From Actinomycetales bacterium (GTDB lineage Bacteria > Actinomycetota > Actinomycetes > Mycobacteriales > Micromonosporaceae), in NCBI GenBank assembly GCA_002919305.1, contig PKFB01000060.1, forward strand, positions 124,001 to 188,000: a stretch of DNA of 64,000 nt, written 5' to 3'. The position numbers were made by a program, and so were the translations under genes. Within the stretch, counting starts at the first letter, position 1; every line of letters begins with the position of its first letter. Shown piece by piece: positions 1 through 64,000 of this stretch. The notes under the pieces are model-generated. The model was not told the origin of the DNA. It searched no databases and worked only from the letters and a program-made list of their open reading frames with translations.

Positions 1-332
1 TGTGCGGACAGGTTTCGCACCGCCGCTGACTCGGACCGTCCTCCGAGGTGGGTGAAGTGCGATGGGTACTTCCGCTCCTGCACCAGGTGGGCAGCCAGCG
101 CTGTCTTGCCTAATCCAGGGTCGGCCTGGATGAACACAAACCCACAAGGCTGCTCGGTCAGAAACCGATCCACCTGTTCGATCAGCCACTCTCGGCCGAC
201 GAACTCCGACAGCCGTGCATCAGTGAATACAGGCCGTGGGTTCTGTGTCGCCATCAATGACGACACGAAACCCGCAACGACGGTGTGGCTCATATTCACA
301 CTGATTGGGTCCGCATCCTCGCTGATCGTCAC
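1..332 (-). CDS. Partial STAND/AAA P-loop NTPase (C-terminus beyond left edge)
   Basis: Reading leftwards from a GTG at 330-332, preceded by AGGAGG with 8 nt spacing, there is an open frame of 110 codons that leaves the window. It contains a short leader, a conserved FVGREWL entry motif and a Walker A loop (ADPGLGKT) followed by ALAAHL. This FxGRE...PGxGKT pattern is typical of signal-transducing NTPases (NACHT/NB-ARC-like AAA domains) that carry sensor repeats further downstream. The C-terminal part, and so the effector or sensor, cannot be seen. It runs in the same direction as the NB-ARC/TPR gene that follows, which suggests a cluster of such proteins. The family call is solid at the P-loop level only. 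Confidence 0.7.
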   Translation of the reverse strand, partial: MTISEDADPISVNMSHTVVAGFVSSLMATQNPRPVFTDARLSEFVGREWLIEQVDRFLTEQPCGFVFIQADPGLGKTALAAHLVQERKYPSHFTHLGGRSESAAVRNLSA

Positions 333-811
333 CGCACCAGCCTCCTAGAAAACCTCACACCATGCCGTAGCGCAACAGTCGAGCTATGTCTATTTCTCTG
401 TTGGTCGCCTCAGCGCCTGTGTACCCATTGCACCCGTCGCCTCCGCCGACCACCACTGAATTTCGGCTTTGAAGAGAACACCAAGCCGGCTACTACTCTG
501 AAACCCCGCCGCCACCCCTGACTGCTCGGCGTGACCCCATTCGGCCAAGGCTTACCCACCCAACACCTCAATCACGTGCGCCCGGAAGCCCAGACCAGGA
601 CAGGAACCAGACAAGCTCAAAGCCGGACTCGACGGCGGCATACCGCGATGATCGCCGTGCTGCGCCTTCGTTGCTTTCAGACGGCCAGCTCGACAGCTCG
701 AGATACGTAACCAAACGTCTTTAAGGCTCCGTGTCGTGGTCAGGGAGGTGAGGATGGCTGGGCTGGGGTCGCCGTCGAAGGGCAAACCCTCATTGCTTTG
801 ACTCAGGTTGC
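333..811. other. Intergenic, no gene supported
   Basis: About 480 nt between the partial NTPase and the next stop codon. Short open frames exist on both strands, but none has a good ribosome binding site or a recognisable product. No tRNA, strong hairpin or long repeat was seen. It should hold the promoter of the partial NTPase at its left end. Confidence 0.5.
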
Positions 812-3800
812 TTATTTAAGGGTCTCGAGGGCGCGTCGTGTGGTCATGGTGTCGGGGTGGTCGGGTCCGAGGGTGCGTTCTCGGGCTGTGAGGACCTGTT
901 GATAGAGACTGACGGCTTCATCGCGGCGTCCCGCTAACCAGTAGGCACCGGCGAGGCTGTGCTGAATGGCCAGGGTGTCGGGGTGGTCGGGTCCGAGGGT
1001 GCGTTCCGCGCTGGTGATGGCCTGCTGGTAAAGGTCAATGGCTTCGTTGAACCGTCCTGCTGATCGGTAGGCGACGGCGAGGTTGCCTCGGATAGTCAGG
1101 GTGTCGGGGTGGTCGGGTCCGAGAGTGCGTTCCGCGCTGGTGATGGCCTGCTGGTAGAGGGTGATGGCCTCATCGAGGCGTCCGGCCGCCCGGTAGGCGG
1201 TGGCCAGGCCGTGTCGGATGACTAGGGTGTCGGAATGGTCCGGACCTAGGACACGCTCCGCACTGGTAAGAGCCTGTTGGTAGAGGGAGATGGCCTGATC
1301 GAGGTGCCCCGCTGCCTGATGGGCGCTGGCGAGGCTGTGCCGGGTGGACAGGGTGTCAGGATGCTCGGGCCCTAAGGTGCGTTCGTCCTCGGTGAGGATC
1401 TGTTGGTAGAGGGTGATGGCCTCATCGAGGCGCCCCGCTGATTGATAGGCGTTGGCGAGGCTGTACCGGGCAGCGCGCGTATCACGGTGGTTGGGGCCCA
1501 AGGCGCGTTCCCGATCTGCGATGACCTTTTGGTAGAGGGTGATGGCCTCAGCAAGCCGCCCGGCCGACCGGTAGGCGACGGCGAGGTTGCCTCGTGTGGT
1601 CATGGTGTCGGGGTGGTCGGGGCCCAGAGTGCGTTCTGCGCCGGTGAGGGTCTGTTGGTAGAGGGTGATGGCCTCATCAAACTGCCCTGCCACCTGATAG
1701 GCAGCGGCGAGGTTACCGCGGGCCGTCAGAGTGCTGGGATGGTTGGGACCAAAGACACGCTCCGCGCTGGTGAGGACGTGGCGGAACAAGTCGATGGCTT
1801 CCTCGAGGCGTCCTGCTGCTTCGTAGGCGCTAGCGAGGTTGTGTCGGGTGGCCAGGGTGTGGGGGTGATCAGGCCCGAGGATGCGCTCTCGACCGGCGCG
1901 GGCTTGTTGGAGTAGCTCAATGGCCTCGTCGAGGCGTCCCGCCGCCCGGTAGGCGCCAGCAAGGCTGTGTTGGGTGGCCAGGGTGTGGGGATGGTCAGGC
2001 CCGAGGGTGCGCTCTACACCAGTGAGGGCCTGTTGGTAGAGGGGGATGGCGTCGTCGAGGCGTCCGGCCTGCTGGTAGGCGGTGGCGAGGTTTTGTCGGG
2101 TGATGAGGGGGTCGGGGTGGTCGGGTCCGAGGGTGCGTTCTTCGGTGGCGAGGACCTGACGGTAGAACTCGATGGCCTCGTCGAATCGGCCCGCTTGCTG
2201 GTAGATCGTGGCGAGGTTGTAGCGGGCAGCCAGGGCGTAGGGATGGTCGGGTCCGAGGCTGCGCTCTGTGCTGGTGAGGATTTGGTGGAACAGGTCAATA
2301 GCTTTGGGGAATTGCCCTACTGCCTGGTAAGCGGTGGCGAGGTTGCCTCGTGTGGTCAGGGTGTCGGGGTGGTCGGGCCCAAGGACGCGTTCTTCGGTAG
2401 CGAGGACCTGGTGGTAGAGATCAATGGCTACCTCGATTTCCCCTATTTCCTGCTGACTGACGGCGAGGTTGTTGCGGATGGTCAAGGTCTGGGGATGGTC
2501 AGGACCCAACGAGCGTTCAGCGTCGGTGAGCAGTGCTTCTTCGTAACCGATGGCGTGAGCGAGGTTCCCTGCGGCTTTCAGGTGTTGCCCAACCCAGATC
2601 CTCAACTCTGTGACGCGCTCGATGAGCTTCGAGTCGCCGGTGAAACGTCCGGTGGAGGGGTCGCGATCGAGGGTGTCGGTGAGCGCGTCGATGTGGTTGA
2701 TCACCTCAGCGGCGATCTGCCGCTGCTCCCGTGCCTTGTCATGCGGTACGAGTAGGCGGTTCAGGATCTCAACAGCGTCGCTGAGGACGGTGGTGAGGCG
2801 GGAACGCCGCCGTGCGCGATCGCGTAGCACCTGAGCCACCAGCCGATGCATGATCACCGACTGGCCATGGTGGGAAAAGACCACCAGCGAGGCGTCAGCG
2901 AGCGTACCCAGGGCCGCGTCAACGCGCTCTGAACCCACCGCGGCAGTCGCAGACTCGGGTCTCGCTTCGCCAGAAGGGTCGGTATGGACGGGCAGGAGCG
3001 CGAGGAAGTCCCGGTTCACACCGGCTGGGGACAGCATCGCCAGCACGTCAAGCAGCCGGCCGGTCAGCCCATCCAGGCCATGAGTGGCTTCTACCTCCTC
3101 CACCGCTAGGGCGATCGCCTCACCTGCCCCTTGCGGGTACTCCCTTCCGTCCACACGGGACAGGCGCTCATCCAGCGGAAACCGCTTCAACTGATCCACG
3201 TACGTCAGGTACGGCAAGTGTTGGGAGCGGATCACGGTGGCGGCATAGGGCAACGCCAGCGGCAGTTGCTCTACCGCTTCACCGACGGCGCGGGCGCCGG
3301 CGTCGTCGTTCAGACCGGTGCGTTCTTGCAGGTAGGCCAGGGTTTCTTCTTCAGTGAACGGTCCTACCTGCACTCTGGTGCCTAGGGTGTCACACCGTGG
3401 GGATCGGCTGGTGAGGACGATCTGGGCTGTGCCGGTGGCGGGCAGCCAGGGCGCCACATCGTCTGGGTTGGTGACGTCGTCGAACACCACCAGCACCCGC
3501 TCGGTCGTGTTTTCGAGCCACCGTTTTGCTGCTTGCGCCCGTTCACGGGTATTCGCCAGGGTCGGTACCCGGGCGTCCACCGTATCGGCGATCTCACTCA
3601 AGCCGGTTATCACGTGGGACACAGATTCGGCCGCGAGCCACGCCACCAGATCCCAGCCCGCCTCGATGCGCTTCCGCGCTAACGATGCGGCCAGCTGCGT
3701 TTTCCCTACCCCCGGGCGGCCGGTGATTGAACACACTCGCCCGTTTAGCCGCCGGCTCGGCCTATGCGTTCTCACCCTCGGGCCGTCTGTTACGAAATGT

Positions 3801-4306
3801 TCTCCGGTTGGCTGGCCTGCTTCGAGTGCGGTTTCGAGTTGTTGAAGGAGAGCGGTACGCGGTTGGAAGCCCACGGGGGCGCGAGGCACATTCCCCACGA
3901 CCCGGACGGCAGCAGAGCGATCCTCAGCGACGGAGGTGTTTTCCGTGCTGGCCGTGTTCGATGACGACTGTGCTTGGAAAGACGGTGCGCTTTCTGGCTC
4001 AGCGTCCACCGTCTCAGCGATCTCAGCCTGTCCTGGTCTGTTTTGTTCCGGTGAAGTCTGCGGCTCTGTCACCGTGGGCTTGTTCCGACCAGCCCACCAT
4101 CCCATACCCGCCACAACCGCACTCGTCACGACCGCGGCCACGCCTAACGCCACGTTATCCCGTACCGCCGCGGCAGACTCCCCGGTAGGCGGCCCGAACC
4201 GGTGCCAGCACCACCACACCCCCAAGAAGGACACCAGAGCTCCTACCACCGTCAGCGCCCAGCGCCCTATCCGACCAGTCACCCCAGCTCCCATACCCGC
4301 TGACAT
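812..4306 (-). CDS. Membrane-anchored NB-ARC / tetratricopeptide-repeat STAND protein
   Basis: 1164 residues. Two hydrophobic helices (about 15-35 and 51-72) are followed by a low-complexity linker, then an NB-ARC module: Walker A GRPGVGKT at about 196-203, Walker B RVLVVFDDV, sensor QIVLTSRS and the QLPLAL (GLPL-like) motif. The C-terminal half is kinesin-light-chain-type TPRs with the signature LGPDHPDT...NLAxAYxxAGRxDEAIxLYQQ, 13 full 42-residue units and a final half unit. STAND proteins oligomerise on ligand binding; with no recognised effector domain, the membrane helices may be the output. A decayed relative lies upstream at 4781-6590. The start ATG lies 23 nt after a good -10 box and no Shine-Dalgarno is evident, so a short leader or an alternative start (Met5) is possible. 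Confidence 0.9.
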   Translation of the reverse strand: MSAGMGAGVTGRIGRWALTVVGALVSFLGVWWCWHRFGPPTGESAAAVRDNVALGVAAVVTSAVVAGMGWWAGRNKPTVTEPQTSPEQNRPGQAEIAETVDAEPESAPSFQAQSSSNTASTENTSVAEDRSAAVRVVGNVPRAPVGFQPRTALLQQLETALEAGQPTGEHFVTDGPRVRTHRPSRRLNGRVCSITGRPGVGKTQLAASLARKRIEAGWDLVAWLAAESVSHVITGLSEIADTVDARVPTLANTRERAQAAKRWLENTTERVLVVFDDVTNPDDVAPWLPATGTAQIVLTSRSPRCDTLGTRVQVGPFTEEETLAYLQERTGLNDDAGARAVGEAVEQLPLALPYAATVIRSQHLPYLTYVDQLKRFPLDERLSRVDGREYPQGAGEAIALAVEEVEATHGLDGLTGRLLDVLAMLSPAGVNRDFLALLPVHTDPSGEARPESATAAVGSERVDAALGTLADASLVVFSHHGQSVIMHRLVAQVLRDRARRRSRLTTVLSDAVEILNRLLVPHDKAREQRQIAAEVINHIDALTDTLDRDPSTGRFTGDSKLIERVTELRIWVGQHLKAAGNLAHAIGYEEALLTDAERSLGPDHPQTLTIRNNLAVSQQEIGEIEVAIDLYHQVLATEERVLGPDHPDTLTTRGNLATAYQAVGQFPKAIDLFHQILTSTERSLGPDHPYALAARYNLATIYQQAGRFDEAIEFYRQVLATEERTLGPDHPDPLITRQNLATAYQQAGRLDDAIPLYQQALTGVERTLGPDHPHTLATQHSLAGAYRAAGRLDEAIELLQQARAGRERILGPDHPHTLATRHNLASAYEAAGRLEEAIDLFRHVLTSAERVFGPNHPSTLTARGNLAAAYQVAGQFDEAITLYQQTLTGAERTLGPDHPDTMTTRGNLAVAYRSAGRLAEAITLYQKVIADRERALGPNHRDTRAARYSLANAYQSAGRLDEAITLYQQILTEDERTLGPEHPDTLSTRHSLASAHQAAGHLDQAISLYQQALTSAERVLGPDHSDTLVIRHGLATAYRAAGRLDEAITLYQQAITSAERTLGPDHPDTLTIRGNLAVAYRSAGRFNEAIDLYQQAITSAERTLGPDHPDTLAIQHSLAGAYWLAGRRDEAVSLYQQVLTARERTLGPDHPDTMTTRRALETLK
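830..2560 (-). repeat. 126-bp tandem repeats coding for TPR units
   Basis: Fourteen occurrences of the LGPDHP-type codon block recur every 126 bp, giving 13 complete units inside the NB-ARC/TPR gene. The DNA is highly similar between units (for example the block around ggtgtcggggtggtcgggtc recurs on the plus strand), which implies recent expansion or homogenisation. Unit number is probably variable between strains. Confidence 0.85.
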
Positions 4307-4327
4307 GCGCAGATACGTACTGCGAAA

Positions 4328-4357
4328 GGGTTATAACCCGTCACCGCAATAACTCAA
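4328..4357 (-). promoter_or_regulatory. Promoter of the NB-ARC/TPR gene
   Basis: On the minus strand a -35 TTGAGT (4352-4357) is separated by 16 nt from a -10 TATAAC (4330-4335), placing the start of transcription about 16 nt upstream of the ATG. The -10 sits inside a perfect 12-bp palindrome GGGTTATAACCC (4328-4339) that could be an operator. Confidence 0.55.
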
Positions 4358-4780
4358 TTGTGGACAGGAAGGCTCGCAGCTGCTTTGGAACGAAGTGATC
4401 GAGCGGTTGCGGTGATTGACCAGATATGACAGGCCTGTCTCGACTGGAGAGTGGCTAGTTCGTAATGATCCGTCGAGACCCACCTCGGTCAGGACATAGT
4501 AGTGATCGCTGCGGCAGGAACAAGGAGCACCAAAGCGGTAAACCGGGAAGTGTCCTTGGTAAGAACACGGGCGATATCAGAGTAGCCACGCGTACGAGTG
4601 CGGTCGTGCGCCTGGGATCGCAGGTTACGTGTATGGCCGGTGCCGCTGGCGGGTGTTCGTAGGGCAGCACAAGGGGGGCCGGGCCTCCCGCTTGACTGGC
4701 GTGGTCAAGGGGGAGTGACCGACATGACTGGGCATTTGATGGCGTGTAGCGATCGCCGTGTTCTGCTTCAGGGCTCCAAG
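4358..4780. other. Intergenic between intact and decayed STAND genes
   Basis: About 420 nt with no convincing gene on either strand. A short GC-rich inverted repeat lies near 4673-4692 (GGGGGCC...GGCCTCCC), which may act as a terminator for the decayed gene to the right. Confidence 0.4.
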
Positions 4781-6590
4781 CTATGACTGGCCTGAGGAAC
4801 CAGAACTCGACGCCTTTGTCGCGGTGTCGTGGTTAGGTGTGCAGGACACGACTGTACGCGGGGCATCCCGAAGACCGAACCAGCGCCACTTTAATGGGCG
4901 AGTCGTGGCCTTTTTGAGAGCGTTGAGCGTGCGCTGCGTGGCCCGGGTGTAGGGATGACGTGGACCGAGGATGCGTTTCTGGACGGTAAGGAGCTGGCGG
5001 TAAAGGGCGGTGGCCTCATAGAGGCGTCCCGCTGCCTGGTAGGCACCGGCGAGGATATGCCGGATGAACAAGAGGTCAGGGTGGTCAGGGCCGAGAATCC
5101 CCTCTTTGACGCTGAGGACATGGTGGTAGAGGGCGATGGCCTCGGTAAATCGCTCTACCAGCAGGAAGGCGCGAGCGAGGTCGTATCGGGTACTCAGGAC
5201 GTCAGGATGGTCAGGACCGAGGGTGAGCTCTTGGTCGGTGAGGGTCCGGTAGTAGAGGTCGATGGCTTCATCGAAGCGTTCCTCCAATAGGTAGACCCTG
5301 GCAAGGCTGAGCCGAGTAGACAGGGTGTAGGGGTGTAAAGGACCAAAGGTAAATTTCTGAAGTGGCGAGGTTTCGCTCGAATCGTTCGCTGAGGCTAGAG
5401 GGCTGAGCGGGTGAGAGCAGGGTGGTATCGGGCGGTCGGGGTGGCCCTCAGCTGAGTGATGCGTTCGGTGAGCTGCGGATGGTAGTCGAAACGTTTGCTG
5501 AAATCACGGTTTAGGGCGTTGGCGAGCGTATCGATGTGGTTGATCACCTCAGCGGCGATCTGCCGTCGCCTCCATTTCTTGTCGTGAAGTACGTGTAGAC
5601 GGGTCAGAAACTCGAGGGTGTCGGTGAAGCTGGTGTAGCGGCGGCCACGTCGACAGGCGCGGTCGCGTAGGACTCGGGCTACCAGGTGGTGCATGAGCAC
5701 TGACCGGCCGTCGTGGGAGAAGGGCACTAACGGCGTGTCGGCTAACGCCCTCAGGGCCGCATCAATGTGTTCTGAACCCACTGCGGCCCGAGCCCGCTCC
5801 TTCTTCCTGGGTTGTGGTTCTGCCGCGTTGGGGGTGGCGGTAGAGGCGGGCAAGTGTGCGAGGAGGTCCCGGCTTCAACGTCCGCCACCACGAGCGCGAT
5901 TGCTCCACCCACCTTTACCGGGTATTCATCGAAGGCGACCCGGGACAGGTAGTCGTCCAATGGGAACCGCTTCAACCAGTCCTCATATGTCGCGTATGGC
6001 ACGCGTTGGGAGCGGATGACGGTGGCGGCGTGGGCTAGGGCCAGTGGTAGCCAGCTTACCGCTTCGCCGCCTGTGCTCGCTCTTCCGGATCCGCCTTGGC
6101 GGGCATGGGCATGTGGGTGTCCGCCGCGTTGGCGATCTCGCCTAAGCCAGCCACCACCTGGAGCGCGGATTCGGCTGCGATCCAGGCCACCAGGTTCCAT
6201 CCCGCCTCAATGCGGTGTCGATGTGGCGGCCAGCTGGGTTTTACCTACTCCTGGATCGCCTGTGAGGGAGTACACCACCGCCGGCTGGCCTGATTCGAGT
6301 GCGGTTTCGAGCTGTTGGAGGAGAGCGGTACGCGGTTGGAAGCCCACGAGGGCGCAAGGCACATTCCACACGACCCGCACGGCGGCAGAGCGAATCTCAT
6401 GGGCAAGGCCGTCTGTCTTCGTAGGCCATACCCAGCGAAGCTTATCCATGAAAGGCGGCGCGCTTCCTGGCTCAGCGGTTCTGCACGAGCGATCTCATCT
6501 TGCCTGTCTTGTGTCTCAAGCGGAATCCGCAACGCTATAACCGTGGACTTGTCCCGTCGGCCTACCGCTTCGCACCCGCCATGGCGGATG
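4781..6590 (-). pseudogene. Decayed second NB-ARC/TPR gene
   Basis: Fragments in different frames match the intact protein at 812-4306 in order. From the right: a linker remnant near 6480-6590; RSAAVRVVWNVPCA, GFQPRTALLQQLETALE and a Walker A (TGDPGVGKTQLAA) at 6207-6449; WLPLALAHAATVIRSQ with LKRFPLDDYLSRV around 5900-6080; AAVGSEHIDAALRALADT with LMHHLVARVLRDRA at 5395-5800; and four TPR-like units ending at 4781. The Walker B and ARC part is missing, and at least three frame changes separate the pieces. It could not yield a full STAND protein. The last fragment (4781-5287) is an open frame of 168 codons, but it starts inside a repeat. This is clearly a relic of a duplicated gene. Confidence 0.85.
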
Positions 6591-6755
6591 AACTCCGCAG
6601 CCACACGGCAGCGAACACCGGCAGCGGGTCCTGCGCCGCCGTCTGCAATGGCACCAGCCCGGCGACGATGCCGTCGTTGGGCAGGTTGATAAGGCCGCGT
6701 TTCCAGCGGCCGGATCACAGCAGGACCCATGCCGCCGTACGGTGATCGAATCCCG

Positions 6756-7205
6756 CTACTCCCGTGCTGGTCGCTTCACGCGGGTGCGTACCGACCCCTT
6801 GATGTCTCCGCCGACCGCTACCGCACCCGGGCCTAAAGACACCACCCCTGAGACGTTGCTGGGAGGCGGGGGAAGCTGACCGCCACCTTCCACATGTGTG
6901 GAGACCTCGCCGGTAATCGAGCCGCCGACGGCGACCGCCCCTTCCCCTGCGGAGATCACTGACTGGCCGCCGGTTGAGGGCGCTGGGAAACGCCATGCCA
7001 GTACCGCCACACCCACACCCACCACGGCCACCACCAGGTTCGCCACGGCGATTCCGTCAGCCCGACCCAGATCCCAGATCCGTATCGCGAACCACACCAA
7101 GCCACCGCAGGCCAGGGTGACCGCCACAGACAAGATCACTCCGCGTAGCCAACGCATAACATCATCATCGCTTGCGGCGGCTACCGCTTTAGCGGCCTCA
7201 TACAT
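6756..7205 (-). CDS. Small membrane protein with two VGG repeats
   Basis: About 149 residues from the ATG at 7205 (an upstream GTG at 7241 is possible; neither has a clear ribosome binding site). Two hydrophobic helices (VILSVAVTLACGGLVWFAI and IAVANLVVAVVGVGVAVLAW) are followed by a soluble tail with two copies of a short motif, GAVAVGGSITGEV and GAVAVGGDIKGSV, separated by a proline stretch. Such VGGxIxG strings are common in actinobacterial proteins next to STAND or effector-associated genes and are expected to form short beta-helical turns. It lies directly upstream of, and in the same direction as, the decayed NB-ARC/TPR gene, so it was probably its operon partner and is now orphaned. 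No enzymatic function is visible. Confidence 0.7.
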   Translation of the reverse strand: MYEAAKAVAAASDDDVMRWLRGVILSVAVTLACGGLVWFAIRIWDLGRADGIAVANLVVAVVGVGVAVLAWRFPAPSTGGQSVISAGEGAVAVGGSITGEVSTHVEGGGQLPPPPSNVSGVVSLGPGAVAVGGDIKGSVRTRVKRPARE

Positions 7206-7241
7206 GAGGCCAACGGAACGCGGCGCAGCTGAGAAAAGCAC

Positions 7242-7511
7242 GGCTGTTGTTGGCGCGCGTCGGGGCGGGTGCGAGGGAGCGATACTGATACCCGTTTGGT
7301 GCTTTCGAATCAGCTTTGAGTGGTTTTAAGTGGTTACGCGCTGCTGACCGGATTAGCGCAATTGGCGATTGCTCTATGTTCAAGATCACCGTATGAGAGG
7401 TAACGGCGAGCACAAGGAGAAGAAGACCACAAGCACAAGCCAGGCCCACACAAACAACAACGGCGATCAGCGTTGTGGCTGATCACCGCCGTAGGGTCCG
7501 TTGTGGACTGG
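7242..7511. other. Intergenic with TTTTAAGTGG-type direct repeats
   Basis: Upstream region of the VGG-repeat protein. It includes two close T-rich repeats, TTTGAGTGG and TTTTAAGTGG (7313-7333), that resemble the cluster at 24520-24585. No gene supported. Confidence 0.35.
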
Positions 7512-7585
7512 TGGCCAGGGGCGGGGTCGAACCGCCGACCTTCCGATTTTCAGTCGGACGCTCGTACCAACTGAGCTACCTGGCC
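7512..7585 (-). tRNA. tRNA-Phe (GAA)
   Basis: Minus-strand cloverleaf with acceptor GGCCAGG/CCTGGCC, discriminator A, D-arm AGCTCAGTTGGTA, anticodon loop CTGAAAA (GAA) and T-arm GGTTCGACCCC. No encoded CCA. It is the last of three tightly packed tRNAs. Confidence 0.95.
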
Positions 7586-7628
7586 GGGTAACTCCCCAGC
7601 CGCAAGGGTAGCGCGGCGAGGGGTGTTG

Positions 7629-7703
7629 CGGTCCCGACGGGATTTGAACCCGCGACCTCCGCCTTGACAGGGCGGCGAGCACTCCGAGCTGCTCCACGGG
7701 ACC
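7629..7703 (-). tRNA. tRNA-Asp (GTC)
   Basis: Minus-strand cloverleaf with acceptor GGTCCCG, anticodon loop CTGTCAA (GTC), T-arm GGGTTCAAATCCC and discriminator G. It lies 43 nt from tRNA-Phe and 21 nt from tRNA-Glu, so the three are probably cotranscribed as Glu-Asp-Phe. Confidence 0.95.
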
Positions 7704-7724
7704 AAGACCGGGATAACCCTATCG

Positions 7725-7797
7725 TGCCCCCAACGGGATTCGAACCCGCGCTACCGCCTTGAAAGGGCGGCGTCCTAGACCGCTAGACGATGGGGGC
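7725..7797 (-). tRNA. tRNA-Glu (TTC)
   Basis: Minus-strand cloverleaf with acceptor GCCCCCA/TGGGGGC, anticodon loop CTTTCAA (TTC), T-arm GGGTTCGAATCCC and discriminator A. It is the first gene of the Glu-Asp-Phe tRNA cluster. Confidence 0.95.
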
Positions 7798-7876
7798 TCG
7801 CCCCGCTGAAGGCCAGGTAAGCATACGTGACGCGGCCGCCTTCTCCAAACTCAGATACCCCTCGACACGTCGAGGG

Positions 7877-8473
7877 TCACCTAGGGTGCGGCCGAGACAT
7901 GGCCTGAGCTGCGGAAATGCTGGAGGCGACAAGTTCGGGAGGGTGTGGCGGGCAGGCGAGGGCGATCACGGCGGCGAGCCACGGGGCGTACTTGTCGGGC
8001 GTGATACAGAGGGCGCGGCGAAGCGTGGTGATGGGCACCCAGGCCCAGGTGGAGATCTCGGCGGGATCAGGGTTGGGAGTGGGGGTGCCGCTGGTGTGGC
8101 CGATCAAGACGTGGTCATATTCGTGCTCAACTCGTCCGGTTGCGTCATCAATAGCCCGATAGGTGAAGTGGCCAATTTCACGTAGAGGAATGCCGGAGAG
8201 TCCCATCTCTTCGGTGAGGCGGATGCGGGCGGCATCCGTGACGGACTGGCCGGGAGCGGGGTGGCCACAACAGGTGTTGGCCCAGCGGCCGGCGAATCGC
8301 GTTTTGAGGGTGGAGCGTTGCTGTAGGAGTACGCGGCCGTCGTCGCTGATCAGCAGCACCGAGAAGGCTCGGTGGGCTTTTCCGGGAGCAGTGTGAGCCT
8401 CTGCGACGCTGCAGGAACCGGTAGGGCGCCCGGCGGAGTCGACGAGTTCAACCAGATGTGCTTCTCGGATCAC
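7877..8473 (-). CDS. idi: Isopentenyl-diphosphate delta-isomerase, type I
   Basis: 198 residues with a Nudix-like fold. It interconverts isopentenyl and dimethylallyl diphosphate in the cytoplasm, feeding isoprenoid synthesis. The catalytic cysteine lies in NTCCGHP (C69), the metal-binding histidines in AEAHTAPGKAHRAFS (H27, H34), the Nudix-like helix contains LTEEMG, and the second catalytic/metal glutamates are in VEHEYDH (E116, E118). Length is close to the E. coli enzyme with a short C-terminal extension. It stands alone, transcribed away from the region on its right and towards the tRNA cluster. The start ATG follows a G-rich stretch about 8 nt away. Confidence 0.95.
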   Translation of the reverse strand: MIREAHLVELVDSAGRPTGSCSVAEAHTAPGKAHRAFSVLLISDDGRVLLQQRSTLKTRFAGRWANTCCGHPAPGQSVTDAARIRLTEEMGLSGIPLREIGHFTYRAIDDATGRVEHEYDHVLIGHTSGTPTPNPDPAEISTWAWVPITTLRRALCITPDKYAPWLAAVIALACPPHPPELVASSISAAQAMSRPHPR

Positions 8474-9181
8474 CTGGTCCCCCGAGATATCGCCGCGGCA
8501 GGTGTGAAATTCGTCACTATGGGCATTCGCGTACTCCTTCTGCCGACCGGACCCGGAGTGTCTTCGGGTCCAGATGGGTGACTGACCGAGCCGGGCCGGG
8601 CGGATGGACTTATGGGACAGGCCTGTGACCTGGGCTTTCGACCGAGCCTAGCCACAGACGAGAGGCGTGACCTGGGAAACCGGTGGGTGCCTTCTTGGTG
8701 AAGGCGGTTCAGAAGACCCTGCGGGCGGCTCCGGAAGGCGCTGACGATCCGTCGACGGCGCGTCGGCGCTCTTGCGTCGGTGATCCAAGGAACGTGGCTG
8801 AGTACGCGGCTGGGAAGGGGTCCGGACAGGGGGACTCTGTGGGTTAGCTAACGCTGAGTTATTCATCACGTTGCGCTGTACGTTGCGCTGTTCAAGCCTT
8901 GGCGGCAGCCGGCTATATCGGCACTATACGGGCATTTCTCGCTCTCGTCCCGCTAGATCGTTACTTAGAGATATCTTCTGTGTCAAAGTTATGAATCATG
9001 AATATCGGTAGTGGGTGAAGTAAACCCTCTATCGAACTCTTTACAGCGGTTATCCGGAACTGTTATACCTTCGTGCGTCACTTCATATAGCCGTGTGTCG
9101 ATGAGTGCTGGTCTAGGGGAGGCCCACGGTCAGTGGCATAGGCACCCGCCACGGCTACCTCCGGATATTGGGAGGCTCCGG
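8474..9181. other. Long gene-poor region with a tandem duplication
   Basis: About 700 nt without a supported gene. The part from about 8850 to 9080 is AT-richer than its surroundings. It holds a perfect 12-bp tandem duplication ACGTTGCGCTGT (8868-8879 and 8880-8891) and a 14-mer CCGGCTATATCGGC (8909-8922) that recurs at 9328-9341. The idi promoter should lie at its left end. Confidence 0.5.
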
Positions 9182-9385
9182 ATGAAAAGATCTCTCGAAG
9201 ATCGTTCGCAGCCGACCTGTTTGCCGACTCACTCGGTGAGTACAGCGTCCAATGTCGGACAGCGCAGGCGGTGTGGTCAGCGGTCAACCTTCGCGGTGAG
9301 GAGACGCCCGACGGCGGTTCTACTCCACCGGCTATATCGGCCCCTGGGATCTGATCTTCTTATCCAGCCGCCTCGACCTTTTTAA
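9182..9385 (+). CDS. Possible small protein, 67 residues
   Basis: An ATG with a very good GGGAGG and 6-nt spacing opens a 67-codon frame that ends in TAA five bases before a terminator-like hairpin. The predicted product is basic and rich in Arg, Ser and Thr, with no recognised domain, and its codon use is only moderately like that of the neighbours. The combination of ribosome binding site and terminator is the only support. It could instead be a small RNA with an incidental frame. Confidence 0.25.
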   Translation: MKRSLEDRSQPTCLPTHSVSTASNVGQRRRCGQRSTFAVRRRPTAVLLHRLYRPLGSDLLIQPPRPF

Positions 9386-9389
9386 GCGG

Positions 9390-9415
9390 GCCGGCCGATC
9401 CTTCGGTCCGGCTTT
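9390..9415 (+). terminator. Hairpin followed by T3
   Basis: GCCGGCCGA and TCGGTCCGGC arms with a TCCT loop and a single bulged T, followed by TTT, directly after the small frame at 9182-9385. Confidence 0.45.
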
Positions 9416-9478
9416 CTGCTCCCGTTCCCCACACCATGGGGTATTCCATTCCCCGCACGCTCCAGGGAGGGAAGGGAG

Positions 9479-9517
9479 GGTACGCGGGGCGGATACTCGC
9501 GCACCGCCCCGCGTACC
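9479..9517. other. Perfect 14-bp inverted repeat upstream of aminopeptidase
   Basis: GGTACGCGGGGCGG at 9479-9492 and its exact complement at 9504-9517 enclose an 11-nt loop. No T tract follows directly. It may be a terminator-like or mRNA-leader structure in front of the aminopeptidase gene. It carries the GGTACGCG octamer that is over-represented in the window. Confidence 0.6.
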
Positions 9518-9638
9518 ACACATTGCTTTTCCTCGGATCCCGGCCATTCGTCCGGCAGGAGCATACGCCGAATGCCGAATGGGATCTGTGCTGCGGAATT
9601 TCCCTGCCGCTGTTCTACACCTGGGAGATCACGGTCTT

Positions 9639-10697
9639 ATGAGACGAATCCTCGCGTCAGCCGTCTCTGTGCTGCTGGCATCCGTGTCGTTAGCTCTCGC
9701 CCCGTCAGCGTCCGCTGCGGCGTCGACCACCTCCACCCCGGCCGCTCTGGCGCTTCCCAACGGCGCCCCCGACATCTCCCTGGCCGAGGTGCAGACGCAC
9801 CTGTCGCGACTCGCCACCATCGCCTCCTCCAACGGTGGTAACCGGTGCACCGGTAGGTCCGGGTACCGCGCGTCGGTCGACTATGTCCGGTCGGTCCTCG
9901 CCGCCACCGGCTACGCCGTCACCGAGCAGGCCTTCTCCACCAACTCAGGCATCTCCTACAACCTCATCGCCGAGCTTCCCGGTGCGGATCCCAGCCGGGT
10001 GATCATGGTCGGTGGGCATCTGGACGGTGTCTGCGCCGGACCTGGGATCAACGACAACGGGACCGGGTCGGCTGCGATCCTGACGGTGGCCCGGACGTTC
10101 GCCAGCCTGGGCTTCAGGCCTCCGGTCACCATCAGATTCGCCTGGTGGGGCGCTGAAGAGCAGGGGCTGCTGGGGTCGCGCTACTACGTGAACACCCTCT
10201 CCAGCGCTGAACGGAGCCGGATCCGGGCGTACCTGAATTTCGACATGATCGGCTCGCCCAACCCCGGTTACTTCGTCTACAACGACGACAGCCGAGGTGC
10301 GGCCATCCGGGACATCCTGGTCACTTACTTCACCACGATCGGTATAACTCCCCAGTACACCTACGCGGGGGGACGAAGCGACCACGGCCCATTCATCAGC
10401 GCAGGTATCCCGACGGGAGGCACGTTCTCTGGCGCTGAGGAGATTAAAACGGCTGCCCAGGCCGCCCTATGGGGAGGCACCGCCGGACGGGCGTTTGACC
10501 CCTGCTATCACCGCTCCTGCGACAATTTGTCCAACGTGAACAGTGCGGCTCTGGAGCGGCACGCGAACGCCATCTCCTACGTCCTGTGGGAATTGCTCAG
10601 GAGAAGCTCTGGAGCATCGGTTTTTGAGACGTTCGTCAATGCTGCGGATTATTCGATTCTGGATCGGGGTCGAGTGGAGTCTCCGATCACGGTATAG
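9639..10697 (+). CDS. Secreted M28 family zinc aminopeptidase
   Basis: 352 residues from the ATG at 9639, chosen because it opens a typical Sec signal peptide (MRRILASAVSVLLASVSLAL then an AxA-like site). The enzyme removes N-terminal residues outside the cell, as the Streptomyces griseus aminopeptidase does. Zinc ligands and catalytic residues are visible: GGHLDGV (His), GINDNGTGS (Asp), WWGAEEQGLLG (Glu-Glu), NFDMIGS (Asp) and GRSDHGPF (His). The frame stops at TAG 10695-10697, just after VESPITV, which is the first strand of a P/proprotein-convertase domain whose rest lies downstream in broken frames. The peptidase core is complete, so an active enzyme lacking its C-terminal domain is possible. 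Confidence 0.9.
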   Translation: MRRILASAVSVLLASVSLALAPSASAAASTTSTPAALALPNGAPDISLAEVQTHLSRLATIASSNGGNRCTGRSGYRASVDYVRSVLAATGYAVTEQAFSTNSGISYNLIAELPGADPSRVIMVGGHLDGVCAGPGINDNGTGSAAILTVARTFASLGFRPPVTIRFAWWGAEEQGLLGSRYYVNTLSSAERSRIRAYLNFDMIGSPNPGYFVYNDDSRGAAIRDILVTYFTTIGITPQYTYAGGRSDHGPFISAGIPTGGTFSGAEEIKTAAQAALWGGTAGRAFDPCYHRSCDNLSNVNSAALERHANAISYVLWELLRRSSGASVFETFVNAADYSILDRGRVESPITV

Positions 10698-10969
10698 CGG
10701 ACAGGAAATGCCCCGCGGATCTGGTGGTGTCGGTGAACAATGGGCATCCGTGGCGGGGCGATGTGGTCATTGAGGTGGTGGCGTCGGATAGGACGGTGTA
10801 TCGGGTGAAAAACTCCGGTTCCGACTCTGGGGATGATGTGGGGAGGCGTATGTCGTGGACGCCTCTTCGGAGACGGCCACGGGCACGTGGCTGCCGCGGG
10901 TACAGGATGTGTATTCGCCGGATACCAGCCATGTCGGCCCCTATCGACGCCTGGGGTCCCACCGTTTAA
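10615..10969 (+). pseudogene. Decayed P (Homo B) domain of the aminopeptidase
   Basis: Beyond the TAG the protein sequence of a P domain continues in shifting frames. RTGNAP in the original frame is followed after a one-base loss near 10714 by ADLVVSVNN, then HPWRGDVVIEVVASDRTVYR and VKNSGSDSGDDVG. After a shift near 10845 comes EAYVVDASSETATGTWLPRV with QDVYSPDTSHVG, and after a shift near 10932 IDAWGPTV and TAA at 10967-10969. These match the conserved order of P domains (SGRTGNAP, YRGDLVIDLVAPDGT, GTWxLRVxD, final IxxWxL). P domains sit at the C-terminus of many secreted actinobacterial M28 and subtilisin proteases. Four lesions in 350 bp argue for real decay rather than a single sequencing slip. 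Confidence 0.8.
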
Positions 10970-11004
10970 GTCGGCTGGCCACAACCTGATGAACCCTGAG
11001 CTGT

Positions 11005-11031
11005 GGAGGGTGCCTCGCGTGGGCACCCTCC
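11005..11031. terminator. Bidirectional hairpin between convergent genes
   Basis: GGAGGGTGCC and GGCACCCTCC form a perfect 10-bp stem with a 7-nt loop, located between the aminopeptidase remnant (plus) and the DUF5360 gene (minus). No long T tract, as is usual in high-GC actinobacteria. Confidence 0.7.
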
Positions 11032-11089
11032 CGCGGTGAGCAAGAAGGGATCAGGGGTACGCGGGGTGGCGCCCTCGATCACCTCATGA

Positions 11090-11491
11090 TCAACGGGGTG
11101 GGGAGACGGACCGTTGGGCGTGTGGGCGGTACAGCAGAACGAAGACACCGACCACCGGAAACACCGTCAGCCACAGATTCGGCAGCCACCAGGCCGGGGC
11201 GAATTCCCCGCGCAGCGCCCAGAAATTCAGCGCGGTCAGGCCGGCCGCGTGGGTTAACGCGAGCGAGATCAGCATCAGGGACCGGGCGGAGTCAGAGGCG
11301 CGGTGGCTTAGCCAGAGGGCGGTCAGGCCGGTGGCGCTGGCCACCAGATCCAGCAGGAGATAGGACCAGTTCCAGTCGATCAGGATGTGGTGGGGGTAGG
11401 GCGGGATGAGGCCGGTGGCGGTCGCGACCCAGTAGGCCAGGAAGCCGAGGTCGGTGCCCAGCATCAGGCGTTTCACCCAGATCTCAGCCAT
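11090..11491 (-). CDS. DUF5360-type four-helix membrane protein
   Basis: 133 residues with four predicted membrane helices (LGTDLGFLAYWVATA, YLLLDLVASATGLTALWL, LMLISLALTHAAGLTALNFW, WLPNLWLTVFPVVGVFVLLY). It is the third gene of a tetR-smr operon, 24 nt after the SMR gene. The arrangement membrane protein / SMR transporter / TetR resembles Bacillus yvaD-yvaE-yvaF, where YvaD is a DUF5360 protein. The biochemical role is unknown; co-occurrence with the SMR pump suggests a helper or partner at the membrane. The family name rests on pattern and context recalled from memory, so it is less certain than the neighbours. Confidence 0.7.
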   Translation of the reverse strand: MAEIWVKRLMLGTDLGFLAYWVATATGLIPPYPHHILIDWNWSYLLLDLVASATGLTALWLSHRASDSARSLMLISLALTHAAGLTALNFWALRGEFAPAWWLPNLWLTVFPVVGVFVLLYRPHAQRSVSPPR

Positions 11492-11515
11492 ATGTCACGT
11501 CCAGCTGTCGGTCCG

Positions 11516-11848
11516 TCAAGCGTGGGTGGTGGCCCCGGAGAAGGCCATCAGCACGACCCCGATCACGACGAGCGCCATGCCCGCGATCGCGGTGAGGTTC
11601 AGGTGTTCGCCGAAGAGGAAAGCCGCGGCGATCGCGACGGCGGCGGTGCCGACTCCGGACCACACGGCGTAGACGATGCCGACGTTGAGGGTCCGAAGCG
11701 CACCACCCATCAAGGCGAAGGCCGTGCCGTAGCCGGCGATGACCAGCACGGTGGTGAGGGGCCGGAACGTCTCCGCGCTGCTGCGCAGGGCTAAGGTGGC
11801 GATGACTTCGGCCGCCACCGCACCGGCGAGCATGAGCCAGGCGGTCAT
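11516..11848 (-). CDS. SMR family multidrug efflux protein
   Basis: 110 residues and four membrane helices, the standard size of EmrE/SugE-like small multidrug resistance proteins. These exchange protons for cationic drugs or guanidinium-like compounds as dimers in the inner membrane. The essential membrane glutamate is present in AEVIATLAL near residue 14, and the GxxYAVWSGVG segment of helix 3 and GVVLMAF of helix 4 are intact. Its start codon overlaps the tetR stop by 4 nt (ATGA), so the two are translationally coupled and expression should follow derepression by the TetR protein. Confidence 0.93.
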   Translation of the reverse strand: MTAWLMLAGAVAAEVIATLALRSSAETFRPLTTVLVIAGYGTAFALMGGALRTLNVGIVYAVWSGVGTAAVAIAAAFLFGEHLNLTAIAGMALVVIGVVLMAFSGATTHA

Positions 11849-12384
11849 GAGCTTCTCCCAATCAGCTCGGTCAATACCGCGTACACCCGTTCGTGCAGCT
11901 CGCCCTGCGGTGGCGCGAGATCAGCCAGCCGGGCCAGCCACCAACCGTCGACGGCGAGCCGGACCGCCGTCGCCACCGCCGGGTCGATGCCGTCGTTTTC
12001 CAGACGTCGCTGCCAGCGTGCGTAGATCTCCCGCAGAGGGATCAGCGCGTCCGGCTCCACCAAGGCGGCGGCGAACAGGGCCGCGGTAGTCCGGTCCGCG
12101 ACGGCGCCGGCCGCCTCGGGCTTCTGCCCGACGGTGGCGGCCAGATAGACGCGGGTAGCGGCGCCCGGCTCGTCACCGGCGCTGGCCAGCGCGGCGTCGA
12201 ACTGGCTGACCAGGCGGTCAACCATGCCGGCGACCAGCGCCTGTTTGCTGGCGAAGTGGTACAGCAGGCCGCCTTTACTCACGCCCGCCTGCCGGGCCAC
12301 GGCCTCCAAGGTGAGGGCCTGAGCGCCGTCCCGCAGCAGGACCTCGGTGGCGGCGTCCAGTATCCGATCCCGGGTGTTCGTCAT
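11845..12384 (-). CDS. TetR family repressor of the SMR operon
   Basis: 179 residues from the ATG at 12384. The N-terminal TetR helix-turn-helix is clear: RDRILDAATEVLLRDGAQAL followed by TLEAVARQAGVSKGGLLYHF. The C-terminal ligand domain includes TAALFAAALVEPDALIPLRE. The ATG was chosen over upstream frame because it begins just before the HTH and lies 6 nt after a TATAGT box, consistent with a leaderless mRNA. A 16-bp perfect palindrome overlaps this promoter. First gene of the tetR-smr-DUF5360 operon, so it likely autorepresses and controls the efflux protein. Confidence 0.92.
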   Translation of the reverse strand: MTNTRDRILDAATEVLLRDGAQALTLEAVARQAGVSKGGLLYHFASKQALVAGMVDRLVSQFDAALASAGDEPGAATRVYLAATVGQKPEAAGAVADRTTAALFAAALVEPDALIPLREIYARWQRRLENDGIDPAVATAVRLAVDGWWLARLADLAPPQGELHERVYAVLTELIGRSS

Positions 12385-12389
12385 GCCAC

Positions 12390-12410
12390 GACTATACCGT
12401 CCGGACGGTA
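12390..12410 (-). promoter_or_regulatory. tetR promoter -10 and operator
   Basis: The perfect 16-bp palindrome TACCGTCCGGACGGTA (12395-12410) abuts and shares a base with a minus-strand TATAGT -10 box (12390-12395) 6 nt upstream of the tetR ATG. TetR repressors commonly bind such sites, so this is the likely autoregulatory operator. No good -35 was seen. Confidence 0.7.
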
Positions 12411-12447
12411 CAGTTCCGTGGCTGTCAGGGGGCCACAACCCACAGGC

Positions 12448-12492
12448 GGTACGCGCGGGCGTACCAATGGGTGCAGCGGGGACCAATGGGTG
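12448..12492. repeat. Inverted repeat and 11-bp direct repeats upstream of tetR
   Basis: GGTACGC/GCGTACC with a 4-nt loop (12448-12465) is followed by two copies of ACCAATGGGTG (12463-12473, 12482-12492) spaced 19 bp apart. They lie between the secreted BNR protein gene and tetR. Function unknown; possible extra regulatory sites. Confidence 0.4.
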
Positions 12493-12583
12493 AGCGACGG
12501 CCGCTGATGGGAGGAGCAATCTGGGTGAGCCGTGGCTGCTGAACCGCGACCGTCAGCGGCGACCAGGGGAACGAGTGGGGAAG

Positions 12584-14071
12584 TCAGCCGCCGAGGCGGA
12601 AGTCGACGACCCGGATCGGAGACGGGGTGGTGCCGCTGGAGCGGCGCTGATACAGGATCGACAGCACCCCCTCGGAAGCGACCCGGCTCCGATCCACCAC
12701 CACCTCACCGAACGCGTCAAGCCCGGACCCATCGAAAGCCACAGTCCAATCAGTCCAGCCGCTGGCCGCGCTCGCGGTGACGATCCGGCCATAGGGCAGC
12801 ACCACGTAGGCGTTATCGGCGCTGTCCAGCACGATCTGGGAGCGCCCGAAGGCGGTGAGCGGCACCGGGATTTCGATCTTGCGCCATGTACCGTCGGTGG
12901 ACCGGTACAGGTGGAAGGCGTAGCCGTAGGAGCGGCGCTGCCCGACGAAGTCGGAGACGCACTGGGTGAACCGGCCAGGGACGTAGCTGATGATCACGTG
13001 GGGCCTGCCCTGGGAGTCGACGGCCTGACTCTCCTGGTTGATCAGGGCGTGGTTCACGTCGAGCGGATCCACCACCAGGCCCGGCGAGGACACCGACACC
13101 AGCGACCCAGATCCGGTGGTCGCCACCACCTGACCGGCGTTGTTCCGCCAGGTACGCCCGCGGTCGTCGCTGTAGACGTAACCGGTGTCGTGGTTGGCCA
13201 GTCCGCCCTGGTGACACAGCACCCGGGTGTTGCCCTCCCGCCACGTGAAGGCCGCGTGCAGCCGCCCGTTCCGTCCATAGCTGAGGCCGTGCAGGTAGAG
13301 GTTGCGGGTGGTGCTGATGACACCGTTAGCGGTGTAGGAGCCGGTGGCCGATGACCAGCGTCCCAGCCAGCGCCACACCCCGTCGTACTCAGCCAGCTCC
13401 ATGGTCCCGTTGCCTGAGCCGCCGGTGCGGTAGCTGAGCTGTAGCCGCCCCTCAGGGGTGGTCACAAACCGCGGATAGGTGATGTTCCCCAGGTTCAGCC
13501 CGTCGAGAGTGCGCTGCACCGGGCCGAACCGGCTCACCGACCAGATACCGCCGTAGACGAGGCCAGCCTCGGATTTGACGTAATACACCTGGCTGTTGTG
13601 GGTGTCCATCGCGACATGGAGCCGCCCGTCGAGCGGGGAGATCCCCAGTGAGATGGAGTTGTGGGAGTCGTTGACGCTCAGCTGGTGCGGGAGCTGGATG
13701 GTCTGCCAGGCGCCGGAGGGGAGCTGCCGACGGGCCACCATCGCGTGGCGGCTGGCGGTGTACCACGCGGCGTACTGGTAGCCGGCGTACGTCAGGATCC
13801 CTTCCTGCTGGTACGCGGCGTTGTTAACGATGCCGTCGTAGGAGATGAAGAAGAGAGCGTTCGCATCCAGCAGGGTGTCCCCGAGCCGGGTGACTCGGGG
13901 TGCGGCGTAGGCCGGTGAAGGCGGGGACGCCACAGTCAGACCGGTGGCGAGCAGGGCGACGGCCAGCGTCGTGTGGGCGACGCGTCGCAGCAGCCTCGCG
14001 GCGACGATGGGGCGGGGGATGTCGGGCGCAGGGGGACAGGCGGTACAGAACCGGACGCGGCACGCGGACAT
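12584..14071 (-). CDS. Secreted BNR-repeat protein
   Basis: 495 residues with an Arg-rich N-terminus, a hydrophobic core (HTTLAVALLATGLTVA) and a signal-peptidase-like AYA-A site near residue 56, so it is exported. The rest resembles the BNR repeat-containing family (BNR_4 type) with beta-propeller signatures: YAGYQYAAWYT, DSHNSISLGISPLDGRLHVA, ITYPRFVTTPEGRLQLSYR and YSDDRGRTWRNNAG (an Asp-box). Family members are associated with polysaccharide binding or lyase activity, but no catalytic residues can be assigned here. It is divergent from the formate dehydrogenase operon and has no operon partner. There is no Shine-Dalgarno; an AT-rich TATATT box lies 6 nt before the ATG, so it may be leaderless. 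Confidence 0.8.
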   Translation of the reverse strand: MSACRVRFCTACPPAPDIPRPIVAARLLRRVAHTTLAVALLATGLTVASPPSPAYAAPRVTRLGDTLLDANALFFISYDGIVNNAAYQQEGILTYAGYQYAAWYTASRHAMVARRQLPSGAWQTIQLPHQLSVNDSHNSISLGISPLDGRLHVAMDTHNSQVYYVKSEAGLVYGGIWSVSRFGPVQRTLDGLNLGNITYPRFVTTPEGRLQLSYRTGGSGNGTMELAEYDGVWRWLGRWSSATGSYTANGVISTTRNLYLHGLSYGRNGRLHAAFTWREGNTRVLCHQGGLANHDTGYVYSDDRGRTWRNNAGQVVATTGSGSLVSVSSPGLVVDPLDVNHALINQESQAVDSQGRPHVIISYVPGRFTQCVSDFVGQRRSYGYAFHLYRSTDGTWRKIEIPVPLTAFGRSQIVLDSADNAYVVLPYGRIVTASAASGWTDWTVAFDGSGLDAFGEVVVDRSRVASEGVLSILYQRRSSGTTPSPIRVVDFRLGG

Positions 14072-14289
14072 AACGAAAATATATTGAAGTACGCCTATCT
14101 AAGCCAGGGTGTCGCGTGGGGCGGACACCGCGAACCCAAGCAGAGCGGGCGAGAGGAGAAACGGAGAGCGGAAAACCCGATGGACACGCGACGAACACGC
14201 GCGCCGACGAAACCAGGCGAAGCATCCGGGCGCGAACTACGATCCACAAAGGCGGTTTTGCGGCCTGCACGAATGGGAAGTGACGGCCC

Positions 14290-17200
14290 ATGGGCATCCG
14301 TTCCTGGATCGAAGGCTGGCCGGTATACCGGCAGCTCACCGGTGACGACCCCACCGGGCGGGGCGCCGCTGTTCGATCCACCCGGACCGGACAGCTGACC
14401 GCCCGGACCGAAACCGCCGACTCGATGGCGCGGTCGGTGTGCCCGTACTGCGCGGTCGGCTGCGGCCAACGGGTGTACGTCAAAGACGGCGAGGTCACCC
14501 AGATCGAGGGGGACCCCGACAGCCCGATCTCCCGAGGCCGGCTGTGCCCCAAAGGAGCGGCGAGCCGCAGCCTGGTCACCAGCCCGCTACGGCAACGGCG
14601 CGTCCTGTACCGCCGCCCCTACGGCACCGACTGGGAAGAACTCGACCTCGACACCGCCATGGACATGATCGCCGACCGGGTGATCGCAGCCCGGGCGGCG
14701 ACCTGGGAAGACACCGACGACCAGGGACGGCCGTTGCACCGCACCCTCGGCATCGCCGCACTCGGTGGCGCCACCCTGGACAACGAGGAGAACTACCTCA
14801 TCAAGAAGCTGTTCACGGCGTTGGGCGCGATCCAAATCGAGAACCAAGCCCGGATTTGACACTCCGCCACCGTCCCCGGTCTGGGGACCAGTTTCGGGCG
14901 CGGCGGCGCCACCATGCCGCAACAGGACCTGGTCAACGCCGACTGCATCGTGATCCAGGGATCCAACATGGCCGAATGCCACCCAGTGGGTTTCCAGTGG
15001 GTGATGGAGGCCAAAGCCCGCGGGGCGAAGGTGATCCACATCGATCCCCGGTTCACGCGGACCAGCGCGCTCGCCGACCTGTACGTACCGATCCGAGCCG
15101 GGACGGACATCGCCTTCCTCGGCGGCGTAATCAACTACATCCTCAGCAACGAGCTGGACTTCCGGGAGTACGTGCTGGCGTACACCAACGCCGCCACGAT
15201 CCTCAACGAGGACTTCCGCGACACCGAGGACCTGGACGGCCTGTTCTCCGGGTACTCGCCCAAGCAGCGCGCGTACGACCCCACCAGCTGGCGCTACCAG
15301 GGGCGGCAGCAGGCAGCCAGCACCGAGGACGCGACCAGCGAAGGCATGGCGATCCACCGGCAAACCGCGGCCGGCCTGGAGCAGGAGTCCCACGGCCCAC
15401 CGGTCCCCGCGTTGACCGAACGCGACGAGACCCTCCAACACCCGCGCTGCGTCTACCAGATCCTCAAACGACACTTCTCCCGGTACACCCCGGAGATCGT
15501 CGAGCAGATCTGCGGCGTACCCAAGAAACTGTTCCTGGAGGTGTGTGAAGCCTGGACCCGCAACTCCGGACGGGACCGGACCACCGCGCTGGTCTACTCG
15601 GTCGGATGGACCCAACACACCGTCGGGGTGCAGTACATCCGCGCTGGCGCGATCATCCAGCTGCTCCTGGGCAACGTGGGGCGCCCCGGAGGTGGGGTGC
15701 TGGCGCTGCGGGGCCACGCCAGCATCCAAGGGTCAACGGACATCCCGACGCTGTTTAATCTGCTGCCCGGCTATCTGCCGATGCCGCACCACGCCAAACA
15801 CCCCACCCTCGAGCAGTGGATCGGCGACATCCACCAGCCAGGCCAGAAAGGCTTCTGGGCCAATGCGCGGGCGTACGCGGTGAGCCTGCTGAAGGCCTAC
15901 TGGGGTGAGGCGGCCACCGCCGACAACGACTACTGCTACGACTACCTGCCCCGCCTGACCGGGGACCACGGCACCTACCGCCAAGTGCTGAACATGATCG
16001 ACGGGAAGATCAAGGGGTACTTCCTGCTCGGTCAAAACCCGGCGGTGGGATCCGCGCACGGCAAAGCGCAGCGGCTGGGCATGGCCAACCTGGACTGGCT
16101 GGTGGTCCGGGACCTGTACCTGATCGAAAGCGCGACGTTCTGGAAGGACGGGCCGGAGGTCGCCACCGGCGAGATCGTGCCCACCGAGTGCCGCACCGAG
16201 GTGTTCTTCCTCCCCGCCGCCTCCCACGTGGAGAAGGAAGGCACCTTCACCCAGACCCAGCGGCTGCTGCAGTGGCGCGAAAAAGCCGTCGACCCACCCG
16301 GTGACTGCCGCTCCGAGCTGTGGTTCTTCTACCACCTCGGACGAATCATCAAGGCCAAACTGGCCGGCTCGACCCTGCCCCGGGACCGGGCCATCCTGGA
16401 CCTGACCTGGGATTACCCCACGCACGGCCCACACGACGAACCCAGCGCCGAAGCGGTCCTCAAAGAAATCAACGGGTACGAGGTGGCGACCGGGCGGCCA
16501 GTGCCGGGATTCACGGAGCTCGCCGACGATGGATCCACCGCCTGCGGCTGCTGGATCTACAGCGGGGTGTACGCCGACGGCGTCAACCAGGCCGCGCGAC
16601 GCAAACCCCGCCACGAACAAGACCCGGTGGCCTCTGAATGGGGTTGGGCGTGGCCCGCCAACCGCCGCCTGCTGTACAACCGGGCCTCCGCGGACCCGGC
16701 CGGGCGGCCCTGGAGCGACCGCAAGGCGTACATCTGGTGGGACGAGGAAGCCGGGCAGTGGACCGGCTATGACGTGCCAGACTTCGAACGCACCAAACCA
16801 CCGGACTACCGGCCACCCGCCGACGCCGCCGGTGTGGAGGCGCTCGCCGGCGACGACGCGTTCATCATGCAAGGCGACGGAAAGGGGTGGCTGTACGCGC
16901 CTACCGGGCTGGTCGACGGCCCGCTACCCACCCACTACGAGCCGGCCGAATCCCCGGTCCCCAACCCGCTGTACGGGCAGCACACCAACCCCACCCGCAT
17001 GATCTACGACCGGCCCGACAACCAGCTCAACCCAGCCGAGTCGGAGGTTTTCCCCTACGTCTTCAGCGCCGGACGGCTCACCGAACACCACACCGGCGGC
17101 GGGATGAGCCGGACCGTGGCGTACCTGTCGGAGCTGCAACCGGAGATGTTCATCGAAGTGTCGCCCCAGCTGGCGGCCGAACGCGGCCTGACCCACCTGG

Positions 17201-17637
17201 GATGGGCGCACGTGGTGACCGCCCGGGCGGTTGTGGAAGGCCGCGTCCTGATCACCGAACGACTCCGGCCGCTGCGCGTGGAAGGTCGCATCATCCACCA
17301 GATCTGGCTGCCCTACCACTGGGGCAGCCAAGGCCTGACCACGGGCGACTCCGCCAACGACCTGTTCGGGATCACCTTGGACCCGAACGTGCTGATCCAG
17401 GAAAGCAAGGTCGGCACATGCGATATACGGCCAGGTCGGCGCCCGACCGGACCCGCGCTGCTGGAGTACCTGGCCGACTACCGACGCCGGGCCGGGCTGG
17501 ACGGAGCCAGCGGACCCAACGGGGCGAGCCGATCCAGCGGGCGCCGCAGATCCGGTGGGCGTACCGATCCGGGCAAGCCCGGCCGGGCCGCGGGAACCAG
17601 GCGGCGTGGCAAGAACGCGGGAGCCGAGGGGGAGTGA
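14290..17637 (+). CDS. fdhA: Formate dehydrogenase alpha subunit, selenocysteine-containing
   Basis: 1115 residues if UGA at 14857-14859 is read as selenocysteine (residue 190). It oxidises formate to CO2 at a molybdenum or tungsten bis-MGD centre. An N-terminal 4Fe-4S site has C51, C54, C58 and C86 (CPYCAVGCG ... LCPKG). The UGA sits in NQARI-U-HSATVPGLG, the exact position of the catalytic Sec-His pair of FdnG/FdhF; the frame before and after is the same and matches the family without a gap. Later motifs include GSNMAECHPVGFQW, IHIDPRFTRTSALAD, GNVGRPGGGVLALRGHASIQ and the C-terminal MGD-binding part. No twin-arginine signal is visible, so the enzyme is probably cytoplasmic-facing. An Arg/Gly-rich tail is present. 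Automated callers would split this gene at the UGA. Confidence 0.95.
14872..14888 (+). promoter_or_regulatory. Bacterial SECIS-like hairpin
   Basis: GTCCCC-GGTCT-GGGGAC forms a perfect 6-bp stem with a GGTCT loop. The loop starts 18 nt after the UGA, inside the window where bacterial SECIS loops occur, and GGUCU is also the apical sequence of the E. coli fdhF element that SelB reads. Unlike the E. coli element there is no bulged U in the stem. Confidence 0.85.
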
Positions 17638-18449
17638 TGGGCGAGCAGAGTCCGGCGTCGGCGGGATACCAGCAGCCGCCACCCCGGATGGGATTCTTCA
17701 CCGACACCAGCGTCTGTATCGGGTGCAAGGCGTGCGAGGTCGCCTGCAAGGAATGGAACCAGGTCCCCGACGACGGCCTGAACCTGCTGGGCATGTCCTT
17801 CGACAACACCGGCGGGCTCAGCGCCAACACCTGGCGGCACGTCGCGTTCATCGAACAACCTCGAAACGGGGATACAGGCAGCGGCATGCGCTGGCTGATG
17901 TCTTCCGACGTCTGTAAACACTGCACCCGGGCCGCCTGCCTCGACGTGTGCCCCACCGGCGCGCTGTTCCGCACCGAATTCGGCACCGTGGTGGTCCAAG
18001 AGGACATCTGCAACGGCTGCGGATACTGCATCCCCGCCTGCCCCTACGGCGTCATCGACCAGCGCCGCGGCGACGGCCGCGCCTGGAAATGCACCCTGTG
18101 CTACGACCGGCTCAAGGCCGACCTCACCCCCGCCTGCGCCAAAGCCTGCCCCACCGCGTCGATCCAGTACGGCCCACTGGAGGAGCTGCGGGAACGCGCC
18201 CAAGCGCGGCTGGAGCAGCTCCACGAGGCCGGCGAGACCTCGGCACGGCTGTACGGCCACGACCCCGATGACGGCGTCGGCGGCGCCGGCGCGTTCTTCC
18301 TGCTCCTCGACGAACCCGAGGTGTACGGGCTGCCACCCGACCCGGTCGTCACCACCCGGGACCTCCCCGCAATGTGGCGCCGGGCTGGGCTGGCGGCGCT
18401 CACCATGGCAGCCGCGGCGGTGGTCGCCTTCCTCGGGAGGCGCCCATGA
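17637..18449 (+). CDS. fdhB: Formate dehydrogenase iron-sulfur subunit
   Basis: 270 residues. The ATG overlaps the fdhA stop (TGATG) and follows GGGGGAG, so translation is coupled. Four ferredoxin-like cysteine clusters are visible: CIGCKACEVACKEW, CKHCTRAACLDVCP, CNGCGYCIPACP and CTLCYDRL...CAKACP, sufficient for four 4Fe-4S clusters that pass electrons from FdhA to the membrane subunit. The C-terminus ends in one hydrophobic helix (AGLAALTMAAAAVVAFLG), as in FdnH/FdoH-type subunits. Its 3' end overlaps fdhC by 4 nt. Confidence 0.95.
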   Translation: MGEQSPASAGYQQPPPRMGFFTDTSVCIGCKACEVACKEWNQVPDDGLNLLGMSFDNTGGLSANTWRHVAFIEQPRNGDTGSGMRWLMSSDVCKHCTRAACLDVCPTGALFRTEFGTVVVQEDICNGCGYCIPACPYGVIDQRRGDGRAWKCTLCYDRLKADLTPACAKACPTASIQYGPLEELRERAQARLEQLHEAGETSARLYGHDPDDGVGGAGAFFLLLDEPEVYGLPPDPVVTTRDLPAMWRRAGLAALTMAAAAVVAFLGRRP

Positions 18450-19519
18450 ACGCGTCAGGCACTGGGGACCAGGGGAGGGGGACCAGGGGTACGCGTCGGG
18501 AGACCCAGGACCAGGGAACACGCCCCGACCGACGCGGCGAGGGTACGCGGCGGGAACGCCGGGACGCGGCCGTAGTGCCAGAGGCGGAGTTCCGCTCCTA
18601 CTACGGCCGCCCCATCATCAAGGCCCCGGTGTGGCGATACGACATCCCCGCGTACCTGTTCACCGGTGGCCTCGCCGCCGGATCCGCGTTGGTCGCCGCC
18701 GGAGGCGACCTCACCGGCCGACCAGCACTGCGACGCGCCGGCCGTCTGACCACCCTGGCCGCACTCAGCGCCAGCACCTATTTCCTGATCAACGACCTGG
18801 GGCGGCCGGAACGCTTCCACCACATGCTGCGGGTCGCCAAACCCACCTCACCGATGTCGGTGGGGTCCTGGATCCTCGCCGCGTTTGGCGCCACCGCCGG
18901 GCCCGCCGCCGTCAGTGAACTCGCACCGCTGCTACCCCGCCGTGGCCCGCTGGGCCTGGTCCGGCGCCTCGCACCGAGTGCCGGGCGGGTCGCCGGAATC
19001 GGCGCCGCCATGATCGCCCCCGCGTTGGCCACCTACACCGGGGTCCTGCTGGCCGACACCGCCGTCCCCTCCTGGCACGAGGCGTACCCCGAACTCCCCT
19101 TCATCTTCGCCGGCAGCGCCTTGGCGAGCGCAGCCGGCGCTGGGTTGATCGCTGCCCCTGTTGAGCAGACCAGTCCTCTCAGGAGACTGGCCCTGGCCGG
19201 TGCCGCCATCGAACTGGCCGGAGCGCACAGCGTCGAGACCCGTCTGGGGTTGCTGAGCGAGCCATACACCACCGGCCGAGCCGGCCGCCTGCTGCGCGCC
19301 GGACGGACCCTCACCGCACTCGGAGTCGCGGGAGCACTTCTTGGGCGACGCAGCCGTGTGGTGTCGGCGCTGTCGGGGGCGGCGCTGCTGACCGCCTCAG
19401 CGCTCACCAGATTCGGCATCTTCGCCGGTGGAGTGCGTTCCGCTGAGGATCCCAAGTACACAGTGGGGCCGCAACGAAACCGCCTTACAGGCCGAGAGAA
19501 CGGGCGGGAGCGACGGTGA
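18446..19519 (+). CDS. NrfD/PsrC-type membrane subunit of formate dehydrogenase
   Basis: 357 residues from the ATG that overlaps the fdhB stop (ATGA) with GGGAGG 6 nt upstream. A low-complexity Arg/Gly/Thr-rich stretch of about 50 residues comes first, then VWRYDIPAYLFTGGLAAGSA typical of NrfD, and several further helices (FLINDLGRPERFHHMLRV, WILAAFGATAGPAAVSEL, AMIAPALATYTGVLL, FIFAGSALASAAGAGLI). NrfD subunits take electrons from the iron-sulfur protein to the quinone pool without haem. Third gene of the fdhABC operon. The N-terminal tail contains two GGTACGCG octamers and looks like an insertion of repetitive DNA. Confidence 0.88.
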   Translation: MNASGTGDQGRGTRGTRRETQDQGTRPDRRGEGTRRERRDAAVVPEAEFRSYYGRPIIKAPVWRYDIPAYLFTGGLAAGSALVAAGGDLTGRPALRRAGRLTTLAALSASTYFLINDLGRPERFHHMLRVAKPTSPMSVGSWILAAFGATAGPAAVSELAPLLPRRGPLGLVRRLAPSAGRVAGIGAAMIAPALATYTGVLLADTAVPSWHEAYPELPFIFAGSALASAAGAGLIAAPVEQTSPLRRLALAGAAIELAGAHSVETRLGLLSEPYTTGRAGRLLRAGRTLTALGVAGALLGRRSRVVSALSGAALLTASALTRFGIFAGGVRSAEDPKYTVGPQRNRLTGRENGRERR

Positions 19520-19558
19520 CCGTCGTACCGGATTTGAGGGCCCATTACAGTGCCGGGT

Positions 19559-19651
19559 GGAGGCGTTTAGGTGGCTGGTGCCCCTCCCGGTCTTCAAAAC
19601 CGGTGTGGCCCGGTATCCGGGTCAGGCGGGTTCGATTCCCGTCCGCCTCCG
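19559..19651 (+). tRNA. selC: tRNA-Sec (TCA)
   Basis: 93 nt with acceptor GGAGGCG/CGCCTCC, anticodon loop CTTCAAA (TCA), a long extra arm around GCCCGGTATCCGGGT and T-arm GCGGGTTCGATTCCCGT, discriminator G. The length, extended arm and UCA anticodon are diagnostic. It begins 40 nt after fdhC, so it may be cotranscribed with the enzyme that needs it. No CCA is encoded. Confidence 0.95.
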
Positions 19652-19788
19652 CTACCACCGCACGCGCATCTTTGACCCGCAGCAAGGTGGGGCGGGCGCG
19701 GTGTGTTGTCGCTGCTTCCGGGCAATAGCTCCCGATCTTGTCACCACCAACAGCGATAACAAGACCAATGTGGACGGCCTCCGTCCCA

Positions 19789-19806
19789 TCATCCCGTTCG
19801 GGATGA
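19789..19806 (-). terminator. Hairpin at the trailer end of the CRISPR array
   Basis: TCATCCCG-TT-CGGGATGA, an 8-bp perfect stem, lies 28 nt beyond the degenerate last repeat. It is well placed to end the minus-strand CRISPR transcript or the selC transcript from the left. Confidence 0.4.
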
Positions 19807-19833
19807 GGTAGGCCTGCTCAAAGACGGAAGCCA

Positions 19834-20227
19834 GAAGCACCTTCACGTGCGTGGGGAGGAACCACCGACCAGTACAGCCGCCACGAGACCGTCAGGAACA
19901 CCCCCACGTGCGTGGGGAGGAGTGCACATGGCCATCAGTGGCGCCCTGGGCACCAGGAACACCCCCACGTGCGTGGGGAGGAGGCACGCGCCCCTCTAGC
20001 CCTCGTCGCGGGCAGCGGAACACCCCCACGTGCGTGGGGAGGAGCACGACGATCACCACCACCTACGGAACGTGGGCGGAACACCCCCACGTGCGTGGGG
20101 AGGAGCGGATCCCAATTGGCATCCCCTAGCTAAGGAGCGGAACACCCCCACGTGCGTGGGGAGGAGTCCGTGATCCAGCGCGGCGCCGGACGCCGGTGGG
20201 GAACACCCCCACGTGCGTGGGGAGGAG
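19834..20227 (-). CRISPR. Type I-E-like CRISPR array, 7 repeats, 6 spacers, no cas genes nearby
   Basis: 28-nt repeats at 19834, 19895, 19956, 20017, 20078, 20139 and 20200, each separated by exactly 33 nt (period 61). Six are identical; the one at 19834 has five differences and so marks the old (trailer) end. The reverse complement of the repeat (CTCCTCCCCACGCACGTGGG then GGTGTTCC) follows the I-E pattern, so transcription should run leftwards from an AT-richer leader at 20228-20330. No cas gene lies in the window. Spacers showed no match to this window by eye. Confidence 0.95.
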
Positions 20228-20716
20228 AGGACGCGACCTGGGCTTTTACATGTCGCCTTGCATAACTGGACCGATCCGGTCCGCAAACTTCACTTACTAC
20301 TATCACCTCAAAACGATATGAAAGGGGTTTCTCTTGTCGCTCTCGTAGAGCAACTGCTCGGAAGCACACTTTAGCTGCTGAGTGTCGGGTTTCTGTGTGC
20401 AGAAGGTCGCTCATCGTCTCACTTGGGCGGGTTGGCGGCGTGACCTTGCCGTAGGCCAGGGGCAGCCGGACGGGGTGTCCTGGATCTCCTTTGCGGTTGG
20501 AGATCGGCGGGAATGCCGGGGAGAGCCGCCGGGTTGTACCAAGATGGTTGGAAGTTTCTGCGCACGTGGTTTTACCCACGTCCACGGACTCCGTGGGCGT
20601 GGTGCTGTTTCTGCTCTACCTCGTAGTTCAGGAGATGGTGTGACCGCCGCTGTGACAACCAGCCGGCGTCCCGCGACCGCGGTACGCGTACCTCTCAATC
20701 TCTACGAGGAGATAGC
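20228..20716. other. CRISPR leader and long 5' region of the cold-shock gene
   Basis: The left 100 nt are AT-rich and fit a CRISPR leader for the leftward array. The right half is the upstream region of the cold-shock gene and contains a strong stem-loop: CCACGTCCACGG (20576-20587), loop ACT, CCGTGGGCGTGG (20591-20602), 12 pairs including one G-U, about 115 nt before the start codon. Long structured leaders are common for csp mRNAs. Confidence 0.5.
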
Positions 20717-20920
20717 ATGGCGCAGGGAACCGTGAAATGGTTCAGCGACGAGAAGGGCTACGGCTTCATCACCGTTGACGGCGGTGGTAAGGACGTCTTC
20801 GTCCACTTCTCCGCGATCGAGGCGAACGGCTTCCGGAGCCTGAGCGAGAACCAGCGGGTGGAGTTCGACGTCGTTCAGGGTCCGAAGGGCCTGCAAGCTG
20901 AGCACGTCGTCCTCCTGTAA
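20717..20920 (+). CDS. Cold-shock protein, CspA family
   Basis: 67 residues, the standard single cold-shock domain. RNP1 (KGYGFIT) and RNP2 (DVFVHFS) nucleic-acid-binding motifs are intact, with W8 and F9 of [13 protein letters not shown] also present. It binds single-stranded RNA/DNA and acts as an RNA chaperone in the cytoplasm. GAGGAG lies 5 nt before the ATG. Its long structured leader hints at post-transcriptional control. It is flanked by the CRISPR array and selB, both apparently independent transcription units. Confidence 0.97.
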
Positions 20921-20979
20921 GGCGTACTAACTAAGTCCGCGGATTCCGTGAGATCTAACGGGATCTGCTCGTTCTGAGG

Positions 20980-21022
20980 TGGCCTCTCATCGGAGCGTCC
21001 TACGCCCGGTGAGGGGCCATTT
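20980..21022 (+). terminator. Terminator of the cold-shock gene
   Basis: TGGCCTCTCATCGG and CCGGTGAGGGGCCA pair over 14 positions with two G-U pairs and a 12-nt loop, followed by TTT. It starts 60 nt after the stop codon. Confidence 0.7.
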
Positions 21023-21119
21023 GGCGCGCTTCTTGTCAGTGCGGCAACGGCATCGGAGAGCGTGCGTCGCACAGGCCGGCCCCGCGTGATACATGACGCG
21101 CCGCGCCGATCGGGGCGCG

Positions 21120-21150
21120 TTGACAACGCACATCCGATGGAATCTGATAA
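21120..21150 (+). promoter_or_regulatory. Possible selB promoter
   Basis: TTGACA (21120-21125) and TGATAA (21145-21150) are separated by 19 nt, slightly long, about 77 nt upstream of the selB start. Confidence 0.35.
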
Positions 21151-21226
21151 GGCGATCTTGCCGTAAAGCGCGGTCAATCGGGCGTTTCGCGACGGCTCCA
21201 AGGCGGGAGTAAGCGGGAGGCAGGGT

Positions 21227-23002
21227 ATGCACGTCATCGCTACGGCCGGCCACGTCGACCACGGCAAGTCCACCCTGATCCGGGCTCTGACCGGGATGGA
21301 GCCGGACCGGTTGGCTGAGGAGCAGCGCCGGGCGATGACCATCGATCTGGGGTTCGCGTGGGCCACGCTGCCCTCGGGTGAGGTGGTGGCGTTCGTTGAC
21401 GTGCCGGGGCATGAGCGGTTCGTCTCCAACATGTTGGCGGGGGTGGGACCGGCACCGGCTGCGATGATCGTCGTGGCGGCTGATGAGGGGTGGAAGCCGC
21501 AGTCCGCTGAGCATCTGGCCGCCTTGGACGCGTTGGGGGTGCGGTACGGCTTACTCGTGGTCACCCGCTCGGACCTGGCTGACCCGTGGGCGGCCGCGGT
21601 GGACGCACACGCGCGGATCGCGCGTACCAGCCTGGGGGCCGTCGAGACGGTCGTGGTGAGCGGGGTGACCGGTGAGGGTCTGGATGAGCTGCGGGCCGCC
21701 CTTGACCGGTTGGTCGCGCGGATGCCGCCGCCGGATCTGGCCGCGCCGGTGAGGTTGTGGATCGACCGCGCGTTCACGATCCGCGGCAGCGGCACGGTGG
21801 TGACCGGGACCCTCGGCGCGGGCGTGGTCCACCTCGGTGACGAGTTGGAGTTCTCCGGCACCGGCAAGCCGGTGAGGGTACGCGGGATGCAGTCGCTCGG
21901 GGTCGCCGCGGAGTCTGTGTCGGCGGTGGCGCGGGTGGCGTTGAATCTGCGGGGCGTCCCCCGGGAGCAGATCCACCGGGGCGATGCGTTGGTGACGCCG
22001 GGGCGGTTCTGGTTCACGGACGTGGTGGACATCCGCTGCCACGGTGACCCGGTGGCTGATCTGCCATCTACGGTGACCCTCCACATCGGATCGGCGGCGG
22101 TTCCGGTGCGAGTGCGGCCGTTGGGGGTGGACACCGCGCGGCTGCGGTTGGCGCGGGCGCTGCCCTTGTGGATTGGGGACCGGGCGTTGCTGCGGGATCC
22201 AGGGCGGCATCACATCTTTGGCGGTATCACGGTGCTGGATGTGGACCCGCCGCCGTTGACGCGGCGGGGCGCGGCGGCGGCCCGTGCGGCGGTGCTGGAA
22301 GGTATGGACGGCCGCGCGGATGAGACCGCCGAGGTGCGGCGCCGTGGCCTGATTCGGCGCGGTGACCTGGTGCGGATGGGGGTCCCGGTCTCCGGTACGC
22401 CGGTCGCAGGTGACTGGCTGGTCGACTCGAAGCGTTGGGAGGCGTGGCGACGCCGCCTGGGAGATGAGGTTGAACAGTGGGGCCGGGAGCATCCGCTGGA
22501 CCCCGGGGCTCCGGTGGAGGCATTGCGGCAGGCGTTGGGGCTGCCTGATCGGGCGCTAGTGGAGGCCCTGGTGACGCCGCCGCTGGTGGCGCGTGGTGGC
22601 CGGGTACATCGGGAGGGGCAGGGTGCCTTGCCGGCTCCGGTGGCGGCGGCCGTGGAGCAGATCCGCCGTGACCTGGCCGATCAGCCGTTCCAGGCCCCGG
22701 AGGCGGGGCGGTTGGCACAGCTGGGGCTGGGGCCGCGGGAGATCGGGGCCGCGGTCCGGGTGGGGGCGCTGGTGGCCTTGGCCGACAACGTGGTGCTGCT
22801 GCCGGACGCCTTCGATAAAGCGCTGGAGGTGCTGGCTGGGTTGCCGCAGCCGTTCACCGCCAGCGAGGCACGGAAGGCGTTGGGAACCTCACGTCGCGTT
22901 GTGGTGCCGTTGCTGGAGTGGCTTGATCGACAAGGAAAAACTCGCCGGTTGCCCGACAGTCGTCGGGTCGTGATTCGGTTTACCGGCGCCGGTGACGGGT
23001 AG
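21227..23002 (+). CDS. selB: Selenocysteine-specific translation elongation factor SelB
   Basis: 591 residues, close to the 614 of E. coli SelB. GTPase motifs: G1 AGHVDHGKST (7-16), the MTIDLGFAW switch, G3 DVPGHERFVSNM and G4-like TRSD; the DLGFAW/DLGYAY-type switch separates SelB from EF-Tu. EF-Tu-like domains 2 and 3 follow (FTIRGSGTVVTGTL), then a C-terminal series of winged-helix domains (EARKALGTSRRVVVPLLEWL) that bind the SECIS hairpin. It carries Sec-tRNA-Sec to UGA codons next to a SECIS. The start ATG has GGGAGG with 6-nt spacing. It complements fdhA and selC on the left; selA and selD must be elsewhere. Confidence 0.97.
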   Translation: MHVIATAGHVDHGKSTLIRALTGMEPDRLAEEQRRAMTIDLGFAWATLPSGEVVAFVDVPGHERFVSNMLAGVGPAPAAMIVVAADEGWKPQSAEHLAALDALGVRYGLLVVTRSDLADPWAAAVDAHARIARTSLGAVETVVVSGVTGEGLDELRAALDRLVARMPPPDLAAPVRLWIDRAFTIRGSGTVVTGTLGAGVVHLGDELEFSGTGKPVRVRGMQSLGVAAESVSAVARVALNLRGVPREQIHRGDALVTPGRFWFTDVVDIRCHGDPVADLPSTVTLHIGSAAVPVRVRPLGVDTARLRLARALPLWIGDRALLRDPGRHHIFGGITVLDVDPPPLTRRGAAAARAAVLEGMDGRADETAEVRRRGLIRRGDLVRMGVPVSGTPVAGDWLVDSKRWEAWRRRLGDEVEQWGREHPLDPGAPVEALRQALGLPDRALVEALVTPPLVARGGRVHREGQGALPAPVAAAVEQIRRDLADQPFQAPEAGRLAQLGLGPREIGAAVRVGALVALADNVVLLPDAFDKALEVLAGLPQPFTASEARKALGTSRRVVVPLLEWLDRQGKTRRLPDSRRVVIRFTGAGDG

Positions 23003-23178
23003 CGGTGAGGGTGTCGGACGGGCTAACCGGCGGTATCCGGTGGGTCTTTCCGGAATTGTGGTCGAGGGTTCGGGATCCGGTCGGGCTGGACGTCCGGGAG
23101 GGCGGACGGCCCGACCGAATCGTGAGCAGCCCAGGGCACGCAAGCCTGGGCGACGCCAGACCGCGCCGGAGGTGGACG

Positions 23179-23511
23179 ATGAGGTGGCGTGGCGACGCGG
23201 AAGTGGATCGTCTGTGGGATGAGTTCCACCGGGCGGTGAACATGACGTCTCGGGAGCTGCGGGAGTGGCTCCTGACCGAGGCCTCGGACGAGGGGACCTT
23301 CCCACCCGATCCTGATCTTGGGTTGCCGGAGCCTGGGCGCAGCGTGGTACGCGTCCTCACCAAGCGCAAGACGGATCTGACCGACGAGGATCTGGCTGTC
23401 ATGCAGGAGGTGACCGAGCAGATCGAGCGGGAGCTGAGTGCAGGACCGGACACCTCACCGGAGTGGCGGCATGCTCTGATGAGCCTCGGCCATGACCCCC
23501 TTAAGGACTGA
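23179..23511 (+). CDS. DUF3140 protein
   Basis: 110 residues from ATG 23179, chosen for its GGAGG at 6-nt spacing. Core pattern VDRLWDEFHRAVNMTSRELR followed by EWLLTEASD, then GRSVVRVLTKRKTDLTDEDL, fits DUF3140, small cytoplasmic actinobacterial proteins of unknown role. It is the same direction as selB but 176 nt away. The DUF2795 genes that converge on it from the right often share stress-related neighbourhoods with such proteins, but no function can be assigned. Confidence 0.8.
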   Translation: MRWRGDAEVDRLWDEFHRAVNMTSRELREWLLTEASDEGTFPPDPDLGLPEPGRSVVRVLTKRKTDLTDEDLAVMQEVTEQIERELSAGPDTSPEWRHALMSLGHDPLKD

Positions 23512-23584
23512 CCTCAAGGAGTGACGCGGCACCCCGCGACCCCGCCACCGGGTCGGAGCCGGCGGCTGAAAACGGCGCCGCCAA

Positions 23585-23776
23585 TCACCGCAGCTCGCTG
23601 ATGGCTTCGCTGACGTGCATCGGGGAGTTGACGTGCTCCGGCGGCAGTGACCGTAACGCCTCGAGCATCTCTGTGCTGGCACCTTCTTCCTGGGCCCGCC
23701 GGATTAGATCTTCGCGGGAAACCGGATAGTCCAACCCACCGATGTGCTTCTGGATCTCAATAAGGTTCGTGGACAT
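23585..23776 (-). CDS. DUF2795 protein
   Basis: 63 residues. The pattern IQKHIGGLDYPVSREDLI followed by RRAQEEGASTEMLEALRSLP is the DUF2795 signature (DFPADKDDLI...A.K.GA....V..L..LP). These are small helical proteins of unknown function widespread in actinobacteria. No clear Shine-Dalgarno; a TATATC box lies just before the ATG, so it may be leaderless. It is followed on the same strand by nothing and converges on the DUF3140 gene. Confidence 0.8.
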   Translation of the reverse strand: MSTNLIEIQKHIGGLDYPVSREDLIRRAQEEGASTEMLEALRSLPPEHVNSPMHVSEAISELR

Positions 23777-23963
23777 ACCGGAGATATACCCCAGTTAACT
23801 AGGTGTGACACGCGCTTGCGGCAGGCGGGCACCGTCTGCGGCGCACGCATGAAGATGCCCCTGATCACAGGGGCAGCTTAGGGGTATATGGTGCACATAA
23901 GGCGTTACGTGAAGCGCATAGGGCGCATCCGATGGTGACACGTGATGACACCATGTCCAGGGG

Positions 23964-24278
23964 TCACCGCTCCAGTCCTTTCTGCAGTTCTTCCTGATCG
24001 GAAGACTGGGAGGCCTGCTGGGCCAGGGTTGGCTTGCCGCGTCGTCGAAGCTGTTCAGCCAGCTGGGCGGGGGTGGGGATGCGGTATGGATCAACCCGGA
24101 CCGAGCGGGTGACCTCGTCGCGATTCGCGTAATTCCTGGATGGGATGGCTTGGAGGGCCTTCACGACCTCCTTCGAGGCGCCCGCCTTCTGAGCCGCCTG
24201 GATCAGATCATCCTTGTCCGCGGGGAAGTCAACATCCTGGAGCGCGTTCAGGACTTCCTGGACAGTGGTGTGGGGCAT
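23964..24278 (-). CDS. DUF2795 protein with C-terminal extension
   Basis: 104 residues from the ATG at 24278, which has AGGAGG with 5-nt spacing. Residues 1-60 repeat the DUF2795 pattern (VLNALQDVDFPADKDDLIQA, AQKAGASKEVVKALQAIPSR), paralogous to the gene at 23585-23776. A charged tail rich in Gln, Glu and Arg follows (QLAEQLRRRGKPTLAQQASQ). The two DUF2795 genes are separated by 187 nt and probably arose by duplication. Function unknown. Confidence 0.8.
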   Translation of the reverse strand: MPHTTVQEVLNALQDVDFPADKDDLIQAAQKAGASKEVVKALQAIPSRNYANRDEVTRSVRVDPYRIPTPAQLAEQLRRRGKPTLAQQASQSSDQEELQKGLER

Positions 24279-24754
24279 GGCTTCCTCCTGTGACCGGTGG
24301 CCGGGATCGAGTAGGACTCGGCTCAACACGATCCGTTGATCCGGTACCCGAGACCTTCTCGACAAAACAGACGGTCACGTGCGTCACGCCCCACCGGTCC
24401 ATCCTGCGGTGTGCCCCTGGCGGATCGTTTGGGGCGACAGGACGGTTGCGGAGCAGCGGGCGATGACATCTGACCGGTGTTATTTCTGTTTCACTCCCGG
24501 GATGATCTGGTATGGCACATTTTAAGGGTTTTAGGTGGCACTTTAGGGACCGTATCGGATCGGTAGCTTTAGGCGGCTTTAGGGTGTGCCTGGACTCGGC
24601 TCTGGAACCGTCTGCGACGCGCGGATGTGGTGGGTGCCGGCCTCTCGCCACAGGTGTCTGCTGGGCCTGGGTGGGCGTAGTGAAGGCAGCCAGGCGAGTG
24701 AGGACGGGCAGGAGCGGTGAGGGGTAGTGAGGACGGTGGGCTGCGGGAGGACGG
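24279..24754. other. Intergenic with a cluster of TTTAGG repeats
   Basis: About 475 nt with no supported gene. Five close copies of a T-rich motif, TTTTAAGGG, TTTTAGGTG, CTTTAGGGA, CTTTAGGCG and CTTTAGGGT, start at 24520, 24529, 24541, 24567 and 24577. The rest has no visible gene or strong structure; the right end is the 3' flank of the alcohol dehydrogenase. Confidence 0.45.
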
Positions 24755-25798
24755 CTAGGACGGGAGGAGGACGGCGCGGCCGGTTATCAGGCCGTCCCGC
24801 AGCCGCTGATAGACCTCCAGCGCCTCATCCAGTGGAAACATCTCCACGTGGATTTCGATCTTTCCGACGGCGGCCAGCTCCGCTACTTCGAACAACTCGC
24901 CCCGCGTACCCCAGTAGGGCATGGTGACCGTCGTGCTCCACGGCAGGGAACCGAACCTGACCGGTAGGGTTCCGCCGGCCAGGCCAACCAGGGAGATGTC
25001 TGACTCGCTCCCCGCGATGGCCGCCGCGGTGGCCATGGTGTCGTCGGAGCCCACGCAGTCCACCACCAGTGAGGCCCCTTGACCCCTAGTCAAGTCCCGG
25101 ACCCCGCCGATGACGTCTTCGGCTGTTGACAGGGTGTGGTGGGCTCCCGCCCGCTGGGCCAGCTGCAATTTGTCTGGAGCGATGTCTACCGCGATCACGG
25201 TCGCCGGTGACAGAGCCCGCAGCAGCTGCACCGCGGTGTGCCCCAGGCCTCCCACCCCGATCACCACCGCGGCGCTGCCGGGCATCAGGCGGCGCAGTGA
25301 GCGTTTGATGGCGTGGTACGGCGTCAACGCGGCATCGGTCAACGGAGCAGCGGTACGCGGATCCAGGCCCAACTGCCCCAGCGGAACCAGGAGGCGCGGG
25401 GATGGGATCAGCATGTACTCCGCCATGCCGCCGTCGATTCCCAAACCACCGCCGGCGTAGGGGAACTCTTCGGCGCGCAGGCAGTAGTTCTCCGCCCCTT
25501 GGGCGCACCGGTGGCACACGCCGCAACCCCACGGCCCGTACACCAGCACCGGTTCACCCACCGGCGGCCACTCCACCCCCGGGCCCCGCTCCTCCACCCA
25601 TCCGGCGGTCTCGTGGCCGAGGGTGAACGGCAGCCGGTACGGCAGTGTCCCCGCCGGCCAATCGATCACGTGGAGATCTGAGTGGCAGACACCGGCCCCC
25701 GCCACTTTGATGAGCACCTGACCCGGCCCTGGGCGCGGTATGGGCACCTCCCGCACCTGCGGATCCTGCTGCCATTCGACTAGTTGCACCGCCCGCAT
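24755..25798 (-). CDS. Zinc-dependent alcohol dehydrogenase (MDR family)
   Basis: 347 residues, standard for bacterial zinc ADHs. Catalytic zinc ligands lie in GVCHSDLHV (C38) and GHETAGWVEE (H60/E61); the structural zinc site is the four-cysteine loop CGVCHRCAQGAENYC. The Rossmann motif is GVGGLGHTAVQLL, with acidic VDIAPDK at the end of the second strand, favouring NAD+ over NADP+. It should oxidise a primary or secondary alcohol or reduce the aldehyde in the cytoplasm; the substrate cannot be told. It is divergent from an Acg-like flavoprotein across a 250-nt region. Confidence 0.92.
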   Translation of the reverse strand: MRAVQLVEWQQDPQVREVPIPRPGPGQVLIKVAGAGVCHSDLHVIDWPAGTLPYRLPFTLGHETAGWVEERGPGVEWPPVGEPVLVYGPWGCGVCHRCAQGAENYCLRAEEFPYAGGGLGIDGGMAEYMLIPSPRLLVPLGQLGLDPRTAAPLTDAALTPYHAIKRSLRRLMPGSAAVVIGVGGLGHTAVQLLRALSPATVIAVDIAPDKLQLAQRAGAHHTLSTAEDVIGGVRDLTRGQGASLVVDCVGSDDTMATAAAIAGSESDISLVGLAGGTLPVRFGSLPWSTTVTMPYWGTRGELFEVAELAAVGKIEIHVEMFPLDEALEVYQRLRDGLITGRAVLLPS

Positions 25799-26054
25799 CG
25801 CATCACTCCCAACGCTCCGTTATTTCGCGGTTACCCATCCCGGGAGTGCTCAATCGGCCCACGTTGGCCGGGTCGAGGTGAGCGGGCCAGCGGATGCCAG
25901 CGGATCTGGCATGGGGACAGCCGGATCCAGCGTGAGTCGATCGGGTACACGCGGTCGGCGGGAAGTCCGCGCCGTGCCAGGCTGCGTGAACCGGTGAGGA
26001 ATGGGGAAGGAAGGAGGAGAACGCGAAGAGTACAGCGGACCGGGAGGAGTCCTG

Positions 26055-27056
26055 GTGACTACTAACCGCACGTCATCCGTCGACCGCCCGATCACCGAGA
26101 CGCTGATCGAGGCTGCTGTCGTGGCCGGGGCCGCGCCATCGGTGCATAACACCCAACCATGGTTGTGGCGGGTTGGGTCTGACCGCTTGGAGTTATACGC
26201 AGAGCGCGAACGTCAGCTCACCGCCGCTGACCCGGACGGTCGGATGATGACCATCAGCTGCGGCGTCGCGCTACACCATGCCCGGCTCGCTCTCGCCGCT
26301 GACGGCTGGCGGGTCGACACCGCCCGCCTCCCCGACCCCGCCAACCCTGATCTCCTCGCCCGCATTGTCCTTACGGGCCAGGAGCCTGCTAGTGACGAGA
26401 CATTGCGGATGTATCAGAACATCCGGCTCCGTCACACGGACCGTCGTCCCGTCAGTAGGACGCCCGTACCGCCGCAGGCCTTGGAGACCCTTATCCAGGT
26501 GGCCTACCGGGAAGGCGCCCGGCTGCAGGTGTTACGCCCTGACGAGGTCAACGAACTGGCCATCGCGGTCTCCCATGCTGCTTCGGTGAACGCCGGAGAC
26601 CCCATGATCCAGGAGGAGCTCGCCCGCTGGGCTGGCGGTCAACGAGCCGACAACCTCGGGATACCGGATGAGGTGATCCCGCAGCATCAGCCGGAGACCA
26701 CCGTGCCTGTCCGCGATCTGGCCCGCACGGGGACGCTTCCAATCGGCGGTGAGCATGACCGTACGGCGGTGTACGCGCTTTTGCACGGCGACACCGATGA
26801 CGCGCTCGGATGGTTACGCGGAGGGGAGGCGCTCTCCGCGGTGTGGCTCGCCGCCACCGGCCTGGGGATCGGGGCCATGCCGATCAGCGAGGCGGTTGAG
26901 ATGCCGGCTAGTCGGCAGCGGCTTCGCCGCATCCTGAGCTACATCGGGTGGCCGTATGTGGCGTTGCGGCTGGGGATCCCCGATCCTGGACAGCCCGCGA
27001 TTCCGCGTACCCCACGGTTGCCCGCCGAAAAGATCGTGCGGCTTGTGGAGGCGTGA
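26055..27056 (+). CDS. Acg-like nitroreductase-family flavoprotein
   Basis: 333 residues from a GTG at 26055 preceded by GGAGGAG at 5-nt spacing (an ATG at 26001 is possible but poorly placed). Conserved family blocks are APSVHNTQPWLWRV near the N-terminus, RMMTISCGVALHHARLALA, RHTDRRPVSRTPVP, and GGEALSAVWLAATGLGIGAM near the C-terminus, which place it with the M. tuberculosis Acg/DosR-regulon subgroup. Those proteins bind FMN but lack a clear nitroreductase activity and are linked to dormancy and redox stress. Divergent from the alcohol dehydrogenase. Confidence 0.85.
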   Translation: MTTNRTSSVDRPITETLIEAAVVAGAAPSVHNTQPWLWRVGSDRLELYAERERQLTAADPDGRMMTISCGVALHHARLALAADGWRVDTARLPDPANPDLLARIVLTGQEPASDETLRMYQNIRLRHTDRRPVSRTPVPPQALETLIQVAYREGARLQVLRPDEVNELAIAVSHAASVNAGDPMIQEELARWAGGQRADNLGIPDEVIPQHQPETTVPVRDLARTGTLPIGGEHDRTAVYALLHGDTDDALGWLRGGEALSAVWLAATGLGIGAMPISEAVEMPASRQRLRRILSYIGWPYVALRLGIPDPGQPAIPRTPRLPAEKIVRLVEA

Positions 27057-27114
27057 CTGTAGAGACTGCGGACCTGAAGAGGCGTGACTGCTGGGCCGGG
27101 GCGGCACCAGCACG

Positions 27115-27630
27115 TCAGCGGTTGGGCTCGACGGTCGCGGCCGCCAACAGATCCCGCAGCAGGTCGGCCAACTGGGCGCGACTGTCTGGCGGTAAGCGCT
27201 CCAGAATCTCCCGCTGGAGTGCCAGTCCAGCGGCCACCGCCTCGTCGACGAGCTCCCGGCCGCGGTCGGTCAGGGTGATGACCAGGCCGCGTCGATCCGT
27301 CGGATCCGGTGACCGGGTGACCAGGCCAGCTCGTTCCAGCCGGTCCAGACGGCCGGTCATGCCTCCTGAGGAGAGCATCAAAGAGGCACACAGCGCCTTG
27401 GGGGAGAGCTGGAACGGGGCTCCTGAACGGCGCAGCGTCGCGAGGACGTCGAACTCCCCACGGTTGAGGCCGAACTGGGCGTACACCGCCTCCTGGCGAT
27501 CGCCGACGATGCGAGCGAGCCGGTAGATCCGGCCGAACACCGCCATTGCCGGCGTTTCCAGGTCAGGTCGCTCGCGCGCCCACTGCTCGATGATGCGGTC
27601 GACATCGTCCTTGGTCGTGATCCGGGACAC
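27115..27630 (-). CDS. MarR family regulator
   Basis: 171 residues with the winged-helix core of MarR proteins: FGLNRGEFDVLATLRRSG, LSPKALCASLMLSSGGMTGR, LDRLERAGLVTRSPDPTDRR and VITLTDRGRELVDEA. It is divergent from an EamA-type exporter and the 16-60-nt gap holds a TATCTT-N6-AAGATA palindrome, so it very likely represses that exporter and itself. The inducer is unknown. Confidence 0.93.
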   Translation of the reverse strand: MSRITTKDDVDRIIEQWARERPDLETPAMAVFGRIYRLARIVGDRQEAVYAQFGLNRGEFDVLATLRRSGAPFQLSPKALCASLMLSSGGMTGRLDRLERAGLVTRSPDPTDRRGLVITLTDRGRELVDEAVAAGLALQREILERLPPDSRAQLADLLRDLLAAATVEPNR

Positions 27631-27656
27631 GGAAGCAATATTAGCTTGGCTTCAAA

Positions 27657-27674
27657 TATCTTGACGCTAAGATA
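27657..27674. promoter_or_regulatory. MarR-type operator between marR and eamA
   Basis: TATCTT-GACGCT-AAGATA, perfect 6-bp arms with a 6-nt centre, resembles the ATCTTGACGTCAAGAT class of actinobacterial MarR sites. It lies 26 nt upstream of the marR start and 16 nt upstream of the transporter start. Confidence 0.75.
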
Positions 27675-27690
27675 CTTGCTCGTGAGAGAC

Positions 27691-28683
27691 ATGCGTTTAG
27701 TCGCCGTGAGCGCCCTCGCACCCACGTTCTGGGGCACGACATACCTCGTTACGACGGAACTGTTACCGCCTCAACGGCCCTTGCTCGCCGGAACCCTCAG
27801 GGCTCTACCGGCTGGACTTCTGCTGGTCGGCGCCGTCGCCCTGATCGCGGGCCGGCGCGCACTTCCCCAGGGCGTCTGGTGGGGACGCGCCGCACTCCTC
27901 GGCGTTCTTAACATTGGGATCTTCTTCGCCCTGCTCTTCGTCGCGGCGTACCGCCTGCCCGGCGGGATCGCCGCGGTTCTCGGCGCGCTGGGGCCGTTCG
28001 TGGTCGCCGCGCTCGCCTACCCGATCCTCGGGGAACGGCCGACCCGACGCATCCTGATCGCGAGCGTGATCGGTCTAGTCGGTGTCGCCCTGCTGGTCCT
28101 GCGCTCAACCATCCACCTGGACCCGATCGGCCTGATCGCAGCCGCGTTTGGAACGCTCACCATGTCTCTGGGGACCGTCCTCGGGCGACGGTGGGGTGTC
28201 CCTGAGGGATACGAGAACCGGGCCACAGCCCTGCTCGCCCTGACCGGATGGCAGGCGACGGTTGGCGGTGTCTTCCTGCTCCCTGTCGCTTTCGCCATTG
28301 AAGGGCCGCCTCCCATGCTCACCCTCACCAACCTCGCCGGATACGGATACCTGGCTTTGTGCGGCACCGCACTGGCGTACTTCCTCTGGTTCCGTGGGGT
28401 GACCGGCCTGGCGCCAACCCGAGTGACGCTGTTGAGCCTGCTCAGCCCGGTGGTGGCAGCCGTTCTGGGTTGGATTGTCCTAGGGCAGGAGCTATCGCTG
28501 GGGCAGCTCATCGGAGCCGCTGCCGTCCTCGGGTCTGTGCTGCTTGGCACCTCTGGGAACACACCCCGAAAGCCAGAACAGACACCTCAGGAGAACCAGC
28601 CGCACACACCGGCGGTACCGAGTGGAACCTCAGGGAATCGGACAACGAGTGGTACGCGGCAGCAAGTAGTACGGGCTGCGTGA
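27691..28683 (+). CDS. EamA/DMT family exporter
   Basis: 330 residues from ATG 27691 (GTG at 27682 is an alternative). Ten hydrophobic helices arranged as two EamA repeats: LAPTFWGTTYLVTTELLPP starts repeat one and GTLTMSLGTVLGRRWG begins repeat two; the drug/metabolite transporter signature LRSTIHLDPIGLIAAAFGTL links them. It sits in the cytoplasmic membrane and exports small metabolites or drugs; substrate unknown. A 40-residue polar C-terminal tail rich in Pro, Gln and Thr is unusual. Controlled by the divergent MarR protein through the shared operator. Confidence 0.9.
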   Translation: MRLVAVSALAPTFWGTTYLVTTELLPPQRPLLAGTLRALPAGLLLVGAVALIAGRRALPQGVWWGRAALLGVLNIGIFFALLFVAAYRLPGGIAAVLGALGPFVVAALAYPILGERPTRRILIASVIGLVGVALLVLRSTIHLDPIGLIAAAFGTLTMSLGTVLGRRWGVPEGYENRATALLALTGWQATVGGVFLLPVAFAIEGPPPMLTLTNLAGYGYLALCGTALAYFLWFRGVTGLAPTRVTLLSLLSPVVAAVLGWIVLGQELSLGQLIGAAAVLGSVLLGTSGNTPRKPEQTPQENQPHTPAVPSGTSGNRTTSGTRQQVVRAA

Positions 28684-28782
28684 CACGGAATCATATGGAG
28701 CTCGACGTCGCGGATATGCGCTGACGACCCGCGGTAACCCGTACACCGTCTAAGCGGCACGCGGCGACAAGGCATGACACCA

Positions 28783-28819
28783 CACGAGGCCGGCCTCCAC
28801 GCTGAGAGCCGGCCTCGTG
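28783..28819 (+). terminator. 12-bp GC-rich hairpin after the exporter
   Basis: CACGAGGCCGGC and GCCGGCCTCGTG pair perfectly around a 13-nt loop, 100 nt after the exporter stop. No T tract. Confidence 0.65.
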
Positions 28820-29441
28820 GTGTACGTCGACCTAAGAAGTAACGAACGGGAGCGAGGAGCCCGATATATCGGGCGAGTGTTGGGAGGACGCAGACCCGGA
28901 CGCGGATCAAACTCCTCTAGCGAGTCATCATACCGATCTAGACACCCCGTACGTCGACCCCTCAGAGCAATCTCACCTTCATCTACAAGGTGAAGAGCAA
29001 CACTCCGTGTCCTAGGTAGGGGTCACATGTGGTGGATTGCGCTGTTGCCCGATAGTGGGCGTTCCCGGGAACAACCAGGTCATCTCGTACCCAGGCTTCT
29101 GACGCGCCAGCAACGCGATTGAGGATCCGACGTTCTTTCGGTATGTGCCGATGGACTGAATACGCGGTTTCCAGACCTCAGCCGCGTATCCGCGGTCAAA
29201 GGCAGGCGCTTTGATCGGGACGTCTATCGCGTCGACCCCAGCGGAACGCGACATTCCTCAAGAGGAAACAGTGCCGCGGCTAATTGCCGGGTTCATCGAG
29301 AACGCAGCGGTCAGGATCAAACTCAGGATCAAACCAGGGAGCCGCATGTAGTCGGATGCTAAGTTACTGGACTGGCTTGTCATCAGAATTAAGATTGACG
29401 CGCCGACCGCACGCTGTGCTTTAGCTCAGGCGGCTCCTCGA
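28820..29441. other. Gene-poor region with palindrome and tandem duplication
   Basis: Holds a perfect 16-bp palindrome GCCCGATATATCGGGC (28859-28874) and a perfect 12-bp tandem duplication TCAGGATCAAAC (29311-29322, 29323-29334). An 80-codon minus-strand frame at 29012-29254 ends in PPHVTPT and reads protein-like in places (RKNVGSSIALLARQKPGYEM), but it has no ribosome binding site or family match; it may be a remnant of an element associated with the dprA-like gene. Confidence 0.4.
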
Positions 29442-30361
29442 TCAGGTATGGACGAGGCGGGGAAGGCTTTCCAAGGCGTCCAGGCTGTCGGGAATCTGGC
29501 TGATGATGTGGTCGACGGTGTCAACCAGCTCATCAACCGTACTTACTACATATACACCCGGGCGCTTGGCATACTCATGAGCCCAGTCGTGAACAAGGAG
29601 CGTCTCTGGAAGAACAACCGGCCTTCCATGCTGAAGAGCCAACCGTGCCTGCATCCGGGCGCCGCTTTGGTAAGCGGCTTCCACCACAACGGTCGCGGCA
29701 GCATAGCCGCTCATCACGGCGTTACGCATAGGGAAAGTCTGTTTGGTCGGCCCGGCATCCGGCCAGAACTGACTCAAGACCAGGCCACGCTTAACGATCT
29801 CCTGTTGAAGGCTCTGTTGGCCGGTGGATAGTAACGGTTGACTCCTGTCCCAATAACCGCCGCGGTTCGACCGTGAGCGCGTAGCGCCGCCGTGTGGGCA
29901 GCCGTATCGATGTTCTGTGCGAGCCCGGATACGACCGTCACACCGTTCTCGACCAAGGCCGTGGCGATACGCGTCGCGGTCGCTACACCCGCTTTAGTAG
30001 GAGTACGGGTGCCGACGACCGCAATACTGCGTCGATCATTCTGAAGCGAACCGCGTGTGAAGACCAAAGGCGGCATTTGATGAATGTCGCGTAGCGGTGC
30101 CGGGTAGCTGTCATCGAACAGGGAGTGAACCCCGATGCCGTCCGCCTGCCACGCATCCAGGAGCTTCGCCGCTTTCTCCATGGCGGCCTTGAGCGCCACC
30201 TCGTCGTAGATCCGAGCGCCTTCGGCATTCATAACCCGGCGTAAAACTGCTAGGGCGCTGCCTTTTGTGAGAACGTCTACGGTCACATCCGACCAGCGAA
30301 CACCGGGATATCGCAACAACGCCACGAGTGCAGTGACTTCAGCCCGGTGATCCAGTCGCAT
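29442..30361 (-). pseudogene. DprA/Smf-like protein with one frameshift
   Basis: The N-terminal frame (30361 to 29820) has the DprA Rossmann-fold blocks: FDDSYPAPLRDI, PPLVFTRGSL, SIAVVGTRTPTKAG, GVTVVSGLAQNIDTAAHTAA and AAVIGTGVNRYYPPANRA. After that alanine codon the family sequence QQEIVKRGLVLSQFWPDAG, PTKQTFPMRNAVMSGYA and VVVEAAYQSGARMQARLALQ continues in another frame to 29442. Loss of one base near 29808 explains the break. Rejoined length would be about 305 residues, a Rossmann core without a C-terminal winged helix. DprA loads RecA on single-stranded DNA; stand-alone divergent copies also occur in mobile and defence regions. A single lesion may also be a sequence error. Confidence 0.8.
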
Positions 30362-30610
30362 GCCCAGATCCTAATGACAAGTACTGCTGATACCCATACA
30401 TACAGCTGAAAGGGATGGGGACAGCGGAGCGGCGCCTTCCCGTTGAGCTCAGGCTGAAACGAGAGCCGACAAGAGCGGGGCGTGTAGCCGGCTGAGGGCG
30501 CCGAACTTAAGCGCGGCAATTGTGAACATAAATGCATTGCTGGGCGAGGATTGGTAGGCACAGCCAAGGGACTGGCTTTAAGGGCCCCGATGGGAGAGAA
30601 CCGCGTCGAT

Positions 30611-31801
30611 TCAGAAGACTCCGACGGCCTCCGCGAGCCGGCGCAGCGGCCGGGTGGCCTGTCGCTGCCGGTCGCGACGCAGGAGGGCGGCCACGGTCTC
30701 CCGTACCGCAGGTGAGGTGCGGACTCTCAGCGGTGAGATCTGCTCCGCCCGGGACAGGGCCGCCACTGCCTCACTGTCTCGCCGCTCAGCCGCCAAGCCA
30801 CGCCCCAGGTCGATGTAGAACGCGGTCTGCCGGGAGGCGGACCGAACGGCCTCGGGGCGGATCCGGCGGGCGATTTCCCGAACTCGGCCTCCTTCGCCCA
30901 TCTCGACCGCCAGCGCGGCACGCCAGAACTCCACGTTCGTGGGGCCGAACCACATGGCGCCGAACCCTCCATGTGGGTCTTCCCCGCATTGCTGGGCGAT
31001 CTGGGTCGCCTCATCGAGGTGTTCCTGGGCGCGGTCCGCGTTGGTTTCCAGGGCGTACGTCCAGGCCGCGGTGAGGTGGAGCATCCCGTACACCTGTTGA
31101 GCGGATCGGTCATTCAGATGCGGCGTGAGCCGGTCGGCGGCCCGGATTGAGGTGACGCGGGCGTGGTGCCGGGTCTCTGGGGGCAGGGAGTGGATGAGGG
31201 AAAACTCGGCGACGCCGAGCCACAGGGGGTCGCCGAGTTCGAGGGCGGCGCGGTGGGCGTGTTCGGCGGCGTTGACGCCCAGGTCGATGAACCCGAGGTA
31301 CTTCAGGGTGCTCCTGGCGACGTCCCAGGCCTCAACGAGCATGGGGAGGACGCGATCCGGGGCGGTGGAGCGGTACGCCTCCAACTCCAGCAGCAGCCCC
31401 GGCAGCGTTCTCCCGACGGCGCCGTAGTCGCAGGCGGCCCGCCATTCCTTCACCATGTTCAGTTCCGCGCGGAGCTGGTCGAGGGAGCAGGAAGGCGTTC
31501 GATCCGTGCCGAGGGTGATCTCGGCCATGGCGGCCCGGATGGCAGGGATCTGGGCGAGAGCGGCGGAGTGCTCGGGGCTGACGGGAGTCTCCGGGTACGC
31601 CTGAAGATCCCGGACGGAGACCTGGAGCGCGCCGGCGATAGCGGCCAGGTGTGACATGCGGTCGATGGTTCTTTTGCCGTTCTCCACCATCGAGATGTAG
31701 CCGGCGCTCAGACCCGAGAGGCCAGCAAGGGTCTTCAGGGGCATCCCTCGGTAACGCCGCCATTCTCGGATCCTTTGGCCTGTGACAGGTGCATCGCTCA
31801 T
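30611..31801 (-). CDS. XRE-family regulator with TPR-like C-terminus
   Basis: 396 residues. The N-terminal helix-turn-helix is GQRIREWRRYRGMPLKTLAG with LSGLSAGYISMVENGKRTID. The remaining 300 residues are helical with TPR-like spacing (AAEHAHRAALELGDPLWLGV, AWTYALETNADRAQEHLDEA, GRGLAAERRDSEAVAALSRA). This is the common actinobacterial layout of an XRE DNA-binding domain fused to a peptide- or partner-sensing TPR domain, often paired with small downstream or divergent genes. It is divergent from two overlapping small genes and an 8+8 inverted repeat lies in the shared upstream region. Confidence 0.9.
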   Translation of the reverse strand: MSDAPVTGQRIREWRRYRGMPLKTLAGLSGLSAGYISMVENGKRTIDRMSHLAAIAGALQVSVRDLQAYPETPVSPEHSAALAQIPAIRAAMAEITLGTDRTPSCSLDQLRAELNMVKEWRAACDYGAVGRTLPGLLLELEAYRSTAPDRVLPMLVEAWDVARSTLKYLGFIDLGVNAAEHAHRAALELGDPLWLGVAEFSLIHSLPPETRHHARVTSIRAADRLTPHLNDRSAQQVYGMLHLTAAWTYALETNADRAQEHLDEATQIAQQCGEDPHGGFGAMWFGPTNVEFWRAALAVEMGEGGRVREIARRIRPEAVRSASRQTAFYIDLGRGLAAERRDSEAVAALSRAEQISPLRVRTSPAVRETVAALLRRDRQRQATRPLRRLAEAVGVF

Positions 31802-31859
31802 GGAAGCGCCCTTTCTTGGAAGGGTATGTCCTTAATCTCAGGGTAGGGGTGGTGACTTT

Positions 31860-31879
31860 GGGTTCACTATTGTGAACCC
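31860..31879. promoter_or_regulatory. Inverted repeat upstream of the XRE regulator
   Basis: GGGTTCAC-TATT-GTGAACCC, perfect 8-bp arms with a 4-nt centre, lies 58 nt upstream of the XRE start. It is a likely autoregulatory site controlling both directions. Confidence 0.6.
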
Positions 31880-32259
31880 TGCGTATACGCAATGCCCGTA
31901 CTGTCCTGATTGCAGCCGAACCGGGATCTCTCCCCAGGGCGCCCGATTCGGCCGTGGCCGGGTGGTGTTCCCCCAGATTGCCGTCCCGGCCTTTCAGCCA
32001 AGCGGGCTGGCGATCAGGCGCTACCTAGGTCACCCCTGGTCGTCTGCCCACAGGGGACAGGGCCTGTGGGGAGGGCCCTACTCCCCCTCAGGCTGGCCGG
32101 GGCTCCCAGCGAGGGGCAACGCCGAGGGCCCCGGCCACCTGGGCTTTCCGGCGTCACGCCACACCCATGGGGCGATGCTGGGACCGGCCGGACACACCCG
32201 CTTTTGCGTGGCCTGGCCGGTGAAGAACTCGCGTACCCACGCGATGAAGGAGTGTTCCG
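31880..32259. other. Upstream region of the small-gene pair
   Basis: About 380 nt between the operator and the first small gene. A plus-strand frame (31872-32267) is open across it and contains CPYCPDC near its start, but it overlaps the better-supported small gene, lacks a ribosome binding site and has no family pattern. The sequence is GC-rich with several short inverted repeats around 32040-32110. Confidence 0.35.
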
Positions 32260-32412
32260 ATGCCTGATCCGGTCCAGATCTCTCAGACTCTCGACCGCAT
32301 CACCTACCGACGGCCGGTTCATCCGGCCGTGGTCGAACGGCGTCGCCGTAATGTGCCTTACCGGCCGCAGGAGAACCAGAGCAGGTCGGCTAGTCGGGTG
32401 GTGGCCCAGTGA
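32260..32412 (+). CDS. Small basic protein, 50 residues
   Basis: ATG with GAAGGAG upstream opens a 50-codon frame: MPDPVQISQTLDRITYRRPV, rich in Arg and Val in the second half, with VVERRRRNVPYRPQENQSRS. It ends in a TGA that overlaps the next gene's GTG by 4 nt, so the two are translationally coupled. Small genes in this position next to XRE-TPR regulators are common in filamentous actinobacteria. No known domain is recognised. Confidence 0.6.
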   Translation: MPDPVQISQTLDRITYRRPVHPAVVERRRRNVPYRPQENQSRSASRVVAQ

Positions 32413-32690
32413 GCGAGCTGGTCACCGGGCCTCCGCCCCCACCCCTGCCGGATCGGCCACTGACCGCGGACGAGTACCCCTGGGCGCGGGAAGTACGGCG
32501 TGTCCGCTACCACCACCAGGAGGTTATGCGCCGCCACTGGCGTATGAGCGACGGCAACACCTGCTTTGCGTGTCGGAAGCCCTACCCCTGCCCGGAAGTA
32601 AGGCGTTCTGAACAGCAGATGCTCCGTGCTGGGCTGATCGACCCGCCTCCGTCCTGGCCCACTACACGCTTGGCTCGCACCGGACCGTGA
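32409..32690 (+). CDS. Small protein with CxxC-type motif
   Basis: 93 residues from a GTG in a GTGA overlap with the preceding gene. N-terminal proline-rich stretch, then ADEYPWAREVRRVRYHHQEV and NTCFACRKPYPCPEVRRSEQ, which has three cysteines (C-x2-C-x5-C) that could bind a metal. Polar, cytoplasmic, no recognised family. The pair with the 50-residue gene and the divergent XRE-TPR regulator suggests one regulatory or development-linked module. Confidence 0.65.
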   Translation: MSELVTGPPPPPLPDRPLTADEYPWAREVRRVRYHHQEVMRRHWRMSDGNTCFACRKPYPCPEVRRSEQQMLRAGLIDPPPSWPTTRLARTGP

Positions 32691-32870
32691 GACGGCCCCT
32701 GGAATACCGTAGATCGAAGACCATCACATCACTGTGTGAAGGGGTGCCCAGGGGGAGCCCGACCTGGTGGGTGTGTGGTCGTATGGAGGGCTGTGTAGAG
32801 AGAGCGGTATGGATAGGTGCACAGGCAGGCCGCTCCGTACTTGGGAGCGGGTGCCTGCTGGGCTGATGAG

Positions 32871-32943
32871 TGGGCCGCCAGGGGATCGAACCCTGAACCC
32901 GCGGATTAAAAGTCCGCTGCTCTGCCAATTGAGCTAACGGCCC
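32871..32943 (-). tRNA. tRNA-Lys (TTT)
   Basis: Minus-strand cloverleaf with acceptor GGGCCGT, D-arm AGCTCAATTGGCAGAGC, anticodon loop CTTTTAA (TTT), T-arm GGGTTCGATCCCC and discriminator A. Confidence 0.95.
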
Positions 32944-33149
32944 CAGTACTGGCCAAGGTTACCGGACGAGGAAAAGCGTGGCCGAGCGAGTATCGCGGCT
33001 GGTTGGCCGGAGTGTCGCCGAGGCAACCATGAGTACAAGGAGCCTGGGCGCCGGGGCGGCTGAGCACATCGCTGAGCACATCAAGGTGGCCTTCCAGGAG
33101 CCAGGCGGTGACGGCAGAGGCGTGCCCAGTCCGCCCAGTCCGCAGTGGC
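32944..33149. other. Spacer between tRNA-Lys and recD2 with tandem duplications
   Basis: A perfect 12-bp tandem duplication GCTGAGCACATC (33059-33070, 33071-33082) and a 9-bp one (CCCAGTCCG, near 33125-33142). No gene seen. Confidence 0.5.
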
Positions 33150-35363
33150 TTAGTTGGAGAGCCGATAGGAGAGGGCGGTGTAGCGGCGGCCGGCGCTGAC
33201 GGTGCGGACGGCGGCGGCTATGGCGCGGCGAGAGCCGACGAGGACGACGAGTTTCTTCGCGCGGGTGACGGCGGTGTAGAGCAGGTTGCGTTGCAGCATG
33301 CTCCACGCGCTGGTGGTCAGCGGGATGACCACGGCGGGGTACTCGGAGCCTTGGGAGCGGTGGATGGTGACGGCGTACGCGTGGGCGAGCTCATCAAGTT
33401 CGGCGAAGTCGTAGTCGATGAGTTCGTCTTCGTCGGTACGCACGGTGAGGGTCTGATTCTCCAGCGACAAGGCGGTGACGACCCCGACGGTGCCGTTGAA
33501 GACCCCGGCTCGCCCTTTCTCGTAGTTGTTACGGATCTGGGTGACTTTGTCACCGACGCGGAAGACACGTCCGCCGACGCGGCGTTCGGGTTGTCCTTCG
33601 CGGTACGGGCTGAGGCGTTGCTGGAGCAGATTGTTAAGGGCGGCGGCGCCGGCGGGGCCGCGGTGCATGGGGGTGAGGACTTGGACGTCACGGCGAGGGT
33701 CGAGGCCGAAGCGGGCGGGGATGCGGTCGCAGGCGACGCTGACGGTGAGGGTGGCGGCTTCCTCACTGTCCTCACAGGGGAACAGGAAGAAGTCCGACAG
33801 GCCCTGCACCAGGGGTGGTTTGCCGGCGTTGATGCGGTGAGCGTTGGTGACGACGCCGGATTCGGCGGCCTGCCGGAAGACGCGGGTGAGGCGGACCCGG
33901 GGGATCGTGTCGGCGGCGAGCAGGTCACGCAGCACCTCACCAGCGCCGACTGAGGGGAGCTGGTCAACGTCACCGACCAACAGCAGGTGAGCACCGGAGG
34001 GGATAGCTTTGACGAGTTTGTTGGCGAGGATCAGGTCGAGCATGGAGGCCTCGTCGACGATGAGCAGATCAACGTCGAGGGGGTTGTCCCGGTCGAAGGA
34101 GGCCTCACCGCCGGGGCGAAGCTGCAGCAACCGGTGCACCGTGGCGGCGGGGTGACCGGTCAGTTCAGTCAGGCGTTTGGCGGCGCGACCAGTGGGCGCG
34201 ACCATGATGACCTTGGCCTTTTTAGCGACGGCCAGCTCCACGATGGAGCGGACGGTGAAGCTTTTGCCGCAGCCGGGTCCGCCGGTCAGGACGGCGACTT
34301 TGTTGGTGAGCGCGAGGCGTACCGCTTGTTCTTGTTCTGGAGCGAGGTCGGCGCCGGTGCGGCTACGCAGCCAGGCCAGGGCCCGGTTCCAGTCGACAGT
34401 GGCGAAATAGGGCATGCGGTCGGCTGGGTCCCGCAGCAGCCGCAGCAGGTTGTTGGCCAGGGATTGTTCGGCGCGGTGGAAGGGCACCAGGTAGATCGCA
34501 TCGACCGGCTCACCGTCGGGGCCGGGGATGGCTTCCCGCACCACGCCTTCCTGTTCCACCAAGGCGTCCAGGCACTCGGTGACCAACTCCCGCGGCACGT
34601 CGAGGATCTTCACGGCGTCGGTGATGAGCCGTTCCGCGGGGAGGTAGCAGTGGCCGGAGTCGCTGGCCTCCGACAGGGTGTACGCCAGGCCAGCTTTGAC
34701 GCGTTCCGGGCTGTCGGGTGGGATGCCCACAGATCGGGCGATGGCGTCGGCGGTTTTGAATCCGATGCCCCATACGTCGGCGGCCAGCCGGTAGGGATCG
34801 TTTTTCACGACCGAGATGGAGGCATCGCCGTACTGCTTGTAGATCCGTACCGCGAGGGAGGTAGATACGCCGACGCCCTGAAGGAAGATCATCACTTCCT
34901 TGATGGCTTTCTGTTCCTCCCAGGCCGCGCTGATTTTCGCGGTGCGTTTGGGGCCCAGTCCGGGCACTTCGATCAGCCGCTCGGGCTCCTCCTCGATCAC
35001 CCGTAGGGTGTCCAGCCCGAAGTGGTTGACGATCCGTTCGGCGAAAACCGGGCCGATGCCTTTGATCAGTCCGGATCCCAGGTAGCGCTGAATGCCCTGG
35101 ATTGTGGCGGGCAGCATCGTGGTGTAGGAGTCGACCTCGAACTGCCGCCCGTATTTGGGGTGTGATGACCAGCGGCCCACCAGACGGAGAGATTCGCCGG
35201 GTTGGGCGCCCAGCAACGAGCCCACGACGGTGAGCAGCTCGTTGCTTTGATCTGTGGAGACCCGGGCGACGGTGTACCCGGTCTCCTCGTTGGCATAGGT
35301 CACCCGCTCCAGTACCGCTTCCAGCACGGTGGAGTAAGGCCGCGTGGACACAGTCACCGCCAC
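33150..35363 (-). CDS. recD2: RecD2-type ATP-dependent 5'-3' DNA helicase
   Basis: 737 residues. N-terminal OB-like and helix-hairpin-helix part (SGLIKGIGPVFAERIV, EVPGLGPKRTAKI) distinguishes RecD2 from RecBCD-associated RecD. Helicase motifs of superfamily 1B: Walker A LTGGPGCGKSFT, Ia APTGRAAKRLTEL, Walker B LLIVDEASMLD, III LVGDVDQLPSVGAGEVL, V AYAVTIHRSQGSEYPAVV and VI LLYTAVTRAKKLVVLVG. It unwinds DNA 5' to 3' and takes part in repair. The start is uncertain: GTG at 35363 has its AGGA too close, while the next in-frame GTG at 35357 is better spaced. It is 160 nt after the P-type ATPase gene on the same strand. Confidence 0.95.
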   Translation of the reverse strand: MAVTVSTRPYSTVLEAVLERVTYANEETGYTVARVSTDQSNELLTVVGSLLGAQPGESLRLVGRWSSHPKYGRQFEVDSYTTMLPATIQGIQRYLGSGLIKGIGPVFAERIVNHFGLDTLRVIEEEPERLIEVPGLGPKRTAKISAAWEEQKAIKEVMIFLQGVGVSTSLAVRIYKQYGDASISVVKNDPYRLAADVWGIGFKTADAIARSVGIPPDSPERVKAGLAYTLSEASDSGHCYLPAERLITDAVKILDVPRELVTECLDALVEQEGVVREAIPGPDGEPVDAIYLVPFHRAEQSLANNLLRLLRDPADRMPYFATVDWNRALAWLRSRTGADLAPEQEQAVRLALTNKVAVLTGGPGCGKSFTVRSIVELAVAKKAKVIMVAPTGRAAKRLTELTGHPAATVHRLLQLRPGGEASFDRDNPLDVDLLIVDEASMLDLILANKLVKAIPSGAHLLLVGDVDQLPSVGAGEVLRDLLAADTIPRVRLTRVFRQAAESGVVTNAHRINAGKPPLVQGLSDFFLFPCEDSEEAATLTVSVACDRIPARFGLDPRRDVQVLTPMHRGPAGAAALNNLLQQRLSPYREGQPERRVGGRVFRVGDKVTQIRNNYEKGRAGVFNGTVGVVTALSLENQTLTVRTDEDELIDYDFAELDELAHAYAVTIHRSQGSEYPAVVIPLTTSAWSMLQRNLLYTAVTRAKKLVVLVGSRRAIAAAVRTVSAGRRYTALSYRLSN

Positions 35364-35523
35364 ATCCTGCCCGCTGATCGGTTGACGTCGCTACTGACCA
35401 TGCCGACCGGTCTCGAGCATGACGTTATCGCGCATGTCGTCGCGTAAGGCGTCGCCTTCCACAAGTTCCACGAGATGGGGCAGGGCGCTCCCTGCACTGC
35501 GTTTTGCGGGCTGCGTTGCGGGC
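35364..35523. other. Spacer between P-type ATPase and recD2
   Basis: 160 nt. A tiny minus-strand frame at 35391-35471 (GTG start, 26 residues, VELVEGDALRDDMRDNVMLE) has coding-like codon choice but no ribosome binding site; it may be a gene remnant. Confidence 0.3.
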
Positions 35524-38500
35524 TTAGGAGGACACGGCCGCGACCGGCTCTGGCACGGCGGACTTTGAGGCGTGGGCTTCGGGCGTACCGTGTGCCTCGG
35601 ACGTGCCGTGGGCTTCCCGGCCTTGCGGCCGGATCCAGTCGGGGAGTTGTTGGATGACCTGACTGGGCAGCTGGTCCGAGAATTTCTCCAATGTGGACGG
35701 TTTGACGGCGGCGAGGATAGTGGTGGCCGCCGCGGCGGTCAACGCGATCCCCCAGCCGAACGGGCCGAGAGGGCGGCATCCCAGTAGGCTGCTGAGCACC
35801 GGTGTCTGGACACCGGTGGCGAGGGCAGCCATCGACACGACGCAGGCGCCGACCACCCACGGATCGAACCGACCGGCCACCAGGGTCTGTCCCAACTGGG
35901 CGGAGACCATCGCGACCAGCGCCACGGTGGAGGCGCGGGTACGCGTACCGGTGTAGCGGGCGATCAGCCACGCCGCCCCTGCCGCCAGCGCGGTGGCGAC
36001 GGCACGTACCCGGATGTCCCGGCTGAGAGCAGAACCCAGGGAGATGTCGGGGCCCTCCTCTAGGAGGGTCTGGGGGTCGAGCCCGAGCGGCCGTCGGGCA
36101 GCCAAGGCGAGGGCGGGCAGCACGTCGGTCAACAGGTTGATCAGCAGAAGCTGGCGGGTGTTGAGGGCTGTGACGCCGAACAGGCCCGCGGCGATGGTGA
36201 ATCCGATCTCGCCGAGGTTGCCGCCGACCAGGACCGCCACCGCTTCCCGCACCGAGGCCCACAGCAGCCGGCCTTCCGCCACCGCGTCCACGATGGTTTC
36301 GATCCGGTCGTCGGTCACCACGATGTCGGCGGCTTCCCGGGCGGCGGGGGTAGCGCGGGTTCCCAGCGCGATCCCGACGTCGGCGCCGCGGATAGCGGGA
36401 GCGTCATTGGCGCCATCGCCAGTCACGGCGACGACGTGGCCCATATCCCGCAGCAGGCGGGTGATGCGGACCTTGTGGGTGGGGGTGACGCGCGCGAAGA
36501 CGGCCACCTCGTCCAACACCGCCTTCAACTCATCGTCGTCTAGCCGGTCGATTTCGGTGCCGCTTATCAAGCGCCCGGTCAGGCCCAGTTCGTCCGCCAC
36601 CGATTTGGCGGTGCTGGGATGATCCCCGGTGATCATGATGATGCGGACACCGGCGCGCCGTAGGGTGGCCACGGCCTGGGGTGCGGTGGAGCGGACCCGG
36701 TCGGCTAGGGCGATGAAACCCACGAAACGTAGCCGGGTGACCAGCTTCTCGCACAGGCCTTCGCCGTTGGTGATGTCGCTTTCGGCTACGGCGAGCACCC
36801 GGTGGCCGCGTGCGGCGAGTCGGTTCGCGGCGCGGGTCAACTCTCGGCGGTCGGCGTTGGTCAACGGGACGGTCTTGCCGTTCAGCAGTCGGCCGATGCA
36901 GCGGGATATCACCAGCTCAGGGGCGCCTTTGACGCTGAGCACGGAGACGGTGCCGGAGCCGGCGGTGGGGACGGTACCGAGGACCGCGTGGTAGCCCCGG
37001 CTGGGTTCGAAAGGCAGCTCCTCCACGCGGGTCCACCCGGGGCGCCCCTCCTCCACCGCGACGCCCACCTCCGCGGCGCCACTCACCACGGCCTGATCGG
37101 TCGGGTGGGGGAGACGGCGGCCTTTGGAGCGGCGACGTGGGCTAGCGCGCAACGCCGCAGCGAGGACCAGCCGAAGCGACGGCGGGAGTGAGTCCGGATC
37201 GGCGGAGTCGGTTCCGTCCGACACCAGCCGCAGCCGCAGGGCCCCCTCGGTGAGGGTGCCTGTCTTGTCGCAGCACAGCGTCTGCACCCGGCCGAGGGAC
37301 TCCAGCGCCGCTGGATTGCGGACCAGCACGCCCCGCTGGGACAGGCGGCGGGCGGCGGCCAACTGGGCCACGGTCGCCACCGATGGCAGCCCTTCGGGGA
37401 CTGAGGCGACGGCGAGGGAGATCGCGGGGGAGAGGGCTTGGCCGATGCTCTGGCCACGGACGAGGTTCGCCGCGAGCAGGACGCCGCCGGCGCCGAGCGA
37501 AAGCGGGACGCTGGATCGAGTCAGGTCGGTGAGCCGGGACGCCACGCCGAGCTTCTGGGTACGTGGGGCGTTGCGGGCGGCCCGGCGGGCCTCGGTGTTG
37601 GAGCCGGCGGCCACCACCGCCGCCAAGGCGTGGCCGGCGGCGACAGCGGTCCCGTCGTAGACCATCGAGGTGCGCTCCGCCAGTTCCCGGGCGGTGGACG
37701 GCGCCGCACTCTTGGGGACCGGTAGGGATTCGCCGGTGAGGCTCGCCTCATCCAGCTCCAAACCGTCGGCCTCGATCAGGCGACAGTCGGCCGGGACCGC
37801 GTCGCCGGCGCGCAGTTCGATGATGTCTCCAGGGACCAGTTCGTCGATGGGGACCTTGATACGTTCCCCGCCGCGTAGCAGACGAACGGGAACGGCGACA
37901 CGTTCGGTCAGGCGGCGGACCGCGCGGTCAGCGCCGAGGCGTTGAACCGCGCCGATGAGGGCGTTAACGCCGAGCACCCCACCGATCAGGATGGCATCCA
38001 CTGTGGAGCCAATCGCGGCGGACAGGCCCGCGCTGGCGCTCAATGCGGGGGTGAGCGGGTTGGCGATCTCCTCCACGACGGCCCGCCCCAGCCCGGGGTG
38101 GGGAGTGAGTTCGTGGAAGCGTTCGCGGCGACGTGCGGCCTCCTCCATCGGCAGCCCGCGAGGTGAGGAGCCCAGGTAGCGGAGTACGTCGGCTGCGGGC
38201 AGCGCATGCCAGGGGCGCTGGTCGACCGGCTGGGGCGGACGTAGCCGCAGCACCGGGTCGGCGTGGTAGATGCCGGCCATGATGCCGGCCAACGACGCCA
38301 CCTGGGAGGCCAGGGAAGCGTTGCGGCTTGCCCGTTGACCACTGACGAACCCGAGAACAGTGGTGGCGGCCGCGCCGTACCCGGCGATGAGGATCCCGGT
38401 GTCGGCGGCGCGGCGAGCCGCGGGCACCGCGGCCAGGATCCGGACGGTGGTGGCCAGTGATGGGCCACACACCAGATGGCCGACCCGATGGGGAACCGCC

Positions 38501-40092
38501 GCCGACGCGGTGGGGACACCGATGCCACAGTCAGCCGCCGCCAGCGCGCTGTTGCCGTGACGCGCCAGCAGGATCACCCCGTGCCCACTAGCCTGCAACC
38601 GGCGGATCTGACCGGCCAGCCGAGAACCACCGGGGATACTGCCGCCCACCGGCAACCGCCGATCCAGCCGGTTGGTCACACCCGCCACCAGGACCTGGCC
38701 AACGTCCCGTGCGGCCATGACGACGGCTTCGGCGCACGGCTCCAACTCCGGCGCCACCGTGATGGCCGCGACCGGCGTACCTGGGCCGTCGGCCTCCATC
38801 CGGCACAGCGCCAGGATCTTCCCGCCAGGCACTCGGCGATGCCGGGCGGAGTGGTACGCGGTGGGAGCGCCGTGGCCGCCGCGGCGGCTCCAAGGCCCCA
38901 GCCACCAGCCGTCTCGCTGCTGGATCCGGGTCGGGTCATCCGGATCCAGCAGGCTTAAGGCAACCGCGTGGATCAGGGTCGGGTCCAGCCGTGAGTCCGA
39001 CTCGCCTTCACGATCGGAGCCGTTGTTCTGGTGGGTGTTCTGGTTGTTGGCGCGATCGTGAGCAGACCGGTCATTGATCCGGGCGTTGCGGCGTTGAAGC
39101 ATGGCGAGGCCGTCGGCTAGGACCACGTCGTCGACCACCCACCGCCCGGTGGTGAGTAGACCGGCCTCGATGACCACCGTGTCCATGCGGTCCAGGCGGC
39201 GGAACACCCTTGGATCCAGCACAACGGTGCCTTCTTCAGCGATCGCCCGACCGACCCGGGCGGCGAACGACTCCTTGGTGAGCCGGGCTGGTTTGGCTGA
39301 CGCGGCGGCCAGCACCGCATTCGCCAGGGACGGGCCGCTGGTGACCAGCGCCGTGACTCCACCGATCAGGCCGGCCGCGGCAGCCTCGGAGGCGTACCGC
39401 TCTACCTTGCCGGGCGGCAGGGGCGCCGGTCGGGTGCCGGCGGCGTCAGGCTCCGACGCCTCGGGCGTACTCTCCTTAATCCGGCTCTCCTTGATCTGGC
39501 CGGCCCTGTCCTCATCGGCGGTGACGACGTGAAGATGCACCGGGGTGTCGAGGGGATCAGGGGCGTCGACATCGGCGTCGAACTCAGGGGGACCAGCGGC
39601 GTCATCGGTGAACAGGTCCCGGCGTCGGCTGTCCCAGACCCGTTGACGGGCTCGCGCCTCATTGACGCGCTGGAGCCGATGGATAGCGTCCACCAACGGC
39701 CCGGCGGGTGCGCCGGTGAACACGCTGAGCACCGTCTCGCCCGTGGTGAGCAGTATCTCGCCTCCTGGGGCCAGACGGACCCACTCACGGATCTGGGGCA
39801 GGTTCGCGGTCGTCCCCACGAGCACAGGGACGGTATCGGCCAGCCGAGACAGGCGTGACAGCCCTGACAGGCGGGTCAGTGACCCCACTGTCGCCAGGCC
39901 GACCCCCGCCAGGTGTATCCCCAGCGCCGCCACCTCATGGGCGACGGCGCTGCTGGGTGAATGGGGGACGGCGGATTCGGCCCGATGCTCCAGTTCGGAC
40001 AGCCTGTGGGAGAAGGCGGTGGCTACGGCGTTGGTGTGGAGGATCCGGCCGACCGTGTCGGTAACTTGATGGAACAGTCCCGAACCGATCAC
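35524..40092 (-). CDS. Very large cation-transporting P-type ATPase (CtpI-like)
   Basis: 1522 residues, about twice the usual length. The C-terminal 850 residues are a complete P-type ATPase: actuator LTGES, phosphorylation CCDKTGTLTEG, hinge TGDGANDAPAIRGADVG, and IMITGDHPSTAK, with several membrane helices (GALIGAVQRLG region, LFGVTALNTRQLLLINLL at the end). The N-terminal 600 residues are family-specific and contain a degenerate ATPase-like half (LVAGVTNRLDRRLPVGGSIP, VILLARHGNSALAAADCGIG). This layout matches the mycobacterial CtpI/giant ATPase group, ion unknown. Its start overlaps the upstream gene by 4 nt, so the two are coupled. C-terminal tail is Ala/Glu/His-rich with repeated EAHGT units. 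Confidence 0.9.
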   Translation of the reverse strand: MIGSGLFHQVTDTVGRILHTNAVATAFSHRLSELEHRAESAVPHSPSSAVAHEVAALGIHLAGVGLATVGSLTRLSGLSRLSRLADTVPVLVGTTANLPQIREWVRLAPGGEILLTTGETVLSVFTGAPAGPLVDAIHRLQRVNEARARQRVWDSRRRDLFTDDAAGPPEFDADVDAPDPLDTPVHLHVVTADEDRAGQIKESRIKESTPEASEPDAAGTRPAPLPPGKVERYASEAAAAGLIGGVTALVTSGPSLANAVLAAASAKPARLTKESFAARVGRAIAEEGTVVLDPRVFRRLDRMDTVVIEAGLLTTGRWVVDDVVLADGLAMLQRRNARINDRSAHDRANNQNTHQNNGSDREGESDSRLDPTLIHAVALSLLDPDDPTRIQQRDGWWLGPWSRRGGHGAPTAYHSARHRRVPGGKILALCRMEADGPGTPVAAITVAPELEPCAEAVVMAARDVGQVLVAGVTNRLDRRLPVGGSIPGGSRLAGQIRRLQASGHGVILLARHGNSALAAADCGIGVPTASAAVPHRVGHLVCGPSLATTVRILAAVPAARRAADTGILIAGYGAAATTVLGFVSGQRASRNASLASQVASLAGIMAGIYHADPVLRLRPPQPVDQRPWHALPAADVLRYLGSSPRGLPMEEAARRRERFHELTPHPGLGRAVVEEIANPLTPALSASAGLSAAIGSTVDAILIGGVLGVNALIGAVQRLGADRAVRRLTERVAVPVRLLRGGERIKVPIDELVPGDIIELRAGDAVPADCRLIEADGLELDEASLTGESLPVPKSAAPSTARELAERTSMVYDGTAVAAGHALAAVVAAGSNTEARRAARNAPRTQKLGVASRLTDLTRSSVPLSLGAGGVLLAANLVRGQSIGQALSPAISLAVASVPEGLPSVATVAQLAAARRLSQRGVLVRNPAALESLGRVQTLCCDKTGTLTEGALRLRLVSDGTDSADPDSLPPSLRLVLAAALRASPRRRSKGRRLPHPTDQAVVSGAAEVGVAVEEGRPGWTRVEELPFEPSRGYHAVLGTVPTAGSGTVSVLSVKGAPELVISRCIGRLLNGKTVPLTNADRRELTRAANRLAARGHRVLAVAESDITNGEGLCEKLVTRLRFVGFIALADRVRSTAPQAVATLRRAGVRIIMITGDHPSTAKSVADELGLTGRLISGTEIDRLDDDELKAVLDEVAVFARVTPTHKVRITRLLRDMGHVVAVTGDGANDAPAIRGADVGIALGTRATPAAREAADIVVTDDRIETIVDAVAEGRLLWASVREAVAVLVGGNLGEIGFTIAAGLFGVTALNTRQLLLINLLTDVLPALALAARRPLGLDPQTLLEEGPDISLGSALSRDIRVRAVATALAAGAAWLIARYTGTRTRASTVALVAMVSAQLGQTLVAGRFDPWVVGACVVSMAALATGVQTPVLSSLLGCRPLGPFGWGIALTAAAATTILAAVKPSTLEKFSDQLPSQVIQQLPDWIRPQGREAHGTSEAHGTPEAHASKSAVPEPVAAVSS

Positions 40093-40649
40093 GCCGTTCC
40101 TCCACGGATCGTGGCTTTCTTGGCTGTGGTTTTCCGGGCCGTAGCTTTCTTGGCCGCCTTCTTCGTCGCTGGTGACGTTGTGGTTGTCGCCGCGCGTCCA
40201 CGGGCCGGCCGCCGGCTGCTCGTTGTGGTGGAGCGCCGCCTGTTGGTTGAGGTGGTGTCCTGAGCAGCGGTCGGGGTGGCGGTGCCGGATTCACGCTCCG
40301 CGGTGGTGGTGGAACGGGCGCCGTTACCGGTGTCGGCGGCGGGTTGACCGCCTGACTTCAGAGTGCGGCGGGTCAGCTCCGCGCCGGCGGCTACCGCGAT
40401 CGCGACTGGCCATTCGAGGATGCTCAAAGCCGCCGCTGTCCCCAGGCCGGCGTACAAGACGGCCTGCTTGCGGGGGATTCGACCGACCCGGTCGCGGGCC
40501 GCCCCCAACGTCCCGCCGATCACGTCCCGGGCCACTCCGACGGAGCCGCCGACGACATGTCGAGCGGTCCCGAATACGCCGCTCGCCATGCCGGTTATCC
40601 CGGTCCTGCCCGTGGTTCCGGCCGTCGTGTCGGTTGTCGTCTCGACCAT
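40089..40649 (-). CDS. Membrane-associated protein with histone H1-like Lys/Ala tail
   Basis: 186 residues from the ATG at 40649 (GAAGGAAG with 5-nt spacing). Residues 1-60 contain Gly/Val-rich amphipathic repeats (SGVFGTARHVVGGSVGVARD, VIGGTLGAARDRVGR), then a hydrophobic stretch (AVLYAGLGTAAALSILEWPV), a Thr/Ser/Arg-rich linker, and a C-terminus of KKAAKKATARKTTAKKATIR type, like histone H1 or HupB tails. Such tails bind DNA or nucleic acids. It is translationally coupled to the giant P-type ATPase (4-nt overlap), so it is likely its partner. In mycobacteria the CtpI region has similar small proteins, but function is not known. Confidence 0.8.
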   Translation of the reverse strand: MVETTTDTTAGTTGRTGITGMASGVFGTARHVVGGSVGVARDVIGGTLGAARDRVGRIPRKQAVLYAGLGTAAALSILEWPVAIAVAAGAELTRRTLKSGGQPAADTGNGARSTTTAERESGTATPTAAQDTTSTNRRRSTTTSSRRPARGRAATTTTSPATKKAAKKATARKTTAKKATIRGGTA

Positions 40650-40723
40650 GGTGCTTCCTTCCTTTCGTCGTCGGTCACCGCAGGGCCATCGGAGGGCCGG
40701 AACACCAGACCGGCGGGTGCCGC

Positions 40724-40957
40724 TCAGACTGTGGTCACCACCCAGCGGCCACCGGAGGAGATAGGGACGGCCGGGACCAGCCGTACCGGGCCACCAACGA
40801 CGACAGAGAGCCGTTCGGCGGCGTCGTCGAGGGTGGCGGCGGTGGTGATCAGTTCGTCGCCGCATCTGACGACCAGCCCGCGGTAGTCGCCATAGCCCAG
40901 GCTCTGCGCGTTCTCGTCGTTGATTTCAAGAACGTTGTACGCGTCGGAGATGGTCAT
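40724..40957 (-). CDS. Small soluble protein, 77 residues
   Basis: ATG at 40957 with AGGAGG at 4-nt spacing. Sequence begins MTISDAYNVLEINDENAQSL and ends PISSGGRWVVTTV; acidic N-terminal half, valine-rich C-terminal half (LSVVVGGPVRLVPAVPI), no cysteine cluster or membrane helix. It lies 74 nt upstream of the H1-tailed protein gene and likely starts the same operon with the giant ATPase. No known family is recognised. Confidence 0.75.
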   Translation of the reverse strand: MTISDAYNVLEINDENAQSLGYGDYRGLVVRCGDELITTAATLDDAAERLSVVVGGPVRLVPAVPISSGGRWVVTTV

Positions 40958-41078
40958 AGCGCCTCCTGTTACCCGTATTACGGGGGTTTTACCCATCGGC
41001 GCGATCATGAAGCCTGAATACGCGGCGAAGGTGCGTCGAACGTCGCTGCGGGGGCAGGAGCGGGATAGGGTCGTGACC

Positions 41079-42155
41079 ATGCCTGGTCTCGCGGAGGCGA
41101 TGGCGCGACAGGCACGGGCCTGTGCCCAACTGGGGTCACCGTTGTACGCGGCGATCCTCATCCGGGTCGCTGAGGACATTCAGGCGGGTGGCCCCTGCGC
41201 CGAGGTGCTCTCCGGTTATGAGGACTCGTCCCTGGACGACCTCATCGCGCTGCGATTACTCGGTGGGGTTCACGCTTTGGTGCTGGCCGGCCGTGCCCCC
41301 GGCCTGGCCGCCTACTACCCCAGTGTCGGTGGGCGGTTCGATCCCGAGCAGCCGGACGCGTGCTGGCCCACCTTCCGGGCCACGGTGGCGGCGCAGGCCG
41401 CCTGGATCCGGGACTGGCTGACCCGGCCACCCCAGACCAACGAGGTGGGACGGGCCAATCTGCTCATCGCAGGCCTGTTACGGGCGCTGTCTGAGAACCC
41501 GTTACCGGTTCGGCTTTTGGAGTTAGGGGCGAGCGCCGGCCTCAATCTGCGGGCCGACTACTTCCGCTATAGCGGTGGGGCGTTCACCTGGGGGCCGGTC
41601 GACTCCCCTGTCGTGTTGGCCGACGCGTGGGCGGGGGAGGCGCCGGACTGGCTGGTCACCGCCGCGGCGCAGCACCCGACGGTGACCGTTGTCGACCGAT
41701 ACGGTTGCGACCTCACGCCGATCGATCCCCTGTCGTACGCCGGTTCTCTGGCGCTACGCGCGTACATCTGGCCGGATCAGACCGCCCGAATGGCGCGGCT
41801 GCAGGGTGCTTTGCGTATCGCCGCCCGGGTGCCGGTGCGGCTGCTGCCCGTCGGTGCCGCCGATTTCCTGGCGCGTGTCGACGTGGAGCCGGGCACGCTC
41901 ACGGTGGTGTGGCATTCGGTTATGCGGCAGTATGTGCCCGAGGCGCAGTGGCGACGCGTCGAGGCGGAGCTGGATCGGCTCGCCGCCGCCAGCACATCCG
42001 ATGCCGGGTTCGCCCACATCTGTTTTGAGCCGGACCAGGCCGGTCAGTACCAGCTGGCACTGCGGCTCGGGTCAGCGCCCCACCAGGTACTGGCGCAGGC
42101 GCCGGCGCATGGTCTGCCCGCTATGGAGTGCCTCTCGTCCGCCTGCCGTGATTGA
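41079..42155 (+). CDS. DUF2332 protein
   Basis: 358 residues from ATG 41079, chosen because the family N-terminus (AEAMARQARACAQLGSPLYA) begins here. Further conserved blocks: GGVHALVLAGRAPGLAAYYP, LLELGASAGLNLRADYFRY, and a C-terminal Asp/His region. DUF2332 proteins have a methyltransferase-like core (LELGASAGLNL resembles a SAM-binding glycine motif) but no assigned substrate. Divergent from the 77-residue gene. No Shine-Dalgarno close to this start; a GTG at 41073 is an alternative. Confidence 0.85.
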   Translation: MPGLAEAMARQARACAQLGSPLYAAILIRVAEDIQAGGPCAEVLSGYEDSSLDDLIALRLLGGVHALVLAGRAPGLAAYYPSVGGRFDPEQPDACWPTFRATVAAQAAWIRDWLTRPPQTNEVGRANLLIAGLLRALSENPLPVRLLELGASAGLNLRADYFRYSGGAFTWGPVDSPVVLADAWAGEAPDWLVTAAAQHPTVTVVDRYGCDLTPIDPLSYAGSLALRAYIWPDQTARMARLQGALRIAARVPVRLLPVGAADFLARVDVEPGTLTVVWHSVMRQYVPEAQWRRVEAELDRLAAASTSDAGFAHICFEPDQAGQYQLALRLGSAPHQVLAQAPAHGLPAMECLSSACRD

Positions 42156-42211
42156 CGGGACTATCGCCCCGAATGTGCTCATAATGCCGAATAGTTCCCT
42201 GGATCGCGCGG

Positions 42212-42237
42212 ACAGGGGCCCTGAAGCGGGCCCCTGT
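42212..42237. terminator. Hairpin between convergent DUF2332 and ltrA
   Basis: ACAGGGGCCC-TGAAGC-GGGCCCCTGT, perfect 10-bp stem, 57 nt after the DUF2332 stop. Confidence 0.75.
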
Positions 42238-42300
42238 GTCAACGCGAATCCGACGTTGTCATGTCCGACGCTGTCGCGCGTTCGATGACGGGTTTACGGG

Positions 42301-43521
42301 TCAGGAGGAACGACTCGCTGAGGGCGTTGAAGAAGCCGACGAAGTCGACGTCGTCAGCGGGGACGCCAGGATCTGCGTGTCAGTTTCAAGCACGAGCATC
42401 GCGATGATCAGGGCGGGCAGCGCCACCAATTGAGCCAGCGCGGAGACCTCCATCCCCAGCGGAATCGTCCCGAACGCCAGGACAGCCGTGATAAGTCGGT
42501 AGGCGAAAGGCCGGATTCGCAGCGCAACCCGGAAGGCAGCCGCCCCGATCAAGAACAGCGCCACACCGCCCGCGAGGGCCAGCGCAGGGGCCAGGTGCAG
42601 ATGTTCGGTGAGATGCCCGATCGTCTCATGCATTCCGGCGGCGACCGTCACGATTCCCAGCAGCATCGGCACGAAGGCGTAGAAGTACGCACTCAGCGCG
42701 TGCTTCAGCCGGTGTGCGACGGGCTGATCGGTCAAGATGCGTTCGGCCAGTGCCGCGTCCTCCACGAAATAGCACCACCAGAACGCGGCGGCCAAGGCGA
42801 TACCGAGCACCACCGCGACGATCGTGGCGATGTCGATCGGATAGTTCTGGATCCCCAATCCCAGGGCGACGATTGACTCACCGATAACGATGATCAGCAG
42901 CAGGCCGTGCCGTTCCACAAAGTGGCCAGTGTTGATTCTGATCGCCTTGGACTCTTCAGCGGTCCAGTTGAAGTACGGCGTGATGAAGAAGGTGAGGACG
43001 GGCAGGGCCCACAGGATGTAGGCGACTGTGCCATCAAACAGTCCAGCCGCGGTGATGCATAACGCGGACGCGACATTGGGCGGCACGAACCGCAGCAGCA
43101 CCGGCCAGCCGTAGGTTTGGGCGTAGAGCGCGGCATGGACGAGCACCACCGCCAGGTATCCCAGTCCGAACGCGACCCCGCTCTCTCCGAAGGTGTCCGG
43201 CACCGCGACGGCGCAGATCAGGAACCCCGCCATCCCGAAGATCATCAAATACCGGCGGAGATTCTGATCCGGCGGCACCTGGTTGGTCAGGTACGCGTAG
43301 GCGCCGTACATCCAGAACAGCGCGATGAAGACCAGCGCGGTCTGGAGGGTGCCTTCGATGGTGAGGTGATGACCCATCATCGAACTCACCCGCATCAGGG
43401 TGAGCACGAAAACGACGTCAAAGAAGATCTCGAGCGTCGAGACCCTCAGGTCTTCCTCGGAAGGATTGTGAACTCCGCGCCGTGAGGATTCCCGACCGTC
43501 GGCGTGGACTTCCATGGTCAC
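42301..43521 (-). CDS. Low-temperature-requirement A family membrane protein
   Basis: 406 residues from a GTG at 43521 with AGGAG 8 nt upstream. About 11-12 hydrophobic helices. The LtrA signature is at the N-terminus: VSTLEIFFDVVFVLTLMRVS, followed by ALVFIALFWMYGAYAYLTNQ, and mid-protein ERHGLLLIIVIGESIVALGL and AAFWWCYF, all typical of the family first seen in Listeria as needed for growth in the cold. Biochemical function is unknown; a membrane transporter or scramblase-like role is possible. It is 157 nt after the dnaK-like gene on the same strand, with a hairpin between them. Confidence 0.9.
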   Translation of the reverse strand: MTMEVHADGRESSRRGVHNPSEEDLRVSTLEIFFDVVFVLTLMRVSSMMGHHLTIEGTLQTALVFIALFWMYGAYAYLTNQVPPDQNLRRYLMIFGMAGFLICAVAVPDTFGESGVAFGLGYLAVVLVHAALYAQTYGWPVLLRFVPPNVASALCITAAGLFDGTVAYILWALPVLTFFITPYFNWTAEESKAIRINTGHFVERHGLLLIIVIGESIVALGLGIQNYPIDIATIVAVVLGIALAAAFWWCYFVEDAALAERILTDQPVAHRLKHALSAYFYAFVPMLLGIVTVAAGMHETIGHLTEHLHLAPALALAGGVALFLIGAAAFRVALRIRPFAYRLITAVLAFGTIPLGMEVSALAQLVALPALIIAMLVLETDTQILASPLTTSTSSASSTPSASRSS

Positions 43522-43601
43522 GCGGCATTCTCCTGGTAGATGGTGATGCCGTCTTCAGGTGAGCCGCTCCGCTCGGACCATGGAAGGTGACGGCGGCCCA
43601 A

Positions 43602-43649
43602 CCCCGGCATCGTGTCAGCTTTTTCTTGGCATGCTGACACATCCCGGGG
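43602..43649 (-). terminator. Long inverted repeat after the dnaK-like gene
   Basis: CCCCGG and GTGTCAGC (43602-43619) pair with GCTGACAC and CCGGGG (43633-43649), with short unpaired CATC/ATC between the two stem parts. It follows the dnaK-like stop by about 30 nt. Confidence 0.6.
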
Positions 43650-43678
43650 TGGAGACGAGATCCCGCACCGAATTTTGG

Positions 43679-45229
43679 TTAAGCAATGCGCATGTTGGCC
43701 ACGTAGTCGCGTGCGGCCTCCACCTCTTCAGCGGACAGCGCACCGGTCTGAAGGGGAATGCCTTCAATCTCCAAGGCACCCGCCGTGGAGACCTGGAAGG
43801 TCACATCCACCGCGGTACCGGCTGGGCTGTCGGGCGGAAGCGGCAGGGTCGCCGCGGCCACCAGGCGGTGGTCGGCCGGGTCATCCGACTCCCCGACCTG
43901 CTCCATGATCTGAATCCCGATCTCTTTCTGGGAGTCGTACGAGCTGTAGAAGGTCCGCGTCGCCGACGCCGGGAGCAGATCGTCGCTTTTGATAAGGGGC
44001 ATGACGTGGTAGCGGTTCGCGACGGCATCATGGCACAGCACACCGAAGCCGCGCCCCGCCACCCGGTGGATGGAGCGGTTGGCGATGTACAGCTCCTGCT
44101 CGGGAGACAGGCCGCAGAACCGGGCCAGGCTCTGCGCCTCGGCTGGCTGCCCCAGGCTGACCAGCCGTCGGTAGGTCTCCTCCAGCGCGTGTAACGCCGC
44201 GCCTTTAGCCACCGCCAGATCCGGGTCGTGCAGGATTGGCTCCTGGCCTAACACCTCGGTTAATCGAGCGGCCACCGCCGGCATCCGTGACGAACCACCC
44301 ACCAGCAGTATCTGGTCGATGTGATCGACATCACGTTCCCGCGCTTCGGCCAGCACGGCCATGGTGATCTCGATGGTGGTGTCCAGCAGGTCGCGCGTGA
44401 TCTCTTCGAACTTCGCGCGGGTGATCGTCACCGCGCTGACCTCACCGGCGTGCACCAGCCGCAGGGTGTACTCCTCCGCCTCCGACAGGTGACGCTTGGC
44501 CTCCTCCACGCGGGAGCGGATGTCCTGCACGGTGGTGGGGTCGGAGAAGGGGTGAGGAACGCCGGGGTGCTCCTCCATGAAACGGTCCACCACGTATTCG
44601 GCCAGCCGCTCGTCCCATTCGACGCCACCCAGCGCGGGATGACCTTTGGTGGAGATCTCGTGGATGTCGCCGTCTTCGGCGATGCGCAGCACAGTGGTGT
44701 CGAAGGTGCCACCACCTAAGTCGTAGACCAAGATCGCGCGCTCGGAGGAGGCATTCAGCGCACCGTAGCTGAGCGCCGCGGCGATCGGCTCGGAGAGCAC
44801 ATCGATCACATTGAGGCCGGCGATCTGTCCGGCCTGCATGGTGGCCAGTCGCTCGGGCGTACCAAAGTACGCCGGAACGGTGATCACAGCGTCCGTTGGG
44901 GTCTCACCGGTTAAGGCCTCTACGTCGGCCATGAGGCGACGCAGAATCAGCGCGGAGATCTCCTCCGGGGTGAAGCGTCGGCCATGCATGACCAGCGTCT
45001 CGTGCTTCCCCATCGCTCGTTTGATCAGATCGACCACGAGCTCGGGTTCCACAACGGCGGTCTGGGCGGCGGCGGTCCCCACGATGACCTTGTCCGCGGC
45101 CTCGAAATACACCGCTGAGGGCGTAGCGTGATCACCTTCGGTGTTGGGCACTACGCTCGGGCGCCCGGTGGCGTCGACGTAGGCGATGGAGGAGTACGTC
45201 GTACCGAGGTCTATCCCGTAGACGGCCAC
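43679..45229 (-). CDS. DnaK/Hsp70-like protein
   Basis: 516 residues. Actin-fold ATPase motifs: phosphate-1 YGIDLGTTYSSIAYVD, phosphate-2 ILVYDLGGGTFDTTVLRI, adenosine motif ILLVGGSSRMPAVAARL, and ISALILRRLMADVEALTGE. A short beta-sandwich-like region follows, but the alpha-helical lid of full DnaK (about 620 residues) is missing. It ends in a helical segment (AEEVEAARDYVANMRIA). No grpE, dnaJ or hspR gene lies nearby, so it is a secondary Hsp70, common in actinobacteria. ATP-driven binding to unfolded or partner proteins is expected; its client is not known. Confidence 0.9.
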   Translation of the reverse strand: MAVYGIDLGTTYSSIAYVDATGRPSVVPNTEGDHATPSAVYFEAADKVIVGTAAAQTAVVEPELVVDLIKRAMGKHETLVMHGRRFTPEEISALILRRLMADVEALTGETPTDAVITVPAYFGTPERLATMQAGQIAGLNVIDVLSEPIAAALSYGALNASSERAILVYDLGGGTFDTTVLRIAEDGDIHEISTKGHPALGGVEWDERLAEYVVDRFMEEHPGVPHPFSDPTTVQDIRSRVEEAKRHLSEAEEYTLRLVHAGEVSAVTITRAKFEEITRDLLDTTIEITMAVLAEARERDVDHIDQILLVGGSSRMPAVAARLTEVLGQEPILHDPDLAVAKGAALHALEETYRRLVSLGQPAEAQSLARFCGLSPEQELYIANRSIHRVAGRGFGVLCHDAVANRYHVMPLIKSDDLLPASATRTFYSSYDSQKEIGIQIMEQVGESDDPADHRLVAAATLPLPPDSPAGTAVDVTFQVSTAGALEIEGIPLQTGALSAEEVEAARDYVANMRIA

Positions 45230-45605
45230 GGGGCAAGATCATAGGCCCGATAGCGATGAGTGTGCATCAGTGGGGCGTACTAGAGAACGCGCCGTTTCGA
45301 ACGAGCGGAAATGGTTCCCGGTTTCCGGGGGTGACGCCGTCACGAGGTGCGCGGTGGAATCGCGTGTTTCGTGCCTGGCAGCCGCCTGACGTGCATGAAA
45401 GCTTTCCCAGTGCGCCTACCAGAAACGTTCTCTAAAAGCAACACCCTTAAAAGAGGGTGATAAATAGTTGTGTAAAGTAACATTTTATTCACAGTCTCGA
45501 CATCAACGTTCCTAACTGAGAATCGTTCGTATAACGCTCTGTTCCGATGAGTCGTGATTGGGGGGTGCATATCGGACAGTATTCCCTAGTGGTGCAGGAG
45601 GGAAC
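45230..45605. other. AT-richer divergent region
   Basis: About 375 nt between the dnaK-like gene and the subtilase gene, distinctly AT-richer between 45420 and 45540. CACCC-N8-GGGTG lies near 45446-45463. A TATAAC box at 45530-45535 is a possible -10 for the subtilase, without a good -35. Confidence 0.4.
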
Positions 45606-48600
45606 GTGGGACAACGCCTGGGTGGCTTACCGGCCGCCATCCCTAAGCGGCGGGTTCTCACTGCCGCCGCAACGATGGTCGGTTTAGTGATGTCCATGGC
45701 CGTCGCACCGGTGGGCGCCGCTTCAGCCCAGCAATCAGGGCCGGTGCCGGTGGAGAACAACGAATATGTCACCGGAAACTATCTGGTCACATTTCGGGAT
45801 TCGCCTATAGCAGCGTATGACGGTCATGTCCGGGGTTTAGACGCGACCCGCCCTGAACCTGGTGCCCAGGTCGACACCAACAGCCCGGCGGCGCAGGAAT
45901 AAGAGGAATATCTCATTACGCGGCAAAATGAGGCTATCGATCACGCCATGCGCGCCACCGGCACATCGGCCAGGTCCCGGGATGCCATCGAGCCGACATA
46001 TCGGTACACCACCGTGCTGAACGGGTTCAGCGCTCGCCTCACCGGCGAACAGGCAGCCGCGCTCGCTACCCATCCTTCGGTGTTATCGGTGACCCCCGAT
46101 GTTCTGTATGAGGTAGCGACTCATCACTCTCCGGAGGTGCTCGGGTTGACTGGGCGTCACGGATTGTGGGCGCAGCTAGGCGGGACCGGGCCGCGTCATG
46201 GCGCGGGGGACGGCATCGTCATCGGAGTCGTCGATTCGGGGATCTGGCCGGAGAACCCGTCCTTTGACGACACCGGTTACCCGGCACCGCCGCGTGACTG
46301 GAACGGAGAGTGCGAGACCGGTGAGGAGTGGACCGAGGATCTGTGCGACAACAAGATCATCGGTGCGCGCTGGTACGTCGACGGGTACGGCGTCGAGAAC
46401 ACTCTCCCCGAGGACTACCTGTCACCGCGGGACGGCACCGGTCACGGTACGCACGTCGCGTCAACCGCCGCAGGGAACGCCTATGTCGACGCCACCACTC
46501 GTACGATGTCCGCTGAGATCTCCGGTGTAGCGCCGGCTGCCCGGATCGCGGTCTACAAGGCCTGCTGGCGGACCCCGTCGGGCGAAGGGTACTGCGCCGC
46601 CTCCGACGTCGCGGCCGCCGTCGACGACGCGGTCGCCGACGGCGTTGACGTGCTCAACCTTTCGATCCTGGGGACTCCGGATAACTTCCTGGACCCGATG
46701 GAGCAGGCGTTCCTGCACGCCTCGGATGCGGGTGTGTTTGTCACCGTCGTCGCAGGCAACAGCGGGCCAAGCGCCGGCGCCGTCCACCACCCCTCGCCGT
46801 GGGTGACCACAGTGGCCGCCAGCACCCACGTGGTCTACGAGAGCACGGTGGAGCTGGGGGATGGACAGCGTTTCATCGGCGCTTCGCTCACCGCGCCGCT
46901 GCCGAACCACACTCCTGTGGTGCTCGGCCGAGACATTCCCGCTGCGGGGGTGGACCCCGCCGATGCCGCGTTATGCCTCCCCGGCTCCTTGGACCTCGCT
47001 AGGGCGCAGGGCCGAATCGTGGTCTGTGACCGCGGCAGCGACCCGCGCCTTCAAAAAAGCGCGGTCGTGCGGGACGCCGGTGGGGTCGGCATGATCCTGC
47101 TTAACGTCACCGAGGGCACACTCATCCACGACAACCACTTCGTCCCCACCGTTCACCTGTCTCACGAATACCGTGACGAGATCTACGCCTATATCACTGG
47201 TACGCAGAACCCGACCGCCGCGATCCTTGATGACCACACCGGATCGTCGACTCAGGTGCCTGAGATAGCGGACTTTTCCAGCCCTGGACCCACAGCGGGG
47301 CCGGCGGTGATCTGCTTAAGCCCGATATCAGCGCCCCAGGGGTGTACGTTCTCGCGGCGGTCGCACCGCCGGCGCACCAAGGCGAGAATTTCAACTACTG
47401 GTCCGGCACCTCGATGGCGGCGCCACACATCGCCGGGTTAGCTGCCCTGTTCAGGGAGCGCTACCCGACCTGGTCTCCGGCGGCGATCAAGTCAGCGATG
47501 ATGACCACCGCCTTCGATCACCGGTCGACCAACAATCCGTTGCTTCAAGGGGCCGGGCATGTGAACCCACGCCGGTTTTTCAACCCGGGGTTGGTGTTCG
47601 ATGCAGGACCTGAGGACTACCGGGCCTTTCTCAACGGCCAAGGCATCCCGGCCGATCCCAATCTGGAACCAATCGAGGCCTTCAACCTGAACCTGCCATC
47701 TGTCTCCATCGGACAGTTGGTGGGGAGGCAGACCGTGACGCGTACGGTCACCGCGGTCGCCGACGGATGGCACCGGTACACGCCTCGCGTCGAGGGGATG
47801 CCGGGGGTACGGGTCACCGTGTCTCCGAGGTCGATTGCGCTGCGACGCGGACAGCAGGCGACCTTCACCATCACCTTCGAACGGACGAGCGCGGCGTTCG
47901 GGGAATGGAGCACCGGTTACCTGATCTGGACCAGCGGCCGAGGCCGCGACGCGATCACGGTGCGGCAACCACTGGCGGTACGCCCGGCCGCGGTGAGCGT
48001 ACCCGCTGAGGTCAGTGGGGAAGGGGCGTCAGGGTCGGTTGAGATGACCGTGACCGGTGGATTCATCGGGGAGGTTGCGGTTACCACCGCCGGTGTGGTG
48101 CCGGGGGTTGAAGACAGCGGCACCCTCACCCCTGGCCCGCTGGCCTTGACCAACGACGCCAGTAACCGGCTCTACACCTTCTCCGTGCCCGAAGGCGTCA
48201 CGCTGTTGCGGGGTGAACTCGACGCCGCCAATGACAGCGACGATATGGACCTGTATCTGTTCCTGCACATAGATATAGGGACAGAAGATGGCTTGATCGT
48301 CCTACTCGATAGCGGCGTGACTTCAGCCGCAGATGAGCGGGTCGAGATATTCTCACCCCCGCCGGGGGAGTACATGCTGCTGGTGCATTCGCGCAGCACC
48401 GAAAGCAGCAGTAGCGACTTCACCCTCACCCGGTTCCTGGTCGGAGAGGACGCCGGCAACCTGACAGTGTCCCCCAACCCGATCCCGGTGACCTACCGCC
48501 AGGAGGCCACGGTGACGGTCTCCTGGTCCGGACTTGATCCGACCGTCCCGTACCTGGGATGGATCGGTTACGAAAACACAGCTAGACGCACCATCGTATC

Positions 48601-48610
48601 GATCAACTAG
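45606..48610 (+). pseudogene. Secreted subtilase (S8) broken by a stop and a frameshift
   Basis: Starts at GTG 45606 with AGGAGG upstream and a signal peptide (VLTAAATMVGLVMSMAVAPV). The I9-type propeptide begins NYLVTFRDSP, but TAA at 45900-45902 interrupts it; the same frame then continues (EEYLITRQNEAIDHAMRATG). Catalytic Asp is in GVVDSGIWPENPSF, His in GHGTHVAS. A protease-associated domain follows. Near 47307 one base is missing after TAGPA; the frame of DLLKPDISAPGVYVLA then carries the catalytic Ser in YWSGTSMAAPHIAG, an Fn3-like region and a PPC-like C-terminal domain ending at TAG 48608. Rejoined it would be about 1000 residues. With two separate lesions it is called a pseudogene, though both are single events that resequencing could overturn. 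Confidence 0.8.
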
Positions 48611-48632
48611 GTCCAACTAGGTCTGATCATGC

Positions 48633-48668
48633 GAAGGGCCCGGGTCCTCATTGGGACCCGGGCCCTTC
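48633..48668. terminator. Perfect 15-bp hairpin
   Basis: GAAGGGCCCGGGTCC and its complement GGACCCGGGCCCTTC enclose a 6-nt loop, between the convergent subtilase remnant and calcium-binding repeat gene. A 10-bp tandem duplication CAACTAGGTC (48604-48623) that includes the stop codon precedes it. Confidence 0.8.
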
Positions 48669-48746
48669 CGGGCAGCTCATGACGGGTCGTGTCGTCAACC
48701 GCCGGATTGAGTAGGACTATGTCAACGCTCTACTGAGCGGATCGCG

Positions 48747-49301
48747 TCAGGCGCTGGTGTAGGGGTTGGCGCCACCGTCGTAGCCGATCTCGGTGGTGTC
48801 GAAGACACCGTCGCCGTCGACATCGGTGACGATCGTCTCGGCGACCCCGTCCTCGTCCGCGTCGGTGATCACGCTCTCGGCGATCCCGTCGCCGTTGGCG
48901 TCGACGGTGAAGGTGTCCGCGTGACCGTTGCCGTCGCTGTCGATACCGATGGTTTCGATTACGCCGTCACCGTCGTTGTCGAAACCAACCTGGTCGACGT
49001 ATCCGTCAGCGTTGGTGTCGGCCTCCATGTAGTCCAAGGAGCCGTCGCCGTCGGTGTCGAAGTACTGGGTGTCTAGGGCACCGTCGCCGTCGGTGTCGAC
49101 ATCGAGCCGGTCAATGACACCGTCGTTCCCGCCGTCGAAAGCGATCGCGTCCGAGACGCCATCGTGGTCGAAGTCCACGCTGATGTAGGTCTCGTTCCCA
49201 CCGCTGTAGTTCTCAACCGTGATGTCATCTTGGATGCCGTCACCGTTGAGGTCTCCGTCGCCGTAGGTGTCGACTTCCATGCCGAGATCGGTGTCGCTCA
49301 T
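48747..49301 (-). CDS. Acidic protein with calcium-binding DxDGDG repeats
   Basis: 184 residues, very acidic and almost free of lysine. About ten short repeats of the DxDxDGxxD type follow one another, e.g. DLNGDGIQDD, DFDHDGVSDA, DTDGDGALDT, DTDGDGSLDY, DSDGNGHADT, DVDGDGVFDT. This is the pattern of EF-hand/thrombospondin type-3 loops that coordinate calcium in series. No signal peptide or membrane segment is visible, so it is either cytoplasmic or exported by a signal-independent route. ATG has AGGAGG upstream. It is a single-gene unit. The role may be calcium buffering or sensing; no known family name is certain. Confidence 0.8.
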   Translation of the reverse strand: MSDTDLGMEVDTYGDGDLNGDGIQDDITVENYSGGNETYISVDFDHDGVSDAIAFDGGNDGVIDRLDVDTDGDGALDTQYFDTDGDGSLDYMEADTNADGYVDQVGFDNDGDGVIETIGIDSDGNGHADTFTVDANGDGIAESVITDADEDGVAETIVTDVDGDGVFDTTEIGYDGGANPYTSA

Positions 49302-49701
49302 GTTCGTTTCCTCCTAGGTCGTTCGCTCTTGCCGGTGCCGATCCCCCGGCGACGCCCACCACATTAGGGGGTTAGACGATCAAGAAACTCCCTGGTTCGT
49401 GCCACCTCGTCGGGCTTGGGGCCACGTGTTGTGGGTGCTCCATGGGGAGCGGAGCGCGAGAACAGGCACTAAGGCTTACGAATCGGATCATCTCGGCCTG
49501 GCCCCTGTCGGCTGCGAGGGTGGCGGTGTGTGAAGACAGGCCAACGAGGGCTTAGAGGCGCGTCGCGGATCTCGCCGAGAGGCGACTGGGTCCTAAGTGG
49601 ACTTGACGGGGCGGGCCGACGTCGCAGGCGGCCTCCGAGGGACAACACCGCCAGATGAGTCCTTCATGGACAGACTGCTCTCTAGGAAATAGGGGAATTT
49701 C

Positions 49702-49734
49702 ATGGAACACATCGATCCCATGAGACATAGGTAA
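49702..49734 (+). CDS. Possible 10-residue leader peptide
   Basis: ATG with GGGGAA upstream encodes MEHIDPMRHR and stops at TAA, 6 nt before a 14-bp stem-loop and 80 nt before the cyclase start. The spacing resembles a leader-peptide/attenuator arrangement. It is too short to be sure. Confidence 0.2.
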   Translation: MEHIDPMRHR

Positions 49735-49740
49735 TTCCGT

Positions 49741-49777
49741 AGGGCTTGGTGTGATTGCTACGGTCGCACCAAGCCCT
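49741..49777 (+). terminator. Stem-loop before the glutaminyl cyclase
   Basis: AGGGCTTGGTGTGA and TCGCACCAAGCCCT form 14 pairs (one G-U) around a 9-nt loop. It could end the upstream transcript or act as an attenuator in the cyclase leader. Confidence 0.5.
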
Positions 49778-49815
49778 CGGCGCTTATGGGACCGGTTGTT
49801 TCGAATGGAGCTGTC

Positions 49816-50664
49816 GTGGAGCTATCACGGGGCAAAGCAGGCCAGATAGCGTGGCGATGGGTGCTGATGATCGGCCTAGTGGTGGCCACCCTGTCGGGGT
49901 CGGGGGCGGCGGTGGAACCCACCGATGCGGCGGACGCGCATCCGTCTCGCCCATCCCCGAGGACCGTGGAGCAACTGCGGGTTGAGGTGATCAACAGCTA
50001 CCCCCATGACCCGACGGCTTTCACCCAGGGGCTGGAGCTCCACAACGGGGTGCTCTATGAAGGCACTGGACTGTACGGCCAGTCCGAGATACGCACCGTC
50101 GACCCATGGACCGGGCAGGTCACGCGCCGCGTACCGCTGCCGGAGGGGGTCTTCGGGGAAGGCATCACGCTGGTGGGGGACCACATCTGGCAGCTGACCT
50201 GGCAGGAGGGGACCGCCTACCTGCGGGACCGGAACACGCTCACCCAGGTTGGCCAGGCCAGCTACACCGGTGAAGGGTGGGGGCTGTGCTATGACCGCCA
50301 CACGCGCCGGCTGGTGATGAGTAACGGCAGCGCCGAACTGACCTTCCGCGATCCGCGGAGCTTCCACCCGACAGGGTCGGTGACGGTCACCTTGAATGGC
50401 GAGCCGGTGTACAACATCAATGAGCTGGAATGCGTCAACGGCATGGTGTGGGCGAACATTTGGCTCGAAGATCGGATCGTCCGCATCGATCCGCGGACCG
50501 GCGCGGTCACCGCGGTGGTTGACGCCTCCGGGCTGCTGACCGCGGAGGAGCGGGCCAACGCCGACGTCCTCAACGGCATCGCCGCTGTGCCCGGAGGAGA
50601 TACGTTCCTGATCACCGGCAAGTTGTGGCCGCGGATGTTCCTGGTGCGCTTCGTGCCCGCCTGA
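49816..50664 (+). CDS. Secreted plant-type glutaminyl-peptide cyclotransferase
   Basis: 282 residues from a GTG at 49816 with GGAG and 5-nt spacing. N-terminal hydrophobic segment (WRWVLMIGLVVATLSGSG) is a signal peptide or anchor. The five-bladed propeller family signature is clear: YPHDPTAFTQGLELHNGVLY, EGTGLYGQSEIRTVD, FGEGITLVGDHIWQLTWQEG, EGWGLCYDRHTRRLVMSNGS, NINELECVNGMVWANIW and DVLNGIAA near the end. It converts N-terminal glutamine to pyroglutamate on exported peptides, which protects them from aminopeptidases. It is a lone gene, convergent with an NsdA-like regulator. Confidence 0.93.
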   Translation: MELSRGKAGQIAWRWVLMIGLVVATLSGSGAAVEPTDAADAHPSRPSPRTVEQLRVEVINSYPHDPTAFTQGLELHNGVLYEGTGLYGQSEIRTVDPWTGQVTRRVPLPEGVFGEGITLVGDHIWQLTWQEGTAYLRDRNTLTQVGQASYTGEGWGLCYDRHTRRLVMSNGSAELTFRDPRSFHPTGSVTVTLNGEPVYNINELECVNGMVWANIWLEDRIVRIDPRTGAVTAVVDASGLLTAEERANADVLNGIAAVPGGDTFLITGKLWPRMFLVRFVPA

Positions 50665-50693
50665 GTCGTGACGCGCCGCGGAACACGATCCGC

Positions 50694-52064
50694 TCATCGC
50701 TTTTCACCGCCCGGCGCGTTCGCGGAGGTGGCAGCCTGGGACCGCTCCACCAGGCTCTCCAGACCCGAGTGCCCGGAGTGACGCCTCGCCTCCTGGATCA
50801 GGGGCGCCAGGCGGTCGGTCACCCGTGTGGAGCGCAGCCGCAACGCCAGATCCACGGCCTCGTGCCCGGTCTCGGCACCCCGGTCCAGGTCACCGGCCCG
50901 CAGCTGCGCCGTGGCCAGCGCGGTCAGTTCGAAAGCCCGGCTCCGGGTGGCCGAGTCACCCCGCAGGGTCAACGCCAAGGACAACGAGTCGATCGCGGAC
51001 TGACAGCGACCACTGTCGTGTTCGGACAGTGTGGTGTAGACGGTCCCGCGCAACGCGGTGAGATCGGCGGTGCCGTAAAACCGCAGCCACGGTTGGGCGT
51101 TGTCGACGTCTCCACGGACGAAGTCGTCTTCCGCTTGGCCGATGAGGTTGAACGCTTGGCGGGAATCGTTGAGCATGGCGTGCGCCCACGCCTCATTGGC
51201 TGCCAGGAGGGAGGAGACGAGCGGATCCCGCGCCTCCTTGGCGGCGTCTTGCCCCAATCGCAGCAGCCGTAGACCGTCAGAGGCCCAATTCCGGTGCAGG
51301 TGGAGCCGGCTCATGCAGTAGAGGATCTTGGCGATCAGGGTGTGCTCCCCGGTGTGCCGAGCCAGCTCCAAGGCACGGGCCAGGTAGCGTTCGGCCGGGT
51401 CGTACATGCCGATGTCGAAGGACGCCCAGCCGGCAACCGCGTGCAGATCCGCCAACGCCAGCTGTAGTCGGAGCCGCACCTGCGGAGTTTGGCTCGCGGT
51501 CAGCAACCGGGTAGAGCGTCGAACCTGGGCGACCGCGAGGTCCCGGCAGGCGCCACCTCCGTACTCCAGGTCCAGCATGCGCAGATGCCGGATCGTGGCT
51601 TCGAGCTGGTCGACGTCGGCGCTTCCGATGCGGTTGGGCAACGGAGTCTGGGTGTCCGGGATCGGGACCAGCCACCGCTCCAAACCCATAGCGGCCCCGA
51701 CCGTGACGGCCGCGGCGTCGGCGAGCAAGCGGCGGCGATCCACCGGCTCATGACTGATAGACAGGGGTTTGGGCGGGGAGGGGGGATCCTCGTACGCCAT
51801 GCCGAGGTAGCCACGTGGAATGCCCAGCCCATCCGCGATCCGGGACAGCAGGTCATAGGCCATGACCTGACGCCCGGCGATGATTTCCGAGACTTCCGAC
51901 TGGGACTGCCCGGTCAGCGCCGCGATCCGCCGCTGTGAAATCCCCACCCGTTGCAGCAGGCGGTAGACGGTTCCCATGTCACGCACGGCGAGCGCCTCAC
52001 GCATCTCAGGCCGTTCCCAGATAACGGCACTGATCGCTGGTTCGGAGGAGGAGTTGACGTTCAC
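50694..52064 (-). CDS. XRE/NsdA-like regulator with TPR repeats
   Basis: 456 residues from a GTG at 52064 (GGAG 6-7 nt upstream). DNA-binding part: VYRLLQRVGISQRRIAALTG with QSQSEVSEIIAGRQV, then a linker with RRRLLADAAAVTVGAAMGLE. The C-terminal 300 residues are TPR-like (ALADLHAVAGWASFDIGMYD, AERYLARALELARHTGEHTL, RAFELTALATAQLRAGDLDR). This is the layout of Streptomyces NsdA and relatives, which repress sporulation and antibiotic production. Cytoplasmic transcriptional or protein-binding regulator; targets unknown. Monocistronic and convergent with the glutaminyl cyclase. Confidence 0.88.
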   Translation of the reverse strand: MNVNSSSEPAISAVIWERPEMREALAVRDMGTVYRLLQRVGISQRRIAALTGQSQSEVSEIIAGRQVMAYDLLSRIADGLGIPRGYLGMAYEDPPSPPKPLSISHEPVDRRRLLADAAAVTVGAAMGLERWLVPIPDTQTPLPNRIGSADVDQLEATIRHLRMLDLEYGGGACRDLAVAQVRRSTRLLTASQTPQVRLRLQLALADLHAVAGWASFDIGMYDPAERYLARALELARHTGEHTLIAKILYCMSRLHLHRNWASDGLRLLRLGQDAAKEARDPLVSSLLAANEAWAHAMLNDSRQAFNLIGQAEDDFVRGDVDNAQPWLRFYGTADLTALRGTVYTTLSEHDSGRCQSAIDSLSLALTLRGDSATRSRAFELTALATAQLRAGDLDRGAETGHEAVDLALRLRSTRVTDRLAPLIQEARRHSGHSGLESLVERSQAATSANAPGGEKR

Positions 52065-52670
52065 AGTGGACTCCTATCAACGCAACGTGATCGGACCATA
52101 ACTAAGAGCACTGACAAGAAGTGGCGTTGATCGGCGGAGCTGATGAGCTTGACTAGGCGGGTCTTTCACGATTCGCCGGTGTGTCGGGAACGGCTACGCG
52201 TAGGCGCCCCGCACCTTCCGGGCTGATGGCGGTTCTGTAGTGGCGCGGTGATCGCCGGGACCGATCGGTTAAGGGGGACACGGCGGCGACTCAGGCGCCC
52301 GCACGGCTCGTCTCTAACGACGGCTGCTGCAACGCCGATGGCGTACCCATGAAAGCTCGGCCTCTGTGAAGGTCGGCGTGAAGCGTGGCGACAAGGGTTC
52401 AAAGCCAGCAGGGCCAGTCCAGCAGGGCCAGCAAGGCCGGTAAGCAGCCGCCACATTCACCGCCGGGATGGTCGGCGCGTGCCTGGTGGGGTGACTTCGG
52501 AGTACGGATCAGGGGGGAGGGAGGGTCAGGGCACGGCAGACCACGGGCGTTCAAATGAGATTGCGGAGCGTAACCAAACCTGGCGGGAATGGCCGATGCC
52601 AACCGAACTCGACAGTGGAATTGATCACTGAACGTCATGTTCAGGGGTGGGGACAGGCAGGATGACAACC
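52065..52670. other. Intergenic with a 14-bp tandem duplication
   Basis: 600 nt between two divergent genes. No gene is supported on either strand. A 14-bp near-perfect tandem duplication (CCAGCAGGGCCAGT/C, 52405-52418 and 52419-52432) lies in the middle. Confidence 0.45.
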
Positions 52671-53615
52671 ATGGATCTGGTGACGATCGACGACATCCGG
52701 AACGCCGCTCAGTCCGTGGCGAATGTGGCTATACACACCCCTCTGCTTCCCTGCCCGTGGGCCGACGGTGAGCTGTGGCTCAAGCCGGAGAACCTCCAGC
52801 CGATTGGCTCATTCAAAATCCGCGGCGCGTTCCACGCGGTGTCCCAACTGTCAGCGGAGCGGCGAGCCGCCGGGATCGTCACCTACTCCAGCGGCAACCA
52901 CGCCCAAGCCGTGGCGTACGCGGCCCGGGAATTCGGCGTACCCGCCGTGATCGTGATGCCGGAGGTGACCCCCGCCGTGAAGGTGGAGGCCACACGGCGG
53001 TACGGCGCTGAGGTGGTCCTGGTGCCGTCCGCGATGCGTGAGATCGAAGGCGAGCGGATCGCCCGAGAACGTGGCATGACGTTGATCCCGCCCTATGACC
53101 ACTCGGATGTGATCGCGGGGCAGGGCACCATCGGGCTGGAGATCGTCGCCGATCTGCCGTCCGTGCAGGTCGTCCTGGTGCCGATCAGCGGGGGCGGGTT
53201 AGCGTCAGGCATCTCCACGGCGGTCAAGGCGCTCCACCCCACAGCGAAGGTGTACGGCGTAGAGCCGGAACTCGCCGCCGACGCGCGCGACAGTCTGCGC
53301 GCCGGGGAACTCGTTGACTGGGCGGTCGAGGATCGGTACCGGACCGTGGCTGATGGCCTGCGCAGCTCACTGTCGCCGTTGACTTTTGAGCATCTGCGTC
53401 GGTATCTCGACGGTGTCATCACCGTGAGCGAAGACCAGATCCGCGCCGCCGTAGGGATCCTGGCTCGGGAAGCCCGACTGATCGCCGAGCCCAGTGGGGC
53501 GGTGGCGACGGCGGCGTATGTGTTCCACTCCGATGAGCTGCCCGCCGGGCGGACCGTGTCGGTGGTCTCCGGCGGTAATCTCGATCCCGCCCTCCTGGCG
53601 TCCCTTTTGGTGTGA
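52671..53615 (+). CDS. PLP-dependent threonine/serine dehydratase-like enzyme
   Basis: 314 residues from ATG 52671 (AGGA at 8 nt; ATG 52662 is an alternative). Fold-type II PLP enzyme: lysine in PIGSFKIRGAFHAV, asparagine loop SSGNHAQAVAYAAREFGVPA, VMPEVTPAVKVEATRRYGAE and the phosphate-binding glycine loop PISGGGLASGIS. This is the pattern of catabolic threonine deaminase/serine racemase, which remove ammonia from threonine or serine to give 2-oxo acids. It lacks the C-terminal regulatory ACT domain of IlvA, so it is the short catabolic form. Substrate between Thr, Ser and racemisation cannot be told apart from sequence. Lone gene. Confidence 0.92.
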   Translation: MDLVTIDDIRNAAQSVANVAIHTPLLPCPWADGELWLKPENLQPIGSFKIRGAFHAVSQLSAERRAAGIVTYSSGNHAQAVAYAAREFGVPAVIVMPEVTPAVKVEATRRYGAEVVLVPSAMREIEGERIARERGMTLIPPYDHSDVIAGQGTIGLEIVADLPSVQVVLVPISGGGLASGISTAVKALHPTAKVYGVEPELAADARDSLRAGELVDWAVEDRYRTVADGLRSSLSPLTFEHLRRYLDGVITVSEDQIRAAVGILAREARLIAEPSGAVATAAYVFHSDELPAGRTVSVVSGGNLDPALLASLLV

Positions 53616-54077
53616 CGTTAATCCGACAGTGCCGGGTGCGGTCCTCACCGTCCACTGTCATCTCTTTGATATCGCTTGTATCGCCCGTGGGATTAGGGTC
53701 CGGTCGTAGCGATGTCAGGGGAGGCCTTTGAGGGCCACTCCGATACCGGGCGGCAAGGGGCCAAGAGGCACACGACGGCGGTGTGTGGAGCCAGCCAACC
53801 CCGGCTCAGTGTTGAGGCCGGCTTCGGGACACCGGCGGTGGCGTACTTCCCGGTTGACACCAAGCTGTAGCAGGACGTCATCGGGGCGCGGGGCATCAGA
53901 ACGGAGAGGTGGTATTGCGCGGACTGGGCAGAGTTGTCGGCTAGCCATCCCGTATTGAGGGGTGACAATATCTCATCTCACTGCATCTCATCTCACTGCG
54001 CTTCCGGTTGAGCGTTTCTGGCACGCCGGACACCGCGTACCCGATCCGCGATGTGAGTCGTCATGGAGGACCGGGCC
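53616..54077. other. Intergenic with 15-bp tandem duplication and a small open frame
   Basis: 460 nt. A perfect 15-bp tandem duplication ATCTCATCTCACTGC (53970-53984, 53985-53999) lies near its right end, 80 nt before the first gene of the nuclease pair. A small frame at 53712-53870 is listed separately. Confidence 0.5.
53712..53870 (+). CDS. Possible small protein, 52 residues
   Basis: ATG frame, about 80% G/C at third positions, ending VEAGFGTPAVAYFPVDTKL. No ribosome binding site or family. It may be the tail of a lost gene rather than a live gene. Confidence 0.25.
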   Translation: MSGEAFEGHSDTGRQGAKRHTTAVCGASQPRLSVEAGFGTPAVAYFPVDTKL

Positions 54078-55283
54078 ATGAATCAGCCAGGCCAATGGAC
54101 AGGCCCAGGCAATTGGGGGCCGCACGTTCCTGAGGTTCCGGCTGTGCCGCCCGAGCACAATTACAGACGTAAGGAGCGGCGGACGCTTCCTGCCGCCCTC
54201 AAGATTGTTATCGGAAGCGTGGTAGCCATCGGGCTGGTGCTGGTCGGACTGGCCATCCCGTGGGTCTTGCCGGATGAGGCACCGCCGATGCGGTGGGTGG
54301 GTGAGCATGACATCCTCGCCAACAGGCTCACGGAGGCGGCCGATGGCCTACGGCAGGTAGCGGGCGTCAAGTACACCGGATCCGTCACCAACGCGCACGG
54401 TGCTGAGATCAGCCTCGATATCGAGGTGGCCAACGAAGGATCGGCCTACGGCACCCTCGTCATCAATGGGATCGAGGTCGAGGTCATGGCGACGCCGGAC
54501 CACGCCTTCATCTGGGCCCAGGCTGCGTACTGGGAGGCTGTCGGTCTGGATCCCTACCTCATCGAGAACTACACCAGCACCTGGGTTCGGATCAATCGCG
54601 TGGGCTTCGGGTTTGAGGTGCTCACGACCTTGGCCCCCGTCTCCCTCGCTGATCTGTTGGAGCAGAGTGCCTCCACGGTGGAATCCGCTGAGGAGGTCGT
54701 CGACGACGGCGTATCAGGACGTCGTCTGCACACCTCTTTAGGGATCGTTACGGTAAGTGAGAGCGCGCCTTACCAGATTCTCGACATTGAACTTCAGCGG
54801 GTTGAGGGCGCACAGGCTCTGGATTTGGCCATTGAGCAACTCGACGCAGAGACCGTCAGGGCTCTCTACGAGCGTGTCCGCGCTGAGGTAGGGCTGCTGG
54901 AGAGGGCACTCGATCTGCTATTACCGGTGGAGTTTGAGGGAGACGAGGTAGTAGCTACCTGCACGTACGGCTCCTGCAGCACGCCTGTCATCATCGAAAA
55001 TTCTGTTGACGATGAATATGTGGACCCCAATGCCTATCTAACAATCTACGCTGTTATCACGGTCGAATTATTGCTCGATGGCGTGCCGGTGGGCTCCTGC
55101 GAGGAGCTGTGGGAGATGCCGTTGAACACCAGTGCGGTAATGCCCTGCAATGCCCAGATAGATGCGCCCTACTATATCGTCGCAGTACTTGGTGTCTGGC
55201 GGGCGGTTCCTGTAATCGGGGGTCACGTCAACACGCTGCTTGATCGACTATACGAGGCGGAAGAGAGCAACCCCGGCCTCTGA
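54078..55283 (+). CDS. Membrane-anchored exported protein, nuclease-less paralog
   Basis: 401 residues from ATG 54078 (GGAGG with 8-nt spacing). Proline-rich cytoplasmic N-terminus, one membrane helix (IVIGSVVAIGLVLVGLAIPW), then an extracellular domain with an LppX/LprG-like lipoprotein-fold pattern (AADGLRQVAGVKYTGSVTN, ISLDIEVANEGSAYGTLVIN, STWVRINRV). Four cysteines (CTYGSC; GSCEELWEMPLNTSAVMPC) match positions in the downstream gene and suggest two disulfides. The two proteins align along this whole stretch; this one stops at LYEAEESNPGL, the point where the other continues into a nuclease-like module. GC falls towards its 3' end, consistent with transfer. Function unknown. Confidence 0.85.
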   Translation: MNQPGQWTGPGNWGPHVPEVPAVPPEHNYRRKERRTLPAALKIVIGSVVAIGLVLVGLAIPWVLPDEAPPMRWVGEHDILANRLTEAADGLRQVAGVKYTGSVTNAHGAEISLDIEVANEGSAYGTLVINGIEVEVMATPDHAFIWAQAAYWEAVGLDPYLIENYTSTWVRINRVGFGFEVLTTLAPVSLADLLEQSASTVESAEEVVDDGVSGRRLHTSLGIVTVSESAPYQILDIELQRVEGAQALDLAIEQLDAETVRALYERVRAEVGLLERALDLLLPVEFEGDEVVATCTYGSCSTPVIIENSVDDEYVDPNAYLTIYAVITVELLLDGVPVGSCEELWEMPLNTSAVMPCNAQIDAPYYIVAVLGVWRAVPVIGGHVNTLLDRLYEAEESNPGL

Positions 55284-55575
55284 ACGACTGAGCGCACTCC
55301 AGACGCCGTGGAGGCGTGAACCCAGCGAGAGAGGCGACACTCTTCGCGTAACGGGCAGAATGGCTAGCGCTGGAGAGAGAATATCACCCTTTAGGTGTCT
55401 GATCTACGACTGAGGGGAGAATCCCTCTTTTCTAAGATGCGCAAGTGCGGACTTGTCGATTCGTCGTTTTAAGGCGAAATTCCGGTGTCGTGCCTCGGTG
55501 TTATTCCTCCTTGCCCTCTCCCCCCGCGCGGGAAGATCGGGATAGGAGGGCCTCTTTGACATATGAGGTGGCGTG

Positions 55576-57462
55576 ATGACCTGGCCGCCTGCCCATCCTG
55601 AACCGGGGTTGACGAACGTTACCGCCTCATCGGATCTCGGACCCGGTTCATGGGGCGGGAATCCACCGCACCTCACCACATTATCGAGCGTCGATACCGT
55701 CCGGATTACGCCTCCTGCGGAGCCGTCCCAGGAGGAAACAGTCCACAGTGGTCCACCACTGCATTCCGGAAGCGGGCGCTTCGTGGCCCTCACGCTCGCT
55801 CCCATCGGTTTCGTGTGTGTGGTGCTCGCCGCGTTGATCGTCCCGCCGTCGCTGAATTCGACGCCTGAGGAGTTGTGGTGGCGGGACCCTCATCAGCAAC
55901 TGCGTCACGCCGCCAATGAGCTATCGCTGTCTCCGGCCGTTCACTACACCGGAACTGTCACCCCCGAAACCGACGAGGTCGACAGTGCGCAGGTCACCCT
56001 TGATCTCGAAGTCACCTATGAAGGGTCCGCTCTTGGCACTGCCGTCCTCGACGGGATCGAGATGGAGGTGTTGGTTCTCCAGGGTCGGATCATGATCCAG
56101 GCGCCGGGGGAGTATTGGGAGACCGAGCTGGAGAACCCGGAGAGCGTTTCCATATATGCGGCGACCTGGGTCAGGGTCGCGCCCGAGGTGTTAGGAATTG
56201 ATATTCGTCGCTCTTTAGCGCCTCCCTCCCTCGCGGCATGGTTGCTGGGATCACAAAGCGTCATCGACGACGGAGAGATCACTGTCAACGGAGGACCTGC
56301 GCGCCGTTTGCTGACTTCTCGGGGCGAGGTGGCGATCAATGAAGAAAACCGAGTGTTGAGCATCGATGTGCAAACGACGGATCCGCAGGCTAGATCACAA
56401 TTCACTCTTCAGGAATTGACTGCCGAAGACGCCACTGATCTGTATCGCAGACTCACCCACGAGGCAGAGACCCTGGAGGGGCACCTCGACAGGGTGATGA
56501 ACATTTCGATGTCTTTTGTTCCTCAGGATAGTCAATGTTTTGTCGACGATTGTCGATACGTCATCACTATCACCAACTCGGTCGAGTCGACCAGCCCGTA
56601 CGTTGAACCAGACGAATATGTGTACCTCGTCGCCCACGTGGAGTTCCGCATCGCGGGCGAGATAGTTGCAGGGTGCGACGAAGTATGGCGCATGGAGGCG
56701 AATACCACAGCCACCATGTGGTGCTCCGTTCAGCTGCCCCCTGATGCTTCCGGGTGGGTCGATATCGGGGCACGCATTTCCTTTGGAGGCTTTACGCAAC
56801 CGCAAGTCGAGGACCTGCTGGGGCAGCTGTATCGGTCAGAATCGGACAACCCTGGGAGCTGTGCCCAGGAAGTCCGAGTGGCGTGCGCGGCGCTCACCCG
56901 GTTCTACGCCTCAATTGATCCCGCGGAGCGCATCTACCTTTCTGAAGGCGACGCTGGCCCAGACCCGACCGTACGTAACCCGGCCTCCCCGAACGAACCC
57001 CACCGCAGCTGCCCGGACTCCTCAGCGCTGTCCTACTACTACGGACAACTGATCGACGAGACTTTTGCCGGCGTTCATGCCCGGCTATGCGACCCGTTGC
57101 CGACCGGGAGTCCAGCGGCTCCGGACCTCGCGCCACCGGGGTACGCGGATGCCGGCGACGCTATCCAACGGTGCCACCTGATCCCCGAGGAGTTAGGGGG
57201 ATCAGGCGCGGTCGTGGAGAATCTCGTGGCCTGCCACCGGCAGGTGGCCGAGAGCGTACTCCCCGAGTATCAACGCCGGGTCCAGCAGGCCGTGGCCGAC
57301 GGACAGATCGTGGACTACACAATGATCGCCATCTATGGCAACGGCACCGACACCGTACCGACCGCGTTCGTGATCAGGGCCGTGGGGGACCAAGGCCTCG
57401 ACATCCATGTATTTATCGAGAACAACGAGGACGGGCAGGCCGTCGAGTTTCCGGCGCGATGA
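55576..57462 (+). CDS. Membrane-anchored exported protein with C-terminal NS_2/HNH-like nuclease domain
   Basis: 628 residues from ATG 55576 (GAGGTG with 5-nt spacing; a GTG at 55573 is in frame). Membrane helix LTLAPIGFVCVVLAALIVPP, then the same extracellular domain as the upstream paralog (AANELSLSPAVHYTGTVTPE, LDLEVTYEGSALGTAVLDG, TWVRVAPEVLG) with conserved Cys pairs (CFVDDC; GCDEVWRMEANTTATMWC). After LYRSESDNPG a cysteine-rich linker leads to the C-terminal module: QRCHLIPEELGGSGAVVENL with H534, VACHRQVAESVLPEYQRRVQ and QQAVADGQIVDYTMIAIYGN. This resembles the DNA/RNA non-specific endonuclease-type (NS_2) fold of polymorphic toxins, where that His and the following Asn are catalytic. 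It is a predicted exported effector; no immunity gene follows. Confidence 0.75.
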   Translation: MTWPPAHPEPGLTNVTASSDLGPGSWGGNPPHLTTLSSVDTVRITPPAEPSQEETVHSGPPLHSGSGRFVALTLAPIGFVCVVLAALIVPPSLNSTPEELWWRDPHQQLRHAANELSLSPAVHYTGTVTPETDEVDSAQVTLDLEVTYEGSALGTAVLDGIEMEVLVLQGRIMIQAPGEYWETELENPESVSIYAATWVRVAPEVLGIDIRRSLAPPSLAAWLLGSQSVIDDGEITVNGGPARRLLTSRGEVAINEENRVLSIDVQTTDPQARSQFTLQELTAEDATDLYRRLTHEAETLEGHLDRVMNISMSFVPQDSQCFVDDCRYVITITNSVESTSPYVEPDEYVYLVAHVEFRIAGEIVAGCDEVWRMEANTTATMWCSVQLPPDASGWVDIGARISFGGFTQPQVEDLLGQLYRSESDNPGSCAQEVRVACAALTRFYASIDPAERIYLSEGDAGPDPTVRNPASPNEPHRSCPDSSALSYYYGQLIDETFAGVHARLCDPLPTGSPAAPDLAPPGYADAGDAIQRCHLIPEELGGSGAVVENLVACHRQVAESVLPEYQRRVQQAVADGQIVDYTMIAIYGNGTDTVPTAFVIRAVGDQGLDIHVFIENNEDGQAVEFPAR

Positions 57463-57519
57463 GCCCTGGGTCACGGAAAACCCGCTCGCCTTGGCAGTCT
57501 TTACTCCGCGTTCAGCTCA

Positions 57520-57545
57520 GGGCCAGGACGCCGCGGTCCTGGCCC
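57520..57545 (+). terminator. Terminator of the nuclease-domain gene
   Basis: GGGCCAGGAC-GCCGCG-GTCCTGGCCC, perfect 10-bp stem, 58 nt after the stop codon and convergent to ptrB. Confidence 0.75.
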
Positions 57546-57615
57546 GGCTGACCACGATTCCGATCGACGAACCGAGGAAGCACCCGAGGCGCGCGTAGGG
57601 GCGCGCGCCATCCGG

Positions 57616-59772
57616 TCAGGACTCGGTGACGGGACCGCCGACCACGTCGATGGCCCAGGCCAGCACGAACGCCTGCTCCCGCCAGGCGTCGTACCGTCCA
57701 CTGGGGCCCGCATGCCCCGCACCCATCTCGGTCTTCAACAGCAACGGGCGGGAGTCGGTCTTTGTCGCGCGTAGCCGCGCCACCCACTTCGCCGGCTCGT
57801 GATAGAGCACCCGGGTGTCGTTGAGGCTGGTGATGGCCAGGATCGCCGGATAGTCGACAGCCGCCACGTTCTCGTACGGCGAGTAGGACTTCATGTAGGC
57901 GTACACCTCTGGGTCCTCCAGAGGATTCCCCCACTCCTCCCACTCGGTGACGGTGAGCGGCAACGACGGATCCAGGATGGTGTTGAGCGGATCCACAAAC
58001 GGCACTTCGGCGATGATCGCCCCGAAGGCGTCCGGCGCCAGGTTGGCGATCGCACCCATCAGCAGACCCCCGGCGCTGCCGCCCCGCGCCACCAGTCGGG
58101 GCGTGGAGGTCCAGCCCGAGTCGGCCAGGTGGCGGGCACAAGCGATGAAGTCGGTGAAGGTGTTCTTCTTACGGGTCAGCTTGCCGTCCTCATACCACCG
58201 ACGACCCAGCTCACCCCCGCCCCGGACATGGGCGATGGCGAACACGAATCCCCGGTCCAGTAGGGACAGCCGTGGGATTGAGAACCACGGGTCCATGCTC
58301 GCCTCATAGCTGCCGTACCCGTACAGCATCAGCGGTGCCGACCCGTCCCGCGGCGTACCGGCCCGGCACACCAGGGAGATCGGTACGCGGGTGCCGTCGG
58401 GAGCGGTGGCCCACTCGCGGTGCTGCTCGTAGTCGGTCGGCTGGTACCCGCCTAGCACCGGCTCCTGCTTCCGCAGGATCAGGGAGCGGTTGGGGATGTC
58501 GTAGTCGTACACCGTCATCGGAGTGATCAATGAGGTGTAGCGCAGCCGGTAAGAGGTGGAGTGGTACTCCGGGTTCCCGGCTGGGGTCACGGTGTACAGC
58601 GGCTCCGGAAACTCAATAGAGGCCGCGTGATCGAAGTCGAATCCGGCGTCGCTACCCGCGCTGGCGCCTGACTCGGAGTCAGAGCCGGAGGCGAGCGTCG
58701 GCACCACCTGCAGTCTGGTGAGGCCGTCCCGCCGGGAGTAGATCACGATGTGGCTGGCGAAAGCGTCCACATCCAGCAGCCGGGTGTCGTCCCGCCCGGG
58801 GATCACGGTCGTCAACGCCTCGGGGTTGTCCACCGGTGCGGTGGCCAACGTGAAGTTGGGGTGTTCGGCGTTGTGCAGCACCAAAAAGTGCGAGCCGTGG
58901 TGTTCGACGGAGTACTCCACGCCGTGCCGACGAGGAATGAGTACCCGAGGCGTCGCATCGGGCGTGTCCGCGTCGATCGCGTACACCTCACTGGTGAGCT
59001 TGCTGCTGGAGTCGATGAGGATGTACCGCTGACTGCGGGTGAGGCCGACACTGACCCAGAACCGCTCGTCCGGCTCCTCATAGACCACCACGTCGGAGCT
59101 GGTGGGCGTACCGATCCGGTGCCGCCACACCCGGTACGGGCGCCACGCCTCGTCGACGGTTAGGTAGAACACCGTTGAACCGTCTCGTGACCACGCGGTG
59201 CCGTAGAAGGTGTCGGGGATCTCGTCGGGCAAGACGACGCCCGTGGTCAGGTCCTTGAACCGCAGCGTGAACCGTTCGTTGCCCTCGTAGTCGGTGGAGT
59301 ACGCCAGCAGCCGCCCGTCGGGGCTGACGTCCAACGTGCCGAGGGAGAAATAGTCCGAGTCGCCGGCGAGTTCGTTCTCGTCTAGCAACACCTCCTCACC
59401 GGGGAGAGGTGAGGCGTCCTCCGGCATGGCGGGCGGGGTGGTGTCGCCTGGGGTCGCCTTGCACCGACAGTGGATCCGGTACTGCTTGCCCTCGACGGTG
59501 CGGGTGTAGTACCACCACTCGCCCTCCCGCACCGGGACCGACAGGTCGGTCTCTTGGGTACGCGACTTGATCTCTTCGAAGATCCGTTTCTGGAGATCGT
59601 CCAGGTGCTGGGTCTGCGCCTGGGTGTAGGCGTTCTCCGCCTCCAGGTACCGGATCGTGTCGGGATCGTCCCGGTTCCGCAGCCACGCGTACTCGTCGAT
59701 GACGGTGTCTCCGTGGTGGGTCCGGGTGCTCGGTACTCGCTTAGCGACCGGAGGGAGAACGGTTTCAGTCAT
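57616..59772 (-). CDS. ptrB: Oligopeptidase B / prolyl oligopeptidase family (S9A)
   Basis: 718 residues, standard length. N-terminal seven-bladed propeller gate starts with HGDTVIDEYAWLRNRDDPDT. The hydrolase domain has the catalytic Ser in ARGGSAGGLLMGAIANLAPD, the Asp in TSLNDTRVLYHEPAKW and the His in GAGHAGPSGRYD; RGGGELGRRWYEDGKL and YMKSYSPYENV match oligopeptidase B, which cuts after basic residues in short peptides in the cytoplasm. An inverted repeat overlaps the start codon and no Shine-Dalgarno is present, so translation may be leaderless. It is 24 nt after the Rv2629-like gene on the same strand. Confidence 0.95.
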   Translation of the reverse strand: MTETVLPPVAKRVPSTRTHHGDTVIDEYAWLRNRDDPDTIRYLEAENAYTQAQTQHLDDLQKRIFEEIKSRTQETDLSVPVREGEWWYYTRTVEGKQYRIHCRCKATPGDTTPPAMPEDASPLPGEEVLLDENELAGDSDYFSLGTLDVSPDGRLLAYSTDYEGNERFTLRFKDLTTGVVLPDEIPDTFYGTAWSRDGSTVFYLTVDEAWRPYRVWRHRIGTPTSSDVVVYEEPDERFWVSVGLTRSQRYILIDSSSKLTSEVYAIDADTPDATPRVLIPRRHGVEYSVEHHGSHFLVLHNAEHPNFTLATAPVDNPEALTTVIPGRDDTRLLDVDAFASHIVIYSRRDGLTRLQVVPTLASGSDSESGASAGSDAGFDFDHAASIEFPEPLYTVTPAGNPEYHSTSYRLRYTSLITPMTVYDYDIPNRSLILRKQEPVLGGYQPTDYEQHREWATAPDGTRVPISLVCRAGTPRDGSAPLMLYGYGSYEASMDPWFSIPRLSLLDRGFVFAIAHVRGGGELGRRWYEDGKLTRKKNTFTDFIACARHLADSGWTSTPRLVARGGSAGGLLMGAIANLAPDAFGAIIAEVPFVDPLNTILDPSLPLTVTEWEEWGNPLEDPEVYAYMKSYSPYENVAAVDYPAILAITSLNDTRVLYHEPAKWVARLRATKTDSRPLLLKTEMGAGHAGPSGRYDAWREQAFVLAWAIDVVGGPVTES

Positions 59773-59800
59773 ACCGGGTGAGACTACCCGGTAGTGTCAC
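59770..59800 (-). promoter_or_regulatory. Inverted repeat at ptrB start
   Basis: TACCGGGT (59772-59779) and ACCCGGTA (59786-59793) flank 6 nt and overlap the ATG. A minus-strand TTACCA with 17-nt spacing to TAGTCT just upstream may be a promoter for a leaderless transcript, embedded in the end of the preceding gene. Confidence 0.35.
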
Positions 59801-60900
59801 AGCTGGTAACGCAGCAGTACTCCCACCCCGTCGGTCATCGGCGGGTCGTCTTCGCTGAGCAGTTCGAACCCGGCCCCGGTGCCTACGCACGCCCGCAGCA
59901 GGGCGGCGTCGGCGCGGTCGTACGCGTACTCCTCCACCCCCATGCGTTCCAGTTCTCCCCGCGTCACCGCGATCTCCGTCGGTTTCGGCCCCACCCACAG
60001 GTGATGCCGGGTGCCCTGCGACGGCAGCAGGAGGGTGGCGACCTGACCCAGCCGTAGGGTCTCGACCGTCGCCTCCAGGCCCTCGACGGCTCGACCGGTG
60101 CTGGCGATAGCTTCCTGGAAACGCGCGATCAGCTCGCTGTGCTCCCGGCGGGCGGTCTCCGTGAGCAGTCGCCGTATCTCAGCCCGGAGAGGATCCTGCG
60201 CGGCGCCCGCCGCCCGACTGCCGTGGTCGGTCTCAACCACGAGGGACGCCACATTCGCCGGCAGGTGCGAGGCGATGGCCGTGCGGGCGCGGACATCGCC
60301 GGCGAGTACCACCAGCTTGACCCGGTGGCGTACCGCTAACCGGGCCACCTCATCGGCGACCAGGGTGGCGTTCTGCTCCCAGTGGTTCTCCGCGCGCTGC
60401 TGGAAGCGGCGATGCGACCAGCCACCGGCCTGTACCTTCCGGAGCTGGTTATCCATGCCGTCGATGATCGACACCCGCTCGGTGCCCTCGGCGGCCAGGT
60501 GAACATCGGCGCCGATTCGGTCAGCGATGACCAGGATGTGGGGTACGCGGCGCCCCTCGGCGGCCAGCAGCGGTATCAAGTGCGGCAGCGGCGCCCAGGT
60601 GGCTTGGTCGGTGACCGGGGTGACGGGATCGTCCGGAAGTGGGCGATCCAGGCGTATCTGTCCACTGGCGGCTACCAGGACCCGGCCGTGCCGGACCGCG
60701 TTACCCGGCCGGGACGGGGTCAGTGCTTCATCGAGAGCGGCCAGGGTTGGTTGGTCGGTTCCTTCAGCGAGAAGTTGTTGACGCAATCCCTGCCACCGCA
60801 GTTCCCACTGTTCCGCGGCGTCCTCTCCAGCGGGGCGGTTCTCGAGATAGACCGTCGCGTACGGGCCTTCCCCGCTGTACACCTCTTCCAGGAAACCCAT
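59797..60900 (-). CDS. Rv2629-like bacterial release-factor-fold protein (baeRF2)
   Basis: 367 residues. Conserved blocks: VYSGEGPYATVYLENRP, LVLVAASGQIRLDRPL region, HILVIADRIGADVHLAAEG, GGWSHRRFQQRAENHWEQNA, VKLVVLAGDVRARTAIASHL and VATLLLPSQ near the C-terminus. This is the Rv2629 group of eRF1-like proteins, related to the Vms1/ANKZF1 peptidyl-tRNA hydrolase fold, linked to ribosome rescue or hibernation and dormancy in mycobacteria. It is the first gene of a likely two-gene unit with ptrB. GGGAGG lies 9 nt before the ATG. Confidence 0.85.
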   Translation of the reverse strand: MGFLEEVYSGEGPYATVYLENRPAGEDAAEQWELRWQGLRQQLLAEGTDQPTLAALDEALTPSRPGNAVRHGRVLVAASGQIRLDRPLPDDPVTPVTDQATWAPLPHLIPLLAAEGRRVPHILVIADRIGADVHLAAEGTERVSIIDGMDNQLRKVQAGGWSHRRFQQRAENHWEQNATLVADEVARLAVRHRVKLVVLAGDVRARTAIASHLPANVASLVVETDHGSRAAGAAQDPLRAEIRRLLTETARREHSELIARFQEAIASTGRAVEGLEATVETLRLGQVATLLLPSQGTRHHLWVGPKPTEIAVTRGELERMGVEEYAYDRADAALLRACVGTGAGFELLSEDDPPMTDGVGVLLRYQL

Positions 60901-61036
60901 CGTTCCGCCCCTCCCGGTTCACACCCGCACTGTTGTCTTCCTCGCTGTTACCTACTCCTTCCGCTCCTAAACGCGTGAAGCCGACCCCATACAGGTAAAT
61001 TGAGGACGCCGGTCGACCAAGTTCCTGGGGGGATCC

Positions 61037-61468
61037 ATGACGCGGACTACACCCTCGCCCATCACAGAAGGATTTGTCGTGGACGAACCGGGTAACGTTC
61101 GGGGCGTTGGTGAGATCACCAAGAGTCTGGTGCGGAATCTCAGTGACTTGGCGCGGGCGGAGGCCCGACAAGCGGTTCTGGAGATTCAGTACGAGCTTCG
61201 CAAGCTGGTGGTCGTGGGTGGGCTCCTGGCTACCGCCGCGTTCGCGCTTTTCTTCGTACTCGTCCTCGGATCGGTGGCGGCGGCACAGGGATTGGCCGAG
61301 CTTATGCACCCGGCGTTGGCTTACCTCGTGGTGACCGTAGTGTGGGCGCTAGTGGCGGTGGTGTGCGTGTTGATCGCTCTCCCGCGTGTTCGAGGTCTGG
61401 CGCCGGTGCCGACGCGGACCATCGAGTCGGTGAAGGAGGACATCACGTGGATCAAGAACAGGAGCTAG
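61037..61468 (+). CDS. Actinobacterial holin-X / phage holin superfamily III-type protein
   Basis: 143 residues with GGGGGGATCC upstream. Two membrane helices (VVVGGLLATAAFALFFVLVL, LAYLVVTVVWALVAVVCVLI) preceded by a conserved amphipathic stretch (SLVRNLSDLARAEARQAVLE). The layout fits the putative actinobacterial holin-X (DUF1469) family, usually paired with DUF3618; here the pair is present with 22-nt overlap. Despite the name it is a chromosomal membrane protein of unknown role in cell-envelope physiology. Confidence 0.85.
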   Translation: MTRTTPSPITEGFVVDEPGNVRGVGEITKSLVRNLSDLARAEARQAVLEIQYELRKLVVVGGLLATAAFALFFVLVLGSVAAAQGLAELMHPALAYLVVTVVWALVAVVCVLIALPRVRGLAPVPTRTIESVKEDITWIKNRS

Positions 61469-61806
61469 CCAGGCAGCGGGAGCTGATTGCGCGACTGCGA
61501 GAAGAAATCGGGCGTGACCTGGACGAACTGGTCGAGCGGCTCAATCCGCGTAGCGTCCTCCGTCGTCAAGTGAACGCGCTCGACCCGCGGCCGGCGCTGC
61601 GGCGTGGTATGTCGGCGATCGGTTGGGGCGGCTCGGCGTCGACGTCGTCTTCCGCAGACGGGCGTACGCCCGATCCGCAGACGGTTCGCACCTTGGCGGC
61701 GGCGGTGCGTGGAGTGGTGCTGAACCGGAAGGTGATCATAGGCGCCGTGGTGTTCGGAGCGGGCTGCGCCGCTTTGTGGGTGGCGCTGCGCTACCGGCGT
61801 TCCTAA
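61447..61806 (+). CDS. DUF3618 protein
   Basis: 119 residues from a GTG at 61447 with AGGAGG at 7 nt inside the end of the holin-X gene (22-nt overlap). N-terminal charged coil (QEQELARQRELIARLREEIG, RDLDELVERLNPRSVL), C-terminal membrane helix (KVIIGAVVFGAGCAALWVAL). Typical DUF3618, co-occurring with holin-X; function unknown. Confidence 0.85.
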   Translation: MDQEQELARQRELIARLREEIGRDLDELVERLNPRSVLRRQVNALDPRPALRRGMSAIGWGGSASTSSSADGRTPDPQTVRTLAAAVRGVVLNRKVIIGAVVFGAGCAALWVALRYRRS

Positions 61807-62145
61807 CCCGTCATTCCCGCCTTGTTCTCGCCCAGCACGGGCAATTCACCGGGCCTCCATTCAGGGCGCCTGACGAATGGGTGACGTGGCAATAGAGGTG
61901 CGTTGAGCGTTGAGGTCCGGTATCAGTTCAGGCGGTGTTGACGCTCTGGTCCATGAAAATCGGTGTTGATGCCTTAGATATCGGTGCTGGACTTAGCTGT
62001 ACGGTGTTTTCCTGAAAACCCGGCACTTTTACGGAAATCATCCGGTCTTTCATAAGATCCGCGTGAGCGGGTCGGTCGGACCGGTACGGGCCGGGTGTGG
62101 TGACGGTACGGACGACACCGGTTTCCTCGTGCCGGCGGGCGCCGA
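61807..62145. other. Convergent intergenic region, nothing recognised
   Basis: 340 nt between the convergent DUF3618 and phosphatase genes. AT content is somewhat higher near 61960-62070. No gene or clear terminator hairpin was found. Confidence 0.4.
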
Positions 62146-64000
62146 TCAACGGGTGACCCGAGCGACCACCACGCACAGGTCGTCGTCCGGCAGGGTGCCC
62201 AGCCGGTCAGTGACATGCTCCACCAGCACCTCAATGTCGTCTGGATCGACGTAATCCTCGGCGTGGAGCAGGATGTCCAGGCCGCTTCCCGGGGTGGAGT
62301 CTCGCCGGGAGACCAGGCCGTCGGTGTAGAACAGCAGCCGATCCCCGGTAGTCAGGTGAATGGTCGCCTCGTCGTAGCTGACGTCCGGGGCCGCGCCGAT
62401 TGGAAGCCCAAGCGGCCCGGAGAGGACACGTGCTTTCCCGTCCGGCAGATACCGCATAGGCGCGGCCTGCCCGGCGGCGGCCCACCGCAGCCGACGCTTA
62501 CTGGGGTCAAATTGCGCGACGACCAAGGTGGCGAGCCGGTCGGGTTCCAGATGACACACCAACTGGCTGAGCTGAGTGAGCACCTGGGCAGGTGACAATC
62601 CTTGGACCGCGTACGCCCGGACAGCGCTGCGTAACTGGGCCGCTGTGGTGGCGGCCGTCAGGCCCGCACCGGCCACGTCGCCCACCACGATCGCGGTGGA
62701 GCCGTCCAGCAGCGGGAACACATCCCACCAGTCGCCGGCGATCCGGCCGGTGGTTTTCGCAGGCCGACACAACCCACGCACGATCAGCCCGTTGGTGTTG
62801 GCCGAGCGGTGGAGACTGGGGAGGACCGCCTGCTGAAGGGACTCAGCGGCCCGTTGTTCGGCCTCCAACCGTTGCCGTTGTGCGGCCAGGGCCTCCTCGG
62901 CGCGGCGGAGTTTTGCCTGCTCGGCGCGTTCGGCTGTGACGTCTCGGACCGTGCCGCGAACCGCGTACACCTCTTTCTCCCCGCTTCCTCCGGTTCCGGG
63001 GCGGTCGTCTCGCAGGGGTTGAGCGGTGACTCGCAGCCGGCGAGGCGGCTCGGTCGACGTGCGGAATTCGAAGGTGCGTTCCCGGCCGCCCACCAGCAGA
63101 TCGTTGAGGATCTGCATGATCGCGGGGCGGTCGTCGGGATGGATGTAGGGGGCGCTATCGGCGAGGGGGACCGGCCCTCGTCGCGGGTCGCGACCCACGA
63201 GGCGGTAGAGGCCGGGGGACCACCGCAGCTCATCGTTGCGGAGGTTCCACCAAAACGAGCCGATGTGCGCGATCTGTTCGGCCTCCAGCAACTGCTCGTA
63301 GAGCAGATCCGCGTTGGTACGCATTCTCCACACGGTGAGAACGCGATCCCATATCCGGGTGAAGGTCACGCTGAATGTGCGGGACGGGCGCTTACCGCAG
63401 CCACCGGCGTACACCTCCGGAAGGTGCATCGACTGTCCGGTGTTGAGAACCCGCACGCACTCCGGGAGCAGGATGCGGCTGCCGACATCGGGGAACAAGG
63501 ACAGCAGGGTGGCTTGGCTGAGATCCACCTGGTCGGCGTCGGCGAGCCGTCGGGCCGCCTGATTGGTCAGTTCGAACCGGAAGTCACTGATCTGGTCGCC
63601 GTTCCAGACCGGGGCGAGAAGCAACGCCGGATCCGACAGGGCCTCCAGGATTAACGGCAGACCACCCTGTTCGGGTGGGGCGGGCTCGGTAGAGCCACTG
63701 AGGCCGACGGGGGTGAGCGCCGCCGCCGCGCGAGCACAGGAGTCAGCCAGCGCGGCTAAGTAATGCCGTACCGGCTCAGTGGGTTCTGGTGGGTTGTCAG
63801 CCCACGCCAGACCGAGAGCCCCGACGCTCCGGTCCGCGGTGATTAAAGGCAGGGCGACGTGGGGTACGCCTGGCAGAAGGGGTTTGGTGTTGCCGGCGTG
63901 GCGAGTCCACATCAAGGCGCGTTGCTGGAGCGCGGCGACCAGGGGCAGATCCGCCAGCGGAGGGATCCGTGCCCACTGGCTTTGCAGCTCTGGACTGACT
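62146..64000 (-). CDS. Partial PP2C (SpoIIE/RsbU-type) phosphatase with GAF and PAS domains
   Basis: 617 codons to the right edge, where the frame is still open. N-terminal GAF-like part (HVALPLITADRSVGALGLAW), a PAS/PAC region (AHIGSFWWNLRNDELRWSPG, LYRLVGRDPRRGPV), a coiled linker (KLRRAEEALAAQRQRLEAEQ) leading to SLQQAVLPSL and a SpoIIE PP2C domain: GDWWDVFPLLDGSTAIVVGD, VAGAGLTAATTAAQLRSAV, LLFYTDGLV and DDLCVVVARV. Such proteins dephosphorylate anti-anti-sigma factors after sensing a signal, controlling stress sigma factors. It is not a bifunctional RsbW fusion in the visible part. Confidence 0.93.
   Translation of the reverse strand, partial: VSPELQSQWARIPPLADLPLVAALQQRALMWTRHAGNTKPLLPGVPHVALPLITADRSVGALGLAWADNPPEPTEPVRHYLAALADSCARAAAALTPVGLSGSTEPAPPEQGGLPLILEALSDPALLLAPVWNGDQISDFRFELTNQAARRLADADQVDLSQATLLSLFPDVGSRILLPECVRVLNTGQSMHLPEVYAGGCGKRPSRTFSVTFTRIWDRVLTVWRMRTNADLLYEQLLEAEQIAHIGSFWWNLRNDELRWSPGLYRLVGRDPRRGPVPLADSAPYIHPDDRPAIMQILNDLLVGGRERTFEFRTSTEPPRRLRVTAQPLRDDRPGTGGSGEKEVYAVRGTVRDVTAERAEQAKLRRAEEALAAQRQRLEAEQRAAESLQQAVLPSLHRSANTNGLIVRGLCRPAKTTGRIAGDWWDVFPLLDGSTAIVVGDVAGAGLTAATTAAQLRSAVRAYAVQGLSPAQVLTQLSQLVCHLEPDRLATLVVAQFDPSKRRLRWAAAGQAAPMRYLPDGKARVLSGPLGLPIGAAPDVSYDEATIHLTTGDRLLFYTDGLVSRRDSTPGSGLDILLHAEDYVDPDDIEVLVEHVTDRLGTLPDDDLCVVVARVTR

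What the first reader, a model, noticed from the sequence alone, without database searches (positions are those of the whole stretch)
54078..57462. Paralogous pair: identical ectodomains, only the second carries a nuclease-like tip
The two proteins share one membrane helix, an LppX/LprG-like extracellular domain and four matching cysteines. The first ends at ESNPGL; the second has DNPGSC at the same point, then a Cys-rich linker and a C-terminal CHLIP...GGSG...ENL module like NS_2/HNH endonucleases of polymorphic toxins. This modular boundary, together with lower GC and a flanking 15-bp tandem duplication, suggests an exported contact-type effector whose partner or immunity role could lie in the short paralog. 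I know of no described system with this architecture.
Basis: partly seen in the sequence, partly recalled or inferred. Interest (0 to 1): 0.8.

Follow-up and report, generated by a model that had tools for sequence, protein, structure and literature searches.

The report
LprG-like carrier of variable toxin tips
Two neighbouring surface proteins share an outer domain that related soil bacteria use to carry many different toxin tips, but the nuclease-like tip seen here has lost residues it should need for cutting and has no recognisable protective gene.

Summary
The pair is real: ORF1 (54078-55283, 401 aa) and ORF2 (55576-57462, 628 aa) each have one membrane helix and homologous ectodomains (32% identical, not "identical"). 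The modelled ORF2 ectodomain has an LprG/LppX fold plus a four-cysteine beta-sandwich; ORF2 then carries an Endonuclea_NS_2 tip. So the ectodomain heads a polymorphic-toxin family for which I found no description. ORF2 itself is doubtful as a weapon: its tip keeps the general-base His but lacks the metal-ligand Asn and following Glu kept by all 13 compared domains; no gene abuts it; the genome holds no SUKH_6 or YezG-like gene at the threshold used. ORF1 is a tipless sister paralogue, a common kind in the family, not evidently immunity. Most likely ORF2 is a surface-anchored nucleic-acid-binding or altered nuclease offshoot of a toxin-carrier family.

The parts
53970..53999 (.). 15-bp tandem duplication (atctcatctcactgc x2), upstream of ORF1
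   Evidence: read directly from the sequence
54078..55283 (+). ORF1 (P0001), 401 aa, tipless paralogue: helix plus ectodomain (in-frame ATG at 54063 is an alternative start)
   Evidence: sister of ORF2 in the tree, support 100/98
54198..54269 (+). ORF1 membrane helix (about residues 41-64)
   Evidence: hydrophobic run read
54303..55277 (+). ORF1 ectodomain (LprG-like domain and four-Cys beta-sandwich)
   Evidence: alignments A2, A8
55576..57462 (+). ORF2 (P0002), 628 aa, tipped paralogue (GTG three bases upstream is an alternative start)
55780..55848 (+). ORF2 membrane helix (about residues 69-91), after a Pro/Ser-rich segment
   Evidence: read; helix 75-88 in the low-confidence full model
55873..56460 (+). 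ORF2 LprG/LppX-like domain (about residues 100-295)
   Evidence: ectodomain model pLDDT 77; LprG Foldseek E 4.6e-7 and Z 15.4, LppX Z 13.0
56503..56793 (+). ORF2 Ig-like beta-sandwich with four Cys (about residues 310-406)
   Evidence: Z about 8 to Ig-like domains of glycosidases and transglutaminases, i.e. only middling; conserved Cys
56860..57105 (+). Cys-containing linker between ectodomain and tip
   Evidence: read; low pLDDT
57133..57375 (+). Endonuclea_NS_2 tip (Pfam-matched part)
   Evidence: PF13930, 31.1 bits, cut-off 27
57175..57177 (+). His534, general-base position of the R-[GC]-H motif, kept
   Evidence: alignment
57247..57252 (+). Ala558-Glu559 where the metal-ligand Asn stands in all 13 compared NS_2 domains
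   Evidence: role of this Asn in PMC4220975
57271..57273 (+). Gln566 in place of the conserved Glu

Best explanation
ORF1 and ORF2 are sister copies, made by duplication in this lineage, of a membrane-anchored protein with an outer LprG-like (possibly lipid-binding) domain and a four-cysteine beta-sandwich. In actinomycetes this ectodomain serves as the carrier of a polymorphic-toxin family: behind it stand interchangeable toxin tips, sometimes after a HINT domain, with a small, probably protective gene directly downstream. ORF2 belongs to this carrier family and bears an NS_2 nuclease-type tip, but one without the usual metal-ligand Asn and following Glu and without an adjacent immunity gene. 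Shown: homology, varying tips, predicted fold of the ectodomain, the residue changes, the missing neighbour gene. Inferred: that ORF2 is displayed outside the cell and binds, or only weakly or unusually cuts, nucleic acid there rather than acting as a delivered toxin, and that ORF1 is a tipless carrier-type protein and not its immunity protein.
For: Homology of the pair and sister placement 100/98. Ectodomain relatives in 86 of 399 order-level and 33 of 395 class-level genomes. Tips differ behind one ectodomain: PT-HINT in L103, L108, L140, DddA-like in L129 (41.5 bits, cut-off 25), CDI EC869-like in L111 (27.8, cut-off 27), EndoU in L118 (25.0, cut-off 25.3; weak ectodomain match), NS_2 in L141 (34.9, cut-off 27) and in ORF2; PD-(D/E)XK-like, deaminase-like and papain-like by motif only. 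One supported clade (100/99) holds HINT, barnase-type, EC869-type and tipless forms. A barstar gene (34.8 bits, cut-off 23.4) follows the tip of L108. 14 of 16 non-NS_2 toxin-tipped genes abut a same-strand ORF against 14 of 60 other family hits (Fisher p 4e-6); none of the 5 NS_2 genes in that test does, ORF2 included. RHS-linked NS_2 toxins have adjacent SUKH genes, while the own genome has no SUKH_6 and no YezG-like match, with controls ringing. Fold: LprG Z 15.4. Asn to Ala/Glu and Glu to Gln in ORF2, both kept in all 13 compared domains; in GBS NucA this Asn is the only direct metal ligand, and changing it removed nearly all activity left in the H148G background (PMC4220975).
Against: No close orthologue of ORF2 was found, so the residue changes rest on one sequence; neighbouring Glu559 could hold the metal. 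The tip was not modelled with confidence. Immunity families other than SUKH_6 and YezG-like were not sought. Surface location is inferred from topology. The toxin class was assigned by me after the neighbours had been seen, and several of its rows are close relatives (L040-L043, L045/L086, L100/L101), so the p-value overstates the evidence.
Confidence: 0.58

Rival explanations
1. ORF2 is a working polymorphic toxin: the NS_2 tip is still a nuclease (with Glu559 or another residue holding the metal) and is delivered into neighbours, with immunity encoded elsewhere by an unrecognised gene.
For: Pfam match above cut-off and kept His534; family-wide toxin tips; intact ORF.
Against: Changed Asn and Glu; no abutting gene; no HINT domain; no SUKH_6 or YezG-like match in the genome, though RHS-linked NS_2 toxins do have SUKH partners.
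Confidence: 0.15
2. ORF2 and the other ectodomain-linked NS_2 proteins are not weapons but EndA/NucA-like surface nucleases for extracellular DNA, needing no immunity; ORF2 has a changed active site but is still a good catalyst.
For: No abutting gene in the 5 NS_2 loci and none that I read as immunity in the wider look; the NS_2 profile matches SPD1 and EndA structures.
Against: Catalytic positions changed in ORF2; no competence genes among the ORFs next to it.
Confidence: 0.2
3. ORF1 is the immunity protein or chaperone of ORF2.
For: Adjacent, same strand, same ectodomain.
Against: Tipless members are common elsewhere, often with no tipped gene in the stretch fetched; ORF1 is predicted to be extracytoplasmic, while the candidate immunity proteins of relatives show no signal to my reading; about 290 bp separate the genes and ORF1 lies upstream.
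Confidence: 0.07

Closest known systems
Polymorphic toxin systems (Zhang et al. 2012, PMC3482391)
   Same: Conserved N-terminal module, variable C-terminal toxin domains, HINT pretoxin domain in some members, small gene directly downstream, one of them barstar
   Different: The LprG-like plus beta-sandwich N-terminus is not among the Sec-type N-terminal domains listed in the passages read (MAFB-N, MicroscillaN, APD1, APD2, inactive transglutaminase); ORF2 has no HINT and no adjacent immunity gene
LprG/LprF/LppX mycobacterial lipoproteins
   Same: Predicted fold of the first outer domain (Z 13-15)
   Different: No PF07161 match; membrane helix instead of a lipobox in ORF1/ORF2; extra beta-sandwich and, in ORF2, a tip
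NS_2 / EndA-type nucleases (PF13930; EndA, SPD1, EsaD/EssD)
   Same: Pfam match, R-[GC]-H and NL motifs; profile match to solved EndA, SPD1 and EssD
   Different: Metal-ligand Asn and following Glu replaced in ORF2
SitA lipoprotein toxins of myxobacteria (PMC5562445, PMC8546572)
   Same: Envelope-anchored polymorphic toxins (from the abstracts)
   Different: Delivered by outer-membrane exchange; whether they hold an LprG-like domain was not tested

Membership tests
Polymorphic toxin system | Conserved N-terminal module with varying C-terminal toxin domains | tested here: met
   At family level:
Polymorphic toxin system | Immunity gene directly downstream | tested here: not met
   ORF2 has none; 14 of 16 non-NS_2 toxin-tipped relatives have an abutting gene
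Polymorphic toxin system | Releasing domain such as HINT (not present in all members) | tested here: not met
   No HINT match in ORF2; PT-HINT present in relatives L103, L108, L140
Polymorphic toxin system | Toxicity neutralised by the partner | not testable with these tools
   needs expression assay
Endonuclea_NS_2 (PF13930) | Profile match over the curated cut-off | tested here: met
   31.1 bits, cut-off 27; genome search 34.3 bits
Endonuclea_NS_2 (PF13930) | General-base His | tested here: met
   His534 aligned
Endonuclea_NS_2 (PF13930) | Metal-ligand Asn and following Glu | tested here: not met
   Ala558/Glu559 and Gln566; both kept in all 13 others
LppX/LprG family | Sequence match to PF07161 | tested here: not met
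   No PF07161 match for ORF1, ORF2 or relatives; the genome search rang in no control and shows nothing
LppX/LprG family | LppX/LprG fold | tested here: met
   Foldseek E 4.6e-7 to LprG; VIA Z 15.4 LprG, 13.0 LppX, on a predicted model
LppX/LprG family | Binds lipid | not testable with these tools
   needs binding assay

The most novel reading that the evidence does not exclude
The LprG-like outer domain is a lipid-binding delivery platform: actinomycetes display or hand over polymorphic toxins by way of a lipid-carrier domain, a delivery route not described before, and ORF2 is a disarmed or repurposed member of it.
Probability: 0.2. Interest if true: 0.8.

Novelty: new variant of a known kind. 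Interest (0 to 1): 0.62.

Why it matters
A carrier domain shared by many different toxin tips in actinomycetes, major antibiotic producers, points to an undescribed class of surface-borne protein weapons and gives a handle (the ectodomain profile) for finding more. It also offers a natural case of a toxin-type tip that has lost conserved active-site residues.

Tried and rejected
PF07161 search of the own genome: no match, but no control rang either. First genome-contig scan with ORF1 alone found nothing. The full-length AlphaFold model of ORF2 was too weak (pLDDT 50) and its Foldseek list uninformative, so the ectodomain was folded alone. Profile A2 against PDB sequences gave only weak, unconvincing matches. 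The ORF2 tip alone against PDB sequences gave only weak EndA matches, the NS_2 profile A7 clear ones. Literature searches for LppX/LprG-headed toxins found none; only an open-licence library was searched. SUKH_6 and YezG-like immunity families were sought in the own genome and not found. Rejected: identical ectodomains; ORF1 as immunity protein.

Full report
The window lies in a 4.94-Mb genome of 84 contigs.

The two ORFs are intact and homologous over nearly all of ORF1 (32% identity over 418 positions, E 1e-47). No third copy was found in the genome. The four cysteines align. ORF1 stops where ORF2 passes into a linker and an NS_2 tip (PF13930, 31.1 bits, cut-off 27), the only NS_2 match in the genome.

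The ectodomain alone, folded with six sequences, gave pLDDT 77. Its first domain matches LprG (Foldseek E 4.6e-7; Z 15.4 over 164 residues), LprF and LppX; RseB and LolA follow. The second domain is an Ig-like sandwich, with middling Z about 8. Sequence searches did not show the LppX link.

Relatives of the ectodomain were found in 86 of 399 order-level and 33 of 395 class-level genomes at the thresholds used. Many are tipless, among them forms upstream of a gene that looks like ffh. Others carry different tips: PD-(D/E)XK-like (L040-L043), papain-like (L044), deaminase-like (L045, L086) and REase-like (L100, L101, L142), all named by motif only; HINT plus tip (L103, L108, L140), EC869-type (L111), EndoU (L118, just under the cut-off and with a weak ectodomain match), DddA-like (L129) and NS_2 (L141), named by Pfam. 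The about 900-aa NS_2-type proteins L116, L120 and L121 match only part of the ectodomain profile, and L116 matches PF13930 only weakly. In a tree of 50 ectodomains ORF1 and ORF2 are sisters (100/98), and one clade (100/99) holds several tip kinds and tipless forms.

Downstream genes: 14 of 16 non-NS_2 toxin-tipped genes abut a same-strand ORF within -20 to +30 bases, against 14 of 60 other family hits (Fisher p 4e-6); the 5 NS_2 genes tested there, ORF2 included, have none. The toxin class was set by me after neighbours had been seen, and several rows are close relatives, so the p-value is a guide only. In a wider look at NS_2 loci of the ectodomain or 900-aa type, same-strand ORFs appear only further off and none reads as an immunity gene to me. 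RHS-linked NS_2 toxins have SUKH-type neighbours, over the cut-off in L015 and L021 and under it in L027 and in L008, which was not shown to be RHS-linked. The own genome gives no SUKH_6 or YezG-like match, while control genomes ring. The gene after L108 is a barstar, which together with the tip's sequence suggests a barnase-like tip; Pfam did not name that tip.

Active site: ORF2 keeps R-C-H and N-L, but at the place of the Asn that is the sole direct metal ligand in GBS NucA (PMC4220975) it has Ala558 or Glu559, depending on the gap, and the following Glu is Gln566. All 13 NS_2 domains compared keep both. Four further frames (L026, L033, L034, L125) did not match the motif used to cut the domains and were left out of that comparison.

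Reading: the ectodomain is the carrier of a polymorphic-toxin family; ORF2 is a member whose tip is probably inactive or altered and acts, if at all, outside the cell; ORF1 is a tipless carrier-type protein. Display on the surface and function are inferred, not shown. No paper describing LppX/LprG-headed toxins was found, but only an open-licence library was searched.

Noticed in passing
window 48747-49301 (-): A 184-aa ORF made of repeated DxDGDG-type acidic motifs, like calcium-binding repeats.
   Followed up: no
L053, L087, L088, L090: Ectodomain relatives of one family (f13) share a conserved small tip (WYERTP...AYLG...GRPFVAQFDR); in L087, L088 and L090 an aldo/keto-reductase-like gene follows on the same strand at a gap of 60-136 bases.
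   Followed up: partly
L054, L089, L091-L096, L099: Ectodomain relatives of family f15 share another conserved tip (VYSIGY...KYGVV); in L091, L092 and L093 a gene that looks like squalene/phytoene synthase follows closely.
   Followed up: partly
L143-L147, L149, L158, L159: Relatives with only a short tail stand directly upstream of a gene that looks like ffh (SRP54) in family f31, suggesting a housekeeping form.
   Followed up: partly
L113 (G004:C1:3884500-3896500): Three tipless copies in tandem on one strand.
   Followed up: no
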